In this document: piece by piece, positions 1 to 64,000 of the stretch
How positions within the stretch are numbered: the first letter of the stretch is position 1
How the letters are laid out: each line of letters starts with the position of its first letter
NCBI RefSeq assembly: GCF_009695635.1
Contig: NZ_VUNN01000001.1
Coordinates: 1 to 64,000, forward strand
Direction: 5' to 3'
DNA from: Bullifex porci
Lineage (GTDB): Bacteria > Spirochaetota > Spirochaetia > Sphaerochaetales > Sphaerochaetaceae
DNA: 64,000 bases
Made by a program: the position numbers and the translations under genes
The notes under the pieces: generated by a model
Told to the model about the DNA's origin: nothing
Database searches by the model: none
Seen by the model: only the letters and a program-made list of their open reading frames with translations

Positions 1-120
1 AATGATGAGAAGGTCCAGGGCCCTGAAGTCTCCAAGAGCCTTCTCTATCCGCCCCGTCTCCTTCGCCTCCAGCAGCCTTGTGGCAAGCTGGGAGAGAGTG
101 ATGAACTTGACCTTGTATCC
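1..120 (-). pseudogene. istB fragment (IS21 helper ATPase), partial
   Basis: The minus-strand frame reads GYKVKFITLSQLATRLLEAK and continues to FRALDLLII at the window edge. This matches the stretch of IstB-type AAA+ transposition helpers from the segment after Walker A up to the Walker B strand (usually followed by DELGY). There is no start codon, and the N-terminal region with the P-loop is absent. It abuts the istA fragment in a different reading frame, so it is a deletion remnant as far as can be seen. It runs off the window. Confidence 0.65.
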
Positions 121-394
121 CTGCATGTCTCTCTTTCAGGATCTCCAGGATCCTCTTTGCCGTGTAGCGCTGTTTGTGGAACCATTTGCGCTCCTCCTTC
201 AGCATGGTGATGATCTCATCCCTATGCTTGTCCAGCATGCATCCACGTGGCACATACAGGGCCACTGCCTTGCTGAAGTCGGTCATCTGCGTGTACTTGT
301 AGACCGTGTTCCTGTCAACAGAGACAGCCCTTGCTATCTCGCTAATCGTCTTTCCTTCGCTCCATTGTTCCCTTATACTTGTTACTTGGGACAT
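121..394 (-). pseudogene. istA fragment (IS21 transposase N-terminal helix-turn-helix)
   Basis: Starting at ATG 394 (an alternative ATG lies at 403; an AAAGGAAAG ribosome-binding site lies just upstream), the minus strand encodes SQVTSIREQWSEGKTISEIA, then ARAVSVDRNTVYKY. This is the helix-turn-helix start of IS21 IstA transposases. About 90 codons remain, ending near KERHAG, where the sequence passes out of frame into istB. The DDE catalytic domain is missing, so no active transposase can be made. Confidence 0.65.
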
Positions 395-490
395 TTTCAG
401 CATCTTTCCTTTGAAACTCCTTAGCTTTTTTTGATGTACGTTGCTAAGAGTTTCTTTCGTGGGACAAGCTTGTTGCAACTGTCCCTTTCT

Positions 491-533
491 CTATTGGAAA
501 TTATGCTGAATTCCTATTGGTAACTATGCTGAA
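491..533 (-). repeat. Two 20-bp subterminal repeats of the IS21 end
   Basis: On the minus strand, TTCAGCATAGTTACCAATAG (533-514) and TTCAGCATAATTTCCAATAG (510-491) are direct repeats differing at two positions and spaced 23 bp apart. Multiple subterminal repeats of about this size are characteristic of IS21-family ends and are thought to bind the transposase. They lie between the outer end (near 552) and the istA start. Confidence 0.65.
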
Positions 534-1570
534 ATAAATCCTACTATAAACACACGGACACTGAGGTCTTTGGTGCTCGGCCACACATGTCCGCAGACGG
601 AGCAGGTTTGGGATGACGGGTAGTACCGTCCAATCCTGATGACCCTGGTCCCGTACTTTCGGGCACACCACTCCAGGATTTCCACAAACTCCGAAAACGC
701 ATAGTCGTGGACCTTGCGTCCCCAGAGCCTCGCCATACCTTTGATATTAAGGTCTTCTATGGCTATGACGCCGTACCTTGAACAGAGTTCGTGGCTTAGC
801 TTCCAGAACCAGTCCCTGCGTCTGTTCGCGATGTCCTGGTGCCTGCGGTACAGTGCCTTCAGTGCACTCTCGTATCCATTGCTCCCCATCACCTTACGGC
901 TCAGGGCTCGGTTAGCCTTGCGGATGCCTGCCACGCCTTGTCTGAAAAACTCCGGGGATCTAATCACACTGCCGTCCGACAGCGAAAGGAACATCTTGAG
1001 TCCGAAGTCCATGCCGACCTCACCGCGCCCGTCCCTGGTTTCACGCATGGTGACGGGGCTATCGGTGGTGACGTAGACGAAAAACTCTCCGAGTATGTTG
1101 CGCTTTACCGTTACGGTCTTGATTTTGATCCGTTCCAGGAGTCCATCATAGGAGTCCCAGTATCTGTAGATGTGTCCGTTTATGCTGATACGTCCGCCAG
1201 TAAGGAATCTGTATCCCGCCTGTTTGTAGGTGACGCTTTTGTACTTTTTGACCTTGCGACGACGCGGTGGCGAACATTTGACTCCCTTCTCCCTGTTAGT
1301 GAAAAACAGCCGGTACGCCCTGTATATCCTGTCGGTTATCTCCTGTACCGCCTGACTTCCCACATAACGCCAGTGATGGTTTTCATCCACGTTGCGAAGA
1401 CCACGGAGCTGTTTCTGGAGTTCGTATTTATCCAAAAGCTTCCCTGTTTCGGTATAGTGGTCCTGTATGATTGTCAGTGCCGTGTTGTATATGATCCCGG
1501 CTATATTTATCATATCATTAAGGTATCCGAAGTCATCGCTGCCATACAGTTTTACTGTCAGTGTCCGCAT
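524..1570 (-). pseudogene. tnpB: IS200/IS605-family TnpB, C-terminus replaced by IS21 insertion
   Basis: TnpB is the RNA-guided RuvC-like nuclease of IS200/IS605 elements. Counting from an upstream start at 1588, the RuvC catalytic residues D194 (GMDFGLK) and E278 (IEDL) are present, as is the first zinc-ribbon pair C329 and C332 (CSVCGH). The gene then leaves the family after about residue 345: the second CxxC and the third catalytic Asp (usually in HDRD) are replaced by nine residues encoded by the IS21 end. The start MRTLTVKL (1570) fits the family better than 1588. No tnpA is nearby. The downstream end that normally encodes the guide RNA is also lost, so this copy should be inactive. Confidence 0.85.
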
Positions 1571-1618
1571 GACATCATTATAGCACATTTTATGGCATTA
1601 CGCATTACCGCCTTTCAT

Positions 1619-1639
1619 CTCACGGCCAAGGCGCGTGAG
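1619..1639. other. Imperfect hairpin at the 5' side of the IS200/IS605 remnant
   Basis: CTCACG (1619-1624) pairs with CGTGAG (1634-1639). The stem continues as GCC/GGC around an AA loop with one bulged G. Subterminal bulged hairpins upstream of tnpB are the recognition elements of IS200/IS605 ends. Its position 49 bp upstream of the tnpB start, and the drop to AT-rich sequence after about 1680, suggest the element boundary is nearby. Confidence 0.5.
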
Positions 1640-1704
1640 CTTTCTCGGCGGTTAATTTGTAACTGCTTCTTGTAAGGTTGCTTTCTAATTAAAAATTATT
1701 AGAT

Positions 1705-1740
1705 AAAAACATCCCTCATACTTAAATGGGGGATGTTTTT
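1705..1740. terminator. Bidirectional factor-independent terminator
   Basis: AAAAACATCCC pairs with GGGATGTTTTT across a loop of about 13 nt, giving A-runs and T-runs on both sides. It separates the mobile debris on the left from the outer-membrane protein gene on the right. Confidence 0.7.
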
Positions 1741-1752
1741 CTATTATTATAG

Positions 1753-1781
1753 AAAAATCCCCCAGAAATAATCTGAGGGAC
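1753..1781 (-). terminator. Terminator of the outer-membrane protein gene
   Basis: On the minus strand, CCCTCAGA-TTATT-TCTGGGGG forms a stem with one A-G mismatch, directly followed by ATTTTTCT. It lies 24 bp past the stop codon of the gene ending at 1805. Confidence 0.75.
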
Positions 1782-1804
1782 TAAATCGTAATCCAATAGC
1801 TAGA

Positions 1805-3352
1805 TTAGAACTTGATTGTACATGTAGCGTCAACCTTACCAAACTGCTGATCGATTGCCTGATCCTTGAGAAGGTTCTGATCTTTATCACCTGCACCATA
1901 AGCAAGCTTGAGTGTTGCACCTGGGATGATTGCATCAGATTCAACAGAAGCTTTAAGTGTTAACTGTGCTGCATCTTTTACACCCTTATAAGAGTTGAAT
2001 CCAACTTCTGCTTTTGCAGTAAATAGATCATGAGCATATTCTACACTAGCACCAAGGTAGTAATTCTTAGATTCGAATTTATAACCACCATTAGCACCAA
2101 GCTTAATAGCATCGATTGCTATTTCTGCTTTAGCACCGTAATCCTTTGCATTGAGCATGTCTTTTCCGTATACAGTAAGTTTTACAGGAAGTTCAAATGT
2201 TGAAAGATCTGTTGCAACCTGAGCACTTAAAGTGTGAGCTAAAAGTTTTTCCTTTGTTGAACCATTTTCGTTAGCTTTAGCTAAATAACCATTTAGGCCA
2301 TAGTAAGCATCAACTGTTACTGGAGCAAATGCTACTTTTGCAGATGCATCGAAGTAAGAATATAAATTATCCTTTACAATTAGAGTTTCCTTTTCACCAT
2401 ACTGGATTGCATCAAAGTCAGCTGCTACTGCTACTGAAAGAGCATCTGTTGCATATCCTACTTTTGCTGATGTATTTAATGCGAACTGATAATACTTTGG
2501 AACTGAGTTTTTAATATCTATACCATATCCATCTTCATCATTTCCAGTATACTTCCAATTTCTTTCACCTTCATGATATTTCGCATTATAATTATCAACC
2601 TTTCTTGAAGCACCTACTGCAGCCTGAAGTGTTAAACCATTAACATCATAAGAAGGAGTCTCTACAAATACATTGTAGTTAAAGAATTTTCCTAATTCAA
2701 CTTCTTGTTTTGTTGTCTTTCCTGTCAATTTTTCTTCTTTTACTTCATATAAATCTATTTCAGCTGTTCTAGCTTCGTTTTCAGATCCTTCGAAACCAAC
2801 AGAAGCCTTGTAACCAGCAACTTCTATTGTTACACCTGGAGCCTTATTGAAAGCGAAAAGATCACCTGTTACATCATCTGCAACATCTTTAGTATCTGTA
2901 GTTTTGTTACCAAATACATCTTTTACTGCTTCCTTATGTGTTGTAAATGACTTAGCATAGCTTGTTGCACCCTGTGTACCTGTGATTGCTACCTTCCAGT
3001 TTGCTCCTGCTACATATGCTTCAGCTACATCAAGGAATAAACCTAAACCATAGTTTTTTACTGCATCATCTTTGCTGTTCCAAAAAGCTGAACCTTTATC
3101 TAGTTTAGCCTGGTTAGCAACCTTAACACCCATTGTTGCCTTGATACCTGCATAGATATCACCCTCTGCAACATTGCCAGCTTCTGCTGTTGAGAGGTCT
3201 ACATTTACGTCAAAACCTGTTCCGTTTGAGAAACCATATTTCTTAGTCTCCCAGTTGTATCCGAGACCTACTGTAGCTTTGCCTGAGAAGCCTGCGAATA
3301 CGGAACTAACTGCTAGAACTGCTACTAATAGAATAGCAATTGTCTTTTTCAT
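1805..3352 (-). CDS. Putative outer-membrane beta-barrel protein
   Basis: The 515-aa product starts with a classical signal peptide (MKKTIAILLVAVLAVSSVFA, cleavage after about residue 20). It continues as many alternating short amphipathic strands separated by Gly/Asp/Lys-rich turns, such as KATVGLGYNWE near the N-terminus. It ends in CTIKF, and a C-terminal phenylalanine is typical of BAM-assembled barrels. No known porin family is recognised by eye. Start: AGAGGAATT precedes the ATG. The gene lies head-to-head with an integrase only 33 bp away, so its promoter probably overlaps the integrase 5' region. It is followed by two terminators, so it is monocistronic. Confidence 0.75.
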   Translation of the reverse strand: MKKTIAILLVAVLAVSSVFAGFSGKATVGLGYNWETKKYGFSNGTGFDVNVDLSTAEAGNVAEGDIYAGIKATMGVKVANQAKLDKGSAFWNSKDDAVKNYGLGLFLDVAEAYVAGANWKVAITGTQGATSYAKSFTTHKEAVKDVFGNKTTDTKDVADDVTGDLFAFNKAPGVTIEVAGYKASVGFEGSENEARTAEIDLYEVKEEKLTGKTTKQEVELGKFFNYNVFVETPSYDVNGLTLQAAVGASRKVDNYNAKYHEGERNWKYTGNDEDGYGIDIKNSVPKYYQFALNTSAKVGYATDALSVAVAADFDAIQYGEKETLIVKDNLYSYFDASAKVAFAPVTVDAYYGLNGYLAKANENGSTKEKLLAHTLSAQVATDLSTFELPVKLTVYGKDMLNAKDYGAKAEIAIDAIKLGANGGYKFESKNYYLGASVEYAHDLFTAKAEVGFNSYKGVKDAAQLTLKASVESDAIIPGATLKLAYGAGDKDQNLLKDQAIDQQFGKVDATCTIKF

Positions 3353-3385
3353 AATTCCTCTTTGAAATAAGAGCTGGAGGAATAT
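3353..3385. promoter_or_regulatory. 33-bp divergent region with a 7-bp inverted repeat over both ribosome-binding sites
   Basis: ATTCCTC (3354-3360) and GAGGAAT (3377-3383) are perfect inverted repeats. Each contains the Shine-Dalgarno sequence of one of the two divergent genes. The space is too short for two ordinary promoters, so at least one promoter must lie inside the neighbouring coding sequence. Confidence 0.5.
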
Positions 3386-4582
3386 ATGGCTAAACGAAGA
3401 AAGTTTTATTTATATCAGAGACAGAAGAAATATGGGAAATACTATTATGTTTGTTATATTGATCCTGAAACTGGTAAGCAGGGGAATGCTAAGAGTATTG
3501 ATGTACTTAAGGAAAAGCTGGGACTTGGAGATAATGAGACAACAACAAGTAGAGATGATGCAGTAATTATTGCTCACAAGGCTTTAGAGGCTGGATTAAT
3601 TTTTAGTAGTGGAGCTGAGGAGTGTTTCTCATCATATTGCTTATCCTTTTGGGATTTTGATAATAGTGATTACATTAAGCTTAGAAATTTAGTATCTCCA
3701 AATTCTATTGGAAGAGAATATGCTATGAACATGCTTTGTAATTTAAAAAAGCATGTTCTACCATTTATACCACAAAGTATAAAGCTTTCAGCTATTACTA
3801 CTAGACATCTAGATAAAATAGTTACTGAAGCATTCTCTGCAGGGCTTGCTAATGGAACTATTCAGATGATAATCCTATCCTTTTCTGTTCCATTAAAGGA
3901 GGCTGTAAGGCTTCGGTATATTGTTAATAATCCCTGTGATGGTTTAATGAAAATACCAAGAAAGGAAAAGAGTAGGGGTGTTTTTACAGATGATGAAATT
4001 AAGAGGATTATCAAGGAAGTAGAAAATAGTCCAAAGCCTATTAAGAATGCTGTTAAGCTTGCAATTACTACTGGGATGAGAAGTGGAGAAATTAGAGCTT
4101 TAAAGAGTTCTAATATAATAAGGAACTATTATATAGGAGAAAATAGTAAGGTATATGATAAGGTTTTAATTACACACTCTTTAGCTCCATATAGTGGTAT
4201 TAAAGCTACTAAGGGTAAATATGATAGAGAGGTATTAATTCCTTCAAGCTTTGGTGAAGAATTAATAGGCTCTAGTATTAATGATGTAATTATTACCTTT
4301 GATGGCTCCTATGTTTCTTCATTGACACTTCGTTTATCGTTTTATGAAATATTAAAAAATATTGGATTAAGTGAGGAAGTTAGAAAAACTCGTCGATTAA
4401 CCTTTCACTCCTTAAGGCACTACTTTTCAACATATACATGTCAAGAGAATATAAGCCAGGAGGATAGGATGTTAGTGCTTGGACATAGGAGTGAAAAAGT
4501 TAACTCCCGCTATACTCACATAAGTGACTTACGCTTAGAGCGTGTAGCAGGAGTTGTTGAAGCTCTATTTGATAGTGAATGA
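3386..4582 (+). CDS. Tyrosine recombinase / phage-type integrase
   Basis: The 398-aa protein has a SAM-like core-binding region (about residues 60-185) and a C-terminal catalytic domain. The full catalytic set is visible: R232 (TTGMRSGEI), a Lys in the beta-hairpin (KATKGKYD), H341-x-x-R344 (HSLRH), H367 (LGHRS) and nucleophile Y376 (SRYTH). The basic N-terminus (MAKRRKFYLYQRQKKYGKYY) resembles an arm-binding domain. A GGAGG Shine-Dalgarno sequence lies 4 nt before ATG. No phage or conjugation genes flank it, so it is a solo integrase. It could act on its own DNA arms or on the adjacent omp region. Confidence 0.85.
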   Translation: MAKRRKFYLYQRQKKYGKYYYVCYIDPETGKQGNAKSIDVLKEKLGLGDNETTTSRDDAVIIAHKALEAGLIFSSGAEECFSSYCLSFWDFDNSDYIKLRNLVSPNSIGREYAMNMLCNLKKHVLPFIPQSIKLSAITTRHLDKIVTEAFSAGLANGTIQMIILSFSVPLKEAVRLRYIVNNPCDGLMKIPRKEKSRGVFTDDEIKRIIKEVENSPKPIKNAVKLAITTGMRSGEIRALKSSNIIRNYYIGENSKVYDKVLITHSLAPYSGIKATKGKYDREVLIPSSFGEELIGSSINDVIITFDGSYVSSLTLRLSFYEILKNIGLSEEVRKTRRLTFHSLRHYFSTYTCQENISQEDRMLVLGHRSEKVNSRYTHISDLRLERVAGVVEALFDSE

Positions 4583-4647
4583 TTATTCACAATATTTTGA
4601 ATATTATTTCACCAAATTTTTCATGAGTGCAGAAAAAAGTGCAGAGC

Positions 4648-5400
4648 CTAATTTGTTCTTCTGTCTCCAAAAACTAAGCATGATGAGAGTCTATCGAGAT
4701 ATAGAGAGCATGAAGCTGCATATCTAAGTGCTGATGATGGTGAAAGCGGTGAAATATCCTCAAAGAGACATGCTGCAACAGCCTTAGCCTTTCTTTGGTC
4801 AGGACATGATACAATTATATGCTTTGATGATAATATCTGAGAGACACTCATTGTTATAGCCTCCTCAGGAACATCATCAAGGTTTTTAAACCATCCTTCA
4901 CTAACCTGTTGCTTTCTACTTCTTCTTTCAAGGTTAACAAGAATATATGGATCTGTTGTATCGAAATCAGCTGGTGGGTCATTAAATGCTAAGTGACCAT
5001 TTTCACCAATACATATAAATGCAACATCTAAAGGATGTGCATTAAGCTCTTTATTTAAAGCCTCAATTGTTTTGCTAACATTATCCTTACAGGAGTCGAT
5101 AGGGTGGTAGGACTTTACTTTACCTATCTTTGAAAGTAAGTATTCATTTAAGAAGCTATATGAGGAAGCCATAGATGATTGTTCGATGCCAATAAACTCA
5201 TCTAGGTGATAAATATTAACCTTAGTCCAATCAACATTTTGCTGTGTTAAGTGAAAAAGGGTCATTACTTGGCTTTTACCTGTAACAAATACTACATTTG
5301 CTTCACCCCTTTCGCTTATAGCTTGATTAATAAAATAAGCTCCTTCTTGAGCTGCTTGATACCCTAATTGCTTTCTATTATCACAAATTGTTACCTTCAT
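4648..5400 (-). CDS. nagB: Glucosamine-6-phosphate deaminase (NagB family)
   Basis: The enzyme converts glucosamine-6-phosphate to fructose-6-phosphate and ammonia, feeding amino sugars into glycolysis. The 250-aa length fits NagB (about 240-266). Visible motifs are the phosphate loop TGKSQ (residue 40), the general base in HLDEF (D67) and the ring-opening loop GENGHLAFND (H136). In that loop the usual NEP triplet reads NDP, a conservative change. The distantly related 6-phosphogluconolactonase family shares the fold, but the HLDEF and GENGH loops favour NagB. Start: ATG with AAGAGG upstream. There is no nagA neighbour. Confidence 0.8.
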   Translation of the reverse strand: MKVTICDNRKQLGYQAAQEGAYFINQAISERGEANVVFVTGKSQVMTLFHLTQQNVDWTKVNIYHLDEFIGIEQSSMASSYSFLNEYLLSKIGKVKSYHPIDSCKDNVSKTIEALNKELNAHPLDVAFICIGENGHLAFNDPPADFDTTDPYILVNLERRSRKQQVSEGWFKNLDDVPEEAITMSVSQILSSKHIIVSCPDQRKAKAVAACLFEDISPLSPSSALRYAASCSLYLDRLSSCLVFGDRRTN

Positions 5401-5514
5401 AGCAAAACCTCTTAATTGCTATAATTTAATATGAATAGGATTTATTATCAAGGAAGTGAAAACCCTAACTCCTTCACAGTTTTATGTTTTTATGGTATAA
5501 ATAAGTCTTAGCGC

Positions 5515-5588
5515 GGTCCCGTAGCTCAGCTGGATAGAGCACTTCCCTCCTAAGGAAGGGGTCATGAGTTCGAATCTCGTCGGGGTCA
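5515..5588 (+). tRNA. tRNA-Arg (anticodon CCU)
   Basis: A complete cloverleaf can be drawn. The acceptor GGTCCCG pairs with CGGGGTC with two G-U pairs. The D arm is GCTC/GAGC and the anticodon stem CTTCC/GGAAG encloses loop CTCCTAA (anticodon CCT at 5549-5551). The T arm is ATGAG/CTCGT with TTCGAAT, and the discriminator is A5588. CCA is not encoded; the next bases are TATG, of which ATG opens the following gene. The tRNA reads AGG codons. Confidence 0.93.
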
Positions 5589-5589
5589 T

Positions 5590-6138
5590 ATGTATTATTA
5601 TTTCCTTGGCTGCATGGTTGGTACTGAGCAAGCCAATATTAAGATGGTGAAGATGGTCATAAGGACTAAGCTTGACAAGGAAGCATATGTCAATGTCTAT
5701 TCACCAGATAGAGCCGTAATGGAATATAAAAAGAAGGTTAAGAGGCTTGTTAACCAGCCTCTATTACCTGGTTATTTGTTAATTGAAACTGAGTGTGATT
5801 TACTTCCAATTGCTGATTTTTTTCATAAGGAAAGTCGTTCAAGCTATGGGCTTGTACGCTATGGGGATAGATCCTTTTATTTAAAGGGAAGTGATAAAGC
5901 CTTTGCTGAGTGGATAGCATCCCAAAAGGGACATATAACATCTTCAAAGATAAAGGTTGAAAGAAACCTAGAGACTGGAAGAAAGATTACAGTTATTTCC
6001 GGACCACTAAAGGATTTAAAGGGAAAAATTATTAATATTTATAAGGATACAAAGGTTACAGTTGAGATACCTTTCCTAGATGATGTAAAAAGAGTAAATC
6101 TTCCTATTGAAATTATTAAGGATGATGTAGAGAGCTAA
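5590..6138 (+). CDS. NusG-paralog antiterminator (LoaP/RfaH-like)
   Basis: The 182-aa protein has a NusG N-terminal (NGN) domain, about residues 1-110, with YYYFLGCMVGTEQ as the first strand and the family hallmark QPLLPGYLLIE. A KOW domain follows at about 130-175 (ITVISGPLKDLKGKI). It is not next to secE or rplK, so it is a specialised paralog rather than housekeeping NusG; LoaP-type paralogs in Firmicutes and Spirochaetes promote read-through of specific operons. The start at 5590 is required to complete the first NGN strand. It has no Shine-Dalgarno sequence, because it begins 1 nt after the tRNA discriminator base. The downstream ABC exporter is a possible target. Confidence 0.7.
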   Translation: MYYYFLGCMVGTEQANIKMVKMVIRTKLDKEAYVNVYSPDRAVMEYKKKVKRLVNQPLLPGYLLIETECDLLPIADFFHKESRSSYGLVRYGDRSFYLKGSDKAFAEWIASQKGHITSSKIKVERNLETGRKITVISGPLKDLKGKIINIYKDTKVTVEIPFLDDVKRVNLPIEIIKDDVES

Positions 6139-6179
6139 TCTACAAGAAAAACACATAAGTTAATTGACGGTTATACTAT

Positions 6180-6220
6180 ACACCTGTATTTTTTGGTATT
6201 GGTGTGTTTCTTTATTTTTT
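6180..6220 (+). terminator. Weak hairpin plus T-rich tract before the exporter genes
   Basis: ACACC (6180-6184) pairs with GGTGT (6201-6205) and is followed by GTTTCTTTATTTTTT. It sits between the antiterminator gene and the exporter ribosome-binding site. The stem is short, so it may be a weak terminator or a conditional one. Confidence 0.3.
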
Positions 6221-6232
6221 GGGAGGAGCTTT

Positions 6233-7960
6233 GTGATAAAAAAGCTTTCAAAAAGTATTCGTGAATATAAGACTACTGCTTTATTAACTCCTTTATATAT
6301 GATCGGAGAGGTTGCGATGGAAGTATTAATTCCAACCCTAATGGCTCTAATCATAGATAATGGTGTTTATAATAGTGATATTTCTTATATCGTTAAGCTA
6401 TCGATATTAATTGTAGTTGCTGCAATTCTTTCAATGGCATTTGGAATAATGGGCGCAAAAAGTGGCTCAAAGGCATCCTGTGGCTTTGCAAAAAATCTTA
6501 GACATGATTTATTTCACCACATCCAGGATTTTTCCTTTAAGAATATAGATTCCTTTTCAACCTCATCATTAATAACTAGGCTAACAACAGATGTTCAGAA
6601 TGTTCAGCAGGCCTTCCAGATGATAATAAGGATATGCTTTAGAGCTCCTATTATGTTTATCTTTGCAATTATTATGGTAGTACATAATGGAGGTACTTTA
6701 GTTGCTGTATTTGCTGTAGCTATTCCTGTTTTAATTATCTTTTGTGCTCTATTTATTAAGAAGGTATTCCCTATCTTTAATAGAATCTTTAAGCACTATG
6801 ATAAATTAAATAGAGTAGTTGAAGAGAACCTCACAGGTATTAGAACTGTTAAAGCATATGTAAGAGAGGAGCTAGAGAAGGAGAAGTTTGATGCCTCCTC
6901 TTCTGCTATTCATGATGATTTCGTTAAGGCTCAGAAGATGCTTGTCTTAATTAATCCTGTTGTTCAGAGTGTATCATACGCATGTATCTTAGCAATATGC
7001 TACCTAGGTGCAAGATTAATTAGTGTTGGTGATATGGGAACTGGTGAGCTAATGAGTGTATTTACATATACAATGCAAATACTTTCTTCCCTCATTATGA
7101 TCGCAATGATTTTAGTTCAGCTTTCAATGAGTAAGGCATCTGCAGAGAGAATCATCGAGGTGCTAGAGGCTAAGCCAGAGATGGAGTTAAATGAAAATGG
7201 CTTAAAGAGTGTAGAGGATGGCTCAGTTGTCTTTGAGCACACTAATTTTTCATACTCTGGAAAGGATACACCGCTAGTTCTACATGATATTAATCTTGAG
7301 ATTAAATCTGGTGAGATGGTTGGTATCTTAGGATCAACTGGATCTGGAAAATCCTCTTTAATTTCATTAATAGCTAGACTCTATGATGTTACTTCTGGCT
7401 CTGTTAAGGTCGGTGGACACGATGTTAGAGACTATGATATTAAGGCACTTCGTGATGGTGTTTCTGTAGTACTTCAGAAAAACACACTATTTTCAGGAAC
7501 AGTTAGATCAAATTTACTTTGGGGAAATGAAAGTGCAAGCGACGAAGAGCTAACTTGGGCTCTTAAGAGTGCTAATGCAGACTTTGTATTTACCTCAAAG
7601 GATGGATTAGACACTGTAGTAGAGCAGGGTGGTAATAACTTCTCTGGTGGACAAAAGCAGAGACTTTGTATCGCTAGAGCACTTGTAAAAAAGCCTAAGG
7701 TATTAATATTCGATGACTCAACAAGTGCTGTTGATACAGCGACAGACTTCGCTATTAGAAGTGCTTTAAGAAGAGATGTAAAAAACTGTACTAAGATTAT
7801 TATTGCACAGCGAGTTAACTCTGTTATGGATGCAGATAAAATAGTCATCCTTGAAAATGGCTATATCGATGATGTTGGAACTCATGATGAGCTACTTTCT
7901 AGGAATAAGACCTATCAGGATCTTGTTAAGGTTCAATTAGGAGGTAAGGACAATGGCTAA
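6233..7960 (+). CDS. ABC exporter half-transporter, degenerate NBD subunit
   Basis: An N-terminal six-helix transmembrane domain (about residues 1-310) is fused to an ABC ATPase. The ATPase has Walker A GSTGSGKSS (about 367), a Q-loop (VVLQKN) and signature FSGGQ (about 470). The Walker B is followed by Asp instead of Glu (IFDDSTSAVD), and the switch His is Gln (IIAQRVNS). Such loss is known in one partner of heterodimeric exporters (TM287/288, BmrCD). Start: GTG at 6233 with GGGAGGAG just upstream; an in-frame upstream TTG-type start at 6164 lacks a ribosome-binding site. It overlaps its partner by 8 bp. Substrate unknown. Confidence 0.85.
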   Translation: MIKKLSKSIREYKTTALLTPLYMIGEVAMEVLIPTLMALIIDNGVYNSDISYIVKLSILIVVAAILSMAFGIMGAKSGSKASCGFAKNLRHDLFHHIQDFSFKNIDSFSTSSLITRLTTDVQNVQQAFQMIIRICFRAPIMFIFAIIMVVHNGGTLVAVFAVAIPVLIIFCALFIKKVFPIFNRIFKHYDKLNRVVEENLTGIRTVKAYVREELEKEKFDASSSAIHDDFVKAQKMLVLINPVVQSVSYACILAICYLGARLISVGDMGTGELMSVFTYTMQILSSLIMIAMILVQLSMSKASAERIIEVLEAKPEMELNENGLKSVEDGSVVFEHTNFSYSGKDTPLVLHDINLEIKSGEMVGILGSTGSGKSSLISLIARLYDVTSGSVKVGGHDVRDYDIKALRDGVSVVLQKNTLFSGTVRSNLLWGNESASDEELTWALKSANADFVFTSKDGLDTVVEQGGNNFSGGQKQRLCIARALVKKPKVLIFDDSTSAVDTATDFAIRSALRRDVKNCTKIIIAQRVNSVMDADKIVILENGYIDDVGTHDELLSRNKTYQDLVKVQLGGKDNG

Positions 7961-9845
7961 GATTAAGAAATTACCACCTCAAAAGGCAAAGGACCCAAAG
8001 AAGACCTTTAAGAGATTATTTAAAGAGGTATTTGGAGGAAATAAGCTTAAGCTTACCTTTGTAATTATTTCTATAATTATCTCTGCACTATCAACTGTAT
8101 ATATCTCAACACTATTAAAGACCTTAATAGATGACTTTATCACACCTATTATTAAAAGTGGTACCTTTGACTTTTCACCACTTTTAAGGGCTATGGCTGG
8201 CTGGGCTGTAATAATGGTAGTTGGTGTTGTTGCTTCTTACATTCAGGGTAGGATAATGGTAACTATTGCTCAGGATGCACTGCTAAGAATTAGAAATAAG
8301 ATGTTTTCAAAGCTTGAAAGACTTCCTATTTCCTATTTTGATACACATCAGCATGGCCAGATAATGTCTAGGTTTACTAATGATGCAGATACACTTCAGC
8401 AGATGATCTCACAATCAATTGTAAGTGTACTATCTTCAGGACTCACAATCATATTTGTATTTATAGCGCTTTTACTAAATAGCTGGGTTCTAACTATTTT
8501 AATTGTATTAACAGTTATTGTTATGATGAAGATAACAAAGACTATTGGTTCAAAGAGTAGTAAGAACTTTGCTTTCCAGCAGAAGAACCTAGCTAAAGTA
8601 AATGGCTATATCGAAGAGATGATGAGCGGAAGTAAGGTTGTTAAGGTCTTCAACTATGAGGATCAAAGTAAGAAGGAATTTGACAAAATAAATGAAGAGC
8701 TATGTAGCACTATGACTAAAGCAAATACATATTCCTTTATTATGGGACCAATTATTAATAATATTGGAAACTTACAATATGTTATCTTAGTATTTGCGGG
8801 CTCTCTATTATCTATTATTACAGGTGGAGCATACTCAGTTGGTTCTCTAGCTGCCTTTTTACAGCTTTCAAAATCCTTTACTAATCCACTTGGCCAGGTT
8901 GCTCAGCAGGTAAACTTCTTCCTACAGGCTTTAGCAGGTGCAGAAAGAATATTTGAGCTTCTTGATGAAGAGGATGAGAAGGATAATGGTTATGTAACTC
9001 TTGTTAATGCAAAGAATGTTGATGGTGTATTAACTGAGTGTAAGGAGCGTACCGGCCTTTGGGCTTGGAAGCACCCTCATACAGATGGCTCTGGCATTAC
9101 ATATACACCTCTTAAGGGGGATATTGTAATGAGTGAGGTTGACTTTGCATATGTCGAAGGAAAGACTGTATTAAAGGATGTATCGCTATATGCTCATCCA
9201 GGTGAGAAGATAGCATTTGTAGGTGCAACTGGAGCAGGTAAGACTACTATCACAAATCTATTAAATAGGTTCTATGATATCCAGGATGGAAAGATTAGAT
9301 TTGATGGTATTAACATTAATAAAATCAAAAAGAGCGATTTAAGACGCTCTTTAGGTGTTATTTTACAGGATACTCATCTATTTACTGGAACTATTAGAGA
9401 TAACATCAGATTTGGTAAGCTTGATGCAACAGATGAAGAGATTATCAAGGCTGCAAAGCTTGCAAATGCTCATGACTTTATCATGATGATGAAGGATGGG
9501 TATGATACTATGCTAAATAATGATGGTGAAGGGCTATCACAGGGACAGAGACAATTAATAGCTATTGCAAGAGCTGCTGTTGCAGATCCTCCTGTATTAG
9601 TTATGGATGAAGCAACCTCTAGTATCGATACTCACACTGAGAGCTTAGTTCAGGAGGGTATGGATCGCTTGATGGAGGGTCGTACAGTATTTGTTATTGC
9701 ACATCGCTTATCAACTGTAAGAAATAGTAATTGTATTATGGTTCTTGATCATGGTTCGATTATAGAGCGTGGTACTCACGATTCACTCCTCGCAGAGAAG
9801 GGTGTATATTACCACCTTTATACTGGAGCCTTTGAGCTTAGCTAA
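7953..9845 (+). CDS. ABC exporter half-transporter, canonical NBD subunit
   Basis: The 630-aa partner of the preceding gene has six predicted transmembrane helices (about residues 30-330), then an ATPase with Walker A GATGAGKTT (about 425), signature LSQGQ (about 527), Walker B VMDEATSSID with catalytic Glu (about 551) and switch His in IAHRLST (about 583). An insertion of about 30 residues between the membrane and ATPase domains (near 345-385) is seen in some Firmicute-type members. With the degenerate partner it should form a heterodimer with one working ATP site, exporting a drug, peptide or lipid. Start ATG with AGGAGGTAAGG upstream. Confidence 0.88.
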   Translation: MAKIKKLPPQKAKDPKKTFKRLFKEVFGGNKLKLTFVIISIIISALSTVYISTLLKTLIDDFITPIIKSGTFDFSPLLRAMAGWAVIMVVGVVASYIQGRIMVTIAQDALLRIRNKMFSKLERLPISYFDTHQHGQIMSRFTNDADTLQQMISQSIVSVLSSGLTIIFVFIALLLNSWVLTILIVLTVIVMMKITKTIGSKSSKNFAFQQKNLAKVNGYIEEMMSGSKVVKVFNYEDQSKKEFDKINEELCSTMTKANTYSFIMGPIINNIGNLQYVILVFAGSLLSIITGGAYSVGSLAAFLQLSKSFTNPLGQVAQQVNFFLQALAGAERIFELLDEEDEKDNGYVTLVNAKNVDGVLTECKERTGLWAWKHPHTDGSGITYTPLKGDIVMSEVDFAYVEGKTVLKDVSLYAHPGEKIAFVGATGAGKTTITNLLNRFYDIQDGKIRFDGININKIKKSDLRRSLGVILQDTHLFTGTIRDNIRFGKLDATDEEIIKAAKLANAHDFIMMMKDGYDTMLNNDGEGLSQGQRQLIAIARAAVADPPVLVMDEATSSIDTHTESLVQEGMDRLMEGRTVFVIAHRLSTVRNSNCIMVLDHGSIIERGTHDSLLAEKGVYYHLYTGAFELS

Positions 9846-9851
9846 GTAAAA

Positions 9852-9880
9852 GAATACCTCAGGTTTTGCCTGAGGTATTC
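9852..9880. terminator. Strong bidirectional terminator between convergent genes
   Basis: GAATACCTCAGG pairs perfectly with CCTGAGGTATTC around a 5-nt loop. A T-run follows within 5 nt on the plus side, and TTTTACTTAG lies on the minus side. It separates the ABC exporter from the convergent lipoprotein gene. Confidence 0.85.
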
Positions 9881-9888
9881 AAAGGTTT

Positions 9889-10926
9889 TTATCTTAATGC
9901 AAGTCGTAAGCCTGAGATATCGTTCGTTGTAAGGGACAAACTATTTTTTAAGTAGTTGACTGAAAAGTGAAGAAGAGATTTATCCACAAGCTCGCTCGCA
10001 CCCGTAATCATCTTAAGATTGCTTGTAAAAGCTTCCTTTATAATATTGTATCTGTAATCATCCTTAGTTAAGGAATATCTACTTTCAAAGTATCTCATAT
10101 AGCAATCCTCAATATTTACAAGCCTTGCACCCATCAGAGACTCTAAGAGTGCAACAACTAACGATGTATTGCTATCTGGCTTTGAGAAAATTAAGTAAGG
10201 ACCTTTATTATTAAGTATTTCAATCATTAAATCGTGAGCATTAGTAACATTACAAACCTTAAATTCACCACTCTCAACAACACTACCTGAGAAATTAATA
10301 ATTGTTTTAATACTATGCTTTCTTGCAAGCTCAAATATTAGATTTAATTTATTATTATCCTCTGGATATGAAACTGTGAATAGAACATTATCACCTAAGA
10401 TACCACCATCGTGCTCAAAGAACTGAAGATATTCCTCATCGCTATTAAATAGAGCTCTATCATCACACTCATCTAGAGTTGAGAAAATATAGTTAATATA
10501 TTTTTCCTTATCGTGAGATAAAAGAATGATATGGACCTTATCGAAAATTGTAATTCTACTAAATGGCTTATTAGAGGTAATTGTTAGCTTACCTTTATCA
10601 TTCTTTAAGTAATAGGATGCATCAAGTAATAGCTTTGTATCCTCTACGGCTGCGACAAATTCCTGTGTTCCAATTTGTACCTCATATAGCTCGTTATTAT
10701 TAAATGTAAAATCAATTGAGGTTTTTATCTCGTAGCTTGAGATAGAAATAATATCGAGGATTTTTTCTTCACTATTATCCTTAACTAGGATTTCAGGTGA
10801 TAGCTTAACTACAGTGCTAGATAAATCATAGTCGATCCCATTTTCTATTGGGGGTATCTCTTGATTTGTAGTAGCACAAGAAATAAATAAAAATATAATA
10901 AAAATAGATAAAGCAAACTGTTTCAT
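9889..10926 (-). CDS. Lipoprotein resembling a catalytically dead tyrosine phosphatase
   Basis: The 345-aa protein has a lipoprotein signal with lipobox FISC (C17). The C-terminal half follows the pattern of bacterial tyrosine/dual-specificity phosphatases. It has VSYPEDNNKLN and HSIKTIINFS (about 185-213), where those enzymes have an NNxxN motif and GIKTVINL. It has SLVVALLESLMGA (about 255-267) and NIEDCYMRYF, where they have the segment after the P-loop. It has a C-terminal NYLKNSLSLTTNDI. The P-loop HCxxGxDRTG is replaced by IFSKPDSNTS (about 246-255), so both nucleophilic Cys and Arg are missing. The family assignment is inference by pattern. Function may be binding rather than catalysis. 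Confidence 0.5.
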   Translation of the reverse strand: MKQFALSIFIIFLFISCATTNQEIPPIENGIDYDLSSTVVKLSPEILVKDNSEEKILDIISISSYEIKTSIDFTFNNNELYEVQIGTQEFVAAVEDTKLLLDASYYLKNDKGKLTITSNKPFSRITIFDKVHIILLSHDKEKYINYIFSTLDECDDRALFNSDEEYLQFFEHDGGILGDNVLFTVSYPEDNNKLNLIFELARKHSIKTIINFSGSVVESGEFKVCNVTNAHDLMIEILNNKGPYLIFSKPDSNTSLVVALLESLMGARLVNIEDCYMRYFESRYSLTKDDYRYNIIKEAFTSNLKMITGASELVDKSLLHFSVNYLKNSLSLTTNDISGLRLALR

Positions 10927-10972
10927 TTCGTATTCTCACAATAATAAACAGCTTGCTTTATTATAGGTTACA

Positions 10973-12193
10973 TCAGAAATTAAGTTTCTTTACCTCTTCA
11001 ACACTATTTTCAATAGCCTTTGGTAAGCTTACTCTATTATCAAAGACAGCCATGTCCTTAAAGCCTGTTCCTGTTAGAAGTACTGTTACTACAGCATCCT
11101 CTCCAAGCTTTGCTTTAACATTCTCACTATCCTTTTTAAAGGCAGCAAAGGCACATGCTGCAGCTGGCTCAACGAATACTCCTGCATCCTTAGTTAATTC
11201 AAGCTGAGCTGAAAGAATTTCTTCCTCACTTACTTCAACTGACCAGCCATCAGAGTGCTTGATGCCATATACAGCCATTCTACCATTAGCAGGGCTATTA
11301 ACGCTTATGCTATCTGCTCTAGTTGTTGCGTTAGTATCGACCATCTTACCTGTTCTAAAGGCCTGTGAAATCGCATTAGACTTCTCAGCCTGAGCACAAA
11401 CTAGGTGTGGCATTTTATCAATTAAGCCAGCAGAGAGTAAATCATAGAAGCCCTTCCAAACACCACCAAAGATACACCCATCACCTGTTGGGACATAAAC
11501 TACATCTGGTGCTCTTCTTCCTAGGTTCTCAAAGAGCTCAATTGAAATACTCTTCTTACCCTCAATAGTCATAGGGTTATATGCTGTATTTCTATTTATA
11601 CCCCCAAAGAGCTTTGTGTACTCGATAGAAAGCTTAAATGCATCATCATATGTTCCCTTGACAGGTACAACATGAGCTCCGTATAGAACACTCTGCATTA
11701 GCTTATTAATAGGTGCAGTTGCAGGTACAAATAGTACGACATCAAGGCCATAGGCTGCTCCAGCGCAGCTCATTGCGGCTCCAGCGTTACCAGTAGATGC
11801 TAAAGCAATTTTATTTACCTTATGGTGCTGTGCTTGCGCAACGATTAGCTGACTTGCTCTATCCTTAAAGGATCCAGATGGAAGCTGGCTATCGAGCTTT
11901 AGAGTTAAATTTTTTAAGCCATATCTATTTGAAAGCTTAATAGGCTTTACAATAGGAGTATTTCCAACAGGATATGCTTCCTTATTCTCGATTTCATATG
12001 GGAAAAAGTCATACATTGTTACATGCTCTTTTTCCTTTAGCTTCTTTAGCTCTTCTTCATCGTAGATTACAGATAGAACACCCTTTCTAAATTCACCTTC
12101 CTTCTCACTTCCTCCACATTTTGGACAGAGATAAACAATATCATCAGAAGTGAATTCGTTACCGCAATCTAGACAAACATATTTGAATTTCAT
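10973..12193 (-). CDS. thrC: Threonine synthase-like PLP enzyme
   Basis: Threonine synthase converts O-phosphohomoserine to threonine. An N-terminal zinc ribbon (C7xxC10, C23xxC26) precedes a fold-type-II PLP domain. The Schiff-base lysine is K110 (SGSFKDRAS), the phosphate-binding loop resembles STGNAGAAM, and the C-terminal motif is LLTGTGFKD. The length of 406 aa fits short (clade II) threonine synthases. Zinc-ribbon ThrC homologs can have other substrates (for example cysteate synthase), and no other thr genes are nearby, so the exact substrate is uncertain. It lies downstream of another PLP enzyme, with a terminator-like hairpin between. Start ATG with CGGGAG upstream. Confidence 0.7.
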   Translation of the reverse strand: MKFKYVCLDCGNEFTSDDIVYLCPKCGGSEKEGEFRKGVLSVIYDEEELKKLKEKEHVTMYDFFPYEIENKEAYPVGNTPIVKPIKLSNRYGLKNLTLKLDSQLPSGSFKDRASQLIVAQAQHHKVNKIALASTGNAGAAMSCAGAAYGLDVVLFVPATAPINKLMQSVLYGAHVVPVKGTYDDAFKLSIEYTKLFGGINRNTAYNPMTIEGKKSISIELFENLGRRAPDVVYVPTGDGCIFGGVWKGFYDLLSAGLIDKMPHLVCAQAEKSNAISQAFRTGKMVDTNATTRADSISVNSPANGRMAVYGIKHSDGWSVEVSEEEILSAQLELTKDAGVFVEPAAACAFAAFKKDSENVKAKLGEDAVVTVLLTGTGFKDMAVFDNRVSLPKAIENSVEEVKKLNF

Positions 12194-12204
12194 AATAACT
12201 CCCG

Positions 12205-12234
12205 AAAAAGAATGCCGAAATTTCTTCCGGCATC
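12205..12234 (-). terminator. Intercistronic hairpin between the two PLP-enzyme genes
   Basis: On the minus strand, ATGCCG (12233-12228) pairs with CGGCAT (12217-12212) around a 10-nt loop and is followed by TCTTTTT. It lies after the stop of the upstream gene and directly before the ribosome-binding site of the threonine-synthase gene. It may partly terminate or set the level of the second gene. Confidence 0.65.
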
Positions 12235-12245
12235 CATCTTAATTT

Positions 12246-13709
12246 TTATTTTTTAACTTCTTCGTTGAACTCTTTAATTAGAGCATCAATTTGTGGAACA
12301 AGCTTTGGAATATCCTTCCAGTAGTTTCTATCATACCACTGTCTATTTAATTCCTCATATGTCTTACCCTGCTGCTCAACCCAAGTATAGTACTTAAGGT
12401 TATGAATTCTTAATCTATCGTAGTAGCCAAGCTCAAGAGCATTGTCGATACCCTGGTGTAATAGTGCACCTGAGTGTACTCTTGCTGCCTCCATCAAGGA
12501 GAAAGGACCCTGCTGCTCTGTAAGCTCTGCTAAGCGGCTTGTGTACATAACTGAAGAGTCTGTAAGGATTGTGAATACAACATCATCCTCTTCCATTTCA
12601 TAGTACTTAGCCATCTTAATAGCTGAAAGCATGTTACCGATACCTGAAATACCGAATAGTGCAAGATTATCGATATCACTCTGCTTAACGCCGATGCTCT
12701 TAAGATATTCTTTACCCTCTGGCTCGTTAAAGAGACGGAAGATATCCATACAATCCTGGTCATCAATTGAGAGAACCATATCTGTATTCTTAACATTATG
12801 AATCCAAGGAACGTGCTTATCGCCGATACCTTCAATTCTGTGACCGCCAAATCCATTTCTAAGAAGAGTAGGGCACTGAAGAGCTTCACCTGCACCAATC
12901 TTGATGTTTGGATATACATCCTTAAGGTGGTCACCAGCTGCGAGTGTTCCGCCACTTCCTGTTGAAGAAGCATAGCCTCTAACATTTTCAGGCTTTACAC
13001 CAAGCTTTGATAGTACCTCAAGAATAGCACTACCAGTTACTTCATAGTGCCAGAGGTAGTTTTCAAATTGCTCAAACTGATTGAATATAACGATGTGCTT
13101 TCCTCTTTCCTCATCGAGCTCATGACACTTATCGAAGATTTCTTTAACGTTTGATTCACATCCTGGAGTTGCAATGATTTCGCCTGCAACTGTCTTTAAC
13201 CAGTTAAATCTTTCCTGAGACATATTCTCTGGAAGGATTGCGATACTCTTACATCCAAGAAGAGCTGAGTTATAAGCACCACCACGGCAGTAGTTACCTG
13301 TGCTTGGCCATACAGCTTGCTGTTCTGCTGCATCGAAGTTACCTGTTACAAGTGCTGGAGCAAGACATGAATATGTTGCACCAACCTTATGTACTCCACA
13401 AGGGAACCACTTACCAACTAATGCTAATACACGAGCCTTAGTACCTGTGATCTCACGAGGAATTTCGATGAAGTTTACATCTTTAAACTCTCCACCCTTT
13501 TCAACTGGCTCATTATGCCATGTAATCCTATAGAGGTTAACAGGATCTACATCCCAAAGTCCTCTCTCTTTGAGTTTAGCTTTAATATCGTCACTAATCT
13601 TTTCAGGATGCATCATCTCATCAAAGGTTGGTAATGTAATGCCCTTTTCCTTACAACGAGCAACATTTTTCTTGATAATATCCGGATGTTTTTCAAGGTT
13701 GATTAACAC
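12246..13709 (-). CDS. Fold-type-II PLP-dependent enzyme, substrate unknown
   Basis: The 487-aa protein belongs to the tryptophan-synthase-beta/cysteine-synthase fold. The likely PLP lysine is K108 (PCGVHKVGATY). An asparagine loop is PSTGNYCRGG, and the glycine-rich phosphate cup is STGSGGTLAAG (about 250). The long N-terminal extension (first 85 residues) and Trp/Tyr-rich C-terminus differ from housekeeping cysteine synthase. It is probably a lyase or beta-replacing enzyme of amino-acid catabolism; the specific reaction cannot be read from sequence. Start: GTG 13709 with GGAGGAAT 6 nt upstream. It is followed by the threonine-synthase-like gene. Confidence 0.65.
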   Translation of the reverse strand: MLINLEKHPDIIKKNVARCKEKGITLPTFDEMMHPEKISDDIKAKLKERGLWDVDPVNLYRITWHNEPVEKGGEFKDVNFIEIPREITGTKARVLALVGKWFPCGVHKVGATYSCLAPALVTGNFDAAEQQAVWPSTGNYCRGGAYNSALLGCKSIAILPENMSQERFNWLKTVAGEIIATPGCESNVKEIFDKCHELDEERGKHIVIFNQFEQFENYLWHYEVTGSAILEVLSKLGVKPENVRGYASSTGSGGTLAAGDHLKDVYPNIKIGAGEALQCPTLLRNGFGGHRIEGIGDKHVPWIHNVKNTDMVLSIDDQDCMDIFRLFNEPEGKEYLKSIGVKQSDIDNLALFGISGIGNMLSAIKMAKYYEMEEDDVVFTILTDSSVMYTSRLAELTEQQGPFSLMEAARVHSGALLHQGIDNALELGYYDRLRIHNLKYYTWVEQQGKTYEELNRQWYDRNYWKDIPKLVPQIDALIKEFNEEVKK

Positions 13710-13796
13710 TTTAATTCCTCCATAGAATAAATTATATCTGAAGGATACAACGGAAAAATATAATTTGTAAAGAAAAAATTGAGTTTTAAATAAAAT

Positions 13797-14348
13797 TTAA
13801 AGCAATATTTTGTGGTTTCCACTTTCTTTAATGGCATTTATTGATTTTGCCATTACTCTTGAGTTTTCAAATAGCTGTACAACCTGGCTACCCTTCCTTT
13901 CATAGTTAAACTCTTTAGCAAATTGGTTTAATAGCTCTGTTTTATAAAAGCTCTTATTGCTTCTCTCTAAAATATATATAATGCAATTAACACCTTCAAT
14001 TATTGGTATTTGATAGGAGTACCTTGCTCCCTCAACACTTGGTCTAAAGTAGTTACATTTAGCATTTTCATTTGGATAATAAACTATTTTATCAATTTCT
14101 AATTTGGAAAAAAGATTAGTTTCTTTGACAATATTATTAAAATATTCATCGAGCCTTGAACCGAGCTTTTCAAGCCCTAAGCTATTTAAAACTCTTTTAA
14201 AGAGTAGATTTATAGCAATAGGGTACTCTACCTCAACTACCTTAGCTAAGCGATTTTTAATTTCATCATCAAAGGTATGTGATAGTATTTGTTCAGGAGT
14301 TAAGTTAATTTTCTCAAGCTCAGTTATGATATATTCTCTCTTTTCCAT
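13797..14348 (-). CDS. DUF3320-like small protein (orphan)
   Basis: The 183-aa protein has a segment at about 30-100 (VVEVEYPIAINLLFKRVLNS, then LGLEKLGSRLDEYF). It resembles the DUF3320 domain usually found near the C-terminus of very large superfamily-1 helicase-like proteins, where the pattern is VVExEGPI...RV...GLxRxGxRI. The second half (YQIPIIEGVNCIIYILERS and after) resembles the segment that follows DUF3320. No helicase is attached or nearby, so this is a stand-alone domain or the tail of a lost gene. An IS has inserted just upstream and its 83-bp direct repeat contains the first 13 codons, so the native promoter is now separated from this copy. There is no clear Shine-Dalgarno sequence. 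Confidence 0.45.
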   Translation of the reverse strand: MEKREYIITELEKINLTPEQILSHTFDDEIKNRLAKVVEVEYPIAINLLFKRVLNSLGLEKLGSRLDEYFNNIVKETNLFSKLEIDKIVYYPNENAKCNYFRPSVEGARYSYQIPIIEGVNCIIYILERSNKSFYKTELLNQFAKEFNYERKGSQVVQLFENSRVMAKSINAIKESGNHKILL

Positions 14349-14391
14349 ATAATAATTATAAAGCTCTTTTTATATTTCTAATAGAATAAGT
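14309..14391. repeat. 83-bp direct repeat, left copy (flanks IS1634-type element)
   Basis: Positions 14309-14391 are identical, as read by eye, to 16362-16444. The copy covers the first 13 codons of the DUF3320-like gene and its upstream region, and it ends exactly where the element's inverted repeat begins (14392). Confidence 0.9.
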
Positions 14392-16361
14392 CCTGACTTT
14401 TAAAGTTTCTAGGAAAATCTAGTGTTAAACACTCTCAAATCCATCAAGTCTCTTATTCAATTTCAGCTTTAAGAAATTAGAAATATTAGCAGGAGTAATG
14501 ATGTAATTAGTGATTTCTGGAGATAAATGTTTTTCTAGAAATTCACCAACTTCATCATTGGAAGTAAGTAGATTTATATAATTTTTTGAGTCCATTCTAA
14601 CTAATGAAAAATCATGAATAAAATCCATAATTTTTTCAAAACTAAAACTACTACCAAGAACATTGAATTCAAGTAAACGTTCTAAAACAACACCAATATA
14701 GCAAATCAAGAAGTGCCCTTTAATTGTATTTAATGATGATACAAAAACAGGTCTTGCATCTAGGTAAGACTTCATCATCTTAAAGGTTTGTTCAATTCTC
14801 CAAAGGTTGTGGTAGATATTATAAACAGTTCTATCAGAAAGTTGTGTTTCTGATGTAACAAGCATATTATATCCAGCAAACATTCTTGCTTCAGCAATAG
14901 CCTCTTCATCAATTTCAACTCTTGCTTTCTTACCTGAATCTGTAACGAAATTAACAAATTTAGAAGATTCACCAAATTCATCTTTCTTAGCTTGGTAAAG
15001 ACAAAGATTCCTTGCTTTATCAACCATTTTGTTAATCTCAAGAATCTTCTTCATCCTTAACTTAGGATTGTAAGTAATAATTCTTTTTTCATTAGCTGTA
15101 AAGGTAACATTTAAACCTAAATCATTTTTAAAAGAATAATTAAAACCTTCAGTGAATGTGTAATAACGATACTTTTCTATATTCTTACCATTGCTATCTT
15201 TTTCATAAACAATATCCCAATTGCTTATATCTAACCCTTTAAACCATTCTATATCCCTATCAGACATTTTCTTTAAGGACTTAGAAAAAATATAGCCATC
15301 GCCTTTATTTATTGCTTCATAAATATTTCTTGCACAGTTTAAACCTTTATCTGCAACTTGTATGGTTCTGCCTGTAATATTGTTTTCTTTCTTTAAGCTT
15401 GAAATTACTTCTCTTATCTTTGGCTTTTCAGATTCATTGCCAGGATATAGTTTCATGCCAATAGGTATTTGATTTTTATCTAATAATAAGCCCATTCCAA
15501 CAATAGGATCATTTCGGTTTTCTTTACTTGGTCCTTTCTTTTTAAATTCATCTTCTTTATCAATTTCAAAATAAAAGTTAGTGCAGTCAAAATATGTTTC
15601 ACTACTATTTATTCCATATGTTTTCTTAATAGAGGTAGTAAGGTAGCTAATAAACTTATCGTATTCAGAACCTATATACTCGCAGCATGATAAAATTTGG
15701 CTATATGATGATTCATCTACTTTTTCAAAAAGTAAAGGAATGATATGTTCATGCGTCTTCTTCTTTGAGGCTGGAAATGTTGCCCTCGCATATACTAATG
15801 CCATCATTAGGTTATATACATCATATTGGAATTGTCTTTCATTACTCAATGCTCTAACAGCTTTTTCAAAAAAGGTTAATGAATTAGCTATCCCTTTAAG
15901 TACAATGTATCCTGCATATCTTTTAGGTGATTGGTTTCCTATCTTTTTTGCTTTTTCACTACTTTCCTTTTCCTCAAGCTCTTCATTCATCTTTTTTACT
16001 TGTGCTTGATAATAAGCAACAGGATCTTTTATACCTTTATCTTTAATTTCAGATATATAACCAATGGATTTAAAACATCTATTTCTTGAGCCAATATCTC
16101 TCTTGTATTCACTGATATAAATCTGTAAATACTCTCCTTTTTTGATATTAGTTTTCTTAAGAAAATAACGCATAAAAGCTCCCTAAATCAATAGCACCTT
16201 TAACACTAGAAATAATAACATATTAAAATAATTTTGTAAATAAACAAATAAACAAAAATAACCTAATTTATTCCTTAGAACAAAAGAGGTTATTAAAAAT
16301 ATGTAAATAAATAATTTCTTAGTGGTTTAAATTATTCTAGTGTTAAACTTTGAAATACGGG
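14392..16361 (-). mobile_element. IS1634-family (IS4 superfamily) insertion sequence, 1970 bp
   Basis: The element has imperfect 17-bp terminal inverted repeats: CCTGACTTTTAAAGTTT (14392-14408) and, on the minus strand, CCCGTATTTCAAAGTTT (16361-16345), with 13 of 17 bases identical. It encodes one intact DDE transposase. It is bounded by perfect 83-bp direct repeats. IS1634-group elements (IS1634, IS1549) are known for long, variable target duplications. Base composition matches the host, so the element is adapted or old, but the perfect repeats indicate a recent insertion. Confidence 0.88.
14425..16173 (-). CDS. IS1634-family DDE transposase
   Basis: The 582-aa protein has the order expected for IS1634/IS4-type transposases. 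A beta-rich N-terminus is followed by the first catalytic Asp in ETYFDCTNFYFE (about 190-200), the second in RTIQVADKGLNC, and the Glu in the YNIYHNLWRIEQTFKMMKS region (Y-(2)-R-(3)-E-(6)-K signature, about 470-490). A C-terminal domain (KGHFLICYIGVVLERLLE) also fits. The frame is open throughout and ATG is followed by MRYFLKKTN. It should be able to catalyse its own transposition. It is encoded alone within the element. Confidence 0.88.
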   Translation of the reverse strand: MRYFLKKTNIKKGEYLQIYISEYKRDIGSRNRCFKSIGYISEIKDKGIKDPVAYYQAQVKKMNEELEEKESSEKAKKIGNQSPKRYAGYIVLKGIANSLTFFEKAVRALSNERQFQYDVYNLMMALVYARATFPASKKKTHEHIIPLLFEKVDESSYSQILSCCEYIGSEYDKFISYLTTSIKKTYGINSSETYFDCTNFYFEIDKEDEFKKKGPSKENRNDPIVGMGLLLDKNQIPIGMKLYPGNESEKPKIREVISSLKKENNITGRTIQVADKGLNCARNIYEAINKGDGYIFSKSLKKMSDRDIEWFKGLDISNWDIVYEKDSNGKNIEKYRYYTFTEGFNYSFKNDLGLNVTFTANEKRIITYNPKLRMKKILEINKMVDKARNLCLYQAKKDEFGESSKFVNFVTDSGKKARVEIDEEAIAEARMFAGYNMLVTSETQLSDRTVYNIYHNLWRIEQTFKMMKSYLDARPVFVSSLNTIKGHFLICYIGVVLERLLEFNVLGSSFSFEKIMDFIHDFSLVRMDSKNYINLLTSNDEVGEFLEKHLSPEITNYIITPANISNFLKLKLNKRLDGFESV

Positions 16362-16444
16362 TTTTCTCAAGCTCAGTTATGATATATTCTCTCTTTTCCA
16401 TATAATAATTATAAAGCTCTTTTTATATTTCTAATAGAATAAGT
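16362..16444. repeat. 83-bp direct repeat, right copy
   Basis: Second copy of the target duplication, beginning directly after the element's right inverted repeat (16361). It leads into the AT-rich promoter region of bcp. The fragment of the DUF3320-like gene inside it (13 codons, minus strand) cannot be expressed as a full protein. The rest of 16174-16361 is the non-coding right end of the IS. Confidence 0.9.
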
Positions 16445-16486
16445 AGGTGTTAAAATTATAATATATAGTTTAAGGAGACTTAAAAG

Positions 16487-16942
16487 ATGTTAGAAGTTGG
16501 AACTAAAGCACCAGATTTTGAAGCTGTTGATCAAAATGGAGAGCTTCATAGACTATCAGATTATAGAGGAAAGAAGCTAATTCTTTATTTTTATCCTAAG
16601 GATAATACTCCAGGCTGTACGAAGCAGGCTTGCTCATACTCAGAAAATAGACCTCATTTCTTAGAAAAGGGTGTTGAGGTTGTTGGTGTAAGTAAGGATA
16701 GTGTTGCATCTCATAAAAAGTTTGAGGGTAACTATAACTTAAGCTTCACAATTCTCTCTGACCCAGATAGAAAGATTATTGAAGCTTACGATGTTTGGAA
16801 GGAAAAGAAGAACTACGGTAAGGTTTCAATGGGTGTTGTAAGAACAACCTATTTAATCGACGAAGAGGGTACTATTATTTTGGCAAATGATAAAGTAAAG
16901 GCAGCTGAGGATGCTACAAAGATGCTGGAGAAGCTTTCTTGA
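16487..16942 (+). CDS. bcp: Thioredoxin-dependent thiol peroxidase (Bcp/PrxQ)
   Basis: This peroxiredoxin reduces hydrogen peroxide and organic hydroperoxides in the cytoplasm using thioredoxin. The 151-aa length is typical. The peroxidatic Cys is in YPKDNTPGCTKQAC (about residue 45), followed five residues later by a second Cys, as in PrxQ-type enzymes. Other conserved parts are GVSKDSVASHKKF and the Arg of VVRTTYLID. AAGGAG lies 9 nt before ATG. It overlaps yaaA by 3 bp in an apparent oxidative-stress operon. Confidence 0.93.
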   Translation: MLEVGTKAPDFEAVDQNGELHRLSDYRGKKLILYFYPKDNTPGCTKQACSYSENRPHFLEKGVEVVGVSKDSVASHKKFEGNYNLSFTILSDPDRKIIEAYDVWKEKKNYGKVSMGVVRTTYLIDEEGTIILANDKVKAAEDATKMLEKLS

Positions 16943-17682
16943 AGATTATTCTCTCTCCTGCAAAGAAGATGAAGGTAGACACTGATGGATGGATTACTCC
17001 GACTGTGCCTTTCTTCATCGAGAAATCAAAAAGAATAGTAGAAGAGCTAAGAGGACTATCCTATGATGAGCTAAAGAAGCTATGGGCTGCGAGTGATGAC
17101 ATTGTAAGAAAAAGTATTGAAATGCTAAGAGTCCATAGCTTTGATAGCCAATTAACACCAGCAATTCTAGCATATGATGGAATTGCATTTACTCACATGG
17201 CTCCAAATGTGTTTGAAAAGGATATGTTTGACTATGTGGAGGAGAACTTAATAATTCTATCTGCTCTATATGGTGCACTAAAGCCTTCAAATGGTGTTAT
17301 GCCATATAGACTCGAGATGCAGGCTCAGCTTGGTATAGATGATAATAAAAATCTATATGAGTATTGGGGCGATAAAATATATAGCTATATAAAGCCTGAG
17401 GATGGGATAATAGTTAACCTTGCATCAAAGGAGTACTCTGATGCTATTTTGCCATATGCAAAGAGCGATAGAGTAGTTGATATTATTTTTGTAGAGGAAA
17501 GTAAGGGTAAGCTCGTAACTAAGGCAACCTTTGCTAAGATGGCTCGTGGTGAGATGGTCCGCTTTATGGCGAAAAATAGAGCAAGAGACATTAATGAAAT
17601 TAAAGAGTTTAATATACTCGGCTTTTGCTATAGAGATGATTTATCAAATGATAATAAGATAGTTTTTGAGAGAAGAAAATGA
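16939..17682 (+). CDS. yaaA: Peroxide stress protein YaaA (DUF328/UPF0246)
   Basis: YaaA lowers free iron and protects DNA from peroxide in E. coli. The 247-aa sequence shows the family start ILSPAKKM, the central HMAPNVFEKDMFDYVEENLI and ILSALYGALKP motifs, and the RARDINEIKEFNILGF end. The start is TTG at 16939, overlapping the bcp stop, giving translational coupling. Its place directly after a thiol peroxidase supports a role in peroxide defence. Confidence 0.92.
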   Translation: MKIILSPAKKMKVDTDGWITPTVPFFIEKSKRIVEELRGLSYDELKKLWAASDDIVRKSIEMLRVHSFDSQLTPAILAYDGIAFTHMAPNVFEKDMFDYVEENLIILSALYGALKPSNGVMPYRLEMQAQLGIDDNKNLYEYWGDKIYSYIKPEDGIIVNLASKEYSDAILPYAKSDRVVDIIFVEESKGKLVTKATFAKMARGEMVRFMAKNRARDINEIKEFNILGFCYRDDLSNDNKIVFERRK

Positions 17683-18086
17683 TTACATATACTGAAGAAA
17701 AGATATTTACTAAGTCTCAGGTTGAGGATTTGTTTTTATCTGTTAATTGGCTATCAGGTAAGTACCCAGATAGGCTGATGAAGGCTCTATTAAACTCTTC
17801 AACTGTAATTACAGCTTGGGATGGAGACTTATTAGTAGGCTTAGCTAGAGTTTTAGATGATAAGGCTATGATGGCTTACATTAACTATGTATTAGTACGC
17901 CCTTCCTATCAGGGACAAAGGATTGCAACTAATATGCTTAATATCATAAAAGAAAAGTATAAGGACTATCTCTATATAGAAGTAATGCTCGAAGATAAAG
18001 GTAAGCTTCCATTTTATGAAAAGAATGGGTTTAAAGAGATGTGTGATGGAACCGGTGCTCTAATAAGGAACTTAGATATAAAGTGA
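17679..18086 (+). CDS. GNAT-family N-acetyltransferase
   Basis: The 135-aa protein has the GNAT acetyl-CoA-binding motif (VLVRPSYQGQRIATNML, about residues 71-87; pyrophosphate loop Q-x-x-x-x-A variant) and the C-terminal LPFYEKNGFKEM strand-helix. The length matches single-domain GNATs. The acceptor is unknown. ATG overlaps the yaaA stop as ATGA, so it is translationally coupled in the same operon. Confidence 0.85.
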   Translation: MITYTEEKIFTKSQVEDLFLSVNWLSGKYPDRLMKALLNSSTVITAWDGDLLVGLARVLDDKAMMAYINYVLVRPSYQGQRIATNMLNIIKEKYKDYLYIEVMLEDKGKLPFYEKNGFKEMCDGTGALIRNLDIK

Positions 18087-19849
18087 GTACTATTATCTCA
18101 TTAGAATTAGATTCTCTATTTGCTTACAACATAGAAGCCTTCTATGGAAAGATTTGTGAAAGGGTTAAGGTTGATTTATCAGGCGATGTAGTAATTGAAA
18201 GCTACTCTGAGGAGTTTTCACTTAAAAAGCATGATTGCTTTAAAATTAGTAATGAAAACTTAATTAAGCTATTTACATTCTTTAAAGACTTTAACCATAA
18301 AGGCTCAGCTATTTCCTCTGATGATAAAGGTATGTGGGTTCTTTCACTATATTATAGTGATGGTACAATTATTACATTCTCTGATTCCTTTAATCTTTCT
18401 AAGGATACTTTAGTTGCATCTGATGCACTTAGAGTACTCCTTAATAGGCCTACTCTAGTTGCACTTGATAGCTGCCCCAAAAAGGAAAGAATTAGCTCAT
18501 TTACTATCACTTTAAAAAAGAATAATGAGCTACTTGAGAAGATAATTTTTAATGAAGGTGAGAAGACTCTAAAGCTATATAAGAATGATGGCTTTAAGGA
18601 AAAGTATATTGAAATAAAGCTTCAGGTTTTCCAGCTTGAGAATATAGAAAAGGCCTTTCCATTTGAATTCTTCTTAGAGAGTAGTATAAAGCTATATAGA
18701 GCTGAATATGACTTTTCTTTTACTGCTTCAACTCTTTATCATGGTAAATATTGCTTTGATTCACCATTTTACTATAAGTCGATTAATCTTCCTATAGATG
18801 GATTATTATCTACAATTAAAGAAATTACAAAAGAAACTAATTCTTTTATTTTGTTTAATGATATAGCTAGAAAAAGAAAAAAGAATGAGTATATCTTTGC
18901 TAAAGCTTCCTTTGAGGGGTATGAAAAGGGATACTCCTTTATGACCTTAAATCCATATATAAGAAAGGAAGCAAAGGCTATAGTTGAAACAAATAACTCC
19001 TTAAAGGCTGTAGAGATTAAGGAGCTTGCAACCGATAGTGCTAAAAACTCTCCCTTCCCATTTAGTAAAACAAAAGCGATCTATAGCTTACTAGATGTTG
19101 ATAATCCTATTATTAAACCGCTAAGTGAAGAAAAAGCAGTTGAACACTTCTTTAAAACTATTAGTAATAGTAAACATGCTAAGGACTCATCCTTTCTTCC
19201 AATTCTTATTAATAGTATATCTGTACTTCTTAGCTCTAATTTAAGTGTCTATATCCCAGCTATTCCTAATAGTGAATTAAATGAAAAGGCTCAGTACTAT
19301 ATCATTCAAAACGATGAGCTATCGCTTTTTCCATGCTTTTTAAATGAAGCTGATTTCGAGAGTGAAAATAGTGCTGTTTTACATGTTGTATCAATTACTG
19401 AGTATGTGAGAATTTTTAATGATATTCCAAATGTAAAAGAGGCAATTATTATTAGAGGCCATGAGCATGCGATAATATCAAGAAGATATATTAATATCGC
19501 TTTAGTACACCCAATTAAATCAACAGTTTTAGAGATAGCTGTTAAGCAGGAGGATATTAAGGCTGATATAATGATTATTTATAAAGAATCAGCATTATAT
19601 TTGGAATATAGAGAATCTGGACTTTTAAAGGGTAAAAAGACATTCTTTCCTGATGAAGGAATTTATCTATTAAAAAATGATCATTATTACTCTCCTATAG
19701 AGCTTTATGATATTTTTGATAAGCTATCAAATTCTGGTTATACATCTATTTCTATCTCAAAAAGTATAGATAGTGATATATATAATATTGCTAGAAGCTA
19801 TCAATTGCTTCATAGCGATAAGCTTCTTGATATATACATTTGCTTGTAG
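18083..19849 (+). CDS. Conserved-looking protein of unknown function, 588 aa
   Basis: I do not recognise a family for the whole protein. GTG at 18083 overlaps the previous stop, so it is coupled to the yaaA operon. The protein has no signal peptide or membrane segment. The N-terminal half (1-300) is mixed alpha/beta with many Lys/Phe residues. Residues about 370-480 (SVYIPAIPNSELN, then ELSLFPCFLNEADFES and HVVSITEYVRIFNDI) weakly resemble the SseB N-terminal domain pattern of a strand, a loop, and a 'FxxxxE' helix. The C-terminus ends in helix-strand repeats. The SseB hint is inference only. Codon use matches its neighbours. Confidence 0.5.
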   Translation: MSTIISLELDSLFAYNIEAFYGKICERVKVDLSGDVVIESYSEEFSLKKHDCFKISNENLIKLFTFFKDFNHKGSAISSDDKGMWVLSLYYSDGTIITFSDSFNLSKDTLVASDALRVLLNRPTLVALDSCPKKERISSFTITLKKNNELLEKIIFNEGEKTLKLYKNDGFKEKYIEIKLQVFQLENIEKAFPFEFFLESSIKLYRAEYDFSFTASTLYHGKYCFDSPFYYKSINLPIDGLLSTIKEITKETNSFILFNDIARKRKKNEYIFAKASFEGYEKGYSFMTLNPYIRKEAKAIVETNNSLKAVEIKELATDSAKNSPFPFSKTKAIYSLLDVDNPIIKPLSEEKAVEHFFKTISNSKHAKDSSFLPILINSISVLLSSNLSVYIPAIPNSELNEKAQYYIIQNDELSLFPCFLNEADFESENSAVLHVVSITEYVRIFNDIPNVKEAIIIRGHEHAIISRRYINIALVHPIKSTVLEIAVKQEDIKADIMIIYKESALYLEYRESGLLKGKKTFFPDEGIYLLKNDHYYSPIELYDIFDKLSNSGYTSISISKSIDSDIYNIARSYQLLHSDKLLDIYICL

Positions 19850-19895
19850 TCTCTATTATGTAACAGCAAGTGCTACTTGAAATAAAAAAATAATT

Positions 19896-19924
19896 TTGTA
19901 AGGTAGTTTTTGATGTAGTAATAT
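19896..19924 (+). promoter_or_regulatory. Promoter placing transcription start at the ATG (leaderless) of the amidohydrolase gene
   Basis: TTGTAA (19896-19901), a 17-bp spacer and TAATAT (19919-19924) end 6 nt before the ATG at 19931. There is no Shine-Dalgarno sequence in front of this ATG. A start 7 nt past the -10 element would make a leaderless mRNA. Confidence 0.45.
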
Positions 19925-19930
19925 ATAACT

Positions 19931-21289
19931 ATGAGTAATATTTTGATTCAAAATGGTCTTTTAATAGATACAGAATGGAAAAGAAGAGCCGATATCTTGA
20001 TTAGTGGCTCAAAGATTATAAAGATTGCTCCTCATATTAATGAGGAAGGAGCTAAAATAGTTCATGCTGATGGGATGCTAGTCCTCCCAGGCTTAATAGA
20101 CGCACACACTCATTACCACTTAATTTCACGTGGTACTGTTACTGCTGATTCCTTTAGAGAGGGTAGTAGATTAGCTGCCTTTGGTGGTGTTACTACCGTT
20201 ATTGATTTTGCTGATGATGATAAAAAGAACCTTGCTCAATGCTCAAGAGATAGAATAAGTGCTATGAGTAAGGAGATGAGTATAGACTTTTCTCTACACC
20301 AGGGTGTATATGGCTATCGTGAATCGTTAAAGGAGGAGCTAGAGGAGCTTAAGAAGCTAGGGGTTGGCACTATTAAGCTATTTACTACATATAAAAATGT
20401 AGGATATTTAGTTGAAAATAGAGATGAGCTTAAGTCTATCTTCTCAATGTGTGGTGAGCTTGGCTTAATGATTAGTATCCACTGTGAGGATGATAAAACT
20501 ATTGAAGAGATCTCAAATAGCTGGAAGGGTGATTTTAGTCCAAGTAGCCATCCAGATTTAAGACCTTCTATTGCTGAAGCTCGTGCTATTGAGTATGTTG
20601 GTTCAATTGCTTTAGAGGCAAATGTTGGACTTTATATTGTTCATCTCTCCTCTAAGGAAGGTCTTGAGGTTGTAAGATCCTTAAGAGATAGAGGCTTAAA
20701 GATTATTGTTGAAACAACTCCACACTATCTTTTCTTAGATAGAAGTAAGCTTGAGGGTGAATTTGCATCACTATATGTTATGACACCTCCTTTAAGAACT
20801 AAGGAGGATAATGAAGCATTGCAGGAAGCTCTTTGTAATGGAGAAATTCAGGTAGTAGCATCTGACCACTGTGCCTTTACATATGAGCAGAAGCTAAGAA
20901 GCTCTGACACAAGAACTATTTATCCTGGAATCCCGGGAACAGAGGAAATTCTTCCTTTAATTTATTCTCTTGTTGCACAGGGTGAAAGACTAACAGTGAA
21001 TGAGCTAGTTAACTTACTCTCAACTGGTCCTGCTAAGTACTTTGGTCTATATCCTCAAAAGGGTGTATTACGAGAGGGTAGTGATGCCGATATCGTAATC
21101 TTTAATCCAGATTACCTATGGACTCTTTCAAGAGAGACAACACACTCTGCAAGCCTATATACTCCTTATGAAGGAATTAATGTTCAGGGTAAGGCTGTAA
21201 TGACATATTTAAGAGGTCGCTTGATTATGGGTGACAACATGTACCTCGGTATCGATGGTGATGGTCGTTTTGTTAAAGCAACACGTTGA
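19931..21289 (+). CDS. Dihydropyrimidinase/hydantoinase-family cyclic amidohydrolase
   Basis: The enzyme should hydrolyse a cyclic diamide (dihydropyrimidine, hydantoin or allantoin type). The binuclear-metal set of the D-hydantoinase group is visible: HxH in DAHTHYH (about 59-61), bridging Lys in GTIKLFTTYKN (about 149), His in SIHCED and IVHLSS, and Asp in ASDHC (about 315). The length of 452 aa fits. PyrC-type dihydroorotase is encoded separately at the right end of the window, so this is a catabolic paralog. It is followed by a terminator and a cytidine deaminase fusion, which suggests pyrimidine or hydantoin turnover. Exact substrate unknown. Confidence 0.82.
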   Translation: MSNILIQNGLLIDTEWKRRADILISGSKIIKIAPHINEEGAKIVHADGMLVLPGLIDAHTHYHLISRGTVTADSFREGSRLAAFGGVTTVIDFADDDKKNLAQCSRDRISAMSKEMSIDFSLHQGVYGYRESLKEELEELKKLGVGTIKLFTTYKNVGYLVENRDELKSIFSMCGELGLMISIHCEDDKTIEEISNSWKGDFSPSSHPDLRPSIAEARAIEYVGSIALEANVGLYIVHLSSKEGLEVVRSLRDRGLKIIVETTPHYLFLDRSKLEGEFASLYVMTPPLRTKEDNEALQEALCNGEIQVVASDHCAFTYEQKLRSSDTRTIYPGIPGTEEILPLIYSLVAQGERLTVNELVNLLSTGPAKYFGLYPQKGVLREGSDADIVIFNPDYLWTLSRETTHSASLYTPYEGINVQGKAVMTYLRGRLIMGDNMYLGIDGDGRFVKATR

Positions 21290-21312
21290 CTTGACTATAT
21301 TTAAATGGTACA

Positions 21313-21338
21313 AAAGCTATGCTTAGGCATAGCTTTTT
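21313..21338 (+). terminator. Terminator after the amidohydrolase gene
   Basis: AAAGCTATGC pairs perfectly with GCATAGCTTT around TTAG and runs into TTT. It lies 24 bp past the stop codon. It also shows that the apparent upstream start of the next ORF (21305) is not real. Confidence 0.8.
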
Positions 21339-21358
21339 GCTTAGAAAGAGGGTTAATA

Positions 21359-22510
21359 ATGATAAAAGCTATTTTATTTGATATGGATGGCGTTTTAGTC
21401 GATAGCGAAGAGGTATCAATAAGGGTTGGTGAAGAATACTTTAAGAGTAAGGGTGTAAATATTACTCATGATGATTTCTTACCTCATTTAGGAGGTGGAG
21501 AGAGAAAATTCTTTGAAGGCCCAAGTAAGGCTAAGGGGTACTCATTAAATTATGAGGATGCTTCACAGTTCTTTAAGGAGCACTATGAAGAGTATCTTAG
21601 TAAAACTCATGCAGCACTACCAGGAATTGATATTGTAAAAAGAGCAAGAAAAGCAGGAATTATTACTGCTGTGTGCTCATCGGCTCCACGATGGAAGGTA
21701 TTTGTAAATATTGCAGCAATAGGGCTAGAGGAAAGTGACTTTGATATGGTCTTTTCTGGTGAGAGCGTAAAGAGGAATAAGCCTTTTGGTGATATCTATC
21801 TTAATGCAGCAATCAATTTGGGCTTAGATCCTAAGGAGTGTATTGTTGTTGAAGATAGCTTATTTGGCGTTAAGGCTGGTAAGAATGCTAATATGAGAGT
21901 TCTTGCAGTAACAGGTACAGAGAGTGCTACCTCACTAGCAGCTGCAGGCGCAGATGTGATTGTTACAGATTTATCAGCTATTACAGAGTTTACAAATCCT
22001 ACTGAGTTTGAAGCTATCTTTGAGAATTATAGTAAATCAAATAGTGATGGTATTTTATATGGAACAAGCTTTATTACTCCATTTAAAAGAAGGGCTAGCG
22101 ATGAAGAAATCATTGAAAGGATGATTAAAGAAGCCTCAATGGCAAGAGATAATGCATATGCACCATACTCAAAATTTAAGGTTGGAGCTGCTCTATTAAG
22201 CGCTGCGACAAATAGAATTTATAGAGGGTGTAATGTTGAAAACTCATCATATGGAGCAACAATTTGTGCAGAAAGAAATGCTGTTATACATGCTATAGCA
22301 GAGGAAGGAAGCCTTGGCATAGATATCTTGGTTGTTTATTCAGATGATGATCCTCCAGCACCTCCTTGTGCAGTTTGCTTACAGGTATTAGCAGAGTTTT
22401 CTCGTCCAGATACTAAGGTCGTATTAGCTAGTGTTGATGGTTTTAGAAAAACCTATCTATTTAAGGAGCTTCTACCTAATCCATTTATTTTTCCAACATT
22501 GAGGAACTGA
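21359..22510 (+). CDS. HAD phosphatase - cytidine deaminase fusion protein
   Basis: Residues 1-215 form a HAD-IA phosphatase of the beta-phosphoglucomutase/pseudouridine-5'-phosphatase type: nucleophile in FDMDGVLVDS, motif II VCSSAP, Lys in RNKPFGDIY and motif III VVEDSLFG. Residues about 250-383 form a tetrameric-type cytidine deaminase: zinc ligand and proton shuttle in GATICAERNAV (about 303) and the two Cys of PPCAVCLQVL (about 337-340). The ORF is continuous, with a linker of about 35 residues and no internal ribosome-binding site, so it is a true fusion. It could dephosphorylate and deaminate nucleotides in succession in salvage. Start at 21359 (AGAGGG upstream). Confidence 0.85.
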   Translation: MIKAILFDMDGVLVDSEEVSIRVGEEYFKSKGVNITHDDFLPHLGGGERKFFEGPSKAKGYSLNYEDASQFFKEHYEEYLSKTHAALPGIDIVKRARKAGIITAVCSSAPRWKVFVNIAAIGLEESDFDMVFSGESVKRNKPFGDIYLNAAINLGLDPKECIVVEDSLFGVKAGKNANMRVLAVTGTESATSLAAAGADVIVTDLSAITEFTNPTEFEAIFENYSKSNSDGILYGTSFITPFKRRASDEEIIERMIKEASMARDNAYAPYSKFKVGAALLSAATNRIYRGCNVENSSYGATICAERNAVIHAIAEEGSLGIDILVVYSDDDPPAPPCAVCLQVLAEFSRPDTKVVLASVDGFRKTYLFKELLPNPFIFPTLRN

Positions 22511-23790
22511 TGAAAAAGATTTCTATTATTTTATTAATTGTTTTACTTATCACCTCCTGTGTAAGCTCTACTAAACCATTTGTTAGTGAGCCTTATACAG
22601 ACTCATCCTTAAGTATAGATGAAAAGCTAACACTTGGAGGCGCTACTAAGATGGCTTTGCCTTATCCTGAGAGCTACTTTGATGCAAAGGAGTTTTTATT
22701 AAAGTATACAGAGCTAATTGAAAATGCTGAGGATTATATTTTGATTTCTACATTCCTAGGTAGTGCTTGTGAGGGCTTAGAGGATTTTTACAATACATTA
22801 GCTAAAAAAGCTGAGAGTGGTATTGATGTCTATATGATTCTTGATGCAGTTTCTTCTCTTGATATGACAGAGAGTAAGAAATATATGTATCCTCTCTATT
22901 TCTTAAAGGAGAGTGGTGTTCATCTAATTGAATATGCTCCAATGAGTATATTAAGAATAATTGCTCCACAAAATTTAATAATTAGAGACCACAGAAAGCT
23001 AGTAGTAGTTGATGGAAAGATTGCTGTCCTTGGTGGCATGAATATGAATTATATCTCTCTTGGTAGTGATGATGTAATTGACCTTCAAAAGGATAGTATG
23101 TATGTCTTTGAGTCAGCAAATCTATCATCTGCATTAACAGATGAATTTGTAACAATATGGAACCAAATTACTGCAGTTGATAAGCTTGATAGAGCTAGTT
23201 TAAAGAGCTATAGCGATGAAGAGGATAAGCTTGTATTAGATGGCTATCTATTTAACCAGGGTCCTGGAACAGAGGCTTCAATGTCAACGATGTTTGCTTC
23301 ATTAATTAACAGCGCTGAGGAAGAGATAGTAATGCTTCCTTATATGGCTCTTCTTGATAATAATATGTTTGAAAGCTTAAAGGCTGCTGTTGAGCGTGGT
23401 GTAAAGGTAAAGATGTATCTTCCAATCGATAGTAGAGAATATGTACAAAAGGCTCTCTACTATGATTACCATAGATTAGTAGAAGCAGGCTTTGAGGTTT
23501 GGTTTGAGTTCTCTGGTAGAGAGTATAATAACGCATTACTTCATCAAAAATTAGCAGTTGTTGATAACCAATATACAGTTATAGGCTCTGCAAACTTTAA
23601 CTATCGTTCTATGAAATCTTCATTTGAAATTGCATTAGTTATTGACAGCATCGATTTCGCAACTCAAGCGCTTTCGCAGGTTAATGATATTAGTAAGGAT
23701 ATGAAATTATTAACTCTTGAGGATGCTTTAATACTTAAGAAGGAGAAGGGCAACCTATTTAACTATCTCTTCTCATACTATGGAGGTTGA
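22510..23790 (+). CDS. Phospholipase D / cardiolipin synthase-like lipoprotein
   Basis: The 426-aa protein has a lipoprotein signal (lipobox ITSC, Cys about 17) followed by two PLD domains. The HKD motifs are IRDHRKLVVVDG (about 157-170, with GGMN after it) and ALLHQKLAVVDN followed by GSANFNYRS (about 342-365). Cardiolipin synthases of this superfamily are normally membrane-anchored by helices; here the enzyme is lipid-anchored outside the inner membrane, so a periplasmic phospholipid transfer or hydrolysis role is inferred. ATG overlaps the upstream stop by 1 bp, and the following exported proteins form one operon. Confidence 0.8.
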   Translation: MKKISIILLIVLLITSCVSSTKPFVSEPYTDSSLSIDEKLTLGGATKMALPYPESYFDAKEFLLKYTELIENAEDYILISTFLGSACEGLEDFYNTLAKKAESGIDVYMILDAVSSLDMTESKKYMYPLYFLKESGVHLIEYAPMSILRIIAPQNLIIRDHRKLVVVDGKIAVLGGMNMNYISLGSDDVIDLQKDSMYVFESANLSSALTDEFVTIWNQITAVDKLDRASLKSYSDEEDKLVLDGYLFNQGPGTEASMSTMFASLINSAEEEIVMLPYMALLDNNMFESLKAAVERGVKVKMYLPIDSREYVQKALYYDYHRLVEAGFEVWFEFSGREYNNALLHQKLAVVDNQYTVIGSANFNYRSMKSSFEIALVIDSIDFATQALSQVNDISKDMKLLTLEDALILKKEKGNLFNYLFSYYGG

Positions 23791-23792
23791 TG

Positions 23793-24299
23793 ATGAAAAA
23801 GTTAGTTTTATTATTAGTTATATCTATATGCTTACTCTCTTCTCTTAATGCATTTTCACTTGGCTATGGAGTAAGCACATCTGGAAATGCTGGTGCTTTA
23901 AAGAGTGCAAGTGTTAACTTAAAGGGTCTTTGTGATTTCACATCATCAAGAAGAGCTCTATTAACTGTTGATGCAGGCTTTGGCTTTAATAATAGCTTAA
24001 CATTTGGATTAAATAATATTGATATAAAGCTGAGTGCTTATCCTGTAGTTTTTTCTAAGCATATCTTTTCATTTATGTTTATTAACTCAATGGCATATGC
24101 ACCTGGCTTAGGTGTAGGAGTTATGTTTGATAGAGATTTGAACCATTACTACACTGTTAATTTAGATTTAATTCATCTCTATGATACTCAATATGTTTAT
24201 GATTTCTTATCACCTATGATTTATTTTGATAAAGAGTTTAAATATGCAGGGTGGGGCGTTGAGCTATTCTCTATGAGCATTTTATTTGGAGGAAGATAA
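23793..24299 (+). CDS. Exported protein, probable small outer-membrane barrel
   Basis: A signal peptide (MKKLVLLLVISICLLSSLNA) is followed by about 150 residues of alternating strands rich in Gly, Phe and Tyr (LTVDAGFGFNNSLTFGLN, then PGLGVGVMFD). There is no cysteine at the cleavage site. The family is not recognised. Start: of three tandem possible starts (TTG 23787, ATG 23790, ATG 23793), 23793 has the best spacing from GGAGG (23782-23786). It overlaps the next gene by 1 bp, so the two barrels are probably made together with the PLD lipoprotein. Confidence 0.6.
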   Translation: MKKLVLLLVISICLLSSLNAFSLGYGVSTSGNAGALKSASVNLKGLCDFTSSRRALLTVDAGFGFNNSLTFGLNNIDIKLSAYPVVFSKHIFSFMFINSMAYAPGLGVGVMFDRDLNHYYTVNLDLIHLYDTQYVYDFLSPMIYFDKEFKYAGWGVELFSMSILFGGR

Positions 24300-24826
24300 T
24301 GAAAAAGACAATTGCTTTAATATTTTTAATTTTAATTAATCTTTCTCTCTTTGCTGGAGATTACTTTGATGTTTCATTAGGCTTTGGCCACTATACAGAT
24401 TTTAAGAAAGCAAATTCCTTAAGCCTAGCTTATAGCTCAACTATTGGATTAACAGATCGTTTAGAGCTAATACTAACTGGTGTAAGTGAGGTAACTCCTG
24501 AGCCTTTTAGTAATAATGAGCTTCAAATTGGACTTGATTTTGCATTAATGGGTCAAAGATCTACTGCAACAGAGGTTGCTGGAAGCAGTATTAATACTCT
24601 CATTGGTGGTGGTTTAATTATTTCTCAAGCTAAGGGAAGCTTCCTTCCTAGCGGTGTATTTTTAAATATTACACCTATTACAATTGGAACACCTATACAT
24701 GGAAGAAGAGAAAGAGCCTTTGAAATAGGGTGTGCCTATGATTGGTTTGAAAATAAGTTTAAGTTTACTTTCTCATTTATTAAGCTTGATTTCTATGTTA
24801 GAGGTAGCTGGAGAGATTACAAATAA
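24299..24826 (+). CDS. Exported protein, probable small outer-membrane barrel
   Basis: The 175-aa protein has a signal peptide (MKKTIALIFLILINLSLFAG) and a strand-rich mature part (YFDVSLGFGHYTDFKK, ELILTGVSEV, FKFTFSFIKLDFYV). The family is not recognised. It overlaps the stop of the previous exported protein (TAATG). A strong hairpin 11 bp after its stop (24837-24861) may end the operon. Confidence 0.6.
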   Translation: MKKTIALIFLILINLSLFAGDYFDVSLGFGHYTDFKKANSLSLAYSSTIGLTDRLELILTGVSEVTPEPFSNNELQIGLDFALMGQRSTATEVAGSSINTLIGGGLIISQAKGSFLPSGVFLNITPITIGTPIHGRRERAFEIGCAYDWFENKFKFTFSFIKLDFYVRGSWRDYK

Positions 24827-24836
24827 TTATTAAAAG

Positions 24837-24861
24837 GGAGATAGCCGTAATGACTATCTCC
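24837..24861. terminator. Hairpin GGAGATAG/CTATCTCC, copy A
   Basis: A perfect 8-bp stem encloses CCGTAATGA. It lies between the convergent barrel gene and the truncated Rpn copy, and is preceded and followed by A/T-rich sequence. It is repeated at 25423-25447. Confidence 0.55.
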
Positions 24862-24915
24862 TTATAAATATTTACTATAGAAGGCTTCTTCTTTTAAAAG
24901 CCCCTTTTTAATCTA

Positions 24916-25248
24916 TTACTTAGCAAAGTAAGATTTCATATCCATTTCAAACTTTTCAACAGTAATATTAAGCATATTAGCACCAGTTTCCTTTGTAATT
25001 TTTCCATCCCGAGTAAGCTCATAAAGAGTTTTTTCTGTTCCCTGAGATAATCCCTGAGAAAATCCCTGAGAAAATCCCTGAGAAAATCCCTGAGAAAAGC
25101 CTTCATCATAACTATGCTTTTTCATTTGTTCTATAGCTCTACACATATTATTTCCTCCATCATTTGGTATTTTATCATTAACAAGTGCTTCAATTAACTC
25201 GTAAGTTACTTCATTAAGATTCTTAAAATATTCTTCACTATTATCCAA
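24916..25248 (-). pseudogene. Truncated C-terminal copy of the Rpn-family nuclease
   Basis: The 110 codons match the last third of the full-length neighbour (25502-26374) almost residue for residue (YFKNLNEVTYEL, IPNDGGNNMCRAIEQMKKH, GTEKTLYELTRDG), but the nuclease domain is missing. The ATG at 25248 and the codons MDNSE arise at the break. It also carries an expanded run of SQGF units absent from the full copy. A short protein may still be made, but it could not have nuclease activity. Confidence 0.7.
25040..25099 (-). repeat. Five tandem 12-bp units encoding SQGF
   Basis: CCCTGAGAAAAT-type units, nearly identical, are repeated five times in frame, giving SQGFSQGFSQGFSQGLSQG. A 12-bp period preserves the frame when units are gained or lost. 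Repeats of the form EGxxxG at this position are common near the C-terminus of Rpn proteins. The full-length neighbour has only one comparable unit (ISLG). Confidence 0.8.
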
Positions 25249-25421
25249 GTTTGGACCTTAAATAAGAATTTATAAATACTTAACTTATTCCCGTATAAAG
25301 TCTTTCAGTATTTAAGTGTATAAAAATATTAGTCTTTTTGTTCTATAGTTTTCTCTTATTTTTTTAATGACTATATAAACTAGTATTCTGTTATTGTAAA
25401 ATTCTATGTTCTTTAAGAAAG
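25249..25421. other. Intergenic AT-rich segment, no gene
   Basis: I see no coding frame, RNA gene or clear promoter in this spacer between the truncated and the full Rpn copies. It presumably marks where the duplication was truncated. Confidence 0.5.
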
Positions 25422-25780
25422 GGGAGATAGCCGTGGTGACTATCTCCTTATAAATATTTGTTAAAGAAGGCTTCTTTTTTTAACAGCCCCTTTTTAATCT
25501 ATTACTTAGCAAAGTAAGATTTCATATCCTTTTCAAACTTTTCAATAGTAATATTAAGCTTATTAGCACCAGTTTCTTTTGTAATTATTCCATCACGAGT
25601 AAGTTCATAAAGAGTTTTTTCTGTTCCCAGAGAAATACCTTCCTCTAAAGTATGCTTTTTCATTTGTTCTATAGCTCTACACATATTATTTCCTCCATCA
25701 TTAGGTATTTTATCATCAACAAGTGCTTCAAGTAACTCGTAAGTTACTTCATTAAGATTCTTAAAGTATTCATCACTATT
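25422..25780. repeat. Duplicated segment, copy B (3' part of the full Rpn-like gene)
   Basis: Counterpart of 24836-25242. It covers the downstream hairpin, the 3' non-coding part and the last codons of the full-length gene. Confidence 0.85.
25423..25447 (-). terminator. Hairpin GGAGATAG/CTATCTCC, copy B
   Basis: Perfect 8-bp stem around CCGTGGTGA, downstream of the Rpn-like gene. A second, weaker stem (GGCT...AGCC with T-run) lies between it and the stop codon, and together they probably terminate transcription on the minus strand. Confidence 0.5.
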
Positions 25781-26374
25781 GAAATACTTTAAAAGCTTTT
25801 CCTCATCTGATTTAAATTTAATAGTATTGAGGACATACTTCAAGTCTGTTTGTAAGCTATTTATAACAGAGCTATCTAATGTATGTGGGTCTACTACTAT
25901 TAACTCAACATTAGTTTGCAAAAAGCCAAAGTACTCTAAATCTTCCTCTGAGATAAACTCTCTTAAGGAATAAGGTCCCTTCCAAATATCATCACTCATA
26001 TTTAAGACAATGATATAGTTTAGCTTAAGCTTCTCTTCATCCTTTATTGATGATAGCTGCCAATCATACAATAAAAGAGATGCAAGTCCTACTCTTAATA
26101 CCATATGCTTATCAAAGCTTGATTGGTTTTCAAGACCAAGTAAACAGTAGGTGCTTACCTTTTCATCTTTAAAAGCTGCAGCGTAAAGCTTATCGATTAA
26201 AACCTCTAATGATTTATGCTTCCCTAGTACCTTGTTTACAACTGGGTCTTGAGAGGATAAACAATTAGGATCTGTTTTAATCTTATCACTTAATCTTGAG
26301 ATGTTTACAAGCTCAGAAAAGTGTTCTGGATTAGAGAAAAACCTTTTTCCAGCACGATCTTTTGTTTTACTCAT
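25502..26374 (-). CDS. Rpn-family PD-(D/E)XK nuclease / putative transposase
   Basis: The 290-aa protein resembles the recombination-promoting nuclease (Rpn, Transposase_31-like) group. A short helical N-terminus (KRFFSNPEHFSELVNISRLS) is followed by a nuclease-core strand ending in the E-x-Q motif YCLLGLENQSSFDKHMVLRV (about 81-100). A hydrophobic beta core (LNYIIVLNM) and a variable helical C-terminus (GTEKTLYELTRDG) follow. The usual acidic residue of the first core strand is not obvious, so activity is uncertain. E. coli Rpn proteins promote RecA-independent recombination. It is adjacent to a truncated copy of itself. Start ATG with AAGGAG-like GGAGTA upstream. Confidence 0.6.
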   Translation of the reverse strand: MSKTKDRAGKRFFSNPEHFSELVNISRLSDKIKTDPNCLSSQDPVVNKVLGKHKSLEVLIDKLYAAAFKDEKVSTYCLLGLENQSSFDKHMVLRVGLASLLLYDWQLSSIKDEEKLKLNYIIVLNMSDDIWKGPYSLREFISEEDLEYFGFLQTNVELIVVDPHTLDSSVINSLQTDLKYVLNTIKFKSDEEKLLKYFNSDEYFKNLNEVTYELLEALVDDKIPNDGGNNMCRAIEQMKKHTLEEGISLGTEKTLYELTRDGIITKETGANKLNITIEKFEKDMKSYFAK

Positions 26375-26518
26375 ATTTACTCCTTTTTTAAAAAAGTCTT
26401 TATACTAATAATTCAAAAAAGAGAGTGAAAAAATCGTAATAAAAATGAAGAAAAATCATAAAATCCGGAGATTCTATGATTTATAATTATATATATAGTA
26501 AAACAAATTAAAAATTTT

Positions 26519-26962
26519 TTATAAATTTTCAAGAGCCATCATTTTATCGATTCTAATTTGGTGTCTACCACCCTCAAATTTAGCATCGATAAAGCTGTCT
26601 AGCATCTTAATTGGATCATCCTTATATTCAACTCTACCACCAAATGCAATAAAGTTTGGGTTATTGTGTCTTTTTGTCATCTCTGCAGAGTAGCAATCTG
26701 TAAGTAGAGAGCATCTAATTCCTTTAATTTTGTTTGCAGAAATTGAAATTCCAATACCTGTACCACATAGTACAATACCAAATTCATAACCACCCTTTAA
26801 GTATTCACAGCAAGCTTCCTTAGCTTTATCTGGGTAATCAACACTTTCATTTTTATCTGTGCCTAAATAAACTACCTCATATCCTCTTTCTTTTAGATGA
26901 TTAACCATCTTTGCTGCAAGCTCTACTGCTCCATGGTCATTAGCAACTACTACTTTAGCCAT
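26519..26962 (-). CDS. rpiB: Ribose-5-phosphate isomerase B
   Basis: RpiB interconverts ribose-5-phosphate and ribulose-5-phosphate in the non-oxidative pentose phosphate pathway. The 147-aa length is typical. Visible are the N-terminal NDHGAVELA, the catalytic Cys in VLCGTGIGISISANK (about 66), RHNNPNF and the C-terminal GGRHQIRIDKM. It supplies ribose-5-phosphate to the PRPP synthetase encoded at 49.1 kb. AAGGAG lies 11 nt before ATG. It is divergent from the pyrophosphatase gene. Confidence 0.93.
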   Translation of the reverse strand: MAKVVVANDHGAVELAAKMVNHLKERGYEVVYLGTDKNESVDYPDKAKEACCEYLKGGYEFGIVLCGTGIGISISANKIKGIRCSLLTDCYSAEMTKRHNNPNFIAFGGRVEYKDDPIKMLDSFIDAKFEGGRHQIRIDKMMALENL

Positions 26963-27024
26963 TATTTTCTACTCCTTGTGTATAAACTTAGTTCATTGTA
27001 TCATTTAGGCATCATGAGGTGAAG

Positions 27025-28656
27025 ATGTCAAAGATATACATTACTGGACATAAAAATCCAGATATGGATTCTATAGCCGCAGCATATTCCTATAGCGTGC
27101 TAAAAAATAAAATTGATCCAGATAACCAATATATCCCAGTAGCACTAGGTGCTATGAATAGTATTTCCCGTTCTCTCTTTGAGCGTTTAGGTATTAAGAG
27201 CTTAGATATATTGAAGGATACCTTTTCTAAGGTTAAGGATGTTTGTAAAAGGCCAACATTGATTTTAGAGCCTGAGGACCCAATATATGAGCTCGTAAAT
27301 ATGTATAACCAAACTAATCCATCGGTTGTACCTATTATGAAGGATGGAATATATAAGGGCCTTCTTTCTGTCGATGATATTAATAAGTACTTTTTAAGAG
27401 AGAACTATGATTCACGACCTGTATATAGCTTAGATATTAACAACATTAGAAGAGTTGTTAAGGGATTTATGATTAAGAGGGGTAGTGTTGATGATTTTGT
27501 AGCTCCTATTATGGTTGGCGCTATGAGATTTTCTGTCTTTAAGAAGAGACTTAAGGATTGTAAGGAAAAGCCTTTACTAGTTGTAGGGTGTAGAAATGAC
27601 CATATTGCAGAGGCTATTAAGGAGCAAATTCCAGGACTTATCTTAACAGGTGTTGAAGAGGATAGCTTAGATGAAATAGATTTCTCTGGCTTTAATGGTT
27701 TTGTATATGCATCACATGAGGATACAGCAGAAACTATCAGACTTCTCAGATTATCTGTAAAGGTTGAAACTCTTTTAATTCCTTCAAAGGAAATAACTAT
27801 AACTCAGGATATGCTTTTTGATAGCGCTAAGGGTATCTTAGCAGATAGCAATAAGCGTGGTCTTCCTGTATTTGATAAAGAAAATGGTAGCTTTATGGGC
27901 TTTATTACTAGAAGATGCTTCTTGGAAAGACCTAGAACTAAGCTTATATTAGTAGACCATAATGAAGCATCGCAATCAGTAAAGGGAATTGAGGATGCTG
28001 AAATCGTTGAAATTATTGATCACCATAGGCTAGATGCAGTTAAGACAACAAATCCTATTTCAATTACTGCTATGCCAGTTGGCTCAACCTGTACTATCGT
28101 ATTTGAGCAATATAATAGGTATGATCAAGAAATAGATCCTCTAACAGCAAAGGTACTTCTTGCAGGTATCGCTTCTGATACAGTTATGCTAAAGAGTCCT
28201 ACAACTACATCATTAGATAGAAATGCTGTTAAGACTCTATGTGCTATTGCTTCTGTTGATTTCGAAGCATTTGGTAAGGAGCTATTTAGTAGGGGCTCTT
28301 CACTATCTTCAGTAGATGCAAAGAGTGCTATATCCTCTGACTTTAAGGTATATACAGAGAGAGGTGTTAAATTTGGTATTGGACAAATTGAAGTAACAAC
28401 GCTCGATGATATTGATGAGGTTAGTGATAATTATTTAGCTGAGCTTGAAAAGAAAAAGGAAGGTGATAGCCTTGATTGGGCTATGCTTTTAGTAACTAAT
28501 GTCCTCACATCAACAAGTATATTACTATGTACGAACTATAAGAATAACTATCGATTTGAGTATGAAGAGATTAAAAGCCAAATCTTCTCACTCCCAGGAG
28601 TTCTCTCCAGGAAGAAGCAGCTTCTTCCTGAAGTAATAAGAGTACTAGAGTCTTAG
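27025..28656 (+). CDS. ppaC: CBS-domain manganese-dependent inorganic pyrophosphatase
   Basis: This DHH-superfamily (family II) pyrophosphatase has a regulatory insert. The metal-binding N-terminal GHKNPDMDS is followed by a CBS pair (about 70-120 and about 245-300) that encloses a DRTGG-like segment. The catalytic DHH core resumes with LVDHNE and IIDHHRLD (about 310-345) and a DHHA2 C-terminus (SRKKQLLP near the end). CBS-PPases are regulated by adenine nucleotides. Start: ATG 27025 preceded by GAGGTGA; an in-frame GTG lies at 27019. Its 3' end overlaps the convergent relA/spoT gene by 4 bp. Confidence 0.9.
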   Translation: MSKIYITGHKNPDMDSIAAAYSYSVLKNKIDPDNQYIPVALGAMNSISRSLFERLGIKSLDILKDTFSKVKDVCKRPTLILEPEDPIYELVNMYNQTNPSVVPIMKDGIYKGLLSVDDINKYFLRENYDSRPVYSLDINNIRRVVKGFMIKRGSVDDFVAPIMVGAMRFSVFKKRLKDCKEKPLLVVGCRNDHIAEAIKEQIPGLILTGVEEDSLDEIDFSGFNGFVYASHEDTAETIRLLRLSVKVETLLIPSKEITITQDMLFDSAKGILADSNKRGLPVFDKENGSFMGFITRRCFLERPRTKLILVDHNEASQSVKGIEDAEIVEIIDHHRLDAVKTTNPISITAMPVGSTCTIVFEQYNRYDQEIDPLTAKVLLAGIASDTVMLKSPTTTSLDRNAVKTLCAIASVDFEAFGKELFSRGSSLSSVDAKSAISSDFKVYTERGVKFGIGQIEVTTLDDIDEVSDNYLAELEKKKEGDSLDWAMLLVTNVLTSTSILLCTNYKNNYRFEYEEIKSQIFSLPGVLSRKKQLLPEVIRVLES

Positions 28657-30653
28657 AAGCCTTGAATTCTTATAATAGATGGTAATGCTCTAATTGAGGT
28701 TACCATCTTTTTTAAATCTCCCTCACTAGATGCGCTAATTGTAAAGGTTCCAACTAAGCCCTCTGGAGCTACATCTAGAGCACCTGAAATTAATCTTCCA
28801 TTTTGCTTTTTTACAGCTCCATCGATTTCACCAAATAGCTCTGCATTCATCTTTGCAGTAACCTTGAAGCGTCTAACAAGCTCATTAGAGTCCCATTCAA
28901 CTGGAACTAAACGCTTTTCAGCCTCACTCATATTTTTTAGGTTCTTACAATCCTTTCTATGGATTACATACCCTCTACCTCTAGTGATGTAAGCAACAAT
29001 ACTATCACCATGGACAGGGTTACAGCACTTTGCAAAATCAAATAGTACATTACTTTCATTACTAATTATTACAGATGAGGTATTTTTATCTGTTGGGATA
29101 AACTTAATTCCCTGCATTATAGGAATTAATGGCTTTATCTCTTCAGTCTTTTTATCATCATCCTTTTTCTTCTCAACTATTTGAGGAGTGTTTTCAGCTT
29201 GGTTTTTATTAAGACATGCCATTATCTTCTTCTTTGCAGAAGGAGTTTTTGCATATTCAAGCCAGGAGTGATGAGGGTGAGCAGAAGGGCTAGTAAGAAT
29301 TTCTACTACCTGAGTATTTTCAAGTGGCTTATTGAGTGGAATAATTGAGCTATCGGCTTTAGCACCAGTACAGTGATTACCGACCTCTGTATGAATTTTA
29401 TAAGCAAAGTCTAGAGCTGTTGCCCCAACAGGGAGCTCGATTACTCTTCCTTGTGGTGTAAATACTACAATAGAATCCTTTAAGAGCTCGTTCTTAATCT
29501 CATCCATGTAATCTTCGTTCTGCTCAATTTCCTTTGACCAGTTCTTAATCTTTGTGATGATCTTATTGTAGTTTACAGCATCATAGTTCTTCCAAGCACC
29601 AGCTTCACTACCTGAGGATGCTTTATATGACCAGTGAGCAGCAACACCCTCTTCAGCTGTTTTATCCATCTCCTGAGTTCTAATTTGAATCTCAAGGTGC
29701 TTGCTATCAGGACCTAAAACAGTTGTATGAAGAGATTGATAGTTATTAGTCTTTGGCATTGCAATGTAGTCTTTAAATCTACCCTCAATTGGATGCCAAG
29801 TCTGGTGGATAATACCTAAAATAGTGTAACACTCTGTAGTGCTTTGACAAATTACTCTAACACCAAGAATATCGAAAATCTCATCGATTTCCTTCTTTCT
29901 TCTCTTAATTTTTAAATATACAGAGTATACGTGCTTTACTCTTCCCTTAATTTGTACATTAGTAATTCCTACCTTTGCACATGCCTTTAGAAGGTCATTT
30001 TGTACCTTCTTCAAATATGCATTATATTCACTCTTTTTAGAGAGCAGGAAGTCATTGATATATTGATATGTATCTGGCTTTAGTGTCTTTAGAGAAAGAT
30101 CCTCAAGCTCTGTTTTTAGCCATGAAATACCAAGGTTTCCTGCTAATGGAGCAAAGATATCGAGACAGTCTTGAGCAATTTCCTTTTGTCTTTGAGGCGC
30201 AAGTGCACCTAGTGTTCTCATATTATGGAGCTTATCTGAGAGCTTAATTATTATTACTCTCATATCCTTTCCCATAGCAAAGAACATCTTTCTTATTGTT
30301 TCTGCTTCCTGAAGACTCTTTGATTCACTCTTAAGCTTAGAGATTTTAGTAACGCCATCAACCATGATAGCTACCTCTTTACCAAAGTCTCTCTCTAAAT
30401 CCTCAAGTGTACACTCTGTGTCTTCAACTACATCATGTAAAAGACCTGCACAAATAGTATCTCTATCCATACCTAGCTGTATTAGGATAGAGCCTACTGC
30501 AAGAGGGTGTATTATGTAAGGCTCTCCGCTCTTTCTCTTTTGGTCTCCATGCAATCTATCTGCATAATATGCGGCAGCACATATCTTTTTTTGATCCTCT
30601 GTGCTGTATAAATAAGCCTTTTGGGTGAACACTCTCAACAAATCATCATGCAT
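28653..30653 (-). CDS. spoT: RelA/SpoT bifunctional (p)ppGpp synthetase/hydrolase
   Basis: The 666-aa long Rsh protein governs the stringent response. An N-terminal HD hydrolase domain keeps YIIHPLAV and LLHDVVEDT (about 47-75), so hydrolysis is expected. The synthetase domain has GRVKHVYSVYLK and MPKTNNYQSLHTT (about 235-305). A TGS domain (VVFTPQGRVIELPVGATALD, about 395) and a C-terminal zinc-finger/ACT region (FAKCCNPVHGD, about 565) follow. It is the last gene of a prfA-prmC-rsh operon and overlaps prmC by 8 bp, linking translation termination to stress signalling. Confidence 0.93.
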   Translation of the reverse strand: MHDDLLRVFTQKAYLYSTEDQKKICAAAYYADRLHGDQKRKSGEPYIIHPLAVGSILIQLGMDRDTICAGLLHDVVEDTECTLEDLERDFGKEVAIMVDGVTKISKLKSESKSLQEAETIRKMFFAMGKDMRVIIIKLSDKLHNMRTLGALAPQRQKEIAQDCLDIFAPLAGNLGISWLKTELEDLSLKTLKPDTYQYINDFLLSKKSEYNAYLKKVQNDLLKACAKVGITNVQIKGRVKHVYSVYLKIKRRKKEIDEIFDILGVRVICQSTTECYTILGIIHQTWHPIEGRFKDYIAMPKTNNYQSLHTTVLGPDSKHLEIQIRTQEMDKTAEEGVAAHWSYKASSGSEAGAWKNYDAVNYNKIITKIKNWSKEIEQNEDYMDEIKNELLKDSIVVFTPQGRVIELPVGATALDFAYKIHTEVGNHCTGAKADSSIIPLNKPLENTQVVEILTSPSAHPHHSWLEYAKTPSAKKKIMACLNKNQAENTPQIVEKKKDDDKKTEEIKPLIPIMQGIKFIPTDKNTSSVIISNESNVLFDFAKCCNPVHGDSIVAYITRGRGYVIHRKDCKNLKNMSEAEKRLVPVEWDSNELVRRFKVTAKMNAELFGEIDGAVKKQNGRLISGALDVAPEGLVGTFTISASSEGDLKKMVTSIRALPSIIRIQGF

Positions 30654-31488
30654 AATAGCTACCCCTTACTACACGCTCTTTCTGGGCTAAGTCTTTTATT
30701 ATTTTAATATTTGTAAAATTAGCAGTTTCTAGAAGTTTTGCACATAGCTTAGTTTGTCTATAATCACATTCTATGAGTAAAATACCACCATTTTTTAAGT
30801 GCTTTGGTGCTGACTTTATTATTTCTCTTATTAAATCAAGTCCATCGTCACCAGAGCTTACAAGAGCAAGCTTTGGCTCATGCTTTACTTCCTCAGTAAC
30901 CTCATCATACCATTGAGCTGTTAAATATGGTGGATTTGTAACAATAATATCAAATTTATCATCGATATTCTCAAATAGATTAGATTGAACTATTTTACAC
31001 TCATTATTGATAAGTGCTTCTGCATTTTTCCTTGTAACCTCAAGTGCCTTATTGCTTATATCTGAAAGTGTGATATCACAATTAGTATTTGCTTTAATTG
31101 AAATACCAATTGCGCCAGTTCCTGTACAAAGATCTAGAACCTTTGGCTTTTTTAGCACTTTAATTTCATTAATTGCTTCTTCAACTATAGTCTCTGTATC
31201 TGGACGAGGAATTAATGTGTCACTTGAGACATAGAAATTAAGACCATAAAACTCCCGCTTTCCAATAATGTAGGAGAGGGGAGTATGGTTTTTTCTTAGA
31301 TTTATTTTTTCTTTGATAATGCATAGCGAGTTATCATCTATATCGATATTAGGCTCTAAAATCTGCTTTATCTTATCAAGTCCTGTAACATCCTCTATGA
31401 TGATAGAAAGCTCTCTAGGAGCATTTTCAACGTCGCTATTTTGCTCAAGAATAGCAACTAAGCTGCTCTTTATCTCTGATAGCCTCAT
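30646..31488 (-). CDS. prmC: Release factor glutamine methyltransferase PrmC
   Basis: PrmC N5-methylates the Gln of the GGQ motif of release factors. The 280-aa protein has the helical N-terminal domain, then a Rossmann methyltransferase with SAM loop [10 protein letters not shown] (about 118-127) and the catalytic NPPY (about 187-190). The start overlaps the prfA stop by 4 bp (ATGA). The adjacency to its substrate's gene supports the assignment. Confidence 0.95.
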
Positions 31489-32549
31489 GCTTCCTTTAGT
31501 GCCTGTTCGCCTGATGCAATCTTAAGTGCTTCAATAACCTCTTCTAAGTCACCATTCATGACCTGCTCGAGCTTATAGAGTGTGAGGTTAATTCTATGGT
31601 CAGTAAGACGGTTCTGAGGGAAGTTGTAGGTTCTAATTCTCTCTGATCTATCACCTGAACCAACCTGGCTCTTTCTAGCTTCAGCTCTTTCTTTTTGCTT
31701 CTTTGCCTCTTCCATATCATAAAGTCTTGCTCTAAGAACTCTAAGAGCTTTAGCCTTATTCTTTATCTGAGACTTTTCATCCTGCTGGATAACGACAATA
31801 CCTGTTGGAAGGTGAGTAATTCTTACAGCTGAGTCTGTTGTGTTTACACACTGTCCACCTGGGCCACCAGCACGCATTACATCGATCTTTAAGTCTTCCT
31901 GTCTAATTTCGATATCTGTTTCCTCTGCTTCAGGAAGAACAGCTACAGTTACAGCACTAGTATGTATTCTACCACCTGACTCTGTTTCAGGTACTCTCTG
32001 TACTCTGTGAACACCACTTTCATATCTTAAGGAAGCATATACATCCTTACCTGAAATAGAGACTACAATTTCCTTTAAGCCGCCAATTCCAGTTTCATTT
32101 GAGGACATAACCTCAAGCTTCCATCTCTTTGTTTCAGCATAGTGAGTGTACATTCTAAAAAGGTCAGCAGCAAATAAAGCAGCCTCTTCTCCACCTGTAC
32201 CAGCTCTAATTTCCATAATAATATTCTTACCATCGAGTGGATCTGGTGGAATAAGGAGCATCTTACACTCCTTTTCTGCTTTTTCTCTTTCCTTTTCTAG
32301 CTCTGAGATCTCGGCCTTAGCCATCTCAATCATCTCACTATCTGTTTCGCCCTTTAGCATAGCCTTAGCATCCTCGATCTCGCTATCGATTTTAACCATG
32401 CGGTGCATAGTATCAACGATAGGAGCTAAGTGAGAACGCTCCATAGTTAGCTGTGTATAGGCCTTCATATCCTTCATAAATTCACTATCTGAAAGCTTTT
32501 GATCCATTTCAGAAAGCTGTTTTTCATATTCTTTAAGCTTAGTAAGCAT
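31485..32549 (-). CDS. prfA: Peptide chain release factor 1
   Basis: RF1 terminates translation at UAA and UAG. The 354-aa protein has the helical domain 1, the stop-codon tripeptide PET in [15 protein letters not shown] (RF1 PxT type, about 182), the catalytic GGQ in [16 protein letters not shown] (about 227) and the conserved [14 protein letters not shown]. The tripeptide separates it from RF2 (SPF). AGGAGT lies 6 nt upstream of ATG. It is the first gene of the operon with prmC and the Rsh gene. Confidence 0.95.
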
Positions 32550-32588
32550 TTTTACTCCTAGAGAGAAAATATAACAAATTGAAGTGAT

Positions 32589-33986
32589 TTATGTAAATGC
32601 ATAACTGTATATAGCTTCACCATACTGCTTTAGAGCTAAAAGTATTAGCTTTTCTTTTCCAGTTACACTTTTACTATTAAGCTTTTCTTCAATATTTCTC
32701 ATATATGTAAAGTAATCGATTCCAGTTGAAAGTGGCTGTAGTAAACGTGATGAGCAGAAATTCTTCCATAGTGCTTTTTGCTCATCAGTTAAAAACTGAG
32801 GCCAATTCCTTCCAACCTGTCTAAAGAGTAGCTCATGATACTTAGGCTGGTCAAAGATTAAATTCTTAAAGAGCTTATCTGATGGCTTAGTATTTTGAAT
32901 TATTGCAAGATTTAATGTATCACGCTTAGAGGTAAATGTATCATCATAGAGAAGTAAATCTGGGTCACTATCCTTTTTGATAAACTCCTGGTTAGAGAGT
33001 GCAAATTTCTTGGCTATAGAGCTATCCTTTCTAATAATAGCTAGGTTTCTTTCTGCAGTCTCAATAGAAATACCAAGTCTTTGAGCTCTATTATCCTTTT
33101 TTAATACATTAAATGGTGCAATAAATGGAGCCTTATTTATTGCAAAACGAACAATACCATCGAGAGTAGAGATTTCGTTCTCATTAGCCTCTTGGAGAGC
33201 TGTTGCATCCTTTGTGAGATCAAAGGCATAGACAGTATTATCCTTAATAAATAATGGTGCTATAGGGCGAGTTGATCCAAGTGGAGTTGTAAAATTAACA
33301 CTAGTTAAAATTAAAGGTGTGTGGTCAGCTATATCAATAAGTTTCTTTTCTTCATTTTTATAGTGGTTTTTAAAGTAATAATCGAATAATCCAGGCTGCT
33401 TTTTCTTAATTAGCTTAGCAACATTTATTGTTGCATAAACATCAACCATAGCATCGTGCGCTCCAACCTGCTCGATATTATTATCCTCAGTTAAGTGGAC
33501 TAATTTAAAGGATGTATTTCCCTTTTCTGTTTTGTGGTTAAAATTAATTCCCTCAGGAGCTAAGTCATGACATGCTCTTACAAGGTTTATAATATCCCAC
33601 CTAGAGCAGCCGTTAATATACTCTCTTCTATATGGGTCGAAGAGATTTTTATATAGATCATTTCTTATAAACTCGTCATCAAAGTTGATGCTATTAAACC
33701 CTGCAACTGTAGTATTAGGAACCATGAATTCCTTTAGGATTTTATTTAAAAACTCAACCTCATCGCTACCTTTTTCCATAGCTATTTGTGGTGTTATTCC
33801 TGTTAATAGGCATGCATCTATAGATGGTAAATAATCTGGAGTTGGCTTTTGATAGATTATCATCTCCTCTGAGATAATATTTAAATCAAGGTCGGTTCTA
33901 ATTCCCGCCATTTGAGCTATTCTATCAACCTGAGGATTAGTACCAAAGGTCTCTAAGTCATACCAAAATATTGAGCTTTTATTCAT
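32589..33986 (-). CDS. sbcB: Exodeoxyribonuclease I (SbcB)
   Basis: This 3'-5' single-strand exonuclease acts in recombination and mismatch repair. The 465-aa protein has the DEDDh exonuclease set: D-x-E in FWYDLETFGTNP (about 10-12), NSINFDDEFIRND (Asp about 105) and HDAMVDVYAT (His-Asp about 176-180). ExoI-specific C-terminal SH3-like and helical regions follow. The length fits E. coli ExoI (475). SbcB is best known from gamma-proteobacteria, so its presence here suggests lateral acquisition or sparse distribution. The upstream gap to the divergent transporter (about 150 bp) holds promoters. Confidence 0.88.
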   Translation of the reverse strand: MNKSSIFWYDLETFGTNPQVDRIAQMAGIRTDLDLNIISEEMIIYQKPTPDYLPSIDACLLTGITPQIAMEKGSDEVEFLNKILKEFMVPNTTVAGFNSINFDDEFIRNDLYKNLFDPYRREYINGCSRWDIINLVRACHDLAPEGINFNHKTEKGNTSFKLVHLTEDNNIEQVGAHDAMVDVYATINVAKLIKKKQPGLFDYYFKNHYKNEEKKLIDIADHTPLILTSVNFTTPLGSTRPIAPLFIKDNTVYAFDLTKDATALQEANENEISTLDGIVRFAINKAPFIAPFNVLKKDNRAQRLGISIETAERNLAIIRKDSSIAKKFALSNQEFIKKDSDPDLLLYDDTFTSKRDTLNLAIIQNTKPSDKLFKNLIFDQPKYHELLFRQVGRNWPQFLTDEQKALWKNFCSSRLLQPLSTGIDYFTYMRNIEEKLNSKSVTGKEKLILLALKQYGEAIYSYAFT

Positions 33987-34137
33987 ACTTTATATCTTAA
34001 CAAATGAATTGACCATTGAGAATGGTAAGTGTGTTTAATTTATTTTCGTCTAATTTGTGGAAAAAATGTATATTTTACCGGTTTTGTATTTTCAAAAAGC
34101 ATATTTACTGTGTTACAATATTGATTCAGAGGTGTTT

Positions 34138-35427
34138 ATGCAGGACTCAAAGAAAGAAATAATCTCATGGTCTTTGTATGACTGGGCAAATAGTGCCTTT
34201 GCAACAACTGTAATGGCAGCTTTTTTCCCTATTTTCTTTTCAGCATATTGGTCTATGGGCCAAGATGCATCTGTTTCAACGTTTTTCTTAGGTATAGCGA
34301 ATTCCATTGCATCATTAGTTGTTGCAGCCTTAGCTCCATTTTTAGGTGCTATAGCAGATAGTGGTAGCTATAGAAAGAAGTTCTTAATCTTCCTTGCGTT
34401 TTTAGGTGCAGCAATGACCTCCTGTTTATTTCTGCTTCGCGCAGGAGACTGGGTATTAGCAATAGTATTTTATGTTATCTCTTGTATAGGCTTTTCAGGT
34501 GGTAATACCTTCTATGATTCACTGCTTCCATGTGTTGCATCAGAAAAGAAGGTAGACTTTGTCTCTGCCTTAGGCTTTAGCTTGGGATATATCGGCGGTG
34601 GATTATTATTCCTAATAAACGTACTAATGTATCTAAAGCCTGCTTTATTTGGCTTAGCTGATAGTGTTCAAGCAGTTAAGGTTTCCTTTCTAACAGTTGG
34701 TATTTGGTGGCTAGTTTTTACAATTCCTCTACTTTTATTTGTTAAGGAAGATAATGGTGGAAAGAAAGTTAAGATTAGTGAAAGCTGCAAAAATGGAGCA
34801 AGAGATATATTACAAACCCTTAAGTGCTTAAAGTATTTAAAGACAACAACTCTATTTTTAATTTCCTATTGGTGCTACATCGATGGTGTTGATACAATCG
34901 TTAGAATGGCTACCGACTATGGCTCAGCACTTGGCTTTTCATCCTCTTCATTAATTGTAGCTCTATTAATTACTCAATTTGTAGCATTCCCTGCTGCCTT
35001 ACTCTACAACTTATTTGGTAAAAAGATTGGAACTAGGAATGCAATTCTAGTTGCTATTATTGCATATTGTATTATTACAACCTTAGGTGTATTCATGACT
35101 AAGGAAATACACTTCTACCTACTTGCAATCTTAATTGGTCTTTTCCAGGGTGGTATTCAAGCATTAAGTAGATCATATTACACAAGATTAATTCCAAAGA
35201 ATAATAGTGCTCAATTCTTCGGATTCTTCAATATGCTTGGAAAGTTTGCTGCTATAGTTGGACCATTCTTAATAGGTATTGTTACTTTAATTACCAAATC
35301 AAATAGAGTAGGTCTTCTTTCTCTTATTATTCTTTTTGCTGCTGGTGGGACACTACTATTAAAGGTAGATGAGAGCAAAGCGTCTAAGGAAGTAGAAAGA
35401 TTTGAAGAAAAAATCGCGAGGGCATAA
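34138..35427 (+). CDS. UMF1-family MFS transporter
   Basis: This inner-membrane transporter of about 12 helices has the UMF1 (YxiO/Atg22-like) opening SWSLYDWANSAFATTVMAAF, the short-loop motif ADSGSYRKKFLI between helices 2 and 3, and the C-terminal GLFQGGIQALSRSYYTRLIP. The substrate of UMF1 proteins is not established. Start: ATG 34138 with AGAGG upstream; the in-frame start at 34057 has no ribosome-binding site. It overlaps the next gene by 1 bp. Confidence 0.85.
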   Translation: MQDSKKEIISWSLYDWANSAFATTVMAAFFPIFFSAYWSMGQDASVSTFFLGIANSIASLVVAALAPFLGAIADSGSYRKKFLIFLAFLGAAMTSCLFLLRAGDWVLAIVFYVISCIGFSGGNTFYDSLLPCVASEKKVDFVSALGFSLGYIGGGLLFLINVLMYLKPALFGLADSVQAVKVSFLTVGIWWLVFTIPLLLFVKEDNGGKKVKISESCKNGARDILQTLKCLKYLKTTTLFLISYWCYIDGVDTIVRMATDYGSALGFSSSSLIVALLITQFVAFPAALLYNLFGKKIGTRNAILVAIIAYCIITTLGVFMTKEIHFYLLAILIGLFQGGIQALSRSYYTRLIPKNNSAQFFGFFNMLGKFAAIVGPFLIGIVTLITKSNRVGLLSLIILFAAGGTLLLKVDESKASKEVERFEEKIARA

Positions 35428-36077
35428 TGGTTCGACGTCTGATTTGCTGCGTGGTCTTGATAACTGTTGTTCTAGTTAGCCTATGCGCAATTGAGATAGA
35501 GGACGTAACCTATGGCTTTAATGCACTATATAATGGTACCTTTTCTGCTGTAGCAGCAAATACAACGGTACCTCGTATAGAGCTTCAAGGGGTAAGTCTT
35601 GAGGAGGTTAGTAGTGACAGCCTTAAGTATAAATTATCCTTTAATAGATCTGATCTTTCACAGTTTTCATCGTCCTTAAGAGGTGGGGCTGCTGATAGCT
35701 GGTACTCAAAGCTAATTCAAAGTGCAAGAAGTACCTTCTCTCCGCTCTTAGGAGTAGCAGCTCAACAAATTGATAGCGCTGGTTATGTTGAGGGCGATGC
35801 AATTTTGGATGGGACTCTTTATTTAGTATTTGGAACAAAGAGTGCTCTTTCAAGCTGGATAGATCTTTTAGTTCTTTCTGATTGGTCTTCAATTAACTTT
35901 ACCTTAGAGGTTTCTATGGTAGTTAGCGGTAATGGAATTAGTGAAGCCTTAGCCTTTGAGGGCCTATTGGAGGGAAAGGGCGTTTCAGGGGAGCGTAGTG
36001 TAGAACTAAGTGTTAAACATATGCTATGTAATGAAACTGAAATTACAATGAAACCAATAATACTTGGATTAAAATAA
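35427..36077 (+). CDS. Exported protein of unknown function
   Basis: The 216-aa protein has a signal peptide (RLICCVVLITVVLVSLCA, cleavage about residue 21) and a mature part of Ser/Leu-rich strands. The family is not recognised. ATG overlaps the transporter stop by 1 bp, and hexokinase begins 17 bp downstream, so the three genes form one operon. It may be periplasmic or an outer-membrane lipocalin-like protein; this is only a guess from strand pattern. Confidence 0.55.
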   Translation: MVRRLICCVVLITVVLVSLCAIEIEDVTYGFNALYNGTFSAVAANTTVPRIELQGVSLEEVSSDSLKYKLSFNRSDLSQFSSSLRGGAADSWYSKLIQSARSTFSPLLGVAAQQIDSAGYVEGDAILDGTLYLVFGTKSALSSWIDLLVLSDWSSINFTLEVSMVVSGNGISEALAFEGLLEGKGVSGERSVELSVKHMLCNETEITMKPIILGLK

Positions 36078-36093
36078 AGGAGAAACAAATATT

Positions 36094-37389
36094 ATGAATG
36101 ATGTTAATGAATTCTTGATGCGTCATAATCTTGCACCAGAATGTGTAGATATGGATAAGCTCACCGAGAACTTTTTAGCAGAAATGGACAAGGGATTAAC
36201 AAGAAACCCAGGCTCTTTAGAGATGATTGCAACCTACGTAAGTGAGGATTGTGAGATTAAGCCAGGTCAGAGTGTAATCGTTCTTGATGCGGGTGGTACT
36301 AACTTTAGAACATGTCTTGTAACCTTCGATGAAAACCTTCAGCCTGTTATTTCTGATTTCAGAAAGGTTGGTATGCCTGGTGTTAAGCAGGAGGTTAGTG
36401 CAAAGGAGTTCTTTGGAATACTTGCAGATAATGTTGAACGCTTAATTGATAAAAGTGATAGAATTGGATTCTGCTTTAGCTATGCAGCAAATATCACACC
36501 TGATCATGATGGAATTCCTATAATTTTCTCAAAGGAAATTAAGGCTCCTGAGGTAGTTGGTATGCCTGTAGCAGCTTCTCTTTTAAAGGAATTAAAGGAG
36601 AGAGGCTACAACGTTGAAAATAAGAAATTTAGTGTTGTAAATGATACTGTAGCAACATTACTTGCAACTAAGGCTGGCTGTAGTGACCCTGCTTCTGGTT
36701 ATGTAGGCTTCATCCTTGGAACAGGTACTAATACAGCTTATACAGAGCTTAATAGTAAGATTTTAAAAATTGATGGCTGTAAGTGTGGTAAGCAGATTAT
36801 CAACGTTGAATCTGGAAACTATGATTTAGCTCTTGGTGATTTTGATAGAGAGTATTTTAATACAACAAAGAATGCAGAGAGATACCATTTTGAGAAGATG
36901 ATTAGTGGAGCTTATCTTGGTGGCTTTGCAACCTTCGTTATTAATAAAGCTATTGAAGAGGGTATCTTCTCAGATGAATTTGCTAAGCGCTTTAAGAGTA
37001 TTGAGGGTGGCTTAACTACTACAACAATGTCATTCTACCTTGAGAAGTGTCATAATATGGATTATGACCTTGTTAAGTGTGTTGATGGTAATGAGGATGA
37101 TGCTCTTAAGCTTTGGCTCATTATTCGTTCTATTATTGAGCGTGCTGCAAAGCTTACAGCTGTTAACCTCTCTAGTGCTGTATTAAAGACAGATGCTGGT
37201 AAGAACCCTAGATACCCAGTTATCATTAATGCTGATGGAACTACCTTCTATAAGACAGAGTTCTTAAAGAAGTATACAGAGATTTATCTCCATGAGTTCT
37301 TAGAGAAGAAGCATGGTAGATTTATCAAGATGGTTAGAATCGATGATAGCCCAGTTCTTGGTGCTGCTATCGCAGGACTTTCTGTTTGA
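36094..37389 (+). CDS. Hexokinase (eukaryotic-type fold)
   Basis: The enzyme phosphorylates glucose and related hexoses for glycolysis. The 431-aa protein shows hexokinase-family motifs: phosphate-1 loop VLDAGGTNFRTC (about 65-76), sugar-binding RIGFCFSYAANI, VVNDTVATL with the catalytic Asp (about 188), phosphate-2 region GFILGTGTNTAY (about 208) and the C-terminal adenosine loop PVLGAAIAGL. This hexokinase type, rather than the bacterial ROK glucokinase, is found in treponemes and some gut bacteria. AAAGGAGAAAC upstream gives a strong ribosome-binding site. It is followed by a terminator. Confidence 0.92.
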   Translation: MNDVNEFLMRHNLAPECVDMDKLTENFLAEMDKGLTRNPGSLEMIATYVSEDCEIKPGQSVIVLDAGGTNFRTCLVTFDENLQPVISDFRKVGMPGVKQEVSAKEFFGILADNVERLIDKSDRIGFCFSYAANITPDHDGIPIIFSKEIKAPEVVGMPVAASLLKELKERGYNVENKKFSVVNDTVATLLATKAGCSDPASGYVGFILGTGTNTAYTELNSKILKIDGCKCGKQIINVESGNYDLALGDFDREYFNTTKNAERYHFEKMISGAYLGGFATFVINKAIEEGIFSDEFAKRFKSIEGGLTTTTMSFYLEKCHNMDYDLVKCVDGNEDDALKLWLIIRSIIERAAKLTAVNLSSAVLKTDAGKNPRYPVIINADGTTFYKTEFLKKYTEIYLHEFLEKKHGRFIKMVRIDDSPVLGAAIAGLSV

Positions 37390-37409
37390 TAGAATAACTC
37401 TTTAAAGAT

Positions 37410-37438
37410 AAAGGCTTGAGTTTGTCTCTCAAGCCTTT
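37410..37438. terminator. Bidirectional terminator between hexokinase and a convergent lipoprotein gene
   Basis: AAAGGCTTGAG pairs perfectly with CTCAAGCCTTT around TTTGTCT. A/T-rich tracts follow on both sides. It is 20 bp past the hexokinase stop and 10 bp past the lipoprotein stop. Confidence 0.8.
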
Positions 37439-37448
37439 AAAATTTATC

Positions 37449-38186
37449 TTATTTAATTAAATTTAAAACTATTTTTTCAGCTGATATCATTCTTAGTGTT
37501 GATGAATTGATTATTTCAAATGTTGTGACGTCTGAGCCATAGATTGATGATGGTATAACCAAATTATTATCTTCTAATTTAGCTTGATTGATTTCACATT
37601 CAGCAAAAGCTTTTAAAGTGCCTAAGGAATGGCCTTCAGGATTGTAGTTAGTATAATATTTAAATGTAATATCTGTTTCAGTGATTATAATTTGTGCTGC
37701 AGTATTAGACCCTGCACCAAAAAATGTATGGCCCTTTAATTGATCAATAGATGTAACTGGGTTTTGCTCTAAAAGTTTAGTTGGAGTATCAGCCGGAATA
37801 GCTAGAGTGGCAACTTTTCCTTCTCCTACTGTTTTATATCCTGTTTCTTCTTTTGAGAGTGTAAGGTTTAAATTCTCTCCTGATGTAATCTTTAAATTTC
37901 CATTTTCACTTACCACACTGATATTAGAAAATGTCCCTGATTTTGCAGCTGTCTCTGTAGTATAAGTCCAACTTGCAGTCTTTTCATCACTTTCAAATGT
38001 CATAGTTAAAGTTCCAGGACCAGAAAAATCAATATTTCTTGTAGAGTATAAGCTAATAGTAATTGTTTTTCCTGTTAATTCGTGTTTTGGAGTTTCTTTA
38101 ACTTCTGGTGCTTTATTATCGTTATTACAAGAAAAAATAATAAAGAGTGATAAAATACATAGGAATATTGATAATGCTTTTTTCAT
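37449..38186 (-). CDS. Lipoprotein of unknown function
   Basis: The 245-aa protein has a lipoprotein signal (lipobox IFSC, Cys about 20; Asn follows). The mature part repeats a beta-sandwich-like pattern with two similar halves: LTGKTITISLYSTR...GTLTMTFESDEKTASW in the first and LKGHTFFGAGSNTAAQIIITETDITFKYY in the second. Both read 'GKTF...T..I.F' in the style of lipocalin-like lipid/ligand-binding domains. No family is recognised. ATG with AGGAGAAAG upstream. Confidence 0.65.
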   Translation of the reverse strand: MKKALSIFLCILSLFIIFSCNNDNKAPEVKETPKHELTGKTITISLYSTRNIDFSGPGTLTMTFESDEKTASWTYTTETAAKSGTFSNISVVSENGNLKITSGENLNLTLSKEETGYKTVGEGKVATLAIPADTPTKLLEQNPVTSIDQLKGHTFFGAGSNTAAQIIITETDITFKYYTNYNPEGHSLGTLKAFAECEINQAKLEDNNLVIPSSIYGSDVTTFEIINSSTLRMISAEKIVLNLIK

Positions 38187-38301
38187 AACTTTCTCCTTTT
38201 GAATGAAATAATTATAACATGTATTTTTTAGATATATAAAGAATTATTTTTTTTCTATCAAATTTATCTAAGTATGCATAAGTATTTATGATGTTTTTTT
38301 T

Positions 38302-38325
38302 TCATTTAAACTGTCATTTAAACTG
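38302..38325. repeat. 12-bp perfect tandem repeat
   Basis: TCATTTAAACTG occurs twice without a gap in the 227-bp spacer 38187-38413. Apart from this and the terminator at 38353-38387, I see only AT-rich sequence and the probable lipoprotein promoter in the spacer. Confidence 0.7.
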
Positions 38326-38352
38326 CCAAAATTTAGATATGGCATGATAAAT

Positions 38353-38387
38353 AAAACCTCATCCTATGTGCTAGAATGAGGTTTTTT
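38353..38387. terminator. Terminator downstream of the phosphohexomutase gene
   Basis: AAAACCTCAT pairs with ATGAGGTTTT around a 13-nt loop; A-runs and T-runs allow use in both directions. It is 27 bp past the stop of the minus-strand mutase gene. Confidence 0.8.
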
Positions 38388-38413
38388 ACTATTAAATTAA
38401 ATGTTTTAAAATA

Positions 38414-40144
38414 TTAACATCTTTCAATTAATGATCTTTGATAACTCAATATCTCATCATGAAGCTTTTCGTTTTTACCCTTAATATCAACTAGTACTCT
38501 TAATACTGGTTCTGTACCACTTGGTCTCATCCACATGTAGCCAAGAGATGAGCCCTTGAAATCAACAAATTGAACCTTAAGACCACCCTTACCTGTAGCA
38601 CTTCTAAATTCAGGTCCAATGCCCTCTCTCTCAATAGTGCCCTCTGTTTGTAATACTCTATAGAATGAGCAGGCTGGTATTTTACCCTTTATTTCGTTGT
38701 CAAAGGTTTGCTTTAATAGCTCTTCATATTTAGTTTTTATACCTTGCCAATCCTTGCTTTTTACTTCCATTTTAGCAAGCTTTGAGAATGCACCTGTAGT
38801 TGTATACACTGGAAGAGCATCTATAAGAGCATCCATTGAGAGCTCTGTAATCGGCTTTCCAAGCTTTTCGAGAATATAGTCAAATAGGCTCTTATCAGAG
38901 AAAAGCTTTAGGAAGGTAAATGCTGTATTAAGTGGATCTCTTACACATGCTGGCTTTGTAATATTTCCACCATTACTACCTTCTCCTAATACTTTAACAG
39001 TGTATCCCTTATCAGCTAATTCCTGTCCAAGGTTAACAACATTTGCTTCGCCAACCTCAGCTCTAAAGACTTTAGCATTAAATGCTTTAGCTATTTGGTC
39101 GATACGCTCACTAGTTGGTCCATTAACTGCAATAGCGATATTATCTACACCCTTCTTAGCAAGGGACGCTACCTCAATAGTAACTACTAATGCAAATACC
39201 TCTTGAGCCTCTAGAATTCTTCCATTACCTTCCTTTGTGATATAAACAAAGTTTCCTCTATCACCATCATTATCTGGTGTGTAGCCTAAGATAAAGGAAG
39301 GATCTTCTTTGTGCTTCTCCTCGAGGAATTTCATTACAGGAATTAAATTCTCACCTTCAGGTACTATTGCATGCTTAACATCTCCAACAGTTGCATTAAT
39401 TGCATCAAATTTAATACCCATTTCATTAAACAGTGTTCTATCGATAGAGGCAGCTCTAGCTGAGCCATTAAAATCGGCTACAATACCGATGTCGGCTTTA
39501 AAGTCATTTGAAAGCTCTGCTGTTTTTAATACAAAGGAGCGATAGTATTCAAGTGCTGAATATTTTTCCTTTTCAAGATTAACTAAGCACTCATTTCTTC
39601 TCTCCTGAGGACAATCATTAATTAGCTTTTTAGCTTCATCAATTACATCAGGTGAGTTAATCATCCTCTTTAGGATAGCTATGATTTCTTCTGCCTCTAC
39701 CTTTGAGAATACTCCTCCATTTCTTCCAAACTTAAAGCCATTGTGACCAATAGGGTTATGGGATGCAGAAATATAATAGAAGTAATCATAATTATGTGAT
39801 TGAGCCATAATTTCAGGAGCAGCTGTAATATAGAGATATCTTACATCCTGTCCAAGAGAAATTAGTGCTTTAATAGTTAATAAGGATAGAGCATAGCCTG
39901 TAGGTCTTGCATCTTGACCTACGATAACTCTTTTATTCTTTTCCTTTATAAACTCGTTAAAGGCTCTAGCGATAGTAACAACTATGACCTTATCTTCATC
40001 ACAAATTGTCCTAATGCTATCCTCCTCATTACCAGAGGAAGCAAATACAGCTCTTAAGCCTGATGCCGATAAAATATAGTGATCAAGTCTTTCTTTTACT
40101 TGATCACATGTAGTATGTATTTGGGAAATTGATTTATGTTGCAT
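38414..40144 (-). CDS. Phosphoglucomutase/phosphomannomutase family protein
   Basis: This alpha-D-phosphohexomutase interconverts hexose 1- and 6-phosphates. The four signature loops are visible: phosphoserine loop YISASHNPIGHNG (about 126), metal loop TPDNDGDRG (about 294), sugar-binding loop GEGSNGGN (about 395; usually GEESGH/G) and phosphate-binding RPSGTEPVLR (about 543). At 576 aa it is near the long PgcA-like type. The changed third loop leaves substrate choice open. TATAAT with an extended TG motif ends 6 nt before ATG and there is no Shine-Dalgarno sequence, so the mRNA may be leaderless. Confidence 0.85.
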   Translation of the reverse strand: MQHKSISQIHTTCDQVKERLDHYILSASGLRAVFASSGNEEDSIRTICDEDKVIVVTIARAFNEFIKEKNKRVIVGQDARPTGYALSLLTIKALISLGQDVRYLYITAAPEIMAQSHNYDYFYYISASHNPIGHNGFKFGRNGGVFSKVEAEEIIAILKRMINSPDVIDEAKKLINDCPQERRNECLVNLEKEKYSALEYYRSFVLKTAELSNDFKADIGIVADFNGSARAASIDRTLFNEMGIKFDAINATVGDVKHAIVPEGENLIPVMKFLEEKHKEDPSFILGYTPDNDGDRGNFVYITKEGNGRILEAQEVFALVVTIEVASLAKKGVDNIAIAVNGPTSERIDQIAKAFNAKVFRAEVGEANVVNLGQELADKGYTVKVLGEGSNGGNITKPACVRDPLNTAFTFLKLFSDKSLFDYILEKLGKPITELSMDALIDALPVYTTTGAFSKLAKMEVKSKDWQGIKTKYEELLKQTFDNEIKGKIPACSFYRVLQTEGTIEREGIGPEFRSATGKGGLKVQFVDFKGSSLGYMWMRPSGTEPVLRVLVDIKGKNEKLHDEILSYQRSLIERC

Positions 40145-40150
40145 AGCATC

Positions 40151-40159
40151 ATTATATCA
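40151..40159 (-). promoter_or_regulatory. Extended -10 promoter for the phosphohexomutase gene
   Basis: On the minus strand TGATATAAT (TGnTATAAT) spans 40159-40151, 6 nt before the ATG at 40144. A consensus -35 is not apparent, as is usual for extended -10 promoters. Transcription would begin at or next to the A of ATG. Confidence 0.55.
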
Positions 40160-40161
40160 GA

Positions 40162-40190
40162 TTGCATATTCAAAGTGAAACTAATATTAT
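40162..40190 (+). promoter_or_regulatory. Promoter for the PfkB-type kinase gene
   Basis: TTGCAT (40162-40167), 17 bp, then TATTAT (40185-40190), ending 6 nt before ATG 40197. No Shine-Dalgarno sequence. It lies next to the oppositely oriented mutase promoter in a 52-bp divergent spacer. Confidence 0.4.
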
Positions 40191-40196
40191 TTTTAC

Positions 40197-41000
40197 ATGA
40201 AAAGAAGCGCTTTAGTTTTACAAGATCTCTCTTGCTTTACAAAGGCAAGTATTAATATCTCTCTTCCAATACTTGAAAGTAATAATATTGATACAGCAAT
40301 ATTACCTCTATCATTACTTGCAACTCAAAGTGATGGTTTTGATGATTTCTTTATTAAGGATTTAGGCAATGAATGTGAGAAGGTCTTAAATAGGTTTTTA
40401 GAGCTTGGCTTTAGCTTTGATGGAATATTAAGTAGCTATATAGCTAATTATGAGCAATATTGCTTAGTTAAGAAGGTCTTTGAAAGCTTTGATTCTCTAA
40501 TTGTTGTTGACCCAGTTCTTGGTGATGATTTAAAGCTCTATCAAGGCTTTGATAAAGAAAATATTAAAATAATTAAGTCTTTAATACCTTATGGTGATTT
40601 AATAACACCAAATATAACTGAAGCATGCTTACTTACAGATTATGAGCTTAAAGAAAGCTATACTAAAGAGGATATTGAGAAAATAGTTACTATCCTAAGC
40701 TCTCTCACAAAAGCAAAGATAGTAATTACATCTGTTAATATAGAGAAAGATAAACTAGCAAATGTAATTTATGATGAAGAGATAAAATATATTTCATTTG
40801 ATAAAGTAGATGCATCATATCCTGGCTCTGGAGATTTATTTTCATCACTACTTTTATCATTTCTTTTAAATAATGAGTCCTTATATAGTAGTGTAAGAAG
40901 AGCTGGTTCTATTACAAGAGAATGCATTAAATACACATATGAAAGCAAAAGAGAGAGAAGGTTAGGTCTTGATATTATAAAAGCATTAAGGAGTAATTAA
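40197..41000 (+). CDS. Pyridoxal/pyridoxamine kinase-like PfkB-family kinase
   Basis: The 267-aa ribokinase-superfamily protein follows the pyridoxal-kinase pattern. It has an N-terminal substrate part (VLQDLSCFTKASINISLPIL), VVDPVLGDDLKLY (about 103) and LITPNITEACLLT (about 141). The anion-hole/catalytic motif is SYPGSGDLFSSLL (about 211; Asp is the base). Vitamin B6 salvage would serve the several PLP enzymes here. It is translated without a visible Shine-Dalgarno sequence and is followed directly by the nucleosidase gene (stop TAA, then ATG after 0 bp). Confidence 0.75.
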   Translation: MKRSALVLQDLSCFTKASINISLPILESNNIDTAILPLSLLATQSDGFDDFFIKDLGNECEKVLNRFLELGFSFDGILSSYIANYEQYCLVKKVFESFDSLIVVDPVLGDDLKLYQGFDKENIKIIKSLIPYGDLITPNITEACLLTDYELKESYTKEDIEKIVTILSSLTKAKIVITSVNIEKDKLANVIYDEEIKYISFDKVDASYPGSGDLFSSLLLSFLLNNESLYSSVRRAGSITRECIKYTYESKRERRLGLDIIKALRSN

Positions 41001-41567
41001 ATGAAGGTTTTAGTTGTCTCATCAGATAGTGCAGAGAATGCACTATTTACTGAAGATATATTTGTTAGAGTAGTTTCTGGTGTTGGAAAGGAAAATGCTT
41101 TAGCTCATACAATTTTAAATTGCACAGAGGATGTTGATTTAATTTTAAATGTAGGAACCTGTGGTGCAAAAAAAGGTTGTGCAGATATTTTTGATGTAGT
41201 AGGTGTAAAAAGAGTTATAAATAGAGATGCAGATTTAACTCAATTCCATCTTCCGCAATATACAACTTTAGATTCAAAAAGAGGAACTATGGGACCTATT
41301 GATATATCAGATGAAGGGTTAACTATTGCGTCTTCGGATTCTTTTGCTTCAACAGGAATAGAGGAATCTGAGCTATATGATATGGAAGCATATGGAGTTG
41401 CACTTGCTGCTAGGTGCTTAAAAAAGGATTTAATAATTATTAAGGGTGTTAGTGATATTATCGGAGAAAGCTTAAAAATTAAGGACTATAGAAAGCTATT
41501 AAAGGAGTTAGCAGTAAAAATCCATGAAAGGGCGCTAAGTGAGGTCCTCAGGAGAAGTAAGAGCTAA
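41001..41567 (+). CDS. Nucleoside phosphorylase-fold protein, MTA/SAH nucleosidase-like
   Basis: The product is 188 aa, shorter than E. coli MTA/SAH nucleosidase (232). Recognisable parts are RVVSGVGKENALAHTI (about 23), LILNVGTCGAKKG (about 48), the ribose-binding Glu in YDMEAYGVALAA (about 128) and the catalytic Asp in IKGVSDIIGES (about 150). A segment in the middle is shortened. The substrate may be methylthioadenosine, S-adenosylhomocysteine or another nucleoside. Its 3' end overlaps the convergent patatin gene by 33 bp. Confidence 0.7.
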   Translation: MKVLVVSSDSAENALFTEDIFVRVVSGVGKENALAHTILNCTEDVDLILNVGTCGAKKGCADIFDVVGVKRVINRDADLTQFHLPQYTTLDSKRGTMGPIDISDEGLTIASSDSFASTGIEESELYDMEAYGVALAARCLKKDLIIIKGVSDIIGESLKIKDYRKLLKELAVKIHERALSEVLRRSKS

Positions 41568-42659
41568 GCGCTGAGAAAGCTTTACTTGGTCAAATAGTGT
41601 TCTCTTTGAAATCATAGCTGCAAAATCATTTAGCTCGTTTTGATGCTTTTCAATTAGCTTTTGACCACCTTCCTTAAGGCGTTCTATAGTTTCTAGTCTT
41701 GTATCATCGAGCTTTATCTTCTCATCAGAGATTTCATCGAATATGCGTACATAGCTACAATCTGGAAGGCCATTTAATATGTCATCAATTAAAACCATCT
41801 GCGCATTTGGATATATTTTCATTATTGGTTCAGCCCATGAGGAAAGTCCACCAAACATTCCTGTTGGGTCGAATTTATAGATATTTCTCGCAGTAGAAAT
41901 AGATAGAATGTGAAAGCGCTTTGCATTTGGATATAGCTTCTTAGCCTCTAAATATGCAAATACAGCAGGGTTATTAGCAATAACTCCTCCATCAAGGAGA
42001 GACATTCTTTCATTATTAATGTTAAATAGCGTTTTTGGTGAAAAGTAGAGTGGGGCAGCACTAGTTGCTCTCGCTGCATCTCTTAAATAGGTATCACTCA
42101 GCTCTGAGTAGCTTGATAGCAAGCACTCTCTACCTGAGATTGAATCATATGAAACAACCATAGTAGGAACTAATGCATCCTTTAGCTTTTCATCATGAAA
42201 AAGAGTTCTAAAGAAAAATTCTAAGTTATTAGAGTCATATTTATCAGAAAAGACATTACCAAGTAAGCGAGTACGTTGGCTAAATATCTCTTTACCATGA
42301 TCTACATATATTGATTCAATCCTTTCTGGATTAGAAGCTGGCATTATTAAGCCCTTAAATATCTTTTCTGTTTTAAAGAAATTTTTCTTTTGTGTTATGT
42401 AGTACTCATATGGCTCAATAGCTTCATTTTCAATAGTTGTATTTGGGTTTGTTAAGCCAAGAGCAATTATTCCACCTGTGCTTGTACCGGCAACTAAATC
42501 AAAATGAGCATAGAATGGGATATTATCATCAACTATTTTTGAAAGATGAGATAATATAACTGCAGGTATAATCCCTCTCATCCCTCCTCCATCTATGGAG
42601 AGTATGAAGCGCTCTTCTTCTTGTATTTCTTTTTTAAAGATGCTATTGAATATACCCAT
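41535..42659 (-). CDS. Patatin-like phospholipase
   Basis: This Ser-Asp dyad lipid acyl hydrolase is 374 aa from ATG 42659. It has the oxyanion loop DGGGMRGIIPA (about 23), nucleophile GTSTGG (about 58), and catalytic Asp in LLDGGVIANNPA (about 207). The overall order is that of plant-patatin-like bacterial enzymes, including CapV effectors, but no CBASS cyclase lies beside it. It has no signal peptide. The start is uncertain: ATG 42659 lacks a Shine-Dalgarno sequence, and an in-frame TTG at 42695 is possible. The upstream TTGACC-17-CATCTT would again place transcription start near the ATG. Confidence 0.82.
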   Translation of the reverse strand: MGIFNSIFKKEIQEEERFILSIDGGGMRGIIPAVILSHLSKIVDDNIPFYAHFDLVAGTSTGGIIALGLTNPNTTIENEAIEPYEYYITQKKNFFKTEKIFKGLIMPASNPERIESIYVDHGKEIFSQRTRLLGNVFSDKYDSNNLEFFFRTLFHDEKLKDALVPTMVVSYDSISGRECLLSSYSELSDTYLRDAARATSAAPLYFSPKTLFNINNERMSLLDGGVIANNPAVFAYLEAKKLYPNAKRFHILSISTARNIYKFDPTGMFGGLSSWAEPIMKIYPNAQMVLIDDILNGLPDCSYVRIFDEISDEKIKLDDTRLETIERLKEGGQKLIEKHQNELNDFAAMISKRTLFDQVKLSQRLALTSPEDLT

Positions 42660-42702
42660 AGAATTCAAGATGCAACATTGTTTGCTGTGGGTCAAGTAGA
42701 GA

Positions 42703-43638
42703 ATGTATAAAAAATGTAAGCTTTGTCCTAATCTATGTCAGGTAGATAGGAGATATAAATTAGGCCTTTGTGGTCAAAGTGATAAGGTTAGAATAGCATG
42801 GTCAGGTCTCCATAGAGGTGAGGAGCCTCCTTTGACAGGAGAAAAGGGCTCAGGGATGATATTCTTTACAGGATGCCCACTACATTGTGAGTATTGTCAA
42901 AACCATCAAATTTCAGGTGCTCATGGAAGTAATATGGGCTTTAATATTACAGATGAAGAGCTAGCAGAGCTTATGCTTTCATTAGAAAAGCAGGGTGCAA
43001 CAACCTTAAATCTTGTAACTGGAACTCACTTTATACCTTCTATAATTAATGCTTTAAATATAGCTAAAGAAAAAGGATTTTCACTTCCTGTTGTTTGGAA
43101 CTCCTCTGGATATGAAAATGTAGAGGCTTTAAAGCTAATTGATCCATATATAGATGTATATCTAATGGATATGAAAACGTTAGATAAGAATGTTGCTGAG
43201 AAGTTTTGTGGAAGACGTAAATATATTGATTCTATTATCCCAGTAATGGATTTTATTACAAAGACACATCCATACACAGATTTAGATAAGATATATGGAA
43301 ATATCGTAAGACACTTAGTATTCCCTCAAGCATTAAAGGAGAGTATTGAGGTTTTAAGATATTACTCAAAGTATTATAAAAATAGCTGCTTTTTATCTCT
43401 TATGGTTCAATTTGTGCCACCACTAGAAAACCCTGGCTTTAAGAAAATAAGTGAGGAGGAATATGATTTTCTTCTAGATACTCTTGATGAATTAGGTATA
43501 GAGGATGGCTTTGTACAAGAAATAGGGGATGAGATACTTTGGATTCCAGATTTTAATAAGGATATACCTTTTCCAGTCTCCTTTGCTGATCCCAACCCAT
43601 ATTTTTTGTCATTAAAGAGAAAAGCTCTTAACCAATAG
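42703..43638 (+). CDS. Radical SAM protein, PflA-like
   Basis: The 311-aa protein has two N-terminal CxxC-type pairs (CKLCPNLC, residues 5-12, and GLCGQ), then the radical-SAM cluster motif in FTGCPLHCEYCQNHQIS (about 57-64). A partial TIM barrel (LNLVTGTHF, VVWNSSGYE, VYLMDMKTL) follows. This is the pattern of the PflX/AmmeMemo-adjacent pyruvate-formate-lyase-activase-related group, whose substrates are mostly unknown. It is divergent from patatin; its end overlaps convergent pyrH by 11 bp. Confidence 0.82.
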   Translation: MYKKCKLCPNLCQVDRRYKLGLCGQSDKVRIAWSGLHRGEEPPLTGEKGSGMIFFTGCPLHCEYCQNHQISGAHGSNMGFNITDEELAELMLSLEKQGATTLNLVTGTHFIPSIINALNIAKEKGFSLPVVWNSSGYENVEALKLIDPYIDVYLMDMKTLDKNVAEKFCGRRKYIDSIIPVMDFITKTHPYTDLDKIYGNIVRHLVFPQALKESIEVLRYYSKYYKNSCFLSLMVQFVPPLENPGFKKISEEEYDFLLDTLDELGIEDGFVQEIGDEILWIPDFNKDIPFPVSFADPNPYFLSLKRKALNQ

Positions 43639-44311
43639 TTGTACCAGTATATTCTAAGCCCTTTAGAATATTCATAGTATTTTCAATGTTTCTTCCGTCT
43701 GCACAAACTACCTTTAGCCCTGCTTCTCTTGCTAAGCCTGAAGCAATTGGGTCAAATGGAGTATTTTTACCAGGGATCCACTCTGTTCCAACCATTTTGA
43801 TGAAATCATCCCAAGAAATATCATCGATTGGCTTTGCATTAGGATCCTTTTTAGGGTCATCTGTATAAACCTTAGCAATATTTGAAAGGTTAATAATTAG
43901 CTTTCCTCCAAATTTCTTTGCAAGATATACTGCATCTGTATCTGTAGAAAATCCTGGCTTCCAGCCTGCTGCAACAAGTACTCTACCTGTAAATTGAATA
44001 TCCTGTGTTGGGTCTGTTACTAAATCATCAAGACAAACATCAGAAAAGATTGCTTTGACTAAGCTACCATTTAGATGTGTTGCTTTAATACCAAGCATAT
44101 CCTGTGTATATGAGTCTGAATTTGGCAAAACCTCTCTTAAAGCACCCTGATAAGCTCTAGCTGGTGCACCACCTCCACAAACAAGTATTAGCTTTCTTTC
44201 TTTATCTTCATTAAGGTAATTAATAACTGCATCTCTAAAGGCCTTTAAAAATGCTGTATCTGGCTGGTGAGGAGCAATAATTGATCCTCCGAGTGAAAGT
44301 ACTGATAACAT
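43628..44311 (-). CDS. pyrH: UMP kinase, archaeal-type PyrH
   Basis: The enzyme phosphorylates UMP to UDP, the step after the pyr operon product. The 227-aa amino-acid-kinase-fold protein has SVLSLGGSIIAP at the N-terminus, LVCGGGAPARAY (about 45), DTDAVYLAKKFGGK and IINLSNIAKVYTDDPKKDP (about 145-165), and NTPFDPIASGLA (about 188). The N-terminus LSLGGS without the longer bacterial form, and its length, fit the archaeal-type UMP kinase found in spirochaetes. AAGGAG lies upstream of ATG. Confidence 0.87.
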   Translation of the reverse strand: MLSVLSLGGSIIAPHQPDTAFLKAFRDAVINYLNEDKERKLILVCGGGAPARAYQGALREVLPNSDSYTQDMLGIKATHLNGSLVKAIFSDVCLDDLVTDPTQDIQFTGRVLVAAGWKPGFSTDTDAVYLAKKFGGKLIINLSNIAKVYTDDPKKDPNAKPIDDISWDDFIKMVGTEWIPGKNTPFDPIASGLAREAGLKVVCADGRNIENTMNILKGLEYTGTTIG

Positions 44312-44410
44312 CGTTTATCTCCTTGAAAAGTATAGTAGCACATAAGAAGTGTAAAAAAAAACAATTTTATTTGTATTATTTATAGATGCATTTATAACAG
44401 GAGGTACACT

Positions 44411-44848
44411 ATGAATCATCTAAATTGTATCCTCGTTGAAGGAAATGTGTGCTTTGAACCAAAAGCAGTCTGCACTAGCGCAAAAACTAGTTCAGAACTC
44501 GTTGTGATGAGACTAGCTTCTAATAGGTACTATAACAACCTAGCTGGTCAGAAAATGCAGGATACGCTTTACATCGATGTTGAAGCGTGGGGCAAGGTCG
44601 GTAAAAAGGCTCTTGAGTATATCCAAAAGGGTATGAGTATTAGAGTCGTAGGACGTCTTAGAATGAATGAGTATAAGACTAATGATGACAAAAAGTGCGA
44701 AAAGACAGTAATTGTTGCAGAGCACATCGAATTTAACCGTCTTAAAAAGAGTAAGGTTAAAGGCGAAGAGGATGTTCTTGAGGAAGTTACTATCGACGCA
44801 GACAAAGAGGACAGTGTTTGCGAGCAGCCTTGTCTTTATGAGTTTTAA
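44411..44848 (+). CDS. ssb: Single-stranded DNA-binding protein
   Basis: The 145-aa protein has one OB fold: NCILVEGNVCFEP (strand 1), VVMRLASNRYYNN, DTLYIDVEAWGKVGKKALEYIQKG (about 55-78) and IRVVGRLRMNEY. It binds ssDNA as a tetramer. The linker is short and acidic. The C-terminal tip is CLYEF, so the usual DDxPF-type interaction tip is reduced to an acidic-aromatic end. AGGAGG lies 7 nt before ATG. It is followed by a strong terminator. Confidence 0.88.
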   Translation: MNHLNCILVEGNVCFEPKAVCTSAKTSSELVVMRLASNRYYNNLAGQKMQDTLYIDVEAWGKVGKKALEYIQKGMSIRVVGRLRMNEYKTNDDKKCEKTVIVAEHIEFNRLKKSKVKGEEDVLEEVTIDADKEDSVCEQPCLYEF

Positions 44849-44857
44849 AAACTAGGC

Positions 44858-44885
44858 CTTTAGGCTGGTTTAAGCCAGCCTAAAG
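44858..44885. terminator. Terminator between ssb and the convergent lipoprotein gene
   Basis: TTTAGGCTGG (44859-44868) pairs perfectly with CCAGCCTAAA (44875-44884), with an additional C-G pair. The hairpin fills the 39-bp gap between the two stop codons. Confidence 0.75.
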
Positions 44886-44887
44886 CT

Positions 44888-45856
44888 TTACTCAGATGGA
44901 GGAGTATATATCTTTTCGTTATTACTATTTCCAAAGGTTAAGCATTTAGTATCACAGATATAAAAGTCAATATTTTTATTTGTATCATCTGTTCCATTAA
45001 ATCTATTAATTGTTCTAGTACTAGTTGTGTGCTTTGAGTATACAGGCTCATCGATCCACTCAAAATCAGCCACAAGCTCCTTATAGCTCTTTTCAACCTT
45101 AGCATTGCCAAAGCCAGAGTATGTAGTAGCTTCATTATCTGAGTAAACAAGAGCATCTAGGATTTCACCATTTCCACTAATAGTATCGTATAAGACAAAG
45201 CACCCATTATTAGTTGCAAGCTTTACACTGCTTTTTGCTTCAATTTGATATGTAGTATTACCAGTATTATTTGTAAAGCTATCTTTTTCAGGCTTTGAGC
45301 TCCAATAAATTACTATGTAGTCACCACGCTTAACATCTATTGAAGGAAGTGTAAAGCCAAAGGTCTCATTACCCTTTGTGCCATTAGCACAATATATACC
45401 CTCTGTATTTCCCTCTGTATATGCTAAAAGCTCTATTCTATCTGGCTGTGTTGGTGTTCCCTTCGATGAGAACTCAGTAATCTTAATATTTGGGAGCTTA
45501 TCATTTCTTCCCGAGATTGTGAAAATAAAGCTTGAGGAGTTTCCATGTAAATCCTCAACTATTAAATAAAGCTCCTTGGCTTCACTAACAGATAAAGGCT
45601 TTGGGAAGGTAAGCTGTAGCTTCGATGATGAAAGCTTTTTATATTGAAGCTTTTCACCATCTAGCGTTGCTTTAACAACTACTATATCTTCATCGAACTG
45701 GGCGCTAGCACTATTGGTGCTTTCCACATTGAGAGATAATAAGCATGGTAGTGTTTTATCATTTGCACTAAGCATGTTGAAAATATCTCCTAGCTCTTGG
45801 CTTTGACAGCCAATAAGTGATAAAAGGATTAAAAGAAAATAAATAAAGTACTTCAT
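44888..45856 (-). CDS. Lipoprotein with a possible lamin-tail-like domain
   Basis: The start is ATG 45856, giving a 322-aa lipoprotein (lipobox LIGC, Cys about 17); a longer frame to 45907 would have no signal at its end and would overlap argH. After an Ig-like strand region (residues 40-110), the segment IKITEFSSKGTPTQPDRIEL through VKRGDYIVIYWS and the later EKDSFTNNTGN and DALVYSDNEAT matches the lamin-tail (LTD) pattern 'I.E....  ...IEL.N', which occurs in secreted bacterial proteins. The domain call is inference. Function unknown. Confidence 0.55.
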   Translation of the reverse strand: MKYFIYFLLILLSLIGCQSQELGDIFNMLSANDKTLPCLLSLNVESTNSASAQFDEDIVVVKATLDGEKLQYKKLSSSKLQLTFPKPLSVSEAKELYLIVEDLHGNSSSFIFTISGRNDKLPNIKITEFSSKGTPTQPDRIELLAYTEGNTEGIYCANGTKGNETFGFTLPSIDVKRGDYIVIYWSSKPEKDSFTNNTGNTTYQIEAKSSVKLATNNGCFVLYDTISGNGEILDALVYSDNEATTYSGFGNAKVEKSYKELVADFEWIDEPVYSKHTTSTRTINRFNGTDDTNKNIDFYICDTKCLTFGNSNNEKIYTPPSE

Positions 45857-45900
45857 ATTAATAATACAATTTTTCAATTGTTTTTTTACAGGAGAGATAA

Positions 45901-47274
45901 ATGGCAAAGCTTTGGCAGAAGAACTATTCGCTGGATTTATTAATGCAGCACTTTACAGTTCGCAATGACTATATTTTAGACCAAGAGCTATTAATTAGTG
46001 ATGTTGTTGCATCAAATGCACATGCAATGATGCTAAATAAAATAGGTATTCTTACAGCTAAGGAGCTTGAAGAGCTTAGAGAGGGGCTTAAAGAGATTAT
46101 CGAGCAAAAGCTCACAACAGGCTTTGAGATAAAGGAAGAGGATGAGGATTGTCATACTGCAATCGAAGGGTATTTGTCAAAGCGCTTTGGTGAAACTGGT
46201 AAAAGAATCCACACAGGTAGAAGTAGAAATGACCAGGTTCAAACTGCATTAAGACTCTATATGCGAGAGGCTTCAATTAAGATCGCAAATGAAACTCTAA
46301 GCTTTGCTCTTGAATTACTTGCCTTTGCAAAGAGATATGAGTTTGTTCCAATGCCAGGAAGAACTCATATGCAATTAGCTATGCCATCATCTGTAGGCTT
46401 ATGGAGTGCATCTTTTGCTGAGGAATTAATTGATGAAGTAAAAATACTATTAAACGTTAATGAGCTTTTAGATCAATCTCCACTTGGCTCTGCTGCTTCC
46501 TACGGAACTCCTATCTTCCTAGATAGAGAGTATAGTGCTAAGCTAATGGGCTTTGAGAAGGTTCAAAATAATGTTTTATATTCAAATAACTCTAGAGGAA
46601 AGTTTGAAGCTATCCTTTTAGATGCACTTTCATATATTGCACTTACAATTAGTAAGCTAAGTCAGGATTTAATTCTTTTTACACTCCCTGAATTTGGATA
46701 TTTCTCACTTCCTAAGGAGCTTACTACAGGAAGCTCTATTATGCCTCAGAAAAAAAATCCTGATGGCCTTGAGCTTGCTAGAAGTAGAAGCTGCCTAATT
46801 ACCTCTGCCTCTGAAAGAGTTAAGGATACTATTAGAAGCCTTCCTAGTGGATATAATCGTGATTTCCAAGATACTAAGGAGCCTGTTATCGAAGGTATTC
46901 GTGCTTGCTTTGACTTAGTTGCAATAATGGCACGTATGGTTGACGGCTTAATTGTTCATGAGGATAAGCTTGTCCAAGCTTGTAAAAGTGAGCTCTATGC
47001 AACAGATAAGGTCTTTAGAATGGTAAAGGAAGGAAAGAGCTTTAGAGATAGCTATAAGGAGGTAGGTCTTTCATTAGAGGATGTTAAGGCTGATGACCCT
47101 TATGAAGCTTTAAAGAGCAGAACTAGCATTGGAGCTGCTAATAATCTAAGACTTGAGAATAGCAAAAAAGAAGCAGATGACCTTGTAGCCATCTGCAATG
47201 AAAAGTTTGAAAAATACAGTAAAGCCTATGAGGCTTTAACTGGTAGAAAGGAGCTAAGCCTTATTACTTGGTAA
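45901..47274 (+). CDS. argH: Argininosuccinate lyase
   Basis: The enzyme cleaves argininosuccinate to arginine and fumarate. The 457-aa protein has the superfamily motifs EEDEDCHTAIEGYL (His about 89), HTGRSRNDQVQTALRLYMRE (about 106), MPGRTHMQLAMP (about 155) and the flexible catalytic loop GSSIMPQKKNPDGLEL (about 280; Ser is the base). AGGAGAG lies upstream of ATG. No argG or argF is in the window. Its end overlaps the convergent phosphate-symporter gene by 11 bp. Confidence 0.94.
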   Translation: MAKLWQKNYSLDLLMQHFTVRNDYILDQELLISDVVASNAHAMMLNKIGILTAKELEELREGLKEIIEQKLTTGFEIKEEDEDCHTAIEGYLSKRFGETGKRIHTGRSRNDQVQTALRLYMREASIKIANETLSFALELLAFAKRYEFVPMPGRTHMQLAMPSSVGLWSASFAEELIDEVKILLNVNELLDQSPLGSAASYGTPIFLDREYSAKLMGFEKVQNNVLYSNNSRGKFEAILLDALSYIALTISKLSQDLILFTLPEFGYFSLPKELTTGSSIMPQKKNPDGLELARSRSCLITSASERVKDTIRSLPSGYNRDFQDTKEPVIEGIRACFDLVAIMARMVDGLIVHEDKLVQACKSELYATDKVFRMVKEGKSFRDSYKEVGLSLEDVKADDPYEALKSRTSIGAANNLRLENSKKEADDLVAICNEKFEKYSKAYEALTGRKELSLITW

Positions 47275-48979
47275 TTTGGCTTGGAAGTGGGGTATGCTTT
47301 TTTACCTCATGGTAACACTCTGCAATATTAATTAAGTAGTCACCAATATGCTCGAGGTTTCGTTCGATCTCGAGCATTAATAATTCTACCTGAACATCCT
47401 CAACTCCAACAGAGAGACGAGAACGAATTCTACCAGATAGAGTCTTATGCTGAGTATTGATACTTCTCTCAAAGGCTAATGAGGTCTCTAAATCATCTCT
47501 ATCCATACCTGTATCTGTATGAGATGTAATAAAGACAATGAACTTAGATACTAAATCGATTAAGGATCTAACTTCTAATTCCTCCTCCTGAGTAAAGGTA
47601 AGCTTTTGCTTTATTCTCTGCTCTGTAATTTTAATCAAGTTAAAGATACTATCTGTTACAGATTCAAGCTCATCGATAACTCTGAAAAGATTAGATACAG
47701 ATCCTGAGGATGCCATATTATCTCTTTGAATTTTTACACATACACTAGTAAGCTGTTCCTGCATTTGGTCTGCATAATCCTCTTTCTTCTTTAATGAGGA
47801 AACAACCTTATCAATATCGATATCATTTCTTGCAAAGGCATTGTGGTATTCATCAAACATATCCTTAGCAAGATTAGCCATTTTAGTTATTTCACCATTT
47901 ACAGCTAATAGGTAAAGCTCTGGAGCCTCCATGTAAGGACCTGAGATATATGAGAAGTGGTAATCATCCTCACTATAAACCTTTTTATCCTTAACAAGCT
48001 TTGTAATGAAATTTGAATATTGGTTGATAAATGGGAAGAATAAAAGTGTGTTTGCACTGTTAAAGAGGGTGTGGAACATAGCTAAGAATGCTGGAAGAGT
48101 TTCTCTTAGCGCTTCCCCCTGCATTGAGTAGATATCTCCTGGAGTAATTGAGTTTACAATGAAAATCATTGGTTTAAATAAAATCATTGCAATAATTGAG
48201 CCAATGACGTTAAAGAAGATATGCGCAAGCGCTGCTCTCTTTGCATTTGTAGAGGCTCCTACTGAAGCAAGGTATGCAGTTACTGTTGTACCGATGTTTT
48301 GTCCAAGACAGAGAGCACATGCTGTATATAGTCCAATCCATCCCTGATAAGCGAGTGTAATTGTAATAGCCATTGTAGCTGAGGAGGATTGTACTACTAT
48401 TGTAATAATAGTACCTGCTAATACACAAATCAGCATTGAAGTAACAGATTGATCCTCTAATGCAGATAGTAGCTTAATCATTGTTTGGTTTTCTGAGATA
48501 TCTGGCATTGAGGTTTGTAAAAATTCAAGTCCGATAAATAAAATACCAAAGCCTAAAAATATCTCTGAAACCTCTTTAAAGCGTGAATTAGATGAGAACA
48601 TTAATGGAAGAGATACTGCAATAGCAACTAATGCTAATACTGTAATATCCATCTTGAAGCCAAGTATTGCTACAATCCAGCCTGTTATTGTGGTACCAAT
48701 GTTAGCACCTAATATTACTCCAATAGCTTGAGTTAAGCTCATCAGAGAGGCGTTTACAAAGGATACAACCATTACAGTTGTTGCCGAAGATGATTGAATT
48801 ATTAATGTAACAATAATTCCTGTAAAAACCGATAGGAATCGGTTAGCGGTCATAAGATGAAGTATTGATTTCATCTTCGCGCCCGCACATTTCTGTAGTC
48901 CATCTGATAAAAGCTTCATTCCATAAAGGAAGAGACCGATAGAACCTACAATTTCAAAAAGCGATGCAATGAGTTTCAT
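47264..48979 (-). CDS. Na+/phosphate symporter with PhoU-like domain
   Basis: The 571-aa inner-membrane protein has two repeated Na/Pi-cotransporter halves, each with a QSSSA motif (LIIQSSSATTVMV, about 60, and IVVQSSSATMAIT, about 195) and with GANIGTT/GQNIGTT loops. Hydrophobic helices cover residues 1-310. A C-terminal PhoU-like helical domain (about 340-565) is typical of NptA/YjbB-type proteins and may sense phosphate state. Substrate phosphate is inferred from the family. It is divergent from prs. Confidence 0.88.
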   Translation of the reverse strand: MKLIASLFEIVGSIGLFLYGMKLLSDGLQKCAGAKMKSILHLMTANRFLSVFTGIIVTLIIQSSSATTVMVVSFVNASLMSLTQAIGVILGANIGTTITGWIVAILGFKMDITVLALVAIAVSLPLMFSSNSRFKEVSEIFLGFGILFIGLEFLQTSMPDISENQTMIKLLSALEDQSVTSMLICVLAGTIITIVVQSSSATMAITITLAYQGWIGLYTACALCLGQNIGTTVTAYLASVGASTNAKRAALAHIFFNVIGSIIAMILFKPMIFIVNSITPGDIYSMQGEALRETLPAFLAMFHTLFNSANTLLFFPFINQYSNFITKLVKDKKVYSEDDYHFSYISGPYMEAPELYLLAVNGEITKMANLAKDMFDEYHNAFARNDIDIDKVVSSLKKKEDYADQMQEQLTSVCVKIQRDNMASSGSVSNLFRVIDELESVTDSIFNLIKITEQRIKQKLTFTQEEELEVRSLIDLVSKFIVFITSHTDTGMDRDDLETSLAFERSINTQHKTLSGRIRSRLSVGVEDVQVELLMLEIERNLEHIGDYLINIAECYHEVKKHTPLPSQITK

Positions 48980-49153
48980 ACATTTTAAAAGCTACCAAAT
49001 GGTTTGTAGGTGGGTAAAGGATATCGCTTAAGGGCTTTTGTGAAATTTGTGTAAAATTTTTTCACGACATTTGTTTGGATTTATCCATCATAAAGTGTTA
49101 ATAATCATATTTCATAATTGAACTTTTATACCTTCTTTTATAAAGTATATGGC

Positions 49154-50440
49154 ATGAGTATCATTAAGCCACACAAACTTGGAGTTATCGCAGGCCCTGG
49201 CACAGAATATTTTGCAGGGAAGGTTGTAAAGCATTTAAGAAGGCTTTATATAGATCGTTATGAGAAGGTTTCAAAGGCCCTCAGCAAACGTCACGAGATG
49301 AGTGAAGAGGAGCTGTTAAAGAGAGTTACATTGTTGGATGATCTTGATAGCAAGAAAATCCCAACAGGAAAGCTACCTTCTTCCTTTTATTGCCCTGATT
49401 TTACAATAAACGTTAAATACACTCGTTTTGCTAATGGTGAGGAAAAGGCAGAGCTTATCGACCCTGTAAGAGGTCTTAACGTCTATATTATATATGATAT
49501 TTCTAACTGTGCACCTATTAAGGTTGCAGGCCTTGAGAACCCTCAGCCTTTAAGTGTTAATGACCATTTAATGTTCTTGTTTACTACAGTTGATGCTGTA
49601 AGACTCGCAGGAGCAGCTTCAATTACTCTAGTATTACCTACATATCCATATGCAAGACAACATAAGAAGGCAGGCCGTGAGGCTTTAACAGCTTCCTTAT
49701 TTGCTCGTTTCTGTGAACAGCTAGGAGTTGAAAGAATTATTACTCTTGATATCCACTCTAGAGAAATTGAAAATGCATTTAGAACCTGTCACCTTGAGAA
49801 CCTCCATGGCTCTTATCAGACACTCATTGCTCTTAGAAAGGTTATTGATTTAGCAGATCCTGACTTAGTAGTAGTTTCTCCTGATACAGGTGCTGTATCA
49901 AGAAATAAGTTCTATGCTCAGGGCTTACACAGACCTCTTGCTATGCTATATAAGGAAAGAGACTACTCAATTGTAAGTAAGGATGCTAAGAATAGTAATA
50001 TTAAGAGTATTAACCTACTTGGTGATGTAAGAGGTAAAACTGTCTTAATGGCAGATGATATGATTGCAACAGGTGGTACAATGATAATCGCTATGAGAGA
50101 GCTTATGAAGCTTGGTGCTAAAAAGATTATCTGTATGGTATCACTCCCATTTTTTAATGGTAATGCAGTTGAAAACTTCGATGCAGCATATAAGGAAGGA
50201 GTTTTCTATAGAATTATTGGTACTAATGCTGTTTATCAGGGTAAGGATTTACTTGAAAAGGAATGGTTTGTTCAAGCAGATGTAACAGAGCTTTTTGCTC
50301 GTGTTATCTCTAGATTACACCATGGTAGATCAATTTCTCCTCTACTTGATAATAGAAAGTTCATTCAAAAGCTAATCGATCAATCACAAGCGGGTATCGG
50401 ACTTAGTGATGATGATCAGGCGGCCAAGCTCCCTGACTGA
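49154..50440 (+). CDS. prs: Ribose-phosphate pyrophosphokinase (PRPP synthetase)
   Basis: The enzyme makes PRPP for pyrimidine, purine and amino-acid synthesis. PRTase-type motifs are LPTYPYARQHKKAG (about 168-180), ITLDIHSREIENAF (catalytic-loop region) and the PRPP loop VLMADDMIATGGTMI (about 297-311). At 428 aa from ATG 49154 it is over 100 residues longer than the usual 315: there is an insert near the N-terminus (RRLYIDRYEKVSKALSKR) and a C-terminal tail of about 50 residues. TTGAAC at 49118-49123, 17 bp, TAAAGT then 7 nt to ATG suggests another leaderless start; no Shine-Dalgarno sequence. Confidence 0.88.
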   Translation: MSIIKPHKLGVIAGPGTEYFAGKVVKHLRRLYIDRYEKVSKALSKRHEMSEEELLKRVTLLDDLDSKKIPTGKLPSSFYCPDFTINVKYTRFANGEEKAELIDPVRGLNVYIIYDISNCAPIKVAGLENPQPLSVNDHLMFLFTTVDAVRLAGAASITLVLPTYPYARQHKKAGREALTASLFARFCEQLGVERIITLDIHSREIENAFRTCHLENLHGSYQTLIALRKVIDLADPDLVVVSPDTGAVSRNKFYAQGLHRPLAMLYKERDYSIVSKDAKNSNIKSINLLGDVRGKTVLMADDMIATGGTMIIAMRELMKLGAKKIICMVSLPFFNGNAVENFDAAYKEGVFYRIIGTNAVYQGKDLLEKEWFVQADVTELFARVISRLHHGRSISPLLDNRKFIQKLIDQSQAGIGLSDDDQAAKLPD

Positions 50441-50471
50441 TTGATTAATTTTTTGAAGGAGGAATAGTACT

Positions 50472-51677
50472 ATGCAAATGTCAAAGAGAATCTCTTCCTT
50501 CCAGTGTTCTCCAATTAGAAGGCTTGTGCCTTACTCAAGAGATGCTGAAAGAAGAGGAATACATGTAATTCATCTTAATATCGGACAGCCTGATATCAAG
50601 ACACCTAAGGAAGCTATTAATGCAATTAACACATATAGTGAGGATGTAATTGCATATGGCGTTTCAGAGGGTGAGCTTGCTCTTAGAGAGTCCCTTTGTA
50701 AATATTATGAAAAGTATGGCGTTTCAGTAACTCCAGATAATATCATGATTACAACTGGTGGTAGTGAGGCTATTCAATTTGCTTTCATGACTCTTTGTGA
50801 CCCTTATGATGAAGTTATTATTCCTGAGCCTTTCTATACTAACGTTTCCACCTTTGCAAACATTGCAATGGTAAACCTAGTTCCTGTAACCAGCCAGGTC
50901 GATGATGCCTTTGTACTTCCTTCAATTGAGGACTTTGAAGCTAAGATCTCAAAGAAGACAATGGCAATTTTACTTTGTTCTCCAAATAACCCAACTGGGC
51001 ATGTATATACAAAAACTGAGCTTTTGCAACTTCTAGAACTATGTAAGAGACATGATATCTTCTTAATTGTAGATGAGGTATATAGAGAGTTCTGCTACGA
51101 TGGAGAGTCCTTTACAAGTGTTTTAACCTTCCCTGAATATAAGGATAGAATTATTTGTATCGATTCATTCTCTAAGAGATTTAGTATGTGTGGCTCTCGT
51201 ATTGGTGCTATCGTTTGCTACAATAAAGAGGTCCTTGATAGTGCTATGAAGCTTGCTCAAGCACGTCTCTGTCCTCCTGCTGTTGAGCAGGTTGCTGCAA
51301 CTGCAGCATTAACTGCTCCACAGGAGTACATCGATGACGTTGTTAAAGAGTATGAGAGAAGAAGAAATACTCTAGTTAGTGCAATCCAAGAGATTCCAGG
51401 GTGCAAGCTATCAAGACCAAAGGGTGCATTCTACTTTATCGTTGATTTCCCTGTTGATGATGCTGAGCGCTTTGCAATCTTCATGCTAAGGGACTTTAGC
51501 TATCAGGGAAATACAGTAATGTTTGCTCCTGCTGAGGATTTCTACGTAACAAAAAGCTTAGGTAAAACCCAAGCAAGAATCGCATATGTATTAAATGAGG
51601 ATGAGCTAAGACTTGCAGGAAAGTGTCTTGCGGAAGGTCTTAAGGCATATAGAAAACAAGTAATGGGATTGAGGTAA
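50472..51677 (+). CDS. Class I/II PLP-dependent aminotransferase (aspartate aminotransferase-like)
   Basis: The 401-aa fold-type-I enzyme has HLNIGQPDIKTP at the start of the large domain, TTGGSEAIQFAF (PLP-phosphate region, about 95), CSPNNPTGHVY (about 172), VDEVYREF (PLP-ring Asp about 200) and the Schiff-base lysine in SFSKRFSMCGSRIG (about 238). Substrate is not certain, as this group covers aspartate, alanine and aromatic amino acids. AGGAGGAAT lies 7 nt before ATG. The acidic-repeat gene starts 11 bp after the stop. Confidence 0.87.
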   Translation: MQMSKRISSFQCSPIRRLVPYSRDAERRGIHVIHLNIGQPDIKTPKEAINAINTYSEDVIAYGVSEGELALRESLCKYYEKYGVSVTPDNIMITTGGSEAIQFAFMTLCDPYDEVIIPEPFYTNVSTFANIAMVNLVPVTSQVDDAFVLPSIEDFEAKISKKTMAILLCSPNNPTGHVYTKTELLQLLELCKRHDIFLIVDEVYREFCYDGESFTSVLTFPEYKDRIICIDSFSKRFSMCGSRIGAIVCYNKEVLDSAMKLAQARLCPPAVEQVAATAALTAPQEYIDDVVKEYERRRNTLVSAIQEIPGCKLSRPKGAFYFIVDFPVDDAERFAIFMLRDFSYQGNTVMFAPAEDFYVTKSLGKTQARIAYVLNEDELRLAGKCLAEGLKAYRKQVMGLR

Positions 51678-51687
51678 GGAATTAATT

Positions 51688-54600
51688 ATGATCTTTGCAA
51701 ACGATGACTTAGCTGACAACATGAGACTTGATAAAGCTAAGAGGAATGTACAAGAGGCTTCGCAGTATTTCGAGAACGATGTAGTCAGTATCGCAAGGAT
51801 CATAGCAATGTATTATCCTCTTGAGATATTAAAGATGTCCGCTTGGGAAGAGAGGAGAATACATCTTTCTAAGAATGATAAGGCCTCCATGATGGAAGCC
51901 TCCTTCCTACCATTATTGCTTCAATCAATTGTTCAAAGTAAAAAGTTCTACAGTGAAAAGGGCTTTTCTGCTAATCGTGATATTAAAGAAAAGGATTGGA
52001 ATAGAATTAAAGCCCTTTCAAAGGATGCCTTCAAACGTCTTACTTGGTATATTGAAAACTACGCTGTAATCCAAGTTAAAGAGGGCGTAATATCTCCAAG
52101 CCACTACACAATCTATCGTGATACCTTACTAAATCAATATTGTTATCCAACACTACCAGATGAAATAGAGGAGCAAGTTAAGGAATTAGCACACTCTATA
52201 TTTGTCGATGATGAGAGTAATGTTAAAGCTATTTTAGGAGTCGATGCTAATTTCTTTGCTAATGAGCTATCTAAAATTTGTGATAATGGAAAAAATGGTA
52301 TTTCTGAGTTATCAAGTGAAAGCTCTATACTCCATGCTGAGATAGATTTAAAGATTGCAAAGCTAAAAAGTGAAGATCCATCAAAGAGTGAAAAGGAGCT
52401 AATGAGCAGAGTAATTCGTGAGGGTGGATACTCATATAAGCTAGAAGAGCTTAGAAGAAAGAGAGATGATTTTGATCTCTTTGAGGTTGAAAGAGTAACA
52501 CTATTAAGTACTCATGCCTTAAAGCAGCTCTCTGCTACTGTTGGCTCCTATGAGGGTGACTTCATTAAAGATGGCTTTATGAGTGCAACAATAAAACCAT
52601 TCTTACGTTTTGCTGACCGCTTCTATCTATTTACTGGAAGAACACTCTTTTCTTCTCTTCCTGTCTCTTTTAAAGAGGCTGGAATTATATCTAATGATAA
52701 GCTTCAAAAGCTATTTTCCAACTATATTTTAAAGCTATTTTATGAAACTGATAGTGTTGATGTTTATCAATGGCGTGGTAATAGATTTGATATTTCATTG
52801 CTTCCAACCTTAAATTGGAAAAACTGGTTTAATGAGCCAGCTCATTTTGAATCAACACTATTACAAATTGAAGAAGAAAAGAGTAGAAAGCCACAGCTAG
52901 GTCACACAAGGCTAATCGTATTCCCAAATAATGATCAAAAGCTTGAAAAGCTTGCTGATAATACCTTCTCAATATCTCTTTCTGAATACGTTCACATCGT
53001 AAATAACGAGAATCTTACTAAGGAGTTCTTTAGAGCACTACTTGGACCTTTTAAAATTGAAAAGGGTGAGATGGAAGCCTTTGAAGATGTAATCGACGAT
53101 GATGACTATCTTACAGAGGAAAGCCATAATGAAGAAATAGAGCCTTTATCATCTGAGATTGAATATGAGTATGATAGTAGAGATGATGATGAAAAGGCGA
53201 TTGAAATCGAAAATAGATTAAATAATTCAGAGCCAAGTAATAATGACTATGGATATAAGATTCCTACTGCTGAGGAGCTAGAGAACCTTAAGGAGCGTTA
53301 TGCTCTTCCTGAAACATTTAAAAATGAAAGAGTTATTGAAGAGCTTGATGCTCTTGAAACAGATGAGTTTGATCAAACAACTCAAGAGGATGAGCTACCT
53401 AGCTTAGAAAATGATGAGCTTTCTGATATTGATGAGGATGATTATCTAACTGAAGCTGAGGAAGAAAAGGATGAAGAGTTTGTCGATGAAGACCCTGTTA
53501 CCTCATTCTTAGACGATGATGATTATGATGAGCAGCCAACTCTATTTGATCCTCTAAATCCAACTCAACCAAACTTTAATGCAATTTATACACCTCATCC
53601 AGACCATGCAGAGGAGGAATCCTTAGCAGAGGTTGAGGATGATACTGAATTACTTCACCTTGAGGATGGTGTATCAGAGGAAGAAACATTAAATGAAGAG
53701 GAAGATGATTTAGAAGAAGAGCTTCCTATTGATGAAGCTGATATCGATGAAAGCTCAGAAGAAAGTGGAAACACTGAAGAGGAAACTCTAGCAGAGGTTG
53801 AAGATGATATAGAGCCTCTACACATAGAGGATGGTGTATCAGAGGAAGAAACATTAGCTGAAGAGGAAGATGATTTAGCAGAGGAGCTTCCTGTTGAAGA
53901 AGCTGAATATCCTTTTGAAGCTGATGATAGCTCTGAAGTAAGAGAAAAATCTGAAGAGGAATCTTTATCAGAGGTCGAAGAGGATATAGAGCCTCTACAC
54001 TTAGAGGATAGTGCTTCAGAGGATGAAACACTATCTGAAGAGGAAGATGATTTAGCAGAAGAGCTTCCTATTGAAGAGATGGTTCCAGAAGAAGAAACTC
54101 CTGCTGAGGAAGAAACTCCTGTTGAAGAAGAACTTCCTGTTGAAGAAGAACTTCCTGTTGAAGAAGAACTTCCTGTTGAAGAAGAACTTCCTGTTGAAGA
54201 AGAACTTCCTGTTGAAGAAGAATCTCCTGTTGAAGAAGAATCTCCTGTTGAAGAGGAAACTCCAGTAGAAGAAACTTCTGTTGAAGAAGAAACTCCAGTT
54301 GAGGAAGAAACTCCTGTGGAGGAAGAAACTCCTGTGGAGGAAGAAACTCCTGTGGAGGAAGAAACTCCTGTGGAGGAAGAAACTCCTGTGGAGGAAGAAA
54401 CTCCTGTGGAGGAAGAAACTTCTGTGGAGGAAGAAACTCCTGCTGAGGAAGAAACTCCTGCTGAGGAAGAAACTCAAGTAGAGGAAGAATCTCAAGTAGA
54501 GGAAGAATCTCCTATTGAGGAAGAAGCTCCTATTGAGGAAGAAGCTCCTGTTGAACTTCAAATTGAAGATGAATTCCCACCTTTAATTGATGATATCATC

Positions 54601-54996
54601 AAGTCTTTAGGAAATAATCGCTGTCGTGCTTTTGAAGAGTTTATTAACGATGTTGATGAAAATGTATTAAATTCCTTTGTTGAGGTTGTTACAAAGTGCT
54701 TCAAAGCTCAGCAGCTAGATAAGAAGGATAAGATGTTTACAATCTTTGATTTCAGCCTTTCTGTAATAGTTGCAATGGAGAAGCGCATCGACCAATTAAG
54801 GAAGAATGAGCTTAGAAATAACGTTGGTGGTGTTATGGTTTCTCAGGATGCTGACTCTTGGACTAGCTTAATTCTAACCTTTGATGAGGATATGAATCTT
54901 AAGAGTGCTACTGGAGAGGATATTTCACAAAAGAGCTTCTCAGCGTATGACTGGAAGATAGTAAGAGTAATTGGGAATAAATTAAAAGATAAATGA
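51688..54996 (+). CDS. Large acidic repeat protein of unknown function, 1102 aa
   Basis: The N-terminal 480 residues look globular and helical (for example ENDVVSIARIIAMYYPLEIL and RFADRFYLFTGRTLFSSLP), without signal peptide or membrane segments. They are followed by an intensely acidic region of about 470 residues made of two kinds of repeat: three copies about 170 bp apart, each with an ESLAEVEDD...EPLHLEDG...EEETL pattern, then about two dozen PVEEEx hexapeptides. The C-terminal 145 residues (DEFPPLIDDIIKSLGN, then NVLNSFVEVVTKCF) return to a globular composition. It is likely cytoplasmic, with a flexible charged linker. ATG follows AAGGAATTA. It is co-transcribed with the aminotransferase and IMPase genes. 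Confidence 0.75.
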   Translation: MIFANDDLADNMRLDKAKRNVQEASQYFENDVVSIARIIAMYYPLEILKMSAWEERRIHLSKNDKASMMEASFLPLLLQSIVQSKKFYSEKGFSANRDIKEKDWNRIKALSKDAFKRLTWYIENYAVIQVKEGVISPSHYTIYRDTLLNQYCYPTLPDEIEEQVKELAHSIFVDDESNVKAILGVDANFFANELSKICDNGKNGISELSSESSILHAEIDLKIAKLKSEDPSKSEKELMSRVIREGGYSYKLEELRRKRDDFDLFEVERVTLLSTHALKQLSATVGSYEGDFIKDGFMSATIKPFLRFADRFYLFTGRTLFSSLPVSFKEAGIISNDKLQKLFSNYILKLFYETDSVDVYQWRGNRFDISLLPTLNWKNWFNEPAHFESTLLQIEEEKSRKPQLGHTRLIVFPNNDQKLEKLADNTFSISLSEYVHIVNNENLTKEFFRALLGPFKIEKGEMEAFEDVIDDDDYLTEESHNEEIEPLSSEIEYEYDSRDDDEKAIEIENRLNNSEPSNNDYGYKIPTAEELENLKERYALPETFKNERVIEELDALETDEFDQTTQEDELPSLENDELSDIDEDDYLTEAEEEKDEEFVDEDPVTSFLDDDDYDEQPTLFDPLNPTQPNFNAIYTPHPDHAEEESLAEVEDDTELLHLEDGVSEEETLNEEEDDLEEELPIDEADIDESSEESGNTEEETLAEVEDDIEPLHIEDGVSEEETLAEEEDDLAEELPVEEAEYPFEADDSSEVREKSEEESLSEVEEDIEPLHLEDSASEDETLSEEEDDLAEELPIEEMVPEEETPAEEETPVEEELPVEEELPVEEELPVEEELPVEEELPVEEESPVEEESPVEEETPVEETSVEEETPVEEETPVEEETPVEEETPVEEETPVEEETPVEEETPVEEETSVEEETPAEEETPAEEETQVEEESQVEEESPIEEEAPIEEEAPVELQIEDEFPPLIDDIIKSLGNNRCRAFEEFINDVDENVLNSFVEVVTKCFKAQQLDKKDKMFTIFDFSLSVIVAMEKRIDQLRKNELRNNVGGVMVSQDADSWTSLILTFDEDMNLKSATGEDISQKSFSAYDWKIVRVIGNKLKDK
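53610..54070 (+). repeat. Three imperfect coding repeats about 170 bp apart
   Basis: Units starting near 53610, 53780 and 53955 each encode a glutamate-rich block (ESLAEVEDD, HLEDGVSEEETL, EEEDDL-EELP), with divergent spacers between them. They lie directly before the hexapeptide repeats of the same gene. Confidence 0.75.
54082..54555 (+). repeat. 18-bp tandem repeat array coding for PVEEEx
   Basis: About two dozen 18-bp units occur in frame. They form sub-blocks of near-identical DNA: five successive CTTCCTGTTGAAGAAGAA units, and then six successive ACTCCTGTGGAGGAAGAA units. One unit near 54260 is three bases short. Sub-blocks with separate codon choices indicate repeated local expansion. 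The period keeps the reading frame, so copy number can vary without loss of the protein. Confidence 0.92.
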
Positions 54997-55754
54997 TTAA
55001 ACAGAGATACGAATTTACAAAAAAACTAATAAAAAATGCTGGAGCATTTCTTCTTGAACATAAGGCAGAGAGAGTAAATATTACAGCTAAGAGTTCAAAT
55101 GATTATGTAACAGAAGCTGATAAAAAATGTGAAGCCTTAATTGTTTCAGCTATTAAGAAGGAATATCCAGATGATGGCTTTTACTGTGAAGAAAGTGGAA
55201 AAGAAAAAAGTGACTCTAGCTTTACTTGGGTAATCGATCCAATCGATGGAACTGTAAATTATATGAATACATTCCCTCTCTATTCTATTTCTATCGCATT
55301 AAAGCATAATGATGAAATAGTAATGGGATGTGTATATGTTCCAGAATATGATGAATTATTCTCAGCTATGAAGGGCTGTGGTTCATATTTAAATGGAGAA
55401 AAAATTGAGACTAGTAAAGAATCTGAAATGAAAAGATCTCTAGCCCTATTAGTTCCACCTCATAGACACTATAATGAGCTTGAATATTACATGGAAAGAT
55501 ACCTTAAGGTTTTAAAGGCTGTTTCTGATGAAAGATCAATAGGCTCAGCTGCTGTTTCCTTATGCTATGTAGCAAGTGGTAGATGTAGCATTTACTATGA
55601 ATTATGCTTACACCTCTATGATTTTGCTGCAGGAGCATTAATCCTAGAGGAGGCTGGTGGAAGGGTAAAGCTACAGCCTCGTGAAGAGGAGATGTATGAC
55701 GTTATTTCCTCCTGCCCACAATTTTTTGATAAGCTTTTGGAGTTAACTAAATGA
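54993..55754 (+). CDS. Inositol monophosphatase family protein
   Basis: This Mg-dependent, Li-sensitive-type phosphatase is 253 aa. Metal ligands are visible in FYCEESGKE (Glu about 67), WVIDPIDGTVNYMN (Asp-x-x-Asp about 87-90) and the last Asp in LHLYDFAAGALILEEAGG (about 205), where the usual WD is YD. Substrates of bacterial members include inositol phosphates, fructose-1,6-bisphosphate and PAP, so the specific role is open. ATG overlaps the upstream stop by 4 bp (ATGA), and the next ORF overlaps it by 4 bp. Confidence 0.85.
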   Translation: MIKQRYEFTKKLIKNAGAFLLEHKAERVNITAKSSNDYVTEADKKCEALIVSAIKKEYPDDGFYCEESGKEKSDSSFTWVIDPIDGTVNYMNTFPLYSISIALKHNDEIVMGCVYVPEYDELFSAMKGCGSYLNGEKIETSKESEMKRSLALLVPPHRHYNELEYYMERYLKVLKAVSDERSIGSAAVSLCYVASGRCSIYYELCLHLYDFAAGALILEEAGGRVKLQPREEEMYDVISSCPQFFDKLLELTK

Positions 55755-56788
55755 TAAAAGCCGTCCTCTTTGATTTAGATGGAACCCTTTTTGATTCATC
55801 AAGTGGAATTTTCCATACAGCTAACTTTACTATGAGAGCTCTTGGCTTTGAAGAGTGCCATGACGAAAAGCAACTAAGAAAGTTTGTCGGACCTCCTCTA
55901 AGAGAGTGCTTTAGAATTACATATAATACTGCTGAAGAGTATCTTGATCGCTGTGTTGAGGTATATAGAGAAGAGTATAGAAAAACTGGTATGCATATGT
56001 GTTATCCCTATCCTGGGATAGTTGATTTACTAAAGTTCTTACGAAACCATGGTATAAAGACAGGTGTATGCACTCTTAAATATGAAACACTAGCAGTTGA
56101 TATTATTAAGGAAAAGGGGTTGTTTGAGCTCTTTGATGTAATATTTGGAACTGATAGTCAAGGTAAAATAACTAAAGCCGATTCAATTCAAAATGCTATT
56201 AATCGTTTAGGTGTAGATAAAGAAGATGTTTTAATGGTTGGTGATACCTTAAATGATTTAAATGGAGCAAGGGAAGTTGGTGTTAGCTTTTGTGGTGTAA
56301 CTTGGGGCTTTGGCTTTGAAAAGGATAGTGACGTCACATCAGGCTTTGCGGCTAGAAATTGTGATGATATAATAAAGCATGTGATAAAGGAGAATAGCAT
56401 TATGGAAATTAAAAAAATTAATACCGATAAGGCACCTGCAGCTATTGGTCCATACAGCCAGGCAGTTGCAGTAGGTGATATGATTTTCTGTTCAGGACAA
56501 ATTCCAATAATCCCTGAAACTGGAGCAATTTTAGAGGGTAGTGCAGCAGAGCAGGCAGAGCAGTGCTTTAAGAATATTAAAGCAGTTTTAGCTGAAGCTG
56601 GCACAGATATTACTCGCGTTGTTAAAGCAACAGTATTCTTAAAGGATATGGCTGACTTCGTACCAGTTAATGAAGTTTATGCAAAGGCCTTTGAAAATAG
56701 TACAGTTTTACCTGCAAGATCTGCTGTACAGGTTGCAAAGCTTCCTAAGGATGTAAAAGTAGAAATTGAAGTAATTGCTGTTAAGTAA
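55751..56788 (+). CDS. HAD phosphatase - RidA fusion, with an internal RidA start
   Basis: Residues 1-212 are a HAD phosphatase of the phosphoglycolate-phosphatase/PpaX type: FDLDGTLFDSS, motif II VCTLKYE, motif III VLMVGDTLNDLNGAR. From about residue 218 (ATG 56402) a full RidA enamine/imine deaminase follows: PAAIGPYSQAV, FCSGQIPI, and the catalytic Arg in PARSAVQV. The frame is open across the junction. AAAGGAG lies 9 nt upstream of the internal ATG, so free RidA can also be made. RidA protects PLP enzymes from 2-aminoacrylate, which suits the several PLP enzymes here. Overlaps convergent ybaK by 8 bp. Confidence 0.82.
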   Translation: MIKAVLFDLDGTLFDSSSGIFHTANFTMRALGFEECHDEKQLRKFVGPPLRECFRITYNTAEEYLDRCVEVYREEYRKTGMHMCYPYPGIVDLLKFLRNHGIKTGVCTLKYETLAVDIIKEKGLFELFDVIFGTDSQGKITKADSIQNAINRLGVDKEDVLMVGDTLNDLNGAREVGVSFCGVTWGFGFEKDSDVTSGFAARNCDDIIKHVIKENSIMEIKKINTDKAPAAIGPYSQAVAVGDMIFCSGQIPIIPETGAILEGSAAEQAEQCFKNIKAVLAEAGTDITRVVKATVFLKDMADFVPVNEVYAKAFENSTVLPARSAVQVAKLPKDVKVEIEVIAVK

Positions 56789-57254
56789 AATCAGCAAACA
56801 CAGCGCCTGTTGCCATTTGTAGGTCAGCAGGCGTTATTTTTATTTGTAGTCCTCTCTTTCCCGCACTAACATAGATATAATCCTCAAGCTCTGCTAAGCT
56901 CTCAATGAACGTTGGATATTGCTTAATCATACCAAGAGGGGAGCAGCCTCCTCTAATATATCCAGTGTACTTTAAGAGCTGATCAAGCTTTAATAGCTCT
57001 ATTTCCTTTTCGCCTGTTAATGAACGTGCCTTCTTTAAGGATATAGTAAACTCTGCTGGAGTAACAAAGACATAAAGATTATTAGATGAACCCTTCATAA
57101 CAATAGTTTTATAAACCATTTCAGGGTTCAAGCCTGCAGACATTGATGCATGTACAGCATCAAGATGCTCTTCATCAAATTCATATTCAACTACTTCAAA
57201 GCTAATTTTCTTTTGCTCGAGTAATCTCATTGCATTAGTTTTTATTTCTTTCAT
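56781..57254 (-). CDS. ybaK: Cys-tRNA(Pro) deacylase, YbaK/EbsC family
   Basis: This enzyme hydrolyses Cys-tRNA(Pro) mischarged by ProRS. The 157-aa length is typical. Family parts are ALxxG-like SMSAGLNPEMVYKTIVMKG (catalytic Lys about 49), VFVTPAEFTISLKKA, GYIRGGCSPLGMIKQYP (about 98-114) and YVSAGKRGLQIKITPADL. There is no ProRS next to it. It is convergent with the HAD-RidA gene and separated from fucO by a terminator. Confidence 0.87.
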   Translation of the reverse strand: MKEIKTNAMRLLEQKKISFEVVEYEFDEEHLDAVHASMSAGLNPEMVYKTIVMKGSSNNLYVFVTPAEFTISLKKARSLTGEKEIELLKLDQLLKYTGYIRGGCSPLGMIKQYPTFIESLAELEDYIYVSAGKRGLQIKITPADLQMATGAVFADFT

Positions 57255-57259
57255 AAAAA

Positions 57260-57284
57260 TAGGGTCAGCTTTTCACTGACCCTA
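57260..57284. terminator. Terminator between fucO and ybaK
   Basis: TAGGGTCAG pairs perfectly with CTGACCCTA around CTTTTCA. For minus-strand transcription from fucO it is followed by TTTTTATG, a short T-run that runs into the ybaK start. Confidence 0.75.
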
Positions 57285-57306
57285 CTATTATAAGTATGAG
57301 AAAACT

Positions 57307-58452
57307 TTACATCAACTGTCTGAACATTGCTTTAAAGTCGTCAATAGATGCTTCCTTAGGGTTACCTGGAGCACAAGCATCTGCAGCAGCACTCTGTGCA
57401 AGGAATTCAAGATCCTCTTCCTTAATTGCAGCAAGCTTAGCAGGAATTCCTACATCTGCACTAAGCTGTCTAACAGCCTGGATAGCAGCAGCTCTGTATT
57501 CATCCTGCGTCATAGAATCAACACCCTTAACACCCATTACTCTTGCAATTTCACGATACTTTTCGCCAGTAGTTTCTTTGTTGAAATCCATAACGATAGG
57601 GAGCATCATTGCACAAGCAACTCCATGTGGAGTGTCATATACAGCACCAAGTGTATGAGCCATTGAGTGTGCGATACCAAGACCAACATTAGAAAATCCC
57701 ATACCTGCAATGTATTGACCAAGAGCCATACCCTCACGGCCTTCCTTCTCATTATTTACAGCACCTCTTAAGGACTTTGAGATGATCTCGATTGCTTTGA
57801 GATGGAACATATCAGACATTTCCCAAGCACCTCTAGTTGTGTAGCCCTCAATAGCGTGAGTAAGAGCATCCATACCTGTTGAAGCTGTAAGGCCCTTAGG
57901 CATTGAGCTCATCATATCTGGATCTACAACTGCAACAATTGGCATATCATGTGGATCAACACAAACAAACTTTCTCTTCTTCTCAACATCTGTGATTACA
58001 TAGTTAATTGTAACCTCAGCAGCTGTACCTGCTGTTGTTGGAACAGCAATTATTGGTACACAAGGCTTTTTAGTAGGGGCAACACCCTCTAGTGATCTAA
58101 CATCCTCAAATTCAGGGTTAGTAATAATGATACCAATAGCTTTAGCTGTATCCATTGAGGAACCACCACCAATAGCAATAATATAATCTGCCTTTGATGC
58201 CTTGAAGGATTCTACGCCATGCTTAACATTCTCAATTGTTGGATTTGGCTTGATATCTGAATAAATATCATAAGCAAGACCTTCATTATCAAGAATATCT
58301 GTTACCTTCTTTGTTACATTAAATTTGATTAAATCAGGATCTGAGCATACGAAAGCCTTCTTAAATGCTCTTGCCTTTGCTTCATTTGCAATCTCTTTAA
58401 TAGCACCATAGCCATGGTAGCTAGTCTCATTTAACATGAATCTGTTAGCCAT
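57307..58452 (-). CDS. fucO: Lactaldehyde reductase (iron-containing alcohol dehydrogenase)
   Basis: This group III iron-dependent dehydrogenase is 381 aa. It follows E. coli FucO closely along its length by eye: MANRFMLNETSYHGYGAI, YIIAIGGGSSMDTAKAIGII (nucleotide loop, about 92-110), VPTTAGTAAEVTINYVITD, and metal ligands in MDALTHAIEGYTTRGAW (Asp/His about 195-200), AHSMAHTLGAVYDTPHGVA (His about 263 and 277). It reduces L-lactaldehyde to 1,2-propanediol during fucose/rhamnose fermentation. AAGGAG lies upstream of ATG. No fucose catabolic operon is beside it. Confidence 0.92.
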   Translation of the reverse strand: MANRFMLNETSYHGYGAIKEIANEAKARAFKKAFVCSDPDLIKFNVTKKVTDILDNEGLAYDIYSDIKPNPTIENVKHGVESFKASKADYIIAIGGGSSMDTAKAIGIIITNPEFEDVRSLEGVAPTKKPCVPIIAVPTTAGTAAEVTINYVITDVEKKRKFVCVDPHDMPIVAVVDPDMMSSMPKGLTASTGMDALTHAIEGYTTRGAWEMSDMFHLKAIEIISKSLRGAVNNEKEGREGMALGQYIAGMGFSNVGLGIAHSMAHTLGAVYDTPHGVACAMMLPIVMDFNKETTGEKYREIARVMGVKGVDSMTQDEYRAAAIQAVRQLSADVGIPAKLAAIKEEDLEFLAQSAAADACAPGNPKEASIDDFKAMFRQLM

Positions 58453-58572
58453 TTTTATCTCCTTGTATTCTTTATTCTTTTAAGATAATGCATAAAAAGA
58501 TAAAAAGATATCGATTTTTTTAGAGATATAATATTTTTTTCATCAATAATAATTGTAGAAATAATAAAATAC

Positions 58573-58601
58573 TTGAAGATAGAATAAATATCTGTTAATC
58601 T
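58573..58601 (+). promoter_or_regulatory. Probable promoter of the pyrimidine operon
   Basis: TTGAAG (58573-58578), 17 bp, then TAATCT (58596-58601) with an extended TG motif (TGTTAATCT). Transcription start near 58608 would give a short leader with the Shine-Dalgarno sequence of the leader ORF at 58611-58617. The rest of 58453-58621 is AT-rich and also holds the minus-strand fucO promoter region. Confidence 0.45.
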
Positions 58602-58621
58602 TCACCACTTAGGAGAGCAAT

Positions 58622-58708
58622 ATGATAGGTTTGAGTTTTTTGTTAACAAATAAAAATATTTCAACTCATAGCTCTTTTATTCTCTCTTATATTATTGATT
58701 TTGTTTAA
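58622..58708 (+). CDS. pyrL: pyr operon leader peptide (28 codons)
   Basis: ATG 58622 is preceded by AGGAGAG at 4 nt spacing and opens 28 codons (MIGLSFLLTN ... SYIIDFV) ending at TAA 58706-58708, 2 nt before the attenuator stem. The last 40 nt are very rich in T (CTCTTTTATTCTCTCTTATATTATTGATTTTGTTT). The layout is that of the E. coli pyrL leader: at low UTP, RNA polymerase pauses in the U-tract, the ribosome catches up and blocks the terminator. It has the same position but no visible sequence similarity to E. coli pyrL, so the mechanism is inferred from geometry. Confidence 0.65.
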   Translation: MIGLSFLLTNKNISTHSSFILSYIIDFV

Positions 58709-58709
58709 T

Positions 58710-58737
58710 GGTCCCCTTTTTGTGGGACTTTTTTTTT
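58710..58737 (+). terminator. Attenuator: terminator with nine T between the leader ORF and pyrBI
   Basis: GTCCC (58711-58715) pairs with GGGAC (58724-58728) around CTTTTTGT, with an added G-T pair outside. It is followed by nine T (58729-58737). The T-run touches the pyrBI Shine-Dalgarno sequence (GGAGGAAAAG, 58738-58747). The stem begins 2 nt after the leader stop codon, so a ribosome at the stop would cover its 5' arm. Confidence 0.75.
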
Positions 58738-58747
58738 GGAGGAAAAG

Positions 58748-60343
58748 ATGGATAGTAATGTTTTCAAAGGTCGTTCTCTAACTGTAATTGAAGACTTCTC
58801 AATCGAAGAGAGAAGATATTTCTTTCAGAAAGTAAATGAGCTAAAGAATGCAATTATTTCAGGTGATGAAGTAACGCAGGATAAATTTAGAATTAATGAT
58901 CCTGATTTCGGTATATACGAAGTATTCTTAGAGGATAGCACTAGAACAAAGGAATCCTTTAGAAATGCAGCTAAGTTTCACCATGCAAAGGTATCAGAGC
59001 TCCTTTGCTCTTCTTCCTCAATAAATAAGGGTGAAAGCTATGCTGATACCTTTAATATGCTTAGTGGATACTCAAATACTATCTTCATCGTAAGAAGTAA
59101 GGTTGAAGGCCTTTGTAAGTGGCTCGATGATGAATCAGCACTTTACACTAAGAGAAATAGCTTACCAATTAAGCCAGCTTTTATTAACGCAGGAGATGGA
59201 AAGCATGAGCATCCAACTCAAGAGCTTCTAGATGAGTTTACATTCCTAGAGGATAATGAGATGAGCTTTGACTCAATCCACGTTGCATTAGTTGGTGATT
59301 TATATCATGGTAGAACAGTACACTCTAAAGCAGATGGTTTAAAGCTCTTTAATAAGGTAAAGGTTGATTTAATTGCTCCAGTTGAGCTTGCTATGCCAGA
59401 GAATTACCTTGAAAAGATGAAGAATAATGGCTTTGAGGTAAGAGAATTTGCATCAATCGAGGAGTATTTAAACCAAGATGATGTTGCAAAGATGTGGTAC
59501 TTCACAAGACCACAGCTTGAGAGAATGGGTGAGAGAATCCTTCAAAAGCAGGATTACTTAAGAAAGAGCATTACATTTAGAAAGGAGTTTATGGATAAGC
59601 TTCCTGAGAACACTAAGTTCTACCATCCACTCCCACGTCATAAGGAGCACCCAACAATTCCTACCTTCCTAGATAATACTCCACTCAACGGCTGGGAGCG
59701 TCAGGCTATCAATGGTATGTATTGTAGAATGGTTCTTCTTTCCTTAATCGCAGGAAAAATCGGTAGTGATTTCAAGCCAAGCGTTGTTAAAGCAAATCCA
59801 ATTGAGGATGAGGAGTATATTGTAAGTGTTCCTGTAAATAAGGAGAAAAAGACAGATAAAACATACTCTGAGGGTGTACATCCAATTGAAAACGGAATTG
59901 TAATTGACCACATCTGTAAGGGTGATTCTCCAAGTGAGATTAGAAACCACATGAGATTAATTAGTACTGTCCTTAACTTAGATGAAAGTAAGGGTGGTGA
60001 GTGGATCAGCTGTGGCTCTGATGGAAACTATAAGGGAATTATCTTCCGCCCAGGACATTACGAGCTTACAAGAAAGGATTTAAAGAGATTAGCATCAGTA
60101 GCTCCGCATTGTACCTTAAATATTATTAAGGATGGTCATGTTGAAGCAAAATATAGAACTCATATGCCACCAAGAATCTATAACTTTGAAGATTTATCAT
60201 GTAACAATGAAGCATGTATAAGTCACCCAATAAATGGAGAAGGTGTTCCTGCAATGTTCTATCGTAATCCTGAGGGTCTTTTTGAATGTGCATATTGTGG
60301 AAAAACACACTCATTTAAAGAGATTTGGAAGAGCAGAAGATAA
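58748..60343 (+). CDS. pyrB: Aspartate carbamoyltransferase, fused catalytic and regulatory chains (PyrBI)
   Basis: Residues 1-340 are the catalytic chain: carbamoyl-phosphate loop EDSTRTKES (about 60), HEHPTQELLDEF (about 155), HPLPRHKEHPTIP (about 295). Residues about 360-531 are the regulatory chain: VIDHICKG near the nucleotide-binding region, and a zinc domain with SCNNEAC and ECAYC (about 483-522). The fused form is known from Thermotoga and Treponema. It makes carbamoyl-aspartate, the first committed pyrimidine step, and nucleotide feedback is expected through the regulatory part. Start: ATG 58748 after GGAGGAAAAG; it follows the leader attenuator. Confidence 0.93.
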   Translation: MDSNVFKGRSLTVIEDFSIEERRYFFQKVNELKNAIISGDEVTQDKFRINDPDFGIYEVFLEDSTRTKESFRNAAKFHHAKVSELLCSSSSINKGESYADTFNMLSGYSNTIFIVRSKVEGLCKWLDDESALYTKRNSLPIKPAFINAGDGKHEHPTQELLDEFTFLEDNEMSFDSIHVALVGDLYHGRTVHSKADGLKLFNKVKVDLIAPVELAMPENYLEKMKNNGFEVREFASIEEYLNQDDVAKMWYFTRPQLERMGERILQKQDYLRKSITFRKEFMDKLPENTKFYHPLPRHKEHPTIPTFLDNTPLNGWERQAINGMYCRMVLLSLIAGKIGSDFKPSVVKANPIEDEEYIVSVPVNKEKKTDKTYSEGVHPIENGIVIDHICKGDSPSEIRNHMRLISTVLNLDESKGGEWISCGSDGNYKGIIFRPGHYELTRKDLKRLASVAPHCTLNIIKDGHVEAKYRTHMPPRIYNFEDLSCNNEACISHPINGEGVPAMFYRNPEGLFECAYCGKTHSFKEIWKSRR

Positions 60344-60408
60344 ACTCTTGTGAGGAAGCATTTTCTCGTTTAAAATTATCAAAATAGTTTATTAGTGTAG
60401 GAGTGATT

Positions 60409-61107
60409 ATGAAAACAATAGAAGAAATTACTAGATACTACGGTCCACAGCTTGCAAAGGGTGCATTTGAGCTTGGTGCAATTAGACTAAGTCCAAATGA
60501 TCCATTTACTTGGGCAAGTGGATATAGAATGCCAATTTATAACGATAATAGACAATTCTTAGCAAAATCATCTTATAGAGCATTAATTTGTGATGCTTTT
60601 TCAGATATGCTAGCAGCGCTTGATTTCGATCCTGAAAATATTGCAGGAACTTCTACTGCTGGAATTCCACATGCAACAACCCTAGCTGATAGACTCCATA
60701 AGCCACTTTCATACATTCGTTCTTCAAGTAAGGACCATGGACTTCAGAATCAAATTGAGGGTCTTGGAAAGAATGGCTCCTATGAGGGAAAAAAGGTTGT
60801 ATTAATTGAGGATTTAATTAGTACCGGTAAGTCATCACTACAGGCTGTTAATGCAATTATTAACGCAAATGGCTTAGTACCATATTGTTTAGCTATCTTC
60901 ACATATGGTTTAGATGCCGCAACAAAGGCATTTGAGGCTGTAGAGCCAAAGTGCGAACCATTTACAATTCTTTCATACCCAGTAATGATCCAGACAGCTG
61001 TTGAGGTTGGATATATTAATGATGAGGATGCTAAGACTCTCCATGAGTGGAGAGAGGACCCATTTGCATGGGGTGCTAATCATGGCTTTGAGAAGGTAGA
61101 GAGGTAA
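60409..61107 (+). CDS. pyrE: Orotate phosphoribosyltransferase
   Basis: The enzyme joins orotate and PRPP to give OMP. The 232-aa protein has the N-terminal FELGAIRLSPNDPFTWASGYRMPIY (orotate site), the flexible catalytic loop (IRSSSKDHGLQNQIEG, Lys about 108) and the PRPP motif VVLIEDLISTGKSSLQA (about 127-143). ATG 60409 has TAGGAG 6 nt upstream; an in-frame GTG at 60403 is less likely. It is third in the pyr pathway block, 3 bp before pyrF. Confidence 0.93.
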   Translation: MKTIEEITRYYGPQLAKGAFELGAIRLSPNDPFTWASGYRMPIYNDNRQFLAKSSYRALICDAFSDMLAALDFDPENIAGTSTAGIPHATTLADRLHKPLSYIRSSSKDHGLQNQIEGLGKNGSYEGKKVVLIEDLISTGKSSLQAVNAIINANGLVPYCLAIFTYGLDAATKAFEAVEPKCEPFTILSYPVMIQTAVEVGYINDEDAKTLHEWREDPFAWGANHGFEKVER

Positions 61108-61110
61108 TAT

Positions 61111-61989
61111 ATGAGCTACATTGAATTACTAAGACAAAGTGCAGAGGCTGTAAATAATATTGTATGTATGGGCTTAGACCCTCAAATTGATGCGCTTCCA
61201 GGAGAAGGTAGCCCAAGAGAAAAGATTAATACCTTCTTCGATGAGCTATTTCATAGGATGAAGCTTGAAGGAGTATCTCCTGCAGCATTTAAGCCAAATA
61301 TTGGATATTACAGTGCACTAGATAATCCTAGAGAGGATGATTTCTCTGGCTCCCAGGCACTTTGTGATGTACTTGATATGCTAGATGGCTTCTTCCCTGG
61401 TATTCCTGTTATCCTTGATAGCAAGAGAGGTGATATCGCACGCTCAAGCTTAAATTATGCAATTGAAGCCTTTGATAAGTGGGGTGCTAATGCAACTACT
61501 ATTTCACCATACATGGGAACAGACTCTATCTTACCATTTGCATATGAGGATAAGGGTGTATATATCTTAAATAGAACTAGTAACCCAGGTGGTGCTGTAT
61601 TACAGAACCTACATATCCTTGATCCAATCGATGAGAAGGAAATATATCCACTATACACTGCTGTTGCTCATTTAATTGCTTCACTTGCAAAGGACCATCT
61701 AGGACTTGGAGCTGTAGTTGGTGCTACAAATATTCAGGAGCTTAAGGATATTGCAAAGTATTACGCTAATAAGGATATCCCAATGCTTATTCCTGGAGTT
61801 GGTTCTCAGGGAGGCTCAGCAGAGGAGGTTATGGCTGCATTAAGAGGTGAGGGATATGATATTAAGCTTGCACGTATCAACTCTTCAAGTGCATTAACTC
61901 ATCCTTGGAAGAAGGCTCCAGTTCCTGAGGATTATTTAGATATTTGTTTAAAGAATATTAAGTCTCTCGTGGAGAAATGCTCTCTATGA
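61111..61989 (+). CDS. pyrF: Orotidine-5'-phosphate decarboxylase (type 2)
   Basis: The enzyme decarboxylates OMP to UMP. At 292 aa it belongs to the longer subfamily 2. Motifs are CMGLDPQIDALP, FKPNIGYYSAL (about 67), the catalytic DSKRGDIARSS (about 109-117; Asp-Lys-Asp), TISPYMGTDS, and LIPGVGSQGGSAEEV (phosphate site). GGTAATAT precedes ATG with AGAGAGG a little upstream. The 3' end overlaps pyrDK. Confidence 0.93.
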   Translation: MSYIELLRQSAEAVNNIVCMGLDPQIDALPGEGSPREKINTFFDELFHRMKLEGVSPAAFKPNIGYYSALDNPREDDFSGSQALCDVLDMLDGFFPGIPVILDSKRGDIARSSLNYAIEAFDKWGANATTISPYMGTDSILPFAYEDKGVYILNRTSNPGGAVLQNLHILDPIDEKEIYPLYTAVAHLIASLAKDHLGLGAVVGATNIQELKDIAKYYANKDIPMLIPGVGSQGGSAEEVMAALRGEGYDIKLARINSSSALTHPWKKAPVPEDYLDICLKNIKSLVEKCSL

Positions 61990-63710
61990 TTGATAGAATT
62001 AAATCTATTAAGGGTGCACACCTAAATAATGGTGTGCATCTTTCTACTGTAAGTGGTGTTGCTTCAACAAAGCCAGAGCTAGTTAGATATTTTGATAAAA
62101 AGCAGGAAGCTATAGATATTATCACAACTAAAAGCTTCCAGGTTAATCCTAATCCAGGAAATAGAGAGCCTGTAATTTGTGAGATGGCTCCAGGGTCTTT
62201 TGGTAACTCTGTAGGACTAAGAAACCCAGGTCTTGAAAAGAGCTTACCACCACTTGAAAAACTAAGAAATGAAGGATTAAGAGCACTTTTAAATGTTTCA
62301 GTAAGTGCTTCAAATGTTGAAGATTTTATTACTCTTATAAAGGCCTTTGATAATATTGCTGATTCAATTGAATTAAACTTTTCATGTCCTCATGCAGCAA
62401 AGGGCTTTGGCGCATCTATTGGATGTGACCTAAATATTGCAGCTGAATATGTAAGAGAGATAAGAAAAGCATATCCTGAGCAAAAATCAGCACTCCTAAT
62501 TAAGCTTACTCCAAATGTTGAAGACATTGGAGCAATAGCTAAAGCTGTTATAGCTGAAGGTGCAGATGGTATCGTTGCAATTAATACTGTAGGCCCTGAG
62601 GTTCATATCCATAAGGAAAGTGGCCTTCCAATTCTAAATAACAAGCTTGGTGGAAAGGGCGGTAAGAGCGGTAAATGGGTTAAGCAGAGAGCTCTTGAGG
62701 CTGTTAAGCAAATTAGAGATGCTATTGGAGACGAGCCTATTATCATAGGAATGGGTGGAATGTGTGATGCCTATGATGTTGCTGCAATGGTTACAGCCGG
62801 TGCCGATGCAGTTGGACTTGGCTCTGTATTTGGAACTGTTAATCAGCAGGATTGGAAAGCATATTTAGATACTCTAAAGGATGAAAGCATTTCATTACTT
62901 AGTGGTAATGAGATAGCTAACAAGGCTTCTAAATATATTAGACAGGATAATAGAATGGAGTATACTAAGCATAAGGTTATCTCTGTTGTTGAGCATACTA
63001 AGGATATGCTTATCCTCACTCTTAGTGGAAAGCTTAATTGTCAATCTGGAGAGTTTGCATTCCTATTTATTCCAGGAAAGGGCGAAAAGCCATTTAGTGT
63101 AGCTCATAATTCTCCATTAACCTTCTTAATTAGAAGAAGAGGTGAATTTACAGATGCTCTCTTTAATCTTAAGGAGGGTGATGAGGTTTACACTAGAGGG
63201 CTATATGGCAAGCCTCTAAGCCATGAGAAAAAGAAGAATGTTCTCTTAATTGGTGGTGGCTCTGGTGTTGCTGTTCTTCCATTACTCTGCGATATGATTA
63301 AAGCAGATGATTCAAAGGTAGATGTATTAGTTGGAACTACATTAGAGCCAATTGGTGTTGATGGAAAGGCGCTCTTTGAGGATTTCTTTAAGAACTTTGG
63401 CACCTACACTGTTATTGCAGATGAAGGAAAACCAGGTAGAGTATTAGACCACATTAGCGAGCACTTAAGAAGTGTCTCTGATACTGCAGTATATATCGTA
63501 GGACCTGAGAAATTTATGTCTATAGCTGCTAAAAAACTCTTAGAGCTAGGTGTAAGTAAGGACTATATTTATCTTTCTATGGAGAGAAGTACTATGTGTG
63601 GTATTGGTATGTGCGGTGAATGTGTTTGTGGTGATCGTTTAGCTTGCCAATATGGTACATTCTTTACATATACATATCTACTTGAAAATGCTAAGGAGCT
63701 ACTTGGATGA
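61977..63710 (+). CDS. pyrD: Dihydroorotate dehydrogenase catalytic-electron transfer fusion (PyrD-PyrK)
   Basis: The enzyme oxidises dihydroorotate to orotate. Residues 1-315 are a class-1B FMN barrel: FQVNPNPGNREP, LNFSCPHAAKGFGASIG (active-site Cys region, about 135), LIKLTPNVEDI, IIGMGGM and GLGSVFGT. Residues about 325-577 are the PyrK flavoprotein: VAHNSPLTFLIRR and LYGKP in the FAD domain, GGGSGVAVLPLL (NAD site, about 425) and the 2Fe-2S cysteines in TMCGIGMCGECVCGD...CQYG (about 541-560). PyrD and PyrK are usually separate. ATG 61986 (ATGA overlap with the pyrF stop) is an alternative start to 61977. Confidence 0.9.
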   Translation: MLSMIDRIKSIKGAHLNNGVHLSTVSGVASTKPELVRYFDKKQEAIDIITTKSFQVNPNPGNREPVICEMAPGSFGNSVGLRNPGLEKSLPPLEKLRNEGLRALLNVSVSASNVEDFITLIKAFDNIADSIELNFSCPHAAKGFGASIGCDLNIAAEYVREIRKAYPEQKSALLIKLTPNVEDIGAIAKAVIAEGADGIVAINTVGPEVHIHKESGLPILNNKLGGKGGKSGKWVKQRALEAVKQIRDAIGDEPIIIGMGGMCDAYDVAAMVTAGADAVGLGSVFGTVNQQDWKAYLDTLKDESISLLSGNEIANKASKYIRQDNRMEYTKHKVISVVEHTKDMLILTLSGKLNCQSGEFAFLFIPGKGEKPFSVAHNSPLTFLIRRRGEFTDALFNLKEGDEVYTRGLYGKPLSHEKKKNVLLIGGGSGVAVLPLLCDMIKADDSKVDVLVGTTLEPIGVDGKALFEDFFKNFGTYTVIADEGKPGRVLDHISEHLRSVSDTAVYIVGPEKFMSIAAKKLLELGVSKDYIYLSMERSTMCGIGMCGECVCGDRLACQYGTFFTYTYLLENAKELLG

Positions 63711-64000
63711 TTGATGCACACGTTCATTTGCGAGACTTTAACCAAAAAGAAAAGGAAACTATTGAGCATGGCTTAAGAGTTGCCAAATTAGCTGGCTTTC
63801 AAAGAGTATTTGATATGCCAAATTGCAATCCTCCATTAACTAGTAAGGAGGTTGTGCTAGAACGCTTAGCTCTCGCAAGTGAAAGTGTAAAAAAGCATAA
63901 GGTCGCTTACCACCTTTATATGGGCTTAACTAATGATGAAGAGCAAATAAAGGAAGCTGTTAATACCTATTTTATGCTCTTTCCATTAGTTGTTGGCTTA
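63707..64000 (+). CDS. pyrC: Dihydroorotase PyrC, N-terminal part (cut by window end)
   Basis: 98 codons are visible: MIDAHVHLRDFNQKE with the metal-binding HxH, then FDMPNCNPPLT, the Asn-Pro motif of dihydroorotases, and YHLYMGLTND. ATG overlaps the pyrDK stop as ATGA. The short N-terminus beginning directly with the HxH strand fits the smaller type of dihydroorotase. It forms dihydroorotate from carbamoyl-aspartate and completes the pathway between PyrBI and PyrDK. Confidence 0.85.
   Translation, partial: MIDAHVHLRDFNQKEKETIEHGLRVAKLAGFQRVFDMPNCNPPLTSKEVVLERLALASESVKKHKVAYHLYMGLTNDEEQIKEAVNTYFMLFPLVVGL

Follow-up and report, generated by a model that had tools for sequence, protein, structure and literature searches.

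The pyr operon that closes the window (the whole stretch of 64,000 nucleotides that was analysed) is probably controlled, in its entirety, by a translation-coupled attenuator of the pyrBI type, in which the ribosome-binding site of the leader would itself be gated; this assignment is drawn from the sequence of the locus and of its relatives. An earlier sequence-only reading had proposed a pyrBI-type attenuator, and the proposal is supported, given that a short ORF and an intrinsic terminator are kept in all 100 usable non-redundant spirochaete pyrBI leaders. Leaders of this kind are thus not confined to enterobacteria: the layout best described there recurs in many families of a second phylum, whose leaders have no sequence in common, and the hundred natural variants, free in their peptide and fixed in their geometry, expose a hairpin at the leader ribosome site. 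This hairpin, and the existence of clades devoid of Shine-Dalgarno sequence, hairpin and T tract, go beyond what the sequence-only reading contained.

The leader and the pyr operon of the window

The features of the locus are collected in Table 1. The layout described beforehand (Shine-Dalgarno sequence, 28-codon ORF, T-rich tract, terminator and nine T) was right in its coordinates, and the T run does touch the pyrB Shine-Dalgarno, as had been remarked. As for the promoter-like sequence, it recurs at the same position in the two closest relatives (L033 and L034: TTGAAG/TTGATG, 17-nt spacer, TATCCT/TATCTT), while its resemblance to the sigma-70 consensus is weak and it is absent from the listing of the consensus scan. 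Transcription is expected to start at about 58608, almost on the leader Shine-Dalgarno, whose AGGAG lies at 58611-58615.

Table 1. Features of the pyr leader and operon in the window
Feature	Position	Strand	Basis
Promoter: TTGAAG (58573-58578), 17-nt spacer, TAATCT (58596-58601)	58573-58601	+	Sequence and two closest relatives
Leader Shine-Dalgarno and 5' arm of ribosome-site hairpin, UAGGAGAG	58610-58617	+	Fold; pairing peak in 89 leaders
Leader ORF, 28 codons, MIGLSFLLTNKNISTHSSFILSYIIDFV, stop TAA	58622-58708	+	ORF list; frame open in relatives
T-rich tract within leader ORF	58676-58709	+	Sequence; T enrichment across leaders
3' arm of ribosome-site hairpin, CUCUCUUA, within T-rich tract	58682-58689	+	Fold
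Intrinsic terminator: 6-pair stem, 8-nt loop, nine-T run (58729-58737)	58710-58737	+	Sequence; shuffles
pyrBI Shine-Dalgarno, GGAGG, directly 3' of T run	58738-58742	+	Sequence
pyrBI, fused ATCase catalytic and regulatory chains, 531 aa	58748-60343	+	Pfam OTCace_N, OTCace, PyrI, PyrI_C
pyrE, orotate phosphoribosyltransferase	60409-61107	+	Pfam Pribosyltran; name from operon position
pyrF, OMP decarboxylase	61111-61989	+	Pfam OMPdecase
pyrD, dihydroorotate dehydrogenase	61977-63710	+	Pfam DHO_dh
pyrC, dihydroorotase, continues past window end	63707-64000	+	ORF list; named by eye

The stop codon of the leader is 1 nt 5' of the terminator stem, GGUCCC/GGGACU (58710-58729), which consists of five Watson-Crick pairs and one G-U pair; one terminator was found in the window leader against 0.1 expected in shuffles, a value above chance. 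The gene 5' of the leader (57307-58452, minus strand) is divergent from pyrBI, so the plus-strand terminator is not its own.

Regarding the operon, pyrBI starts with an ATG, the ORF of pyrE as listed begins at GTG 60403, and the C-terminal part of the pyrD product resembles, by eye, an electron-transfer subunit. The closest relatives of this pyrBI among named records were from Spirochaetales and Sphaerochaetaceae MAGs, and they suggest Sphaerochaetaceae as the family of the genome. Two other genes of the window may be mentioned: in a single ORF of 345 aa (55751-56788), a RidA (L-PSP) domain is joined to a HAD-type hydrolase, and RidA-family genes adjoin pyrBI elsewhere too, yjgH being just upstream of E. 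coli pyrL; a large protein (51688-54996) has a long glutamate-rich repeat (EEETPVEEE...), encoded by a tandem repeat.

The absence of a pyrR gene and of a PyrR-type structure, noted beforehand, was borne out: pyrR, the only regulator gene sought, had a best match of 23.5 bits against a cut-off of 138 bits in a genome 96.7% complete (2.42 Mb), and at the Rfam gathering score the leader matched no RNA family and no PyrR-binding RNA element. Both PyrR and the Rfam families were rejected on these results. Attenuation by PyrR or by a riboswitch would account for a terminator in front of a pyr operon, and it is very unlikely in view of these scores and of the lack of any conserved aptamer-like sequence among the leaders. 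Finally, a leader of the pyrBI kind was looked for at carA and pyrG of the same genome and was absent; of the operons examined, only that of pyrBI thus has the device.

Conservation of the leader ORF and terminator

Homologues of pyrBI were searched in 61 genomes and then in 139 genomes of the family, and their upstream regions were extracted; dereplication gave 104 terminator-bearing leaders, 100 of them usable, and since these are phylogenetically related, counts across leaders are not independent. The ORF was open to 12 nt or less 5' of the stem in 100 of 100 leaders, against 34.7 expected, a count for which the ORFs were partly chosen for openness and some starts were placed by hand. In an unbiased subset of 75 leaders, for which only the start with the best Shine-Dalgarno was used, the coding frame was open in 75 of 75 and the other two frames in 27 and 20. 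As for the position of the stop (n = 100), 48 ORFs end 0-10 nt 5' of the stem, 34 within the hairpin itself and 18 past it, with a median of 70.5 nt from the leader start codon to the stem; in some relatives the ORF, like pyrL, crosses the terminator and continues as far as the start of pyrB. That the terminator belongs to another transcript and the ORF arose by chance is an extremely improbable explanation: short ORFs are commonly found by chance, but the upstream gene is divergent, and ORF and terminator recur together in the 100 leaders with an openness that is specific to one frame.

The content of the peptide, instead, appears free. In independent pairs of related leaders, the differences in the leader ORF were distributed over the three codon positions as 55/55/51, against 11/4/58 at the pyrBI start of the same pairs, used as control. 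No amino acid was strongly enriched, arginine and serine showing a mild excess in the leader frame over the other frames (ratios of 1.49 and 1.40, respectively), and conservation at the peptide level was sought with no overall excess of synonymous changes. Because the frame is kept open, the codons are free and no amino acid is strongly enriched, these comparisons indicate that translation of the leader matters, and that the sequence of the peptide does not. Free codons and the lack of a strongly enriched amino acid are also consistent with UTP sensing and argue against tRNA sensing; the comparison of related leaders that the sequence-only reading had proposed shows ORF and hairpin terminator recurring, with variable codons, as expected for UTP sensing rather than for the sensing of an amino acid.

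An amino-acid attenuator, sensing charged tRNA through the leader codons, would explain why the ORF adjoins the terminator and could draw on the arginine and serine ratios; it is highly improbable, as there are no notable codon runs and no conserved residue, codon positions are unconstrained, and the product of the operon is pyrimidines. Amino-acid sensing was rejected: the clustered codons that such a sensor would read were not found in the leaders. A few suggestive peptide motifs were seen, namely R.RY in genus g3 and family f17, and KKPD in f22 and G280; four leaders from two families (L159, L188, L189 and L190) share KKPD (in L159, KKPDI) and use different proline codons for it, which hints, in that group only, at conservation of the peptide.

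A hairpin at the ribosome site

The leader Shine-Dalgarno is complementary to a pyrimidine-rich stretch that ends about 17 nt 5' of the stem; in the window, the two arms of the hairpin pair as in Table 1, and the leader (58608-58709) folds better than its shuffles, with a z of -2.28. Across the 89 leaders with a Shine-Dalgarno, pairing between the ribosome site and the distal leader was 0.64 against 0.34 when shuffled, with 17 of 19 clades above, and the pairing profile peaked near the Shine-Dalgarno (0.77 against 0.36 shuffled). Since the register of the pairing slides between species, swap tests were substituted for classical column-wise covariation: exchange of ribosome sites within a genus weakened the pairing, and the own partner was better than those of congeners in 14/14, 13/14 and 28/38 cases in three genera. 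Taken at the sequence level, pairing of the ribosome-binding site of the leader with its pyrimidine-rich tract is conserved.

A like fold, pairing the ribosome site with the U tract, was obtained for E. coli pyrL and for the pyr leaders of Klebsiella, Proteus, Photobacterium and Aeromonas, the p values of the five gammaproteobacterial leaders (0.034, 0.14, 0.26, 0.006 and 0.008) being not each individually significant. In the Neisseria comparator, there was no open leader from the start tried.

The U-rich tract and the proposed mechanism

The T fraction was 0.43-0.52 in the 25 nt 5' of the stem and 0.17-0.33 farther upstream. T before the stem exceeded that of the rest of the ORF in 96 of 100 leaders, and T over the last 30 nt exceeded that of the first 60 nt of pyrBI in 87 of 100; it should be noted that the comparators in these counts are the rest of the ORF and the pyrBI start. 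Local clustering of T, tested separately, did not reach significance (8% at p ≤ 0.05), so the claim is restricted to regional T enrichment. Some leaders of the Sphaerochaeta-like genus g3 (e.g., L119 and L143) have a weak tract.

The conserved open frame suggests that readthrough depends on translation of the leader, and we infer UTP as the signal, a pause of the polymerase, blocking of the terminator by the ribosome and a gating role for the hairpin. A ribosome would load on the leader and trail RNA polymerase to the stop codon beside the terminator, where it would mask the 5' half of the terminator stem-loop, so that transcription could proceed into pyrBI; if no ribosome trailed, transcription would end among the nine T. 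A shortage of UTP would slow the polymerase where the leader ORF becomes U-rich, with two effects: the ribosome would catch up, as proposed for E. coli, and the pyrimidine-rich strand, which otherwise shuts the leader ribosome-binding site, would be synthesized late. At high UTP, the U-rich strand would be made quickly enough to close this site before a ribosome could load.

A simpler scheme, with coupling of the plain E. coli type, invokes pausing in the U tract and ribosome catch-up alone, and the hairpin would be either a pause hairpin or a by-product, a purine-rich ribosome site merely lying opposite a pyrimidine-rich tract. It is a serious possibility, if somewhat short of an even one: T enrichment carries on into the last 15 nt or so 5' of the stem, a stretch without raised pairing, and the hairpin of many leaders stops about 17 nt short of the stem and is followed by T-rich sequence, but the pairing centres on the Shine-Dalgarno and has a species specificity that composition does not explain. 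As for the pause-hairpin version, one pause of E. coli pyrL is reported not to be stabilized by NusA, and compensatory hairpin mutants gave no rescue (PMC9291695); that pause is about 24 nt upstream of one studied earlier, and the result weakens the classical pause-hairpin reading, though for a different pause position.

Turning back to the gated leader, it is conceivable, if rather doubtful, that the U-rich tract doubles as the strand that closes the leader ribosome-binding site in the pyr attenuators of several phyla, that of E. coli among them. If true, the UTP level would set a race between synthesis of the closing strand and ribosome loading, and UTP-gated initiation on the leader would be added to the model of pausing and catch-up.

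In the clades without a Shine-Dalgarno (e.g., L122, L128, L129, L136, L139, L140 and L146), ORF and terminator are kept, and the ORF begins near the expected transcription start and still stops at the terminator. In these leaders the ribosome site is unpaired and a T tract is slight or missing, so UTP pausing cannot account for them in full.

Comparison with known systems

At the level of sequence features, the spirochaete leaders agree with the UTP-sensitive pyrBI circuit of E. coli (PMC10135430, PMC5021804, PMC3641672): promoter, leader ORF, U-rich tract, terminator and pyrB follow in the same order, the peptide is free, and in both the leader ribosome site pairs with the U tract. Unlike in E. 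coli, pyrB and pyrI are fused in the window and head an operon with pyrE, pyrF, pyrD and pyrC, in a spirochaete; the leader sequence is unrelated to that of pyrL, and its ORF stops just before the stem. PyrR attenuation of the Bacillus type likewise has a terminator upstream of the pyr operon, whereas here the leader would be translated, and neither PyrR nor a PyrR-binding RNA was found. With ribosome-mediated attenuators of the trp/his type, the leader would share a termination decided by translation of its ORF; differently from these, no sensor codons and no alternative antiterminator hairpin were noticed. A literature search found nothing on pyr attenuation in spirochaetes.

Distribution and origin

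In the class sample, inspected by eye, similar leaders occur in families f3, f4, f5, f17, f22, f24, f25, f34 and f40, and in single genomes of f26 and f11; they were unseen in many other families of the sample, where pyrBI is often directly behind another gene. The spirochaete leaders may be convergent, or old with rapid turnover. Two contigs labelled Ruminococcaceae and Clostridia (L019 and L020) have a pyrBI (match at 3001-4569) that is 72% identical to that of the window and a like leader, which points to either horizontal transfer or mislabelled bins.

Finally, in Ilyobacter (Fusobacteriota; L174, 380-550), an annotated hypothetical ORF before pyrB runs into a terminator, and AGGTAGAAAA at the start of this ORF matches TTTTTCTACCT downstream in the same kind of fold; judged on this likeness, the region is likely a leader of this kind in a third phylum.
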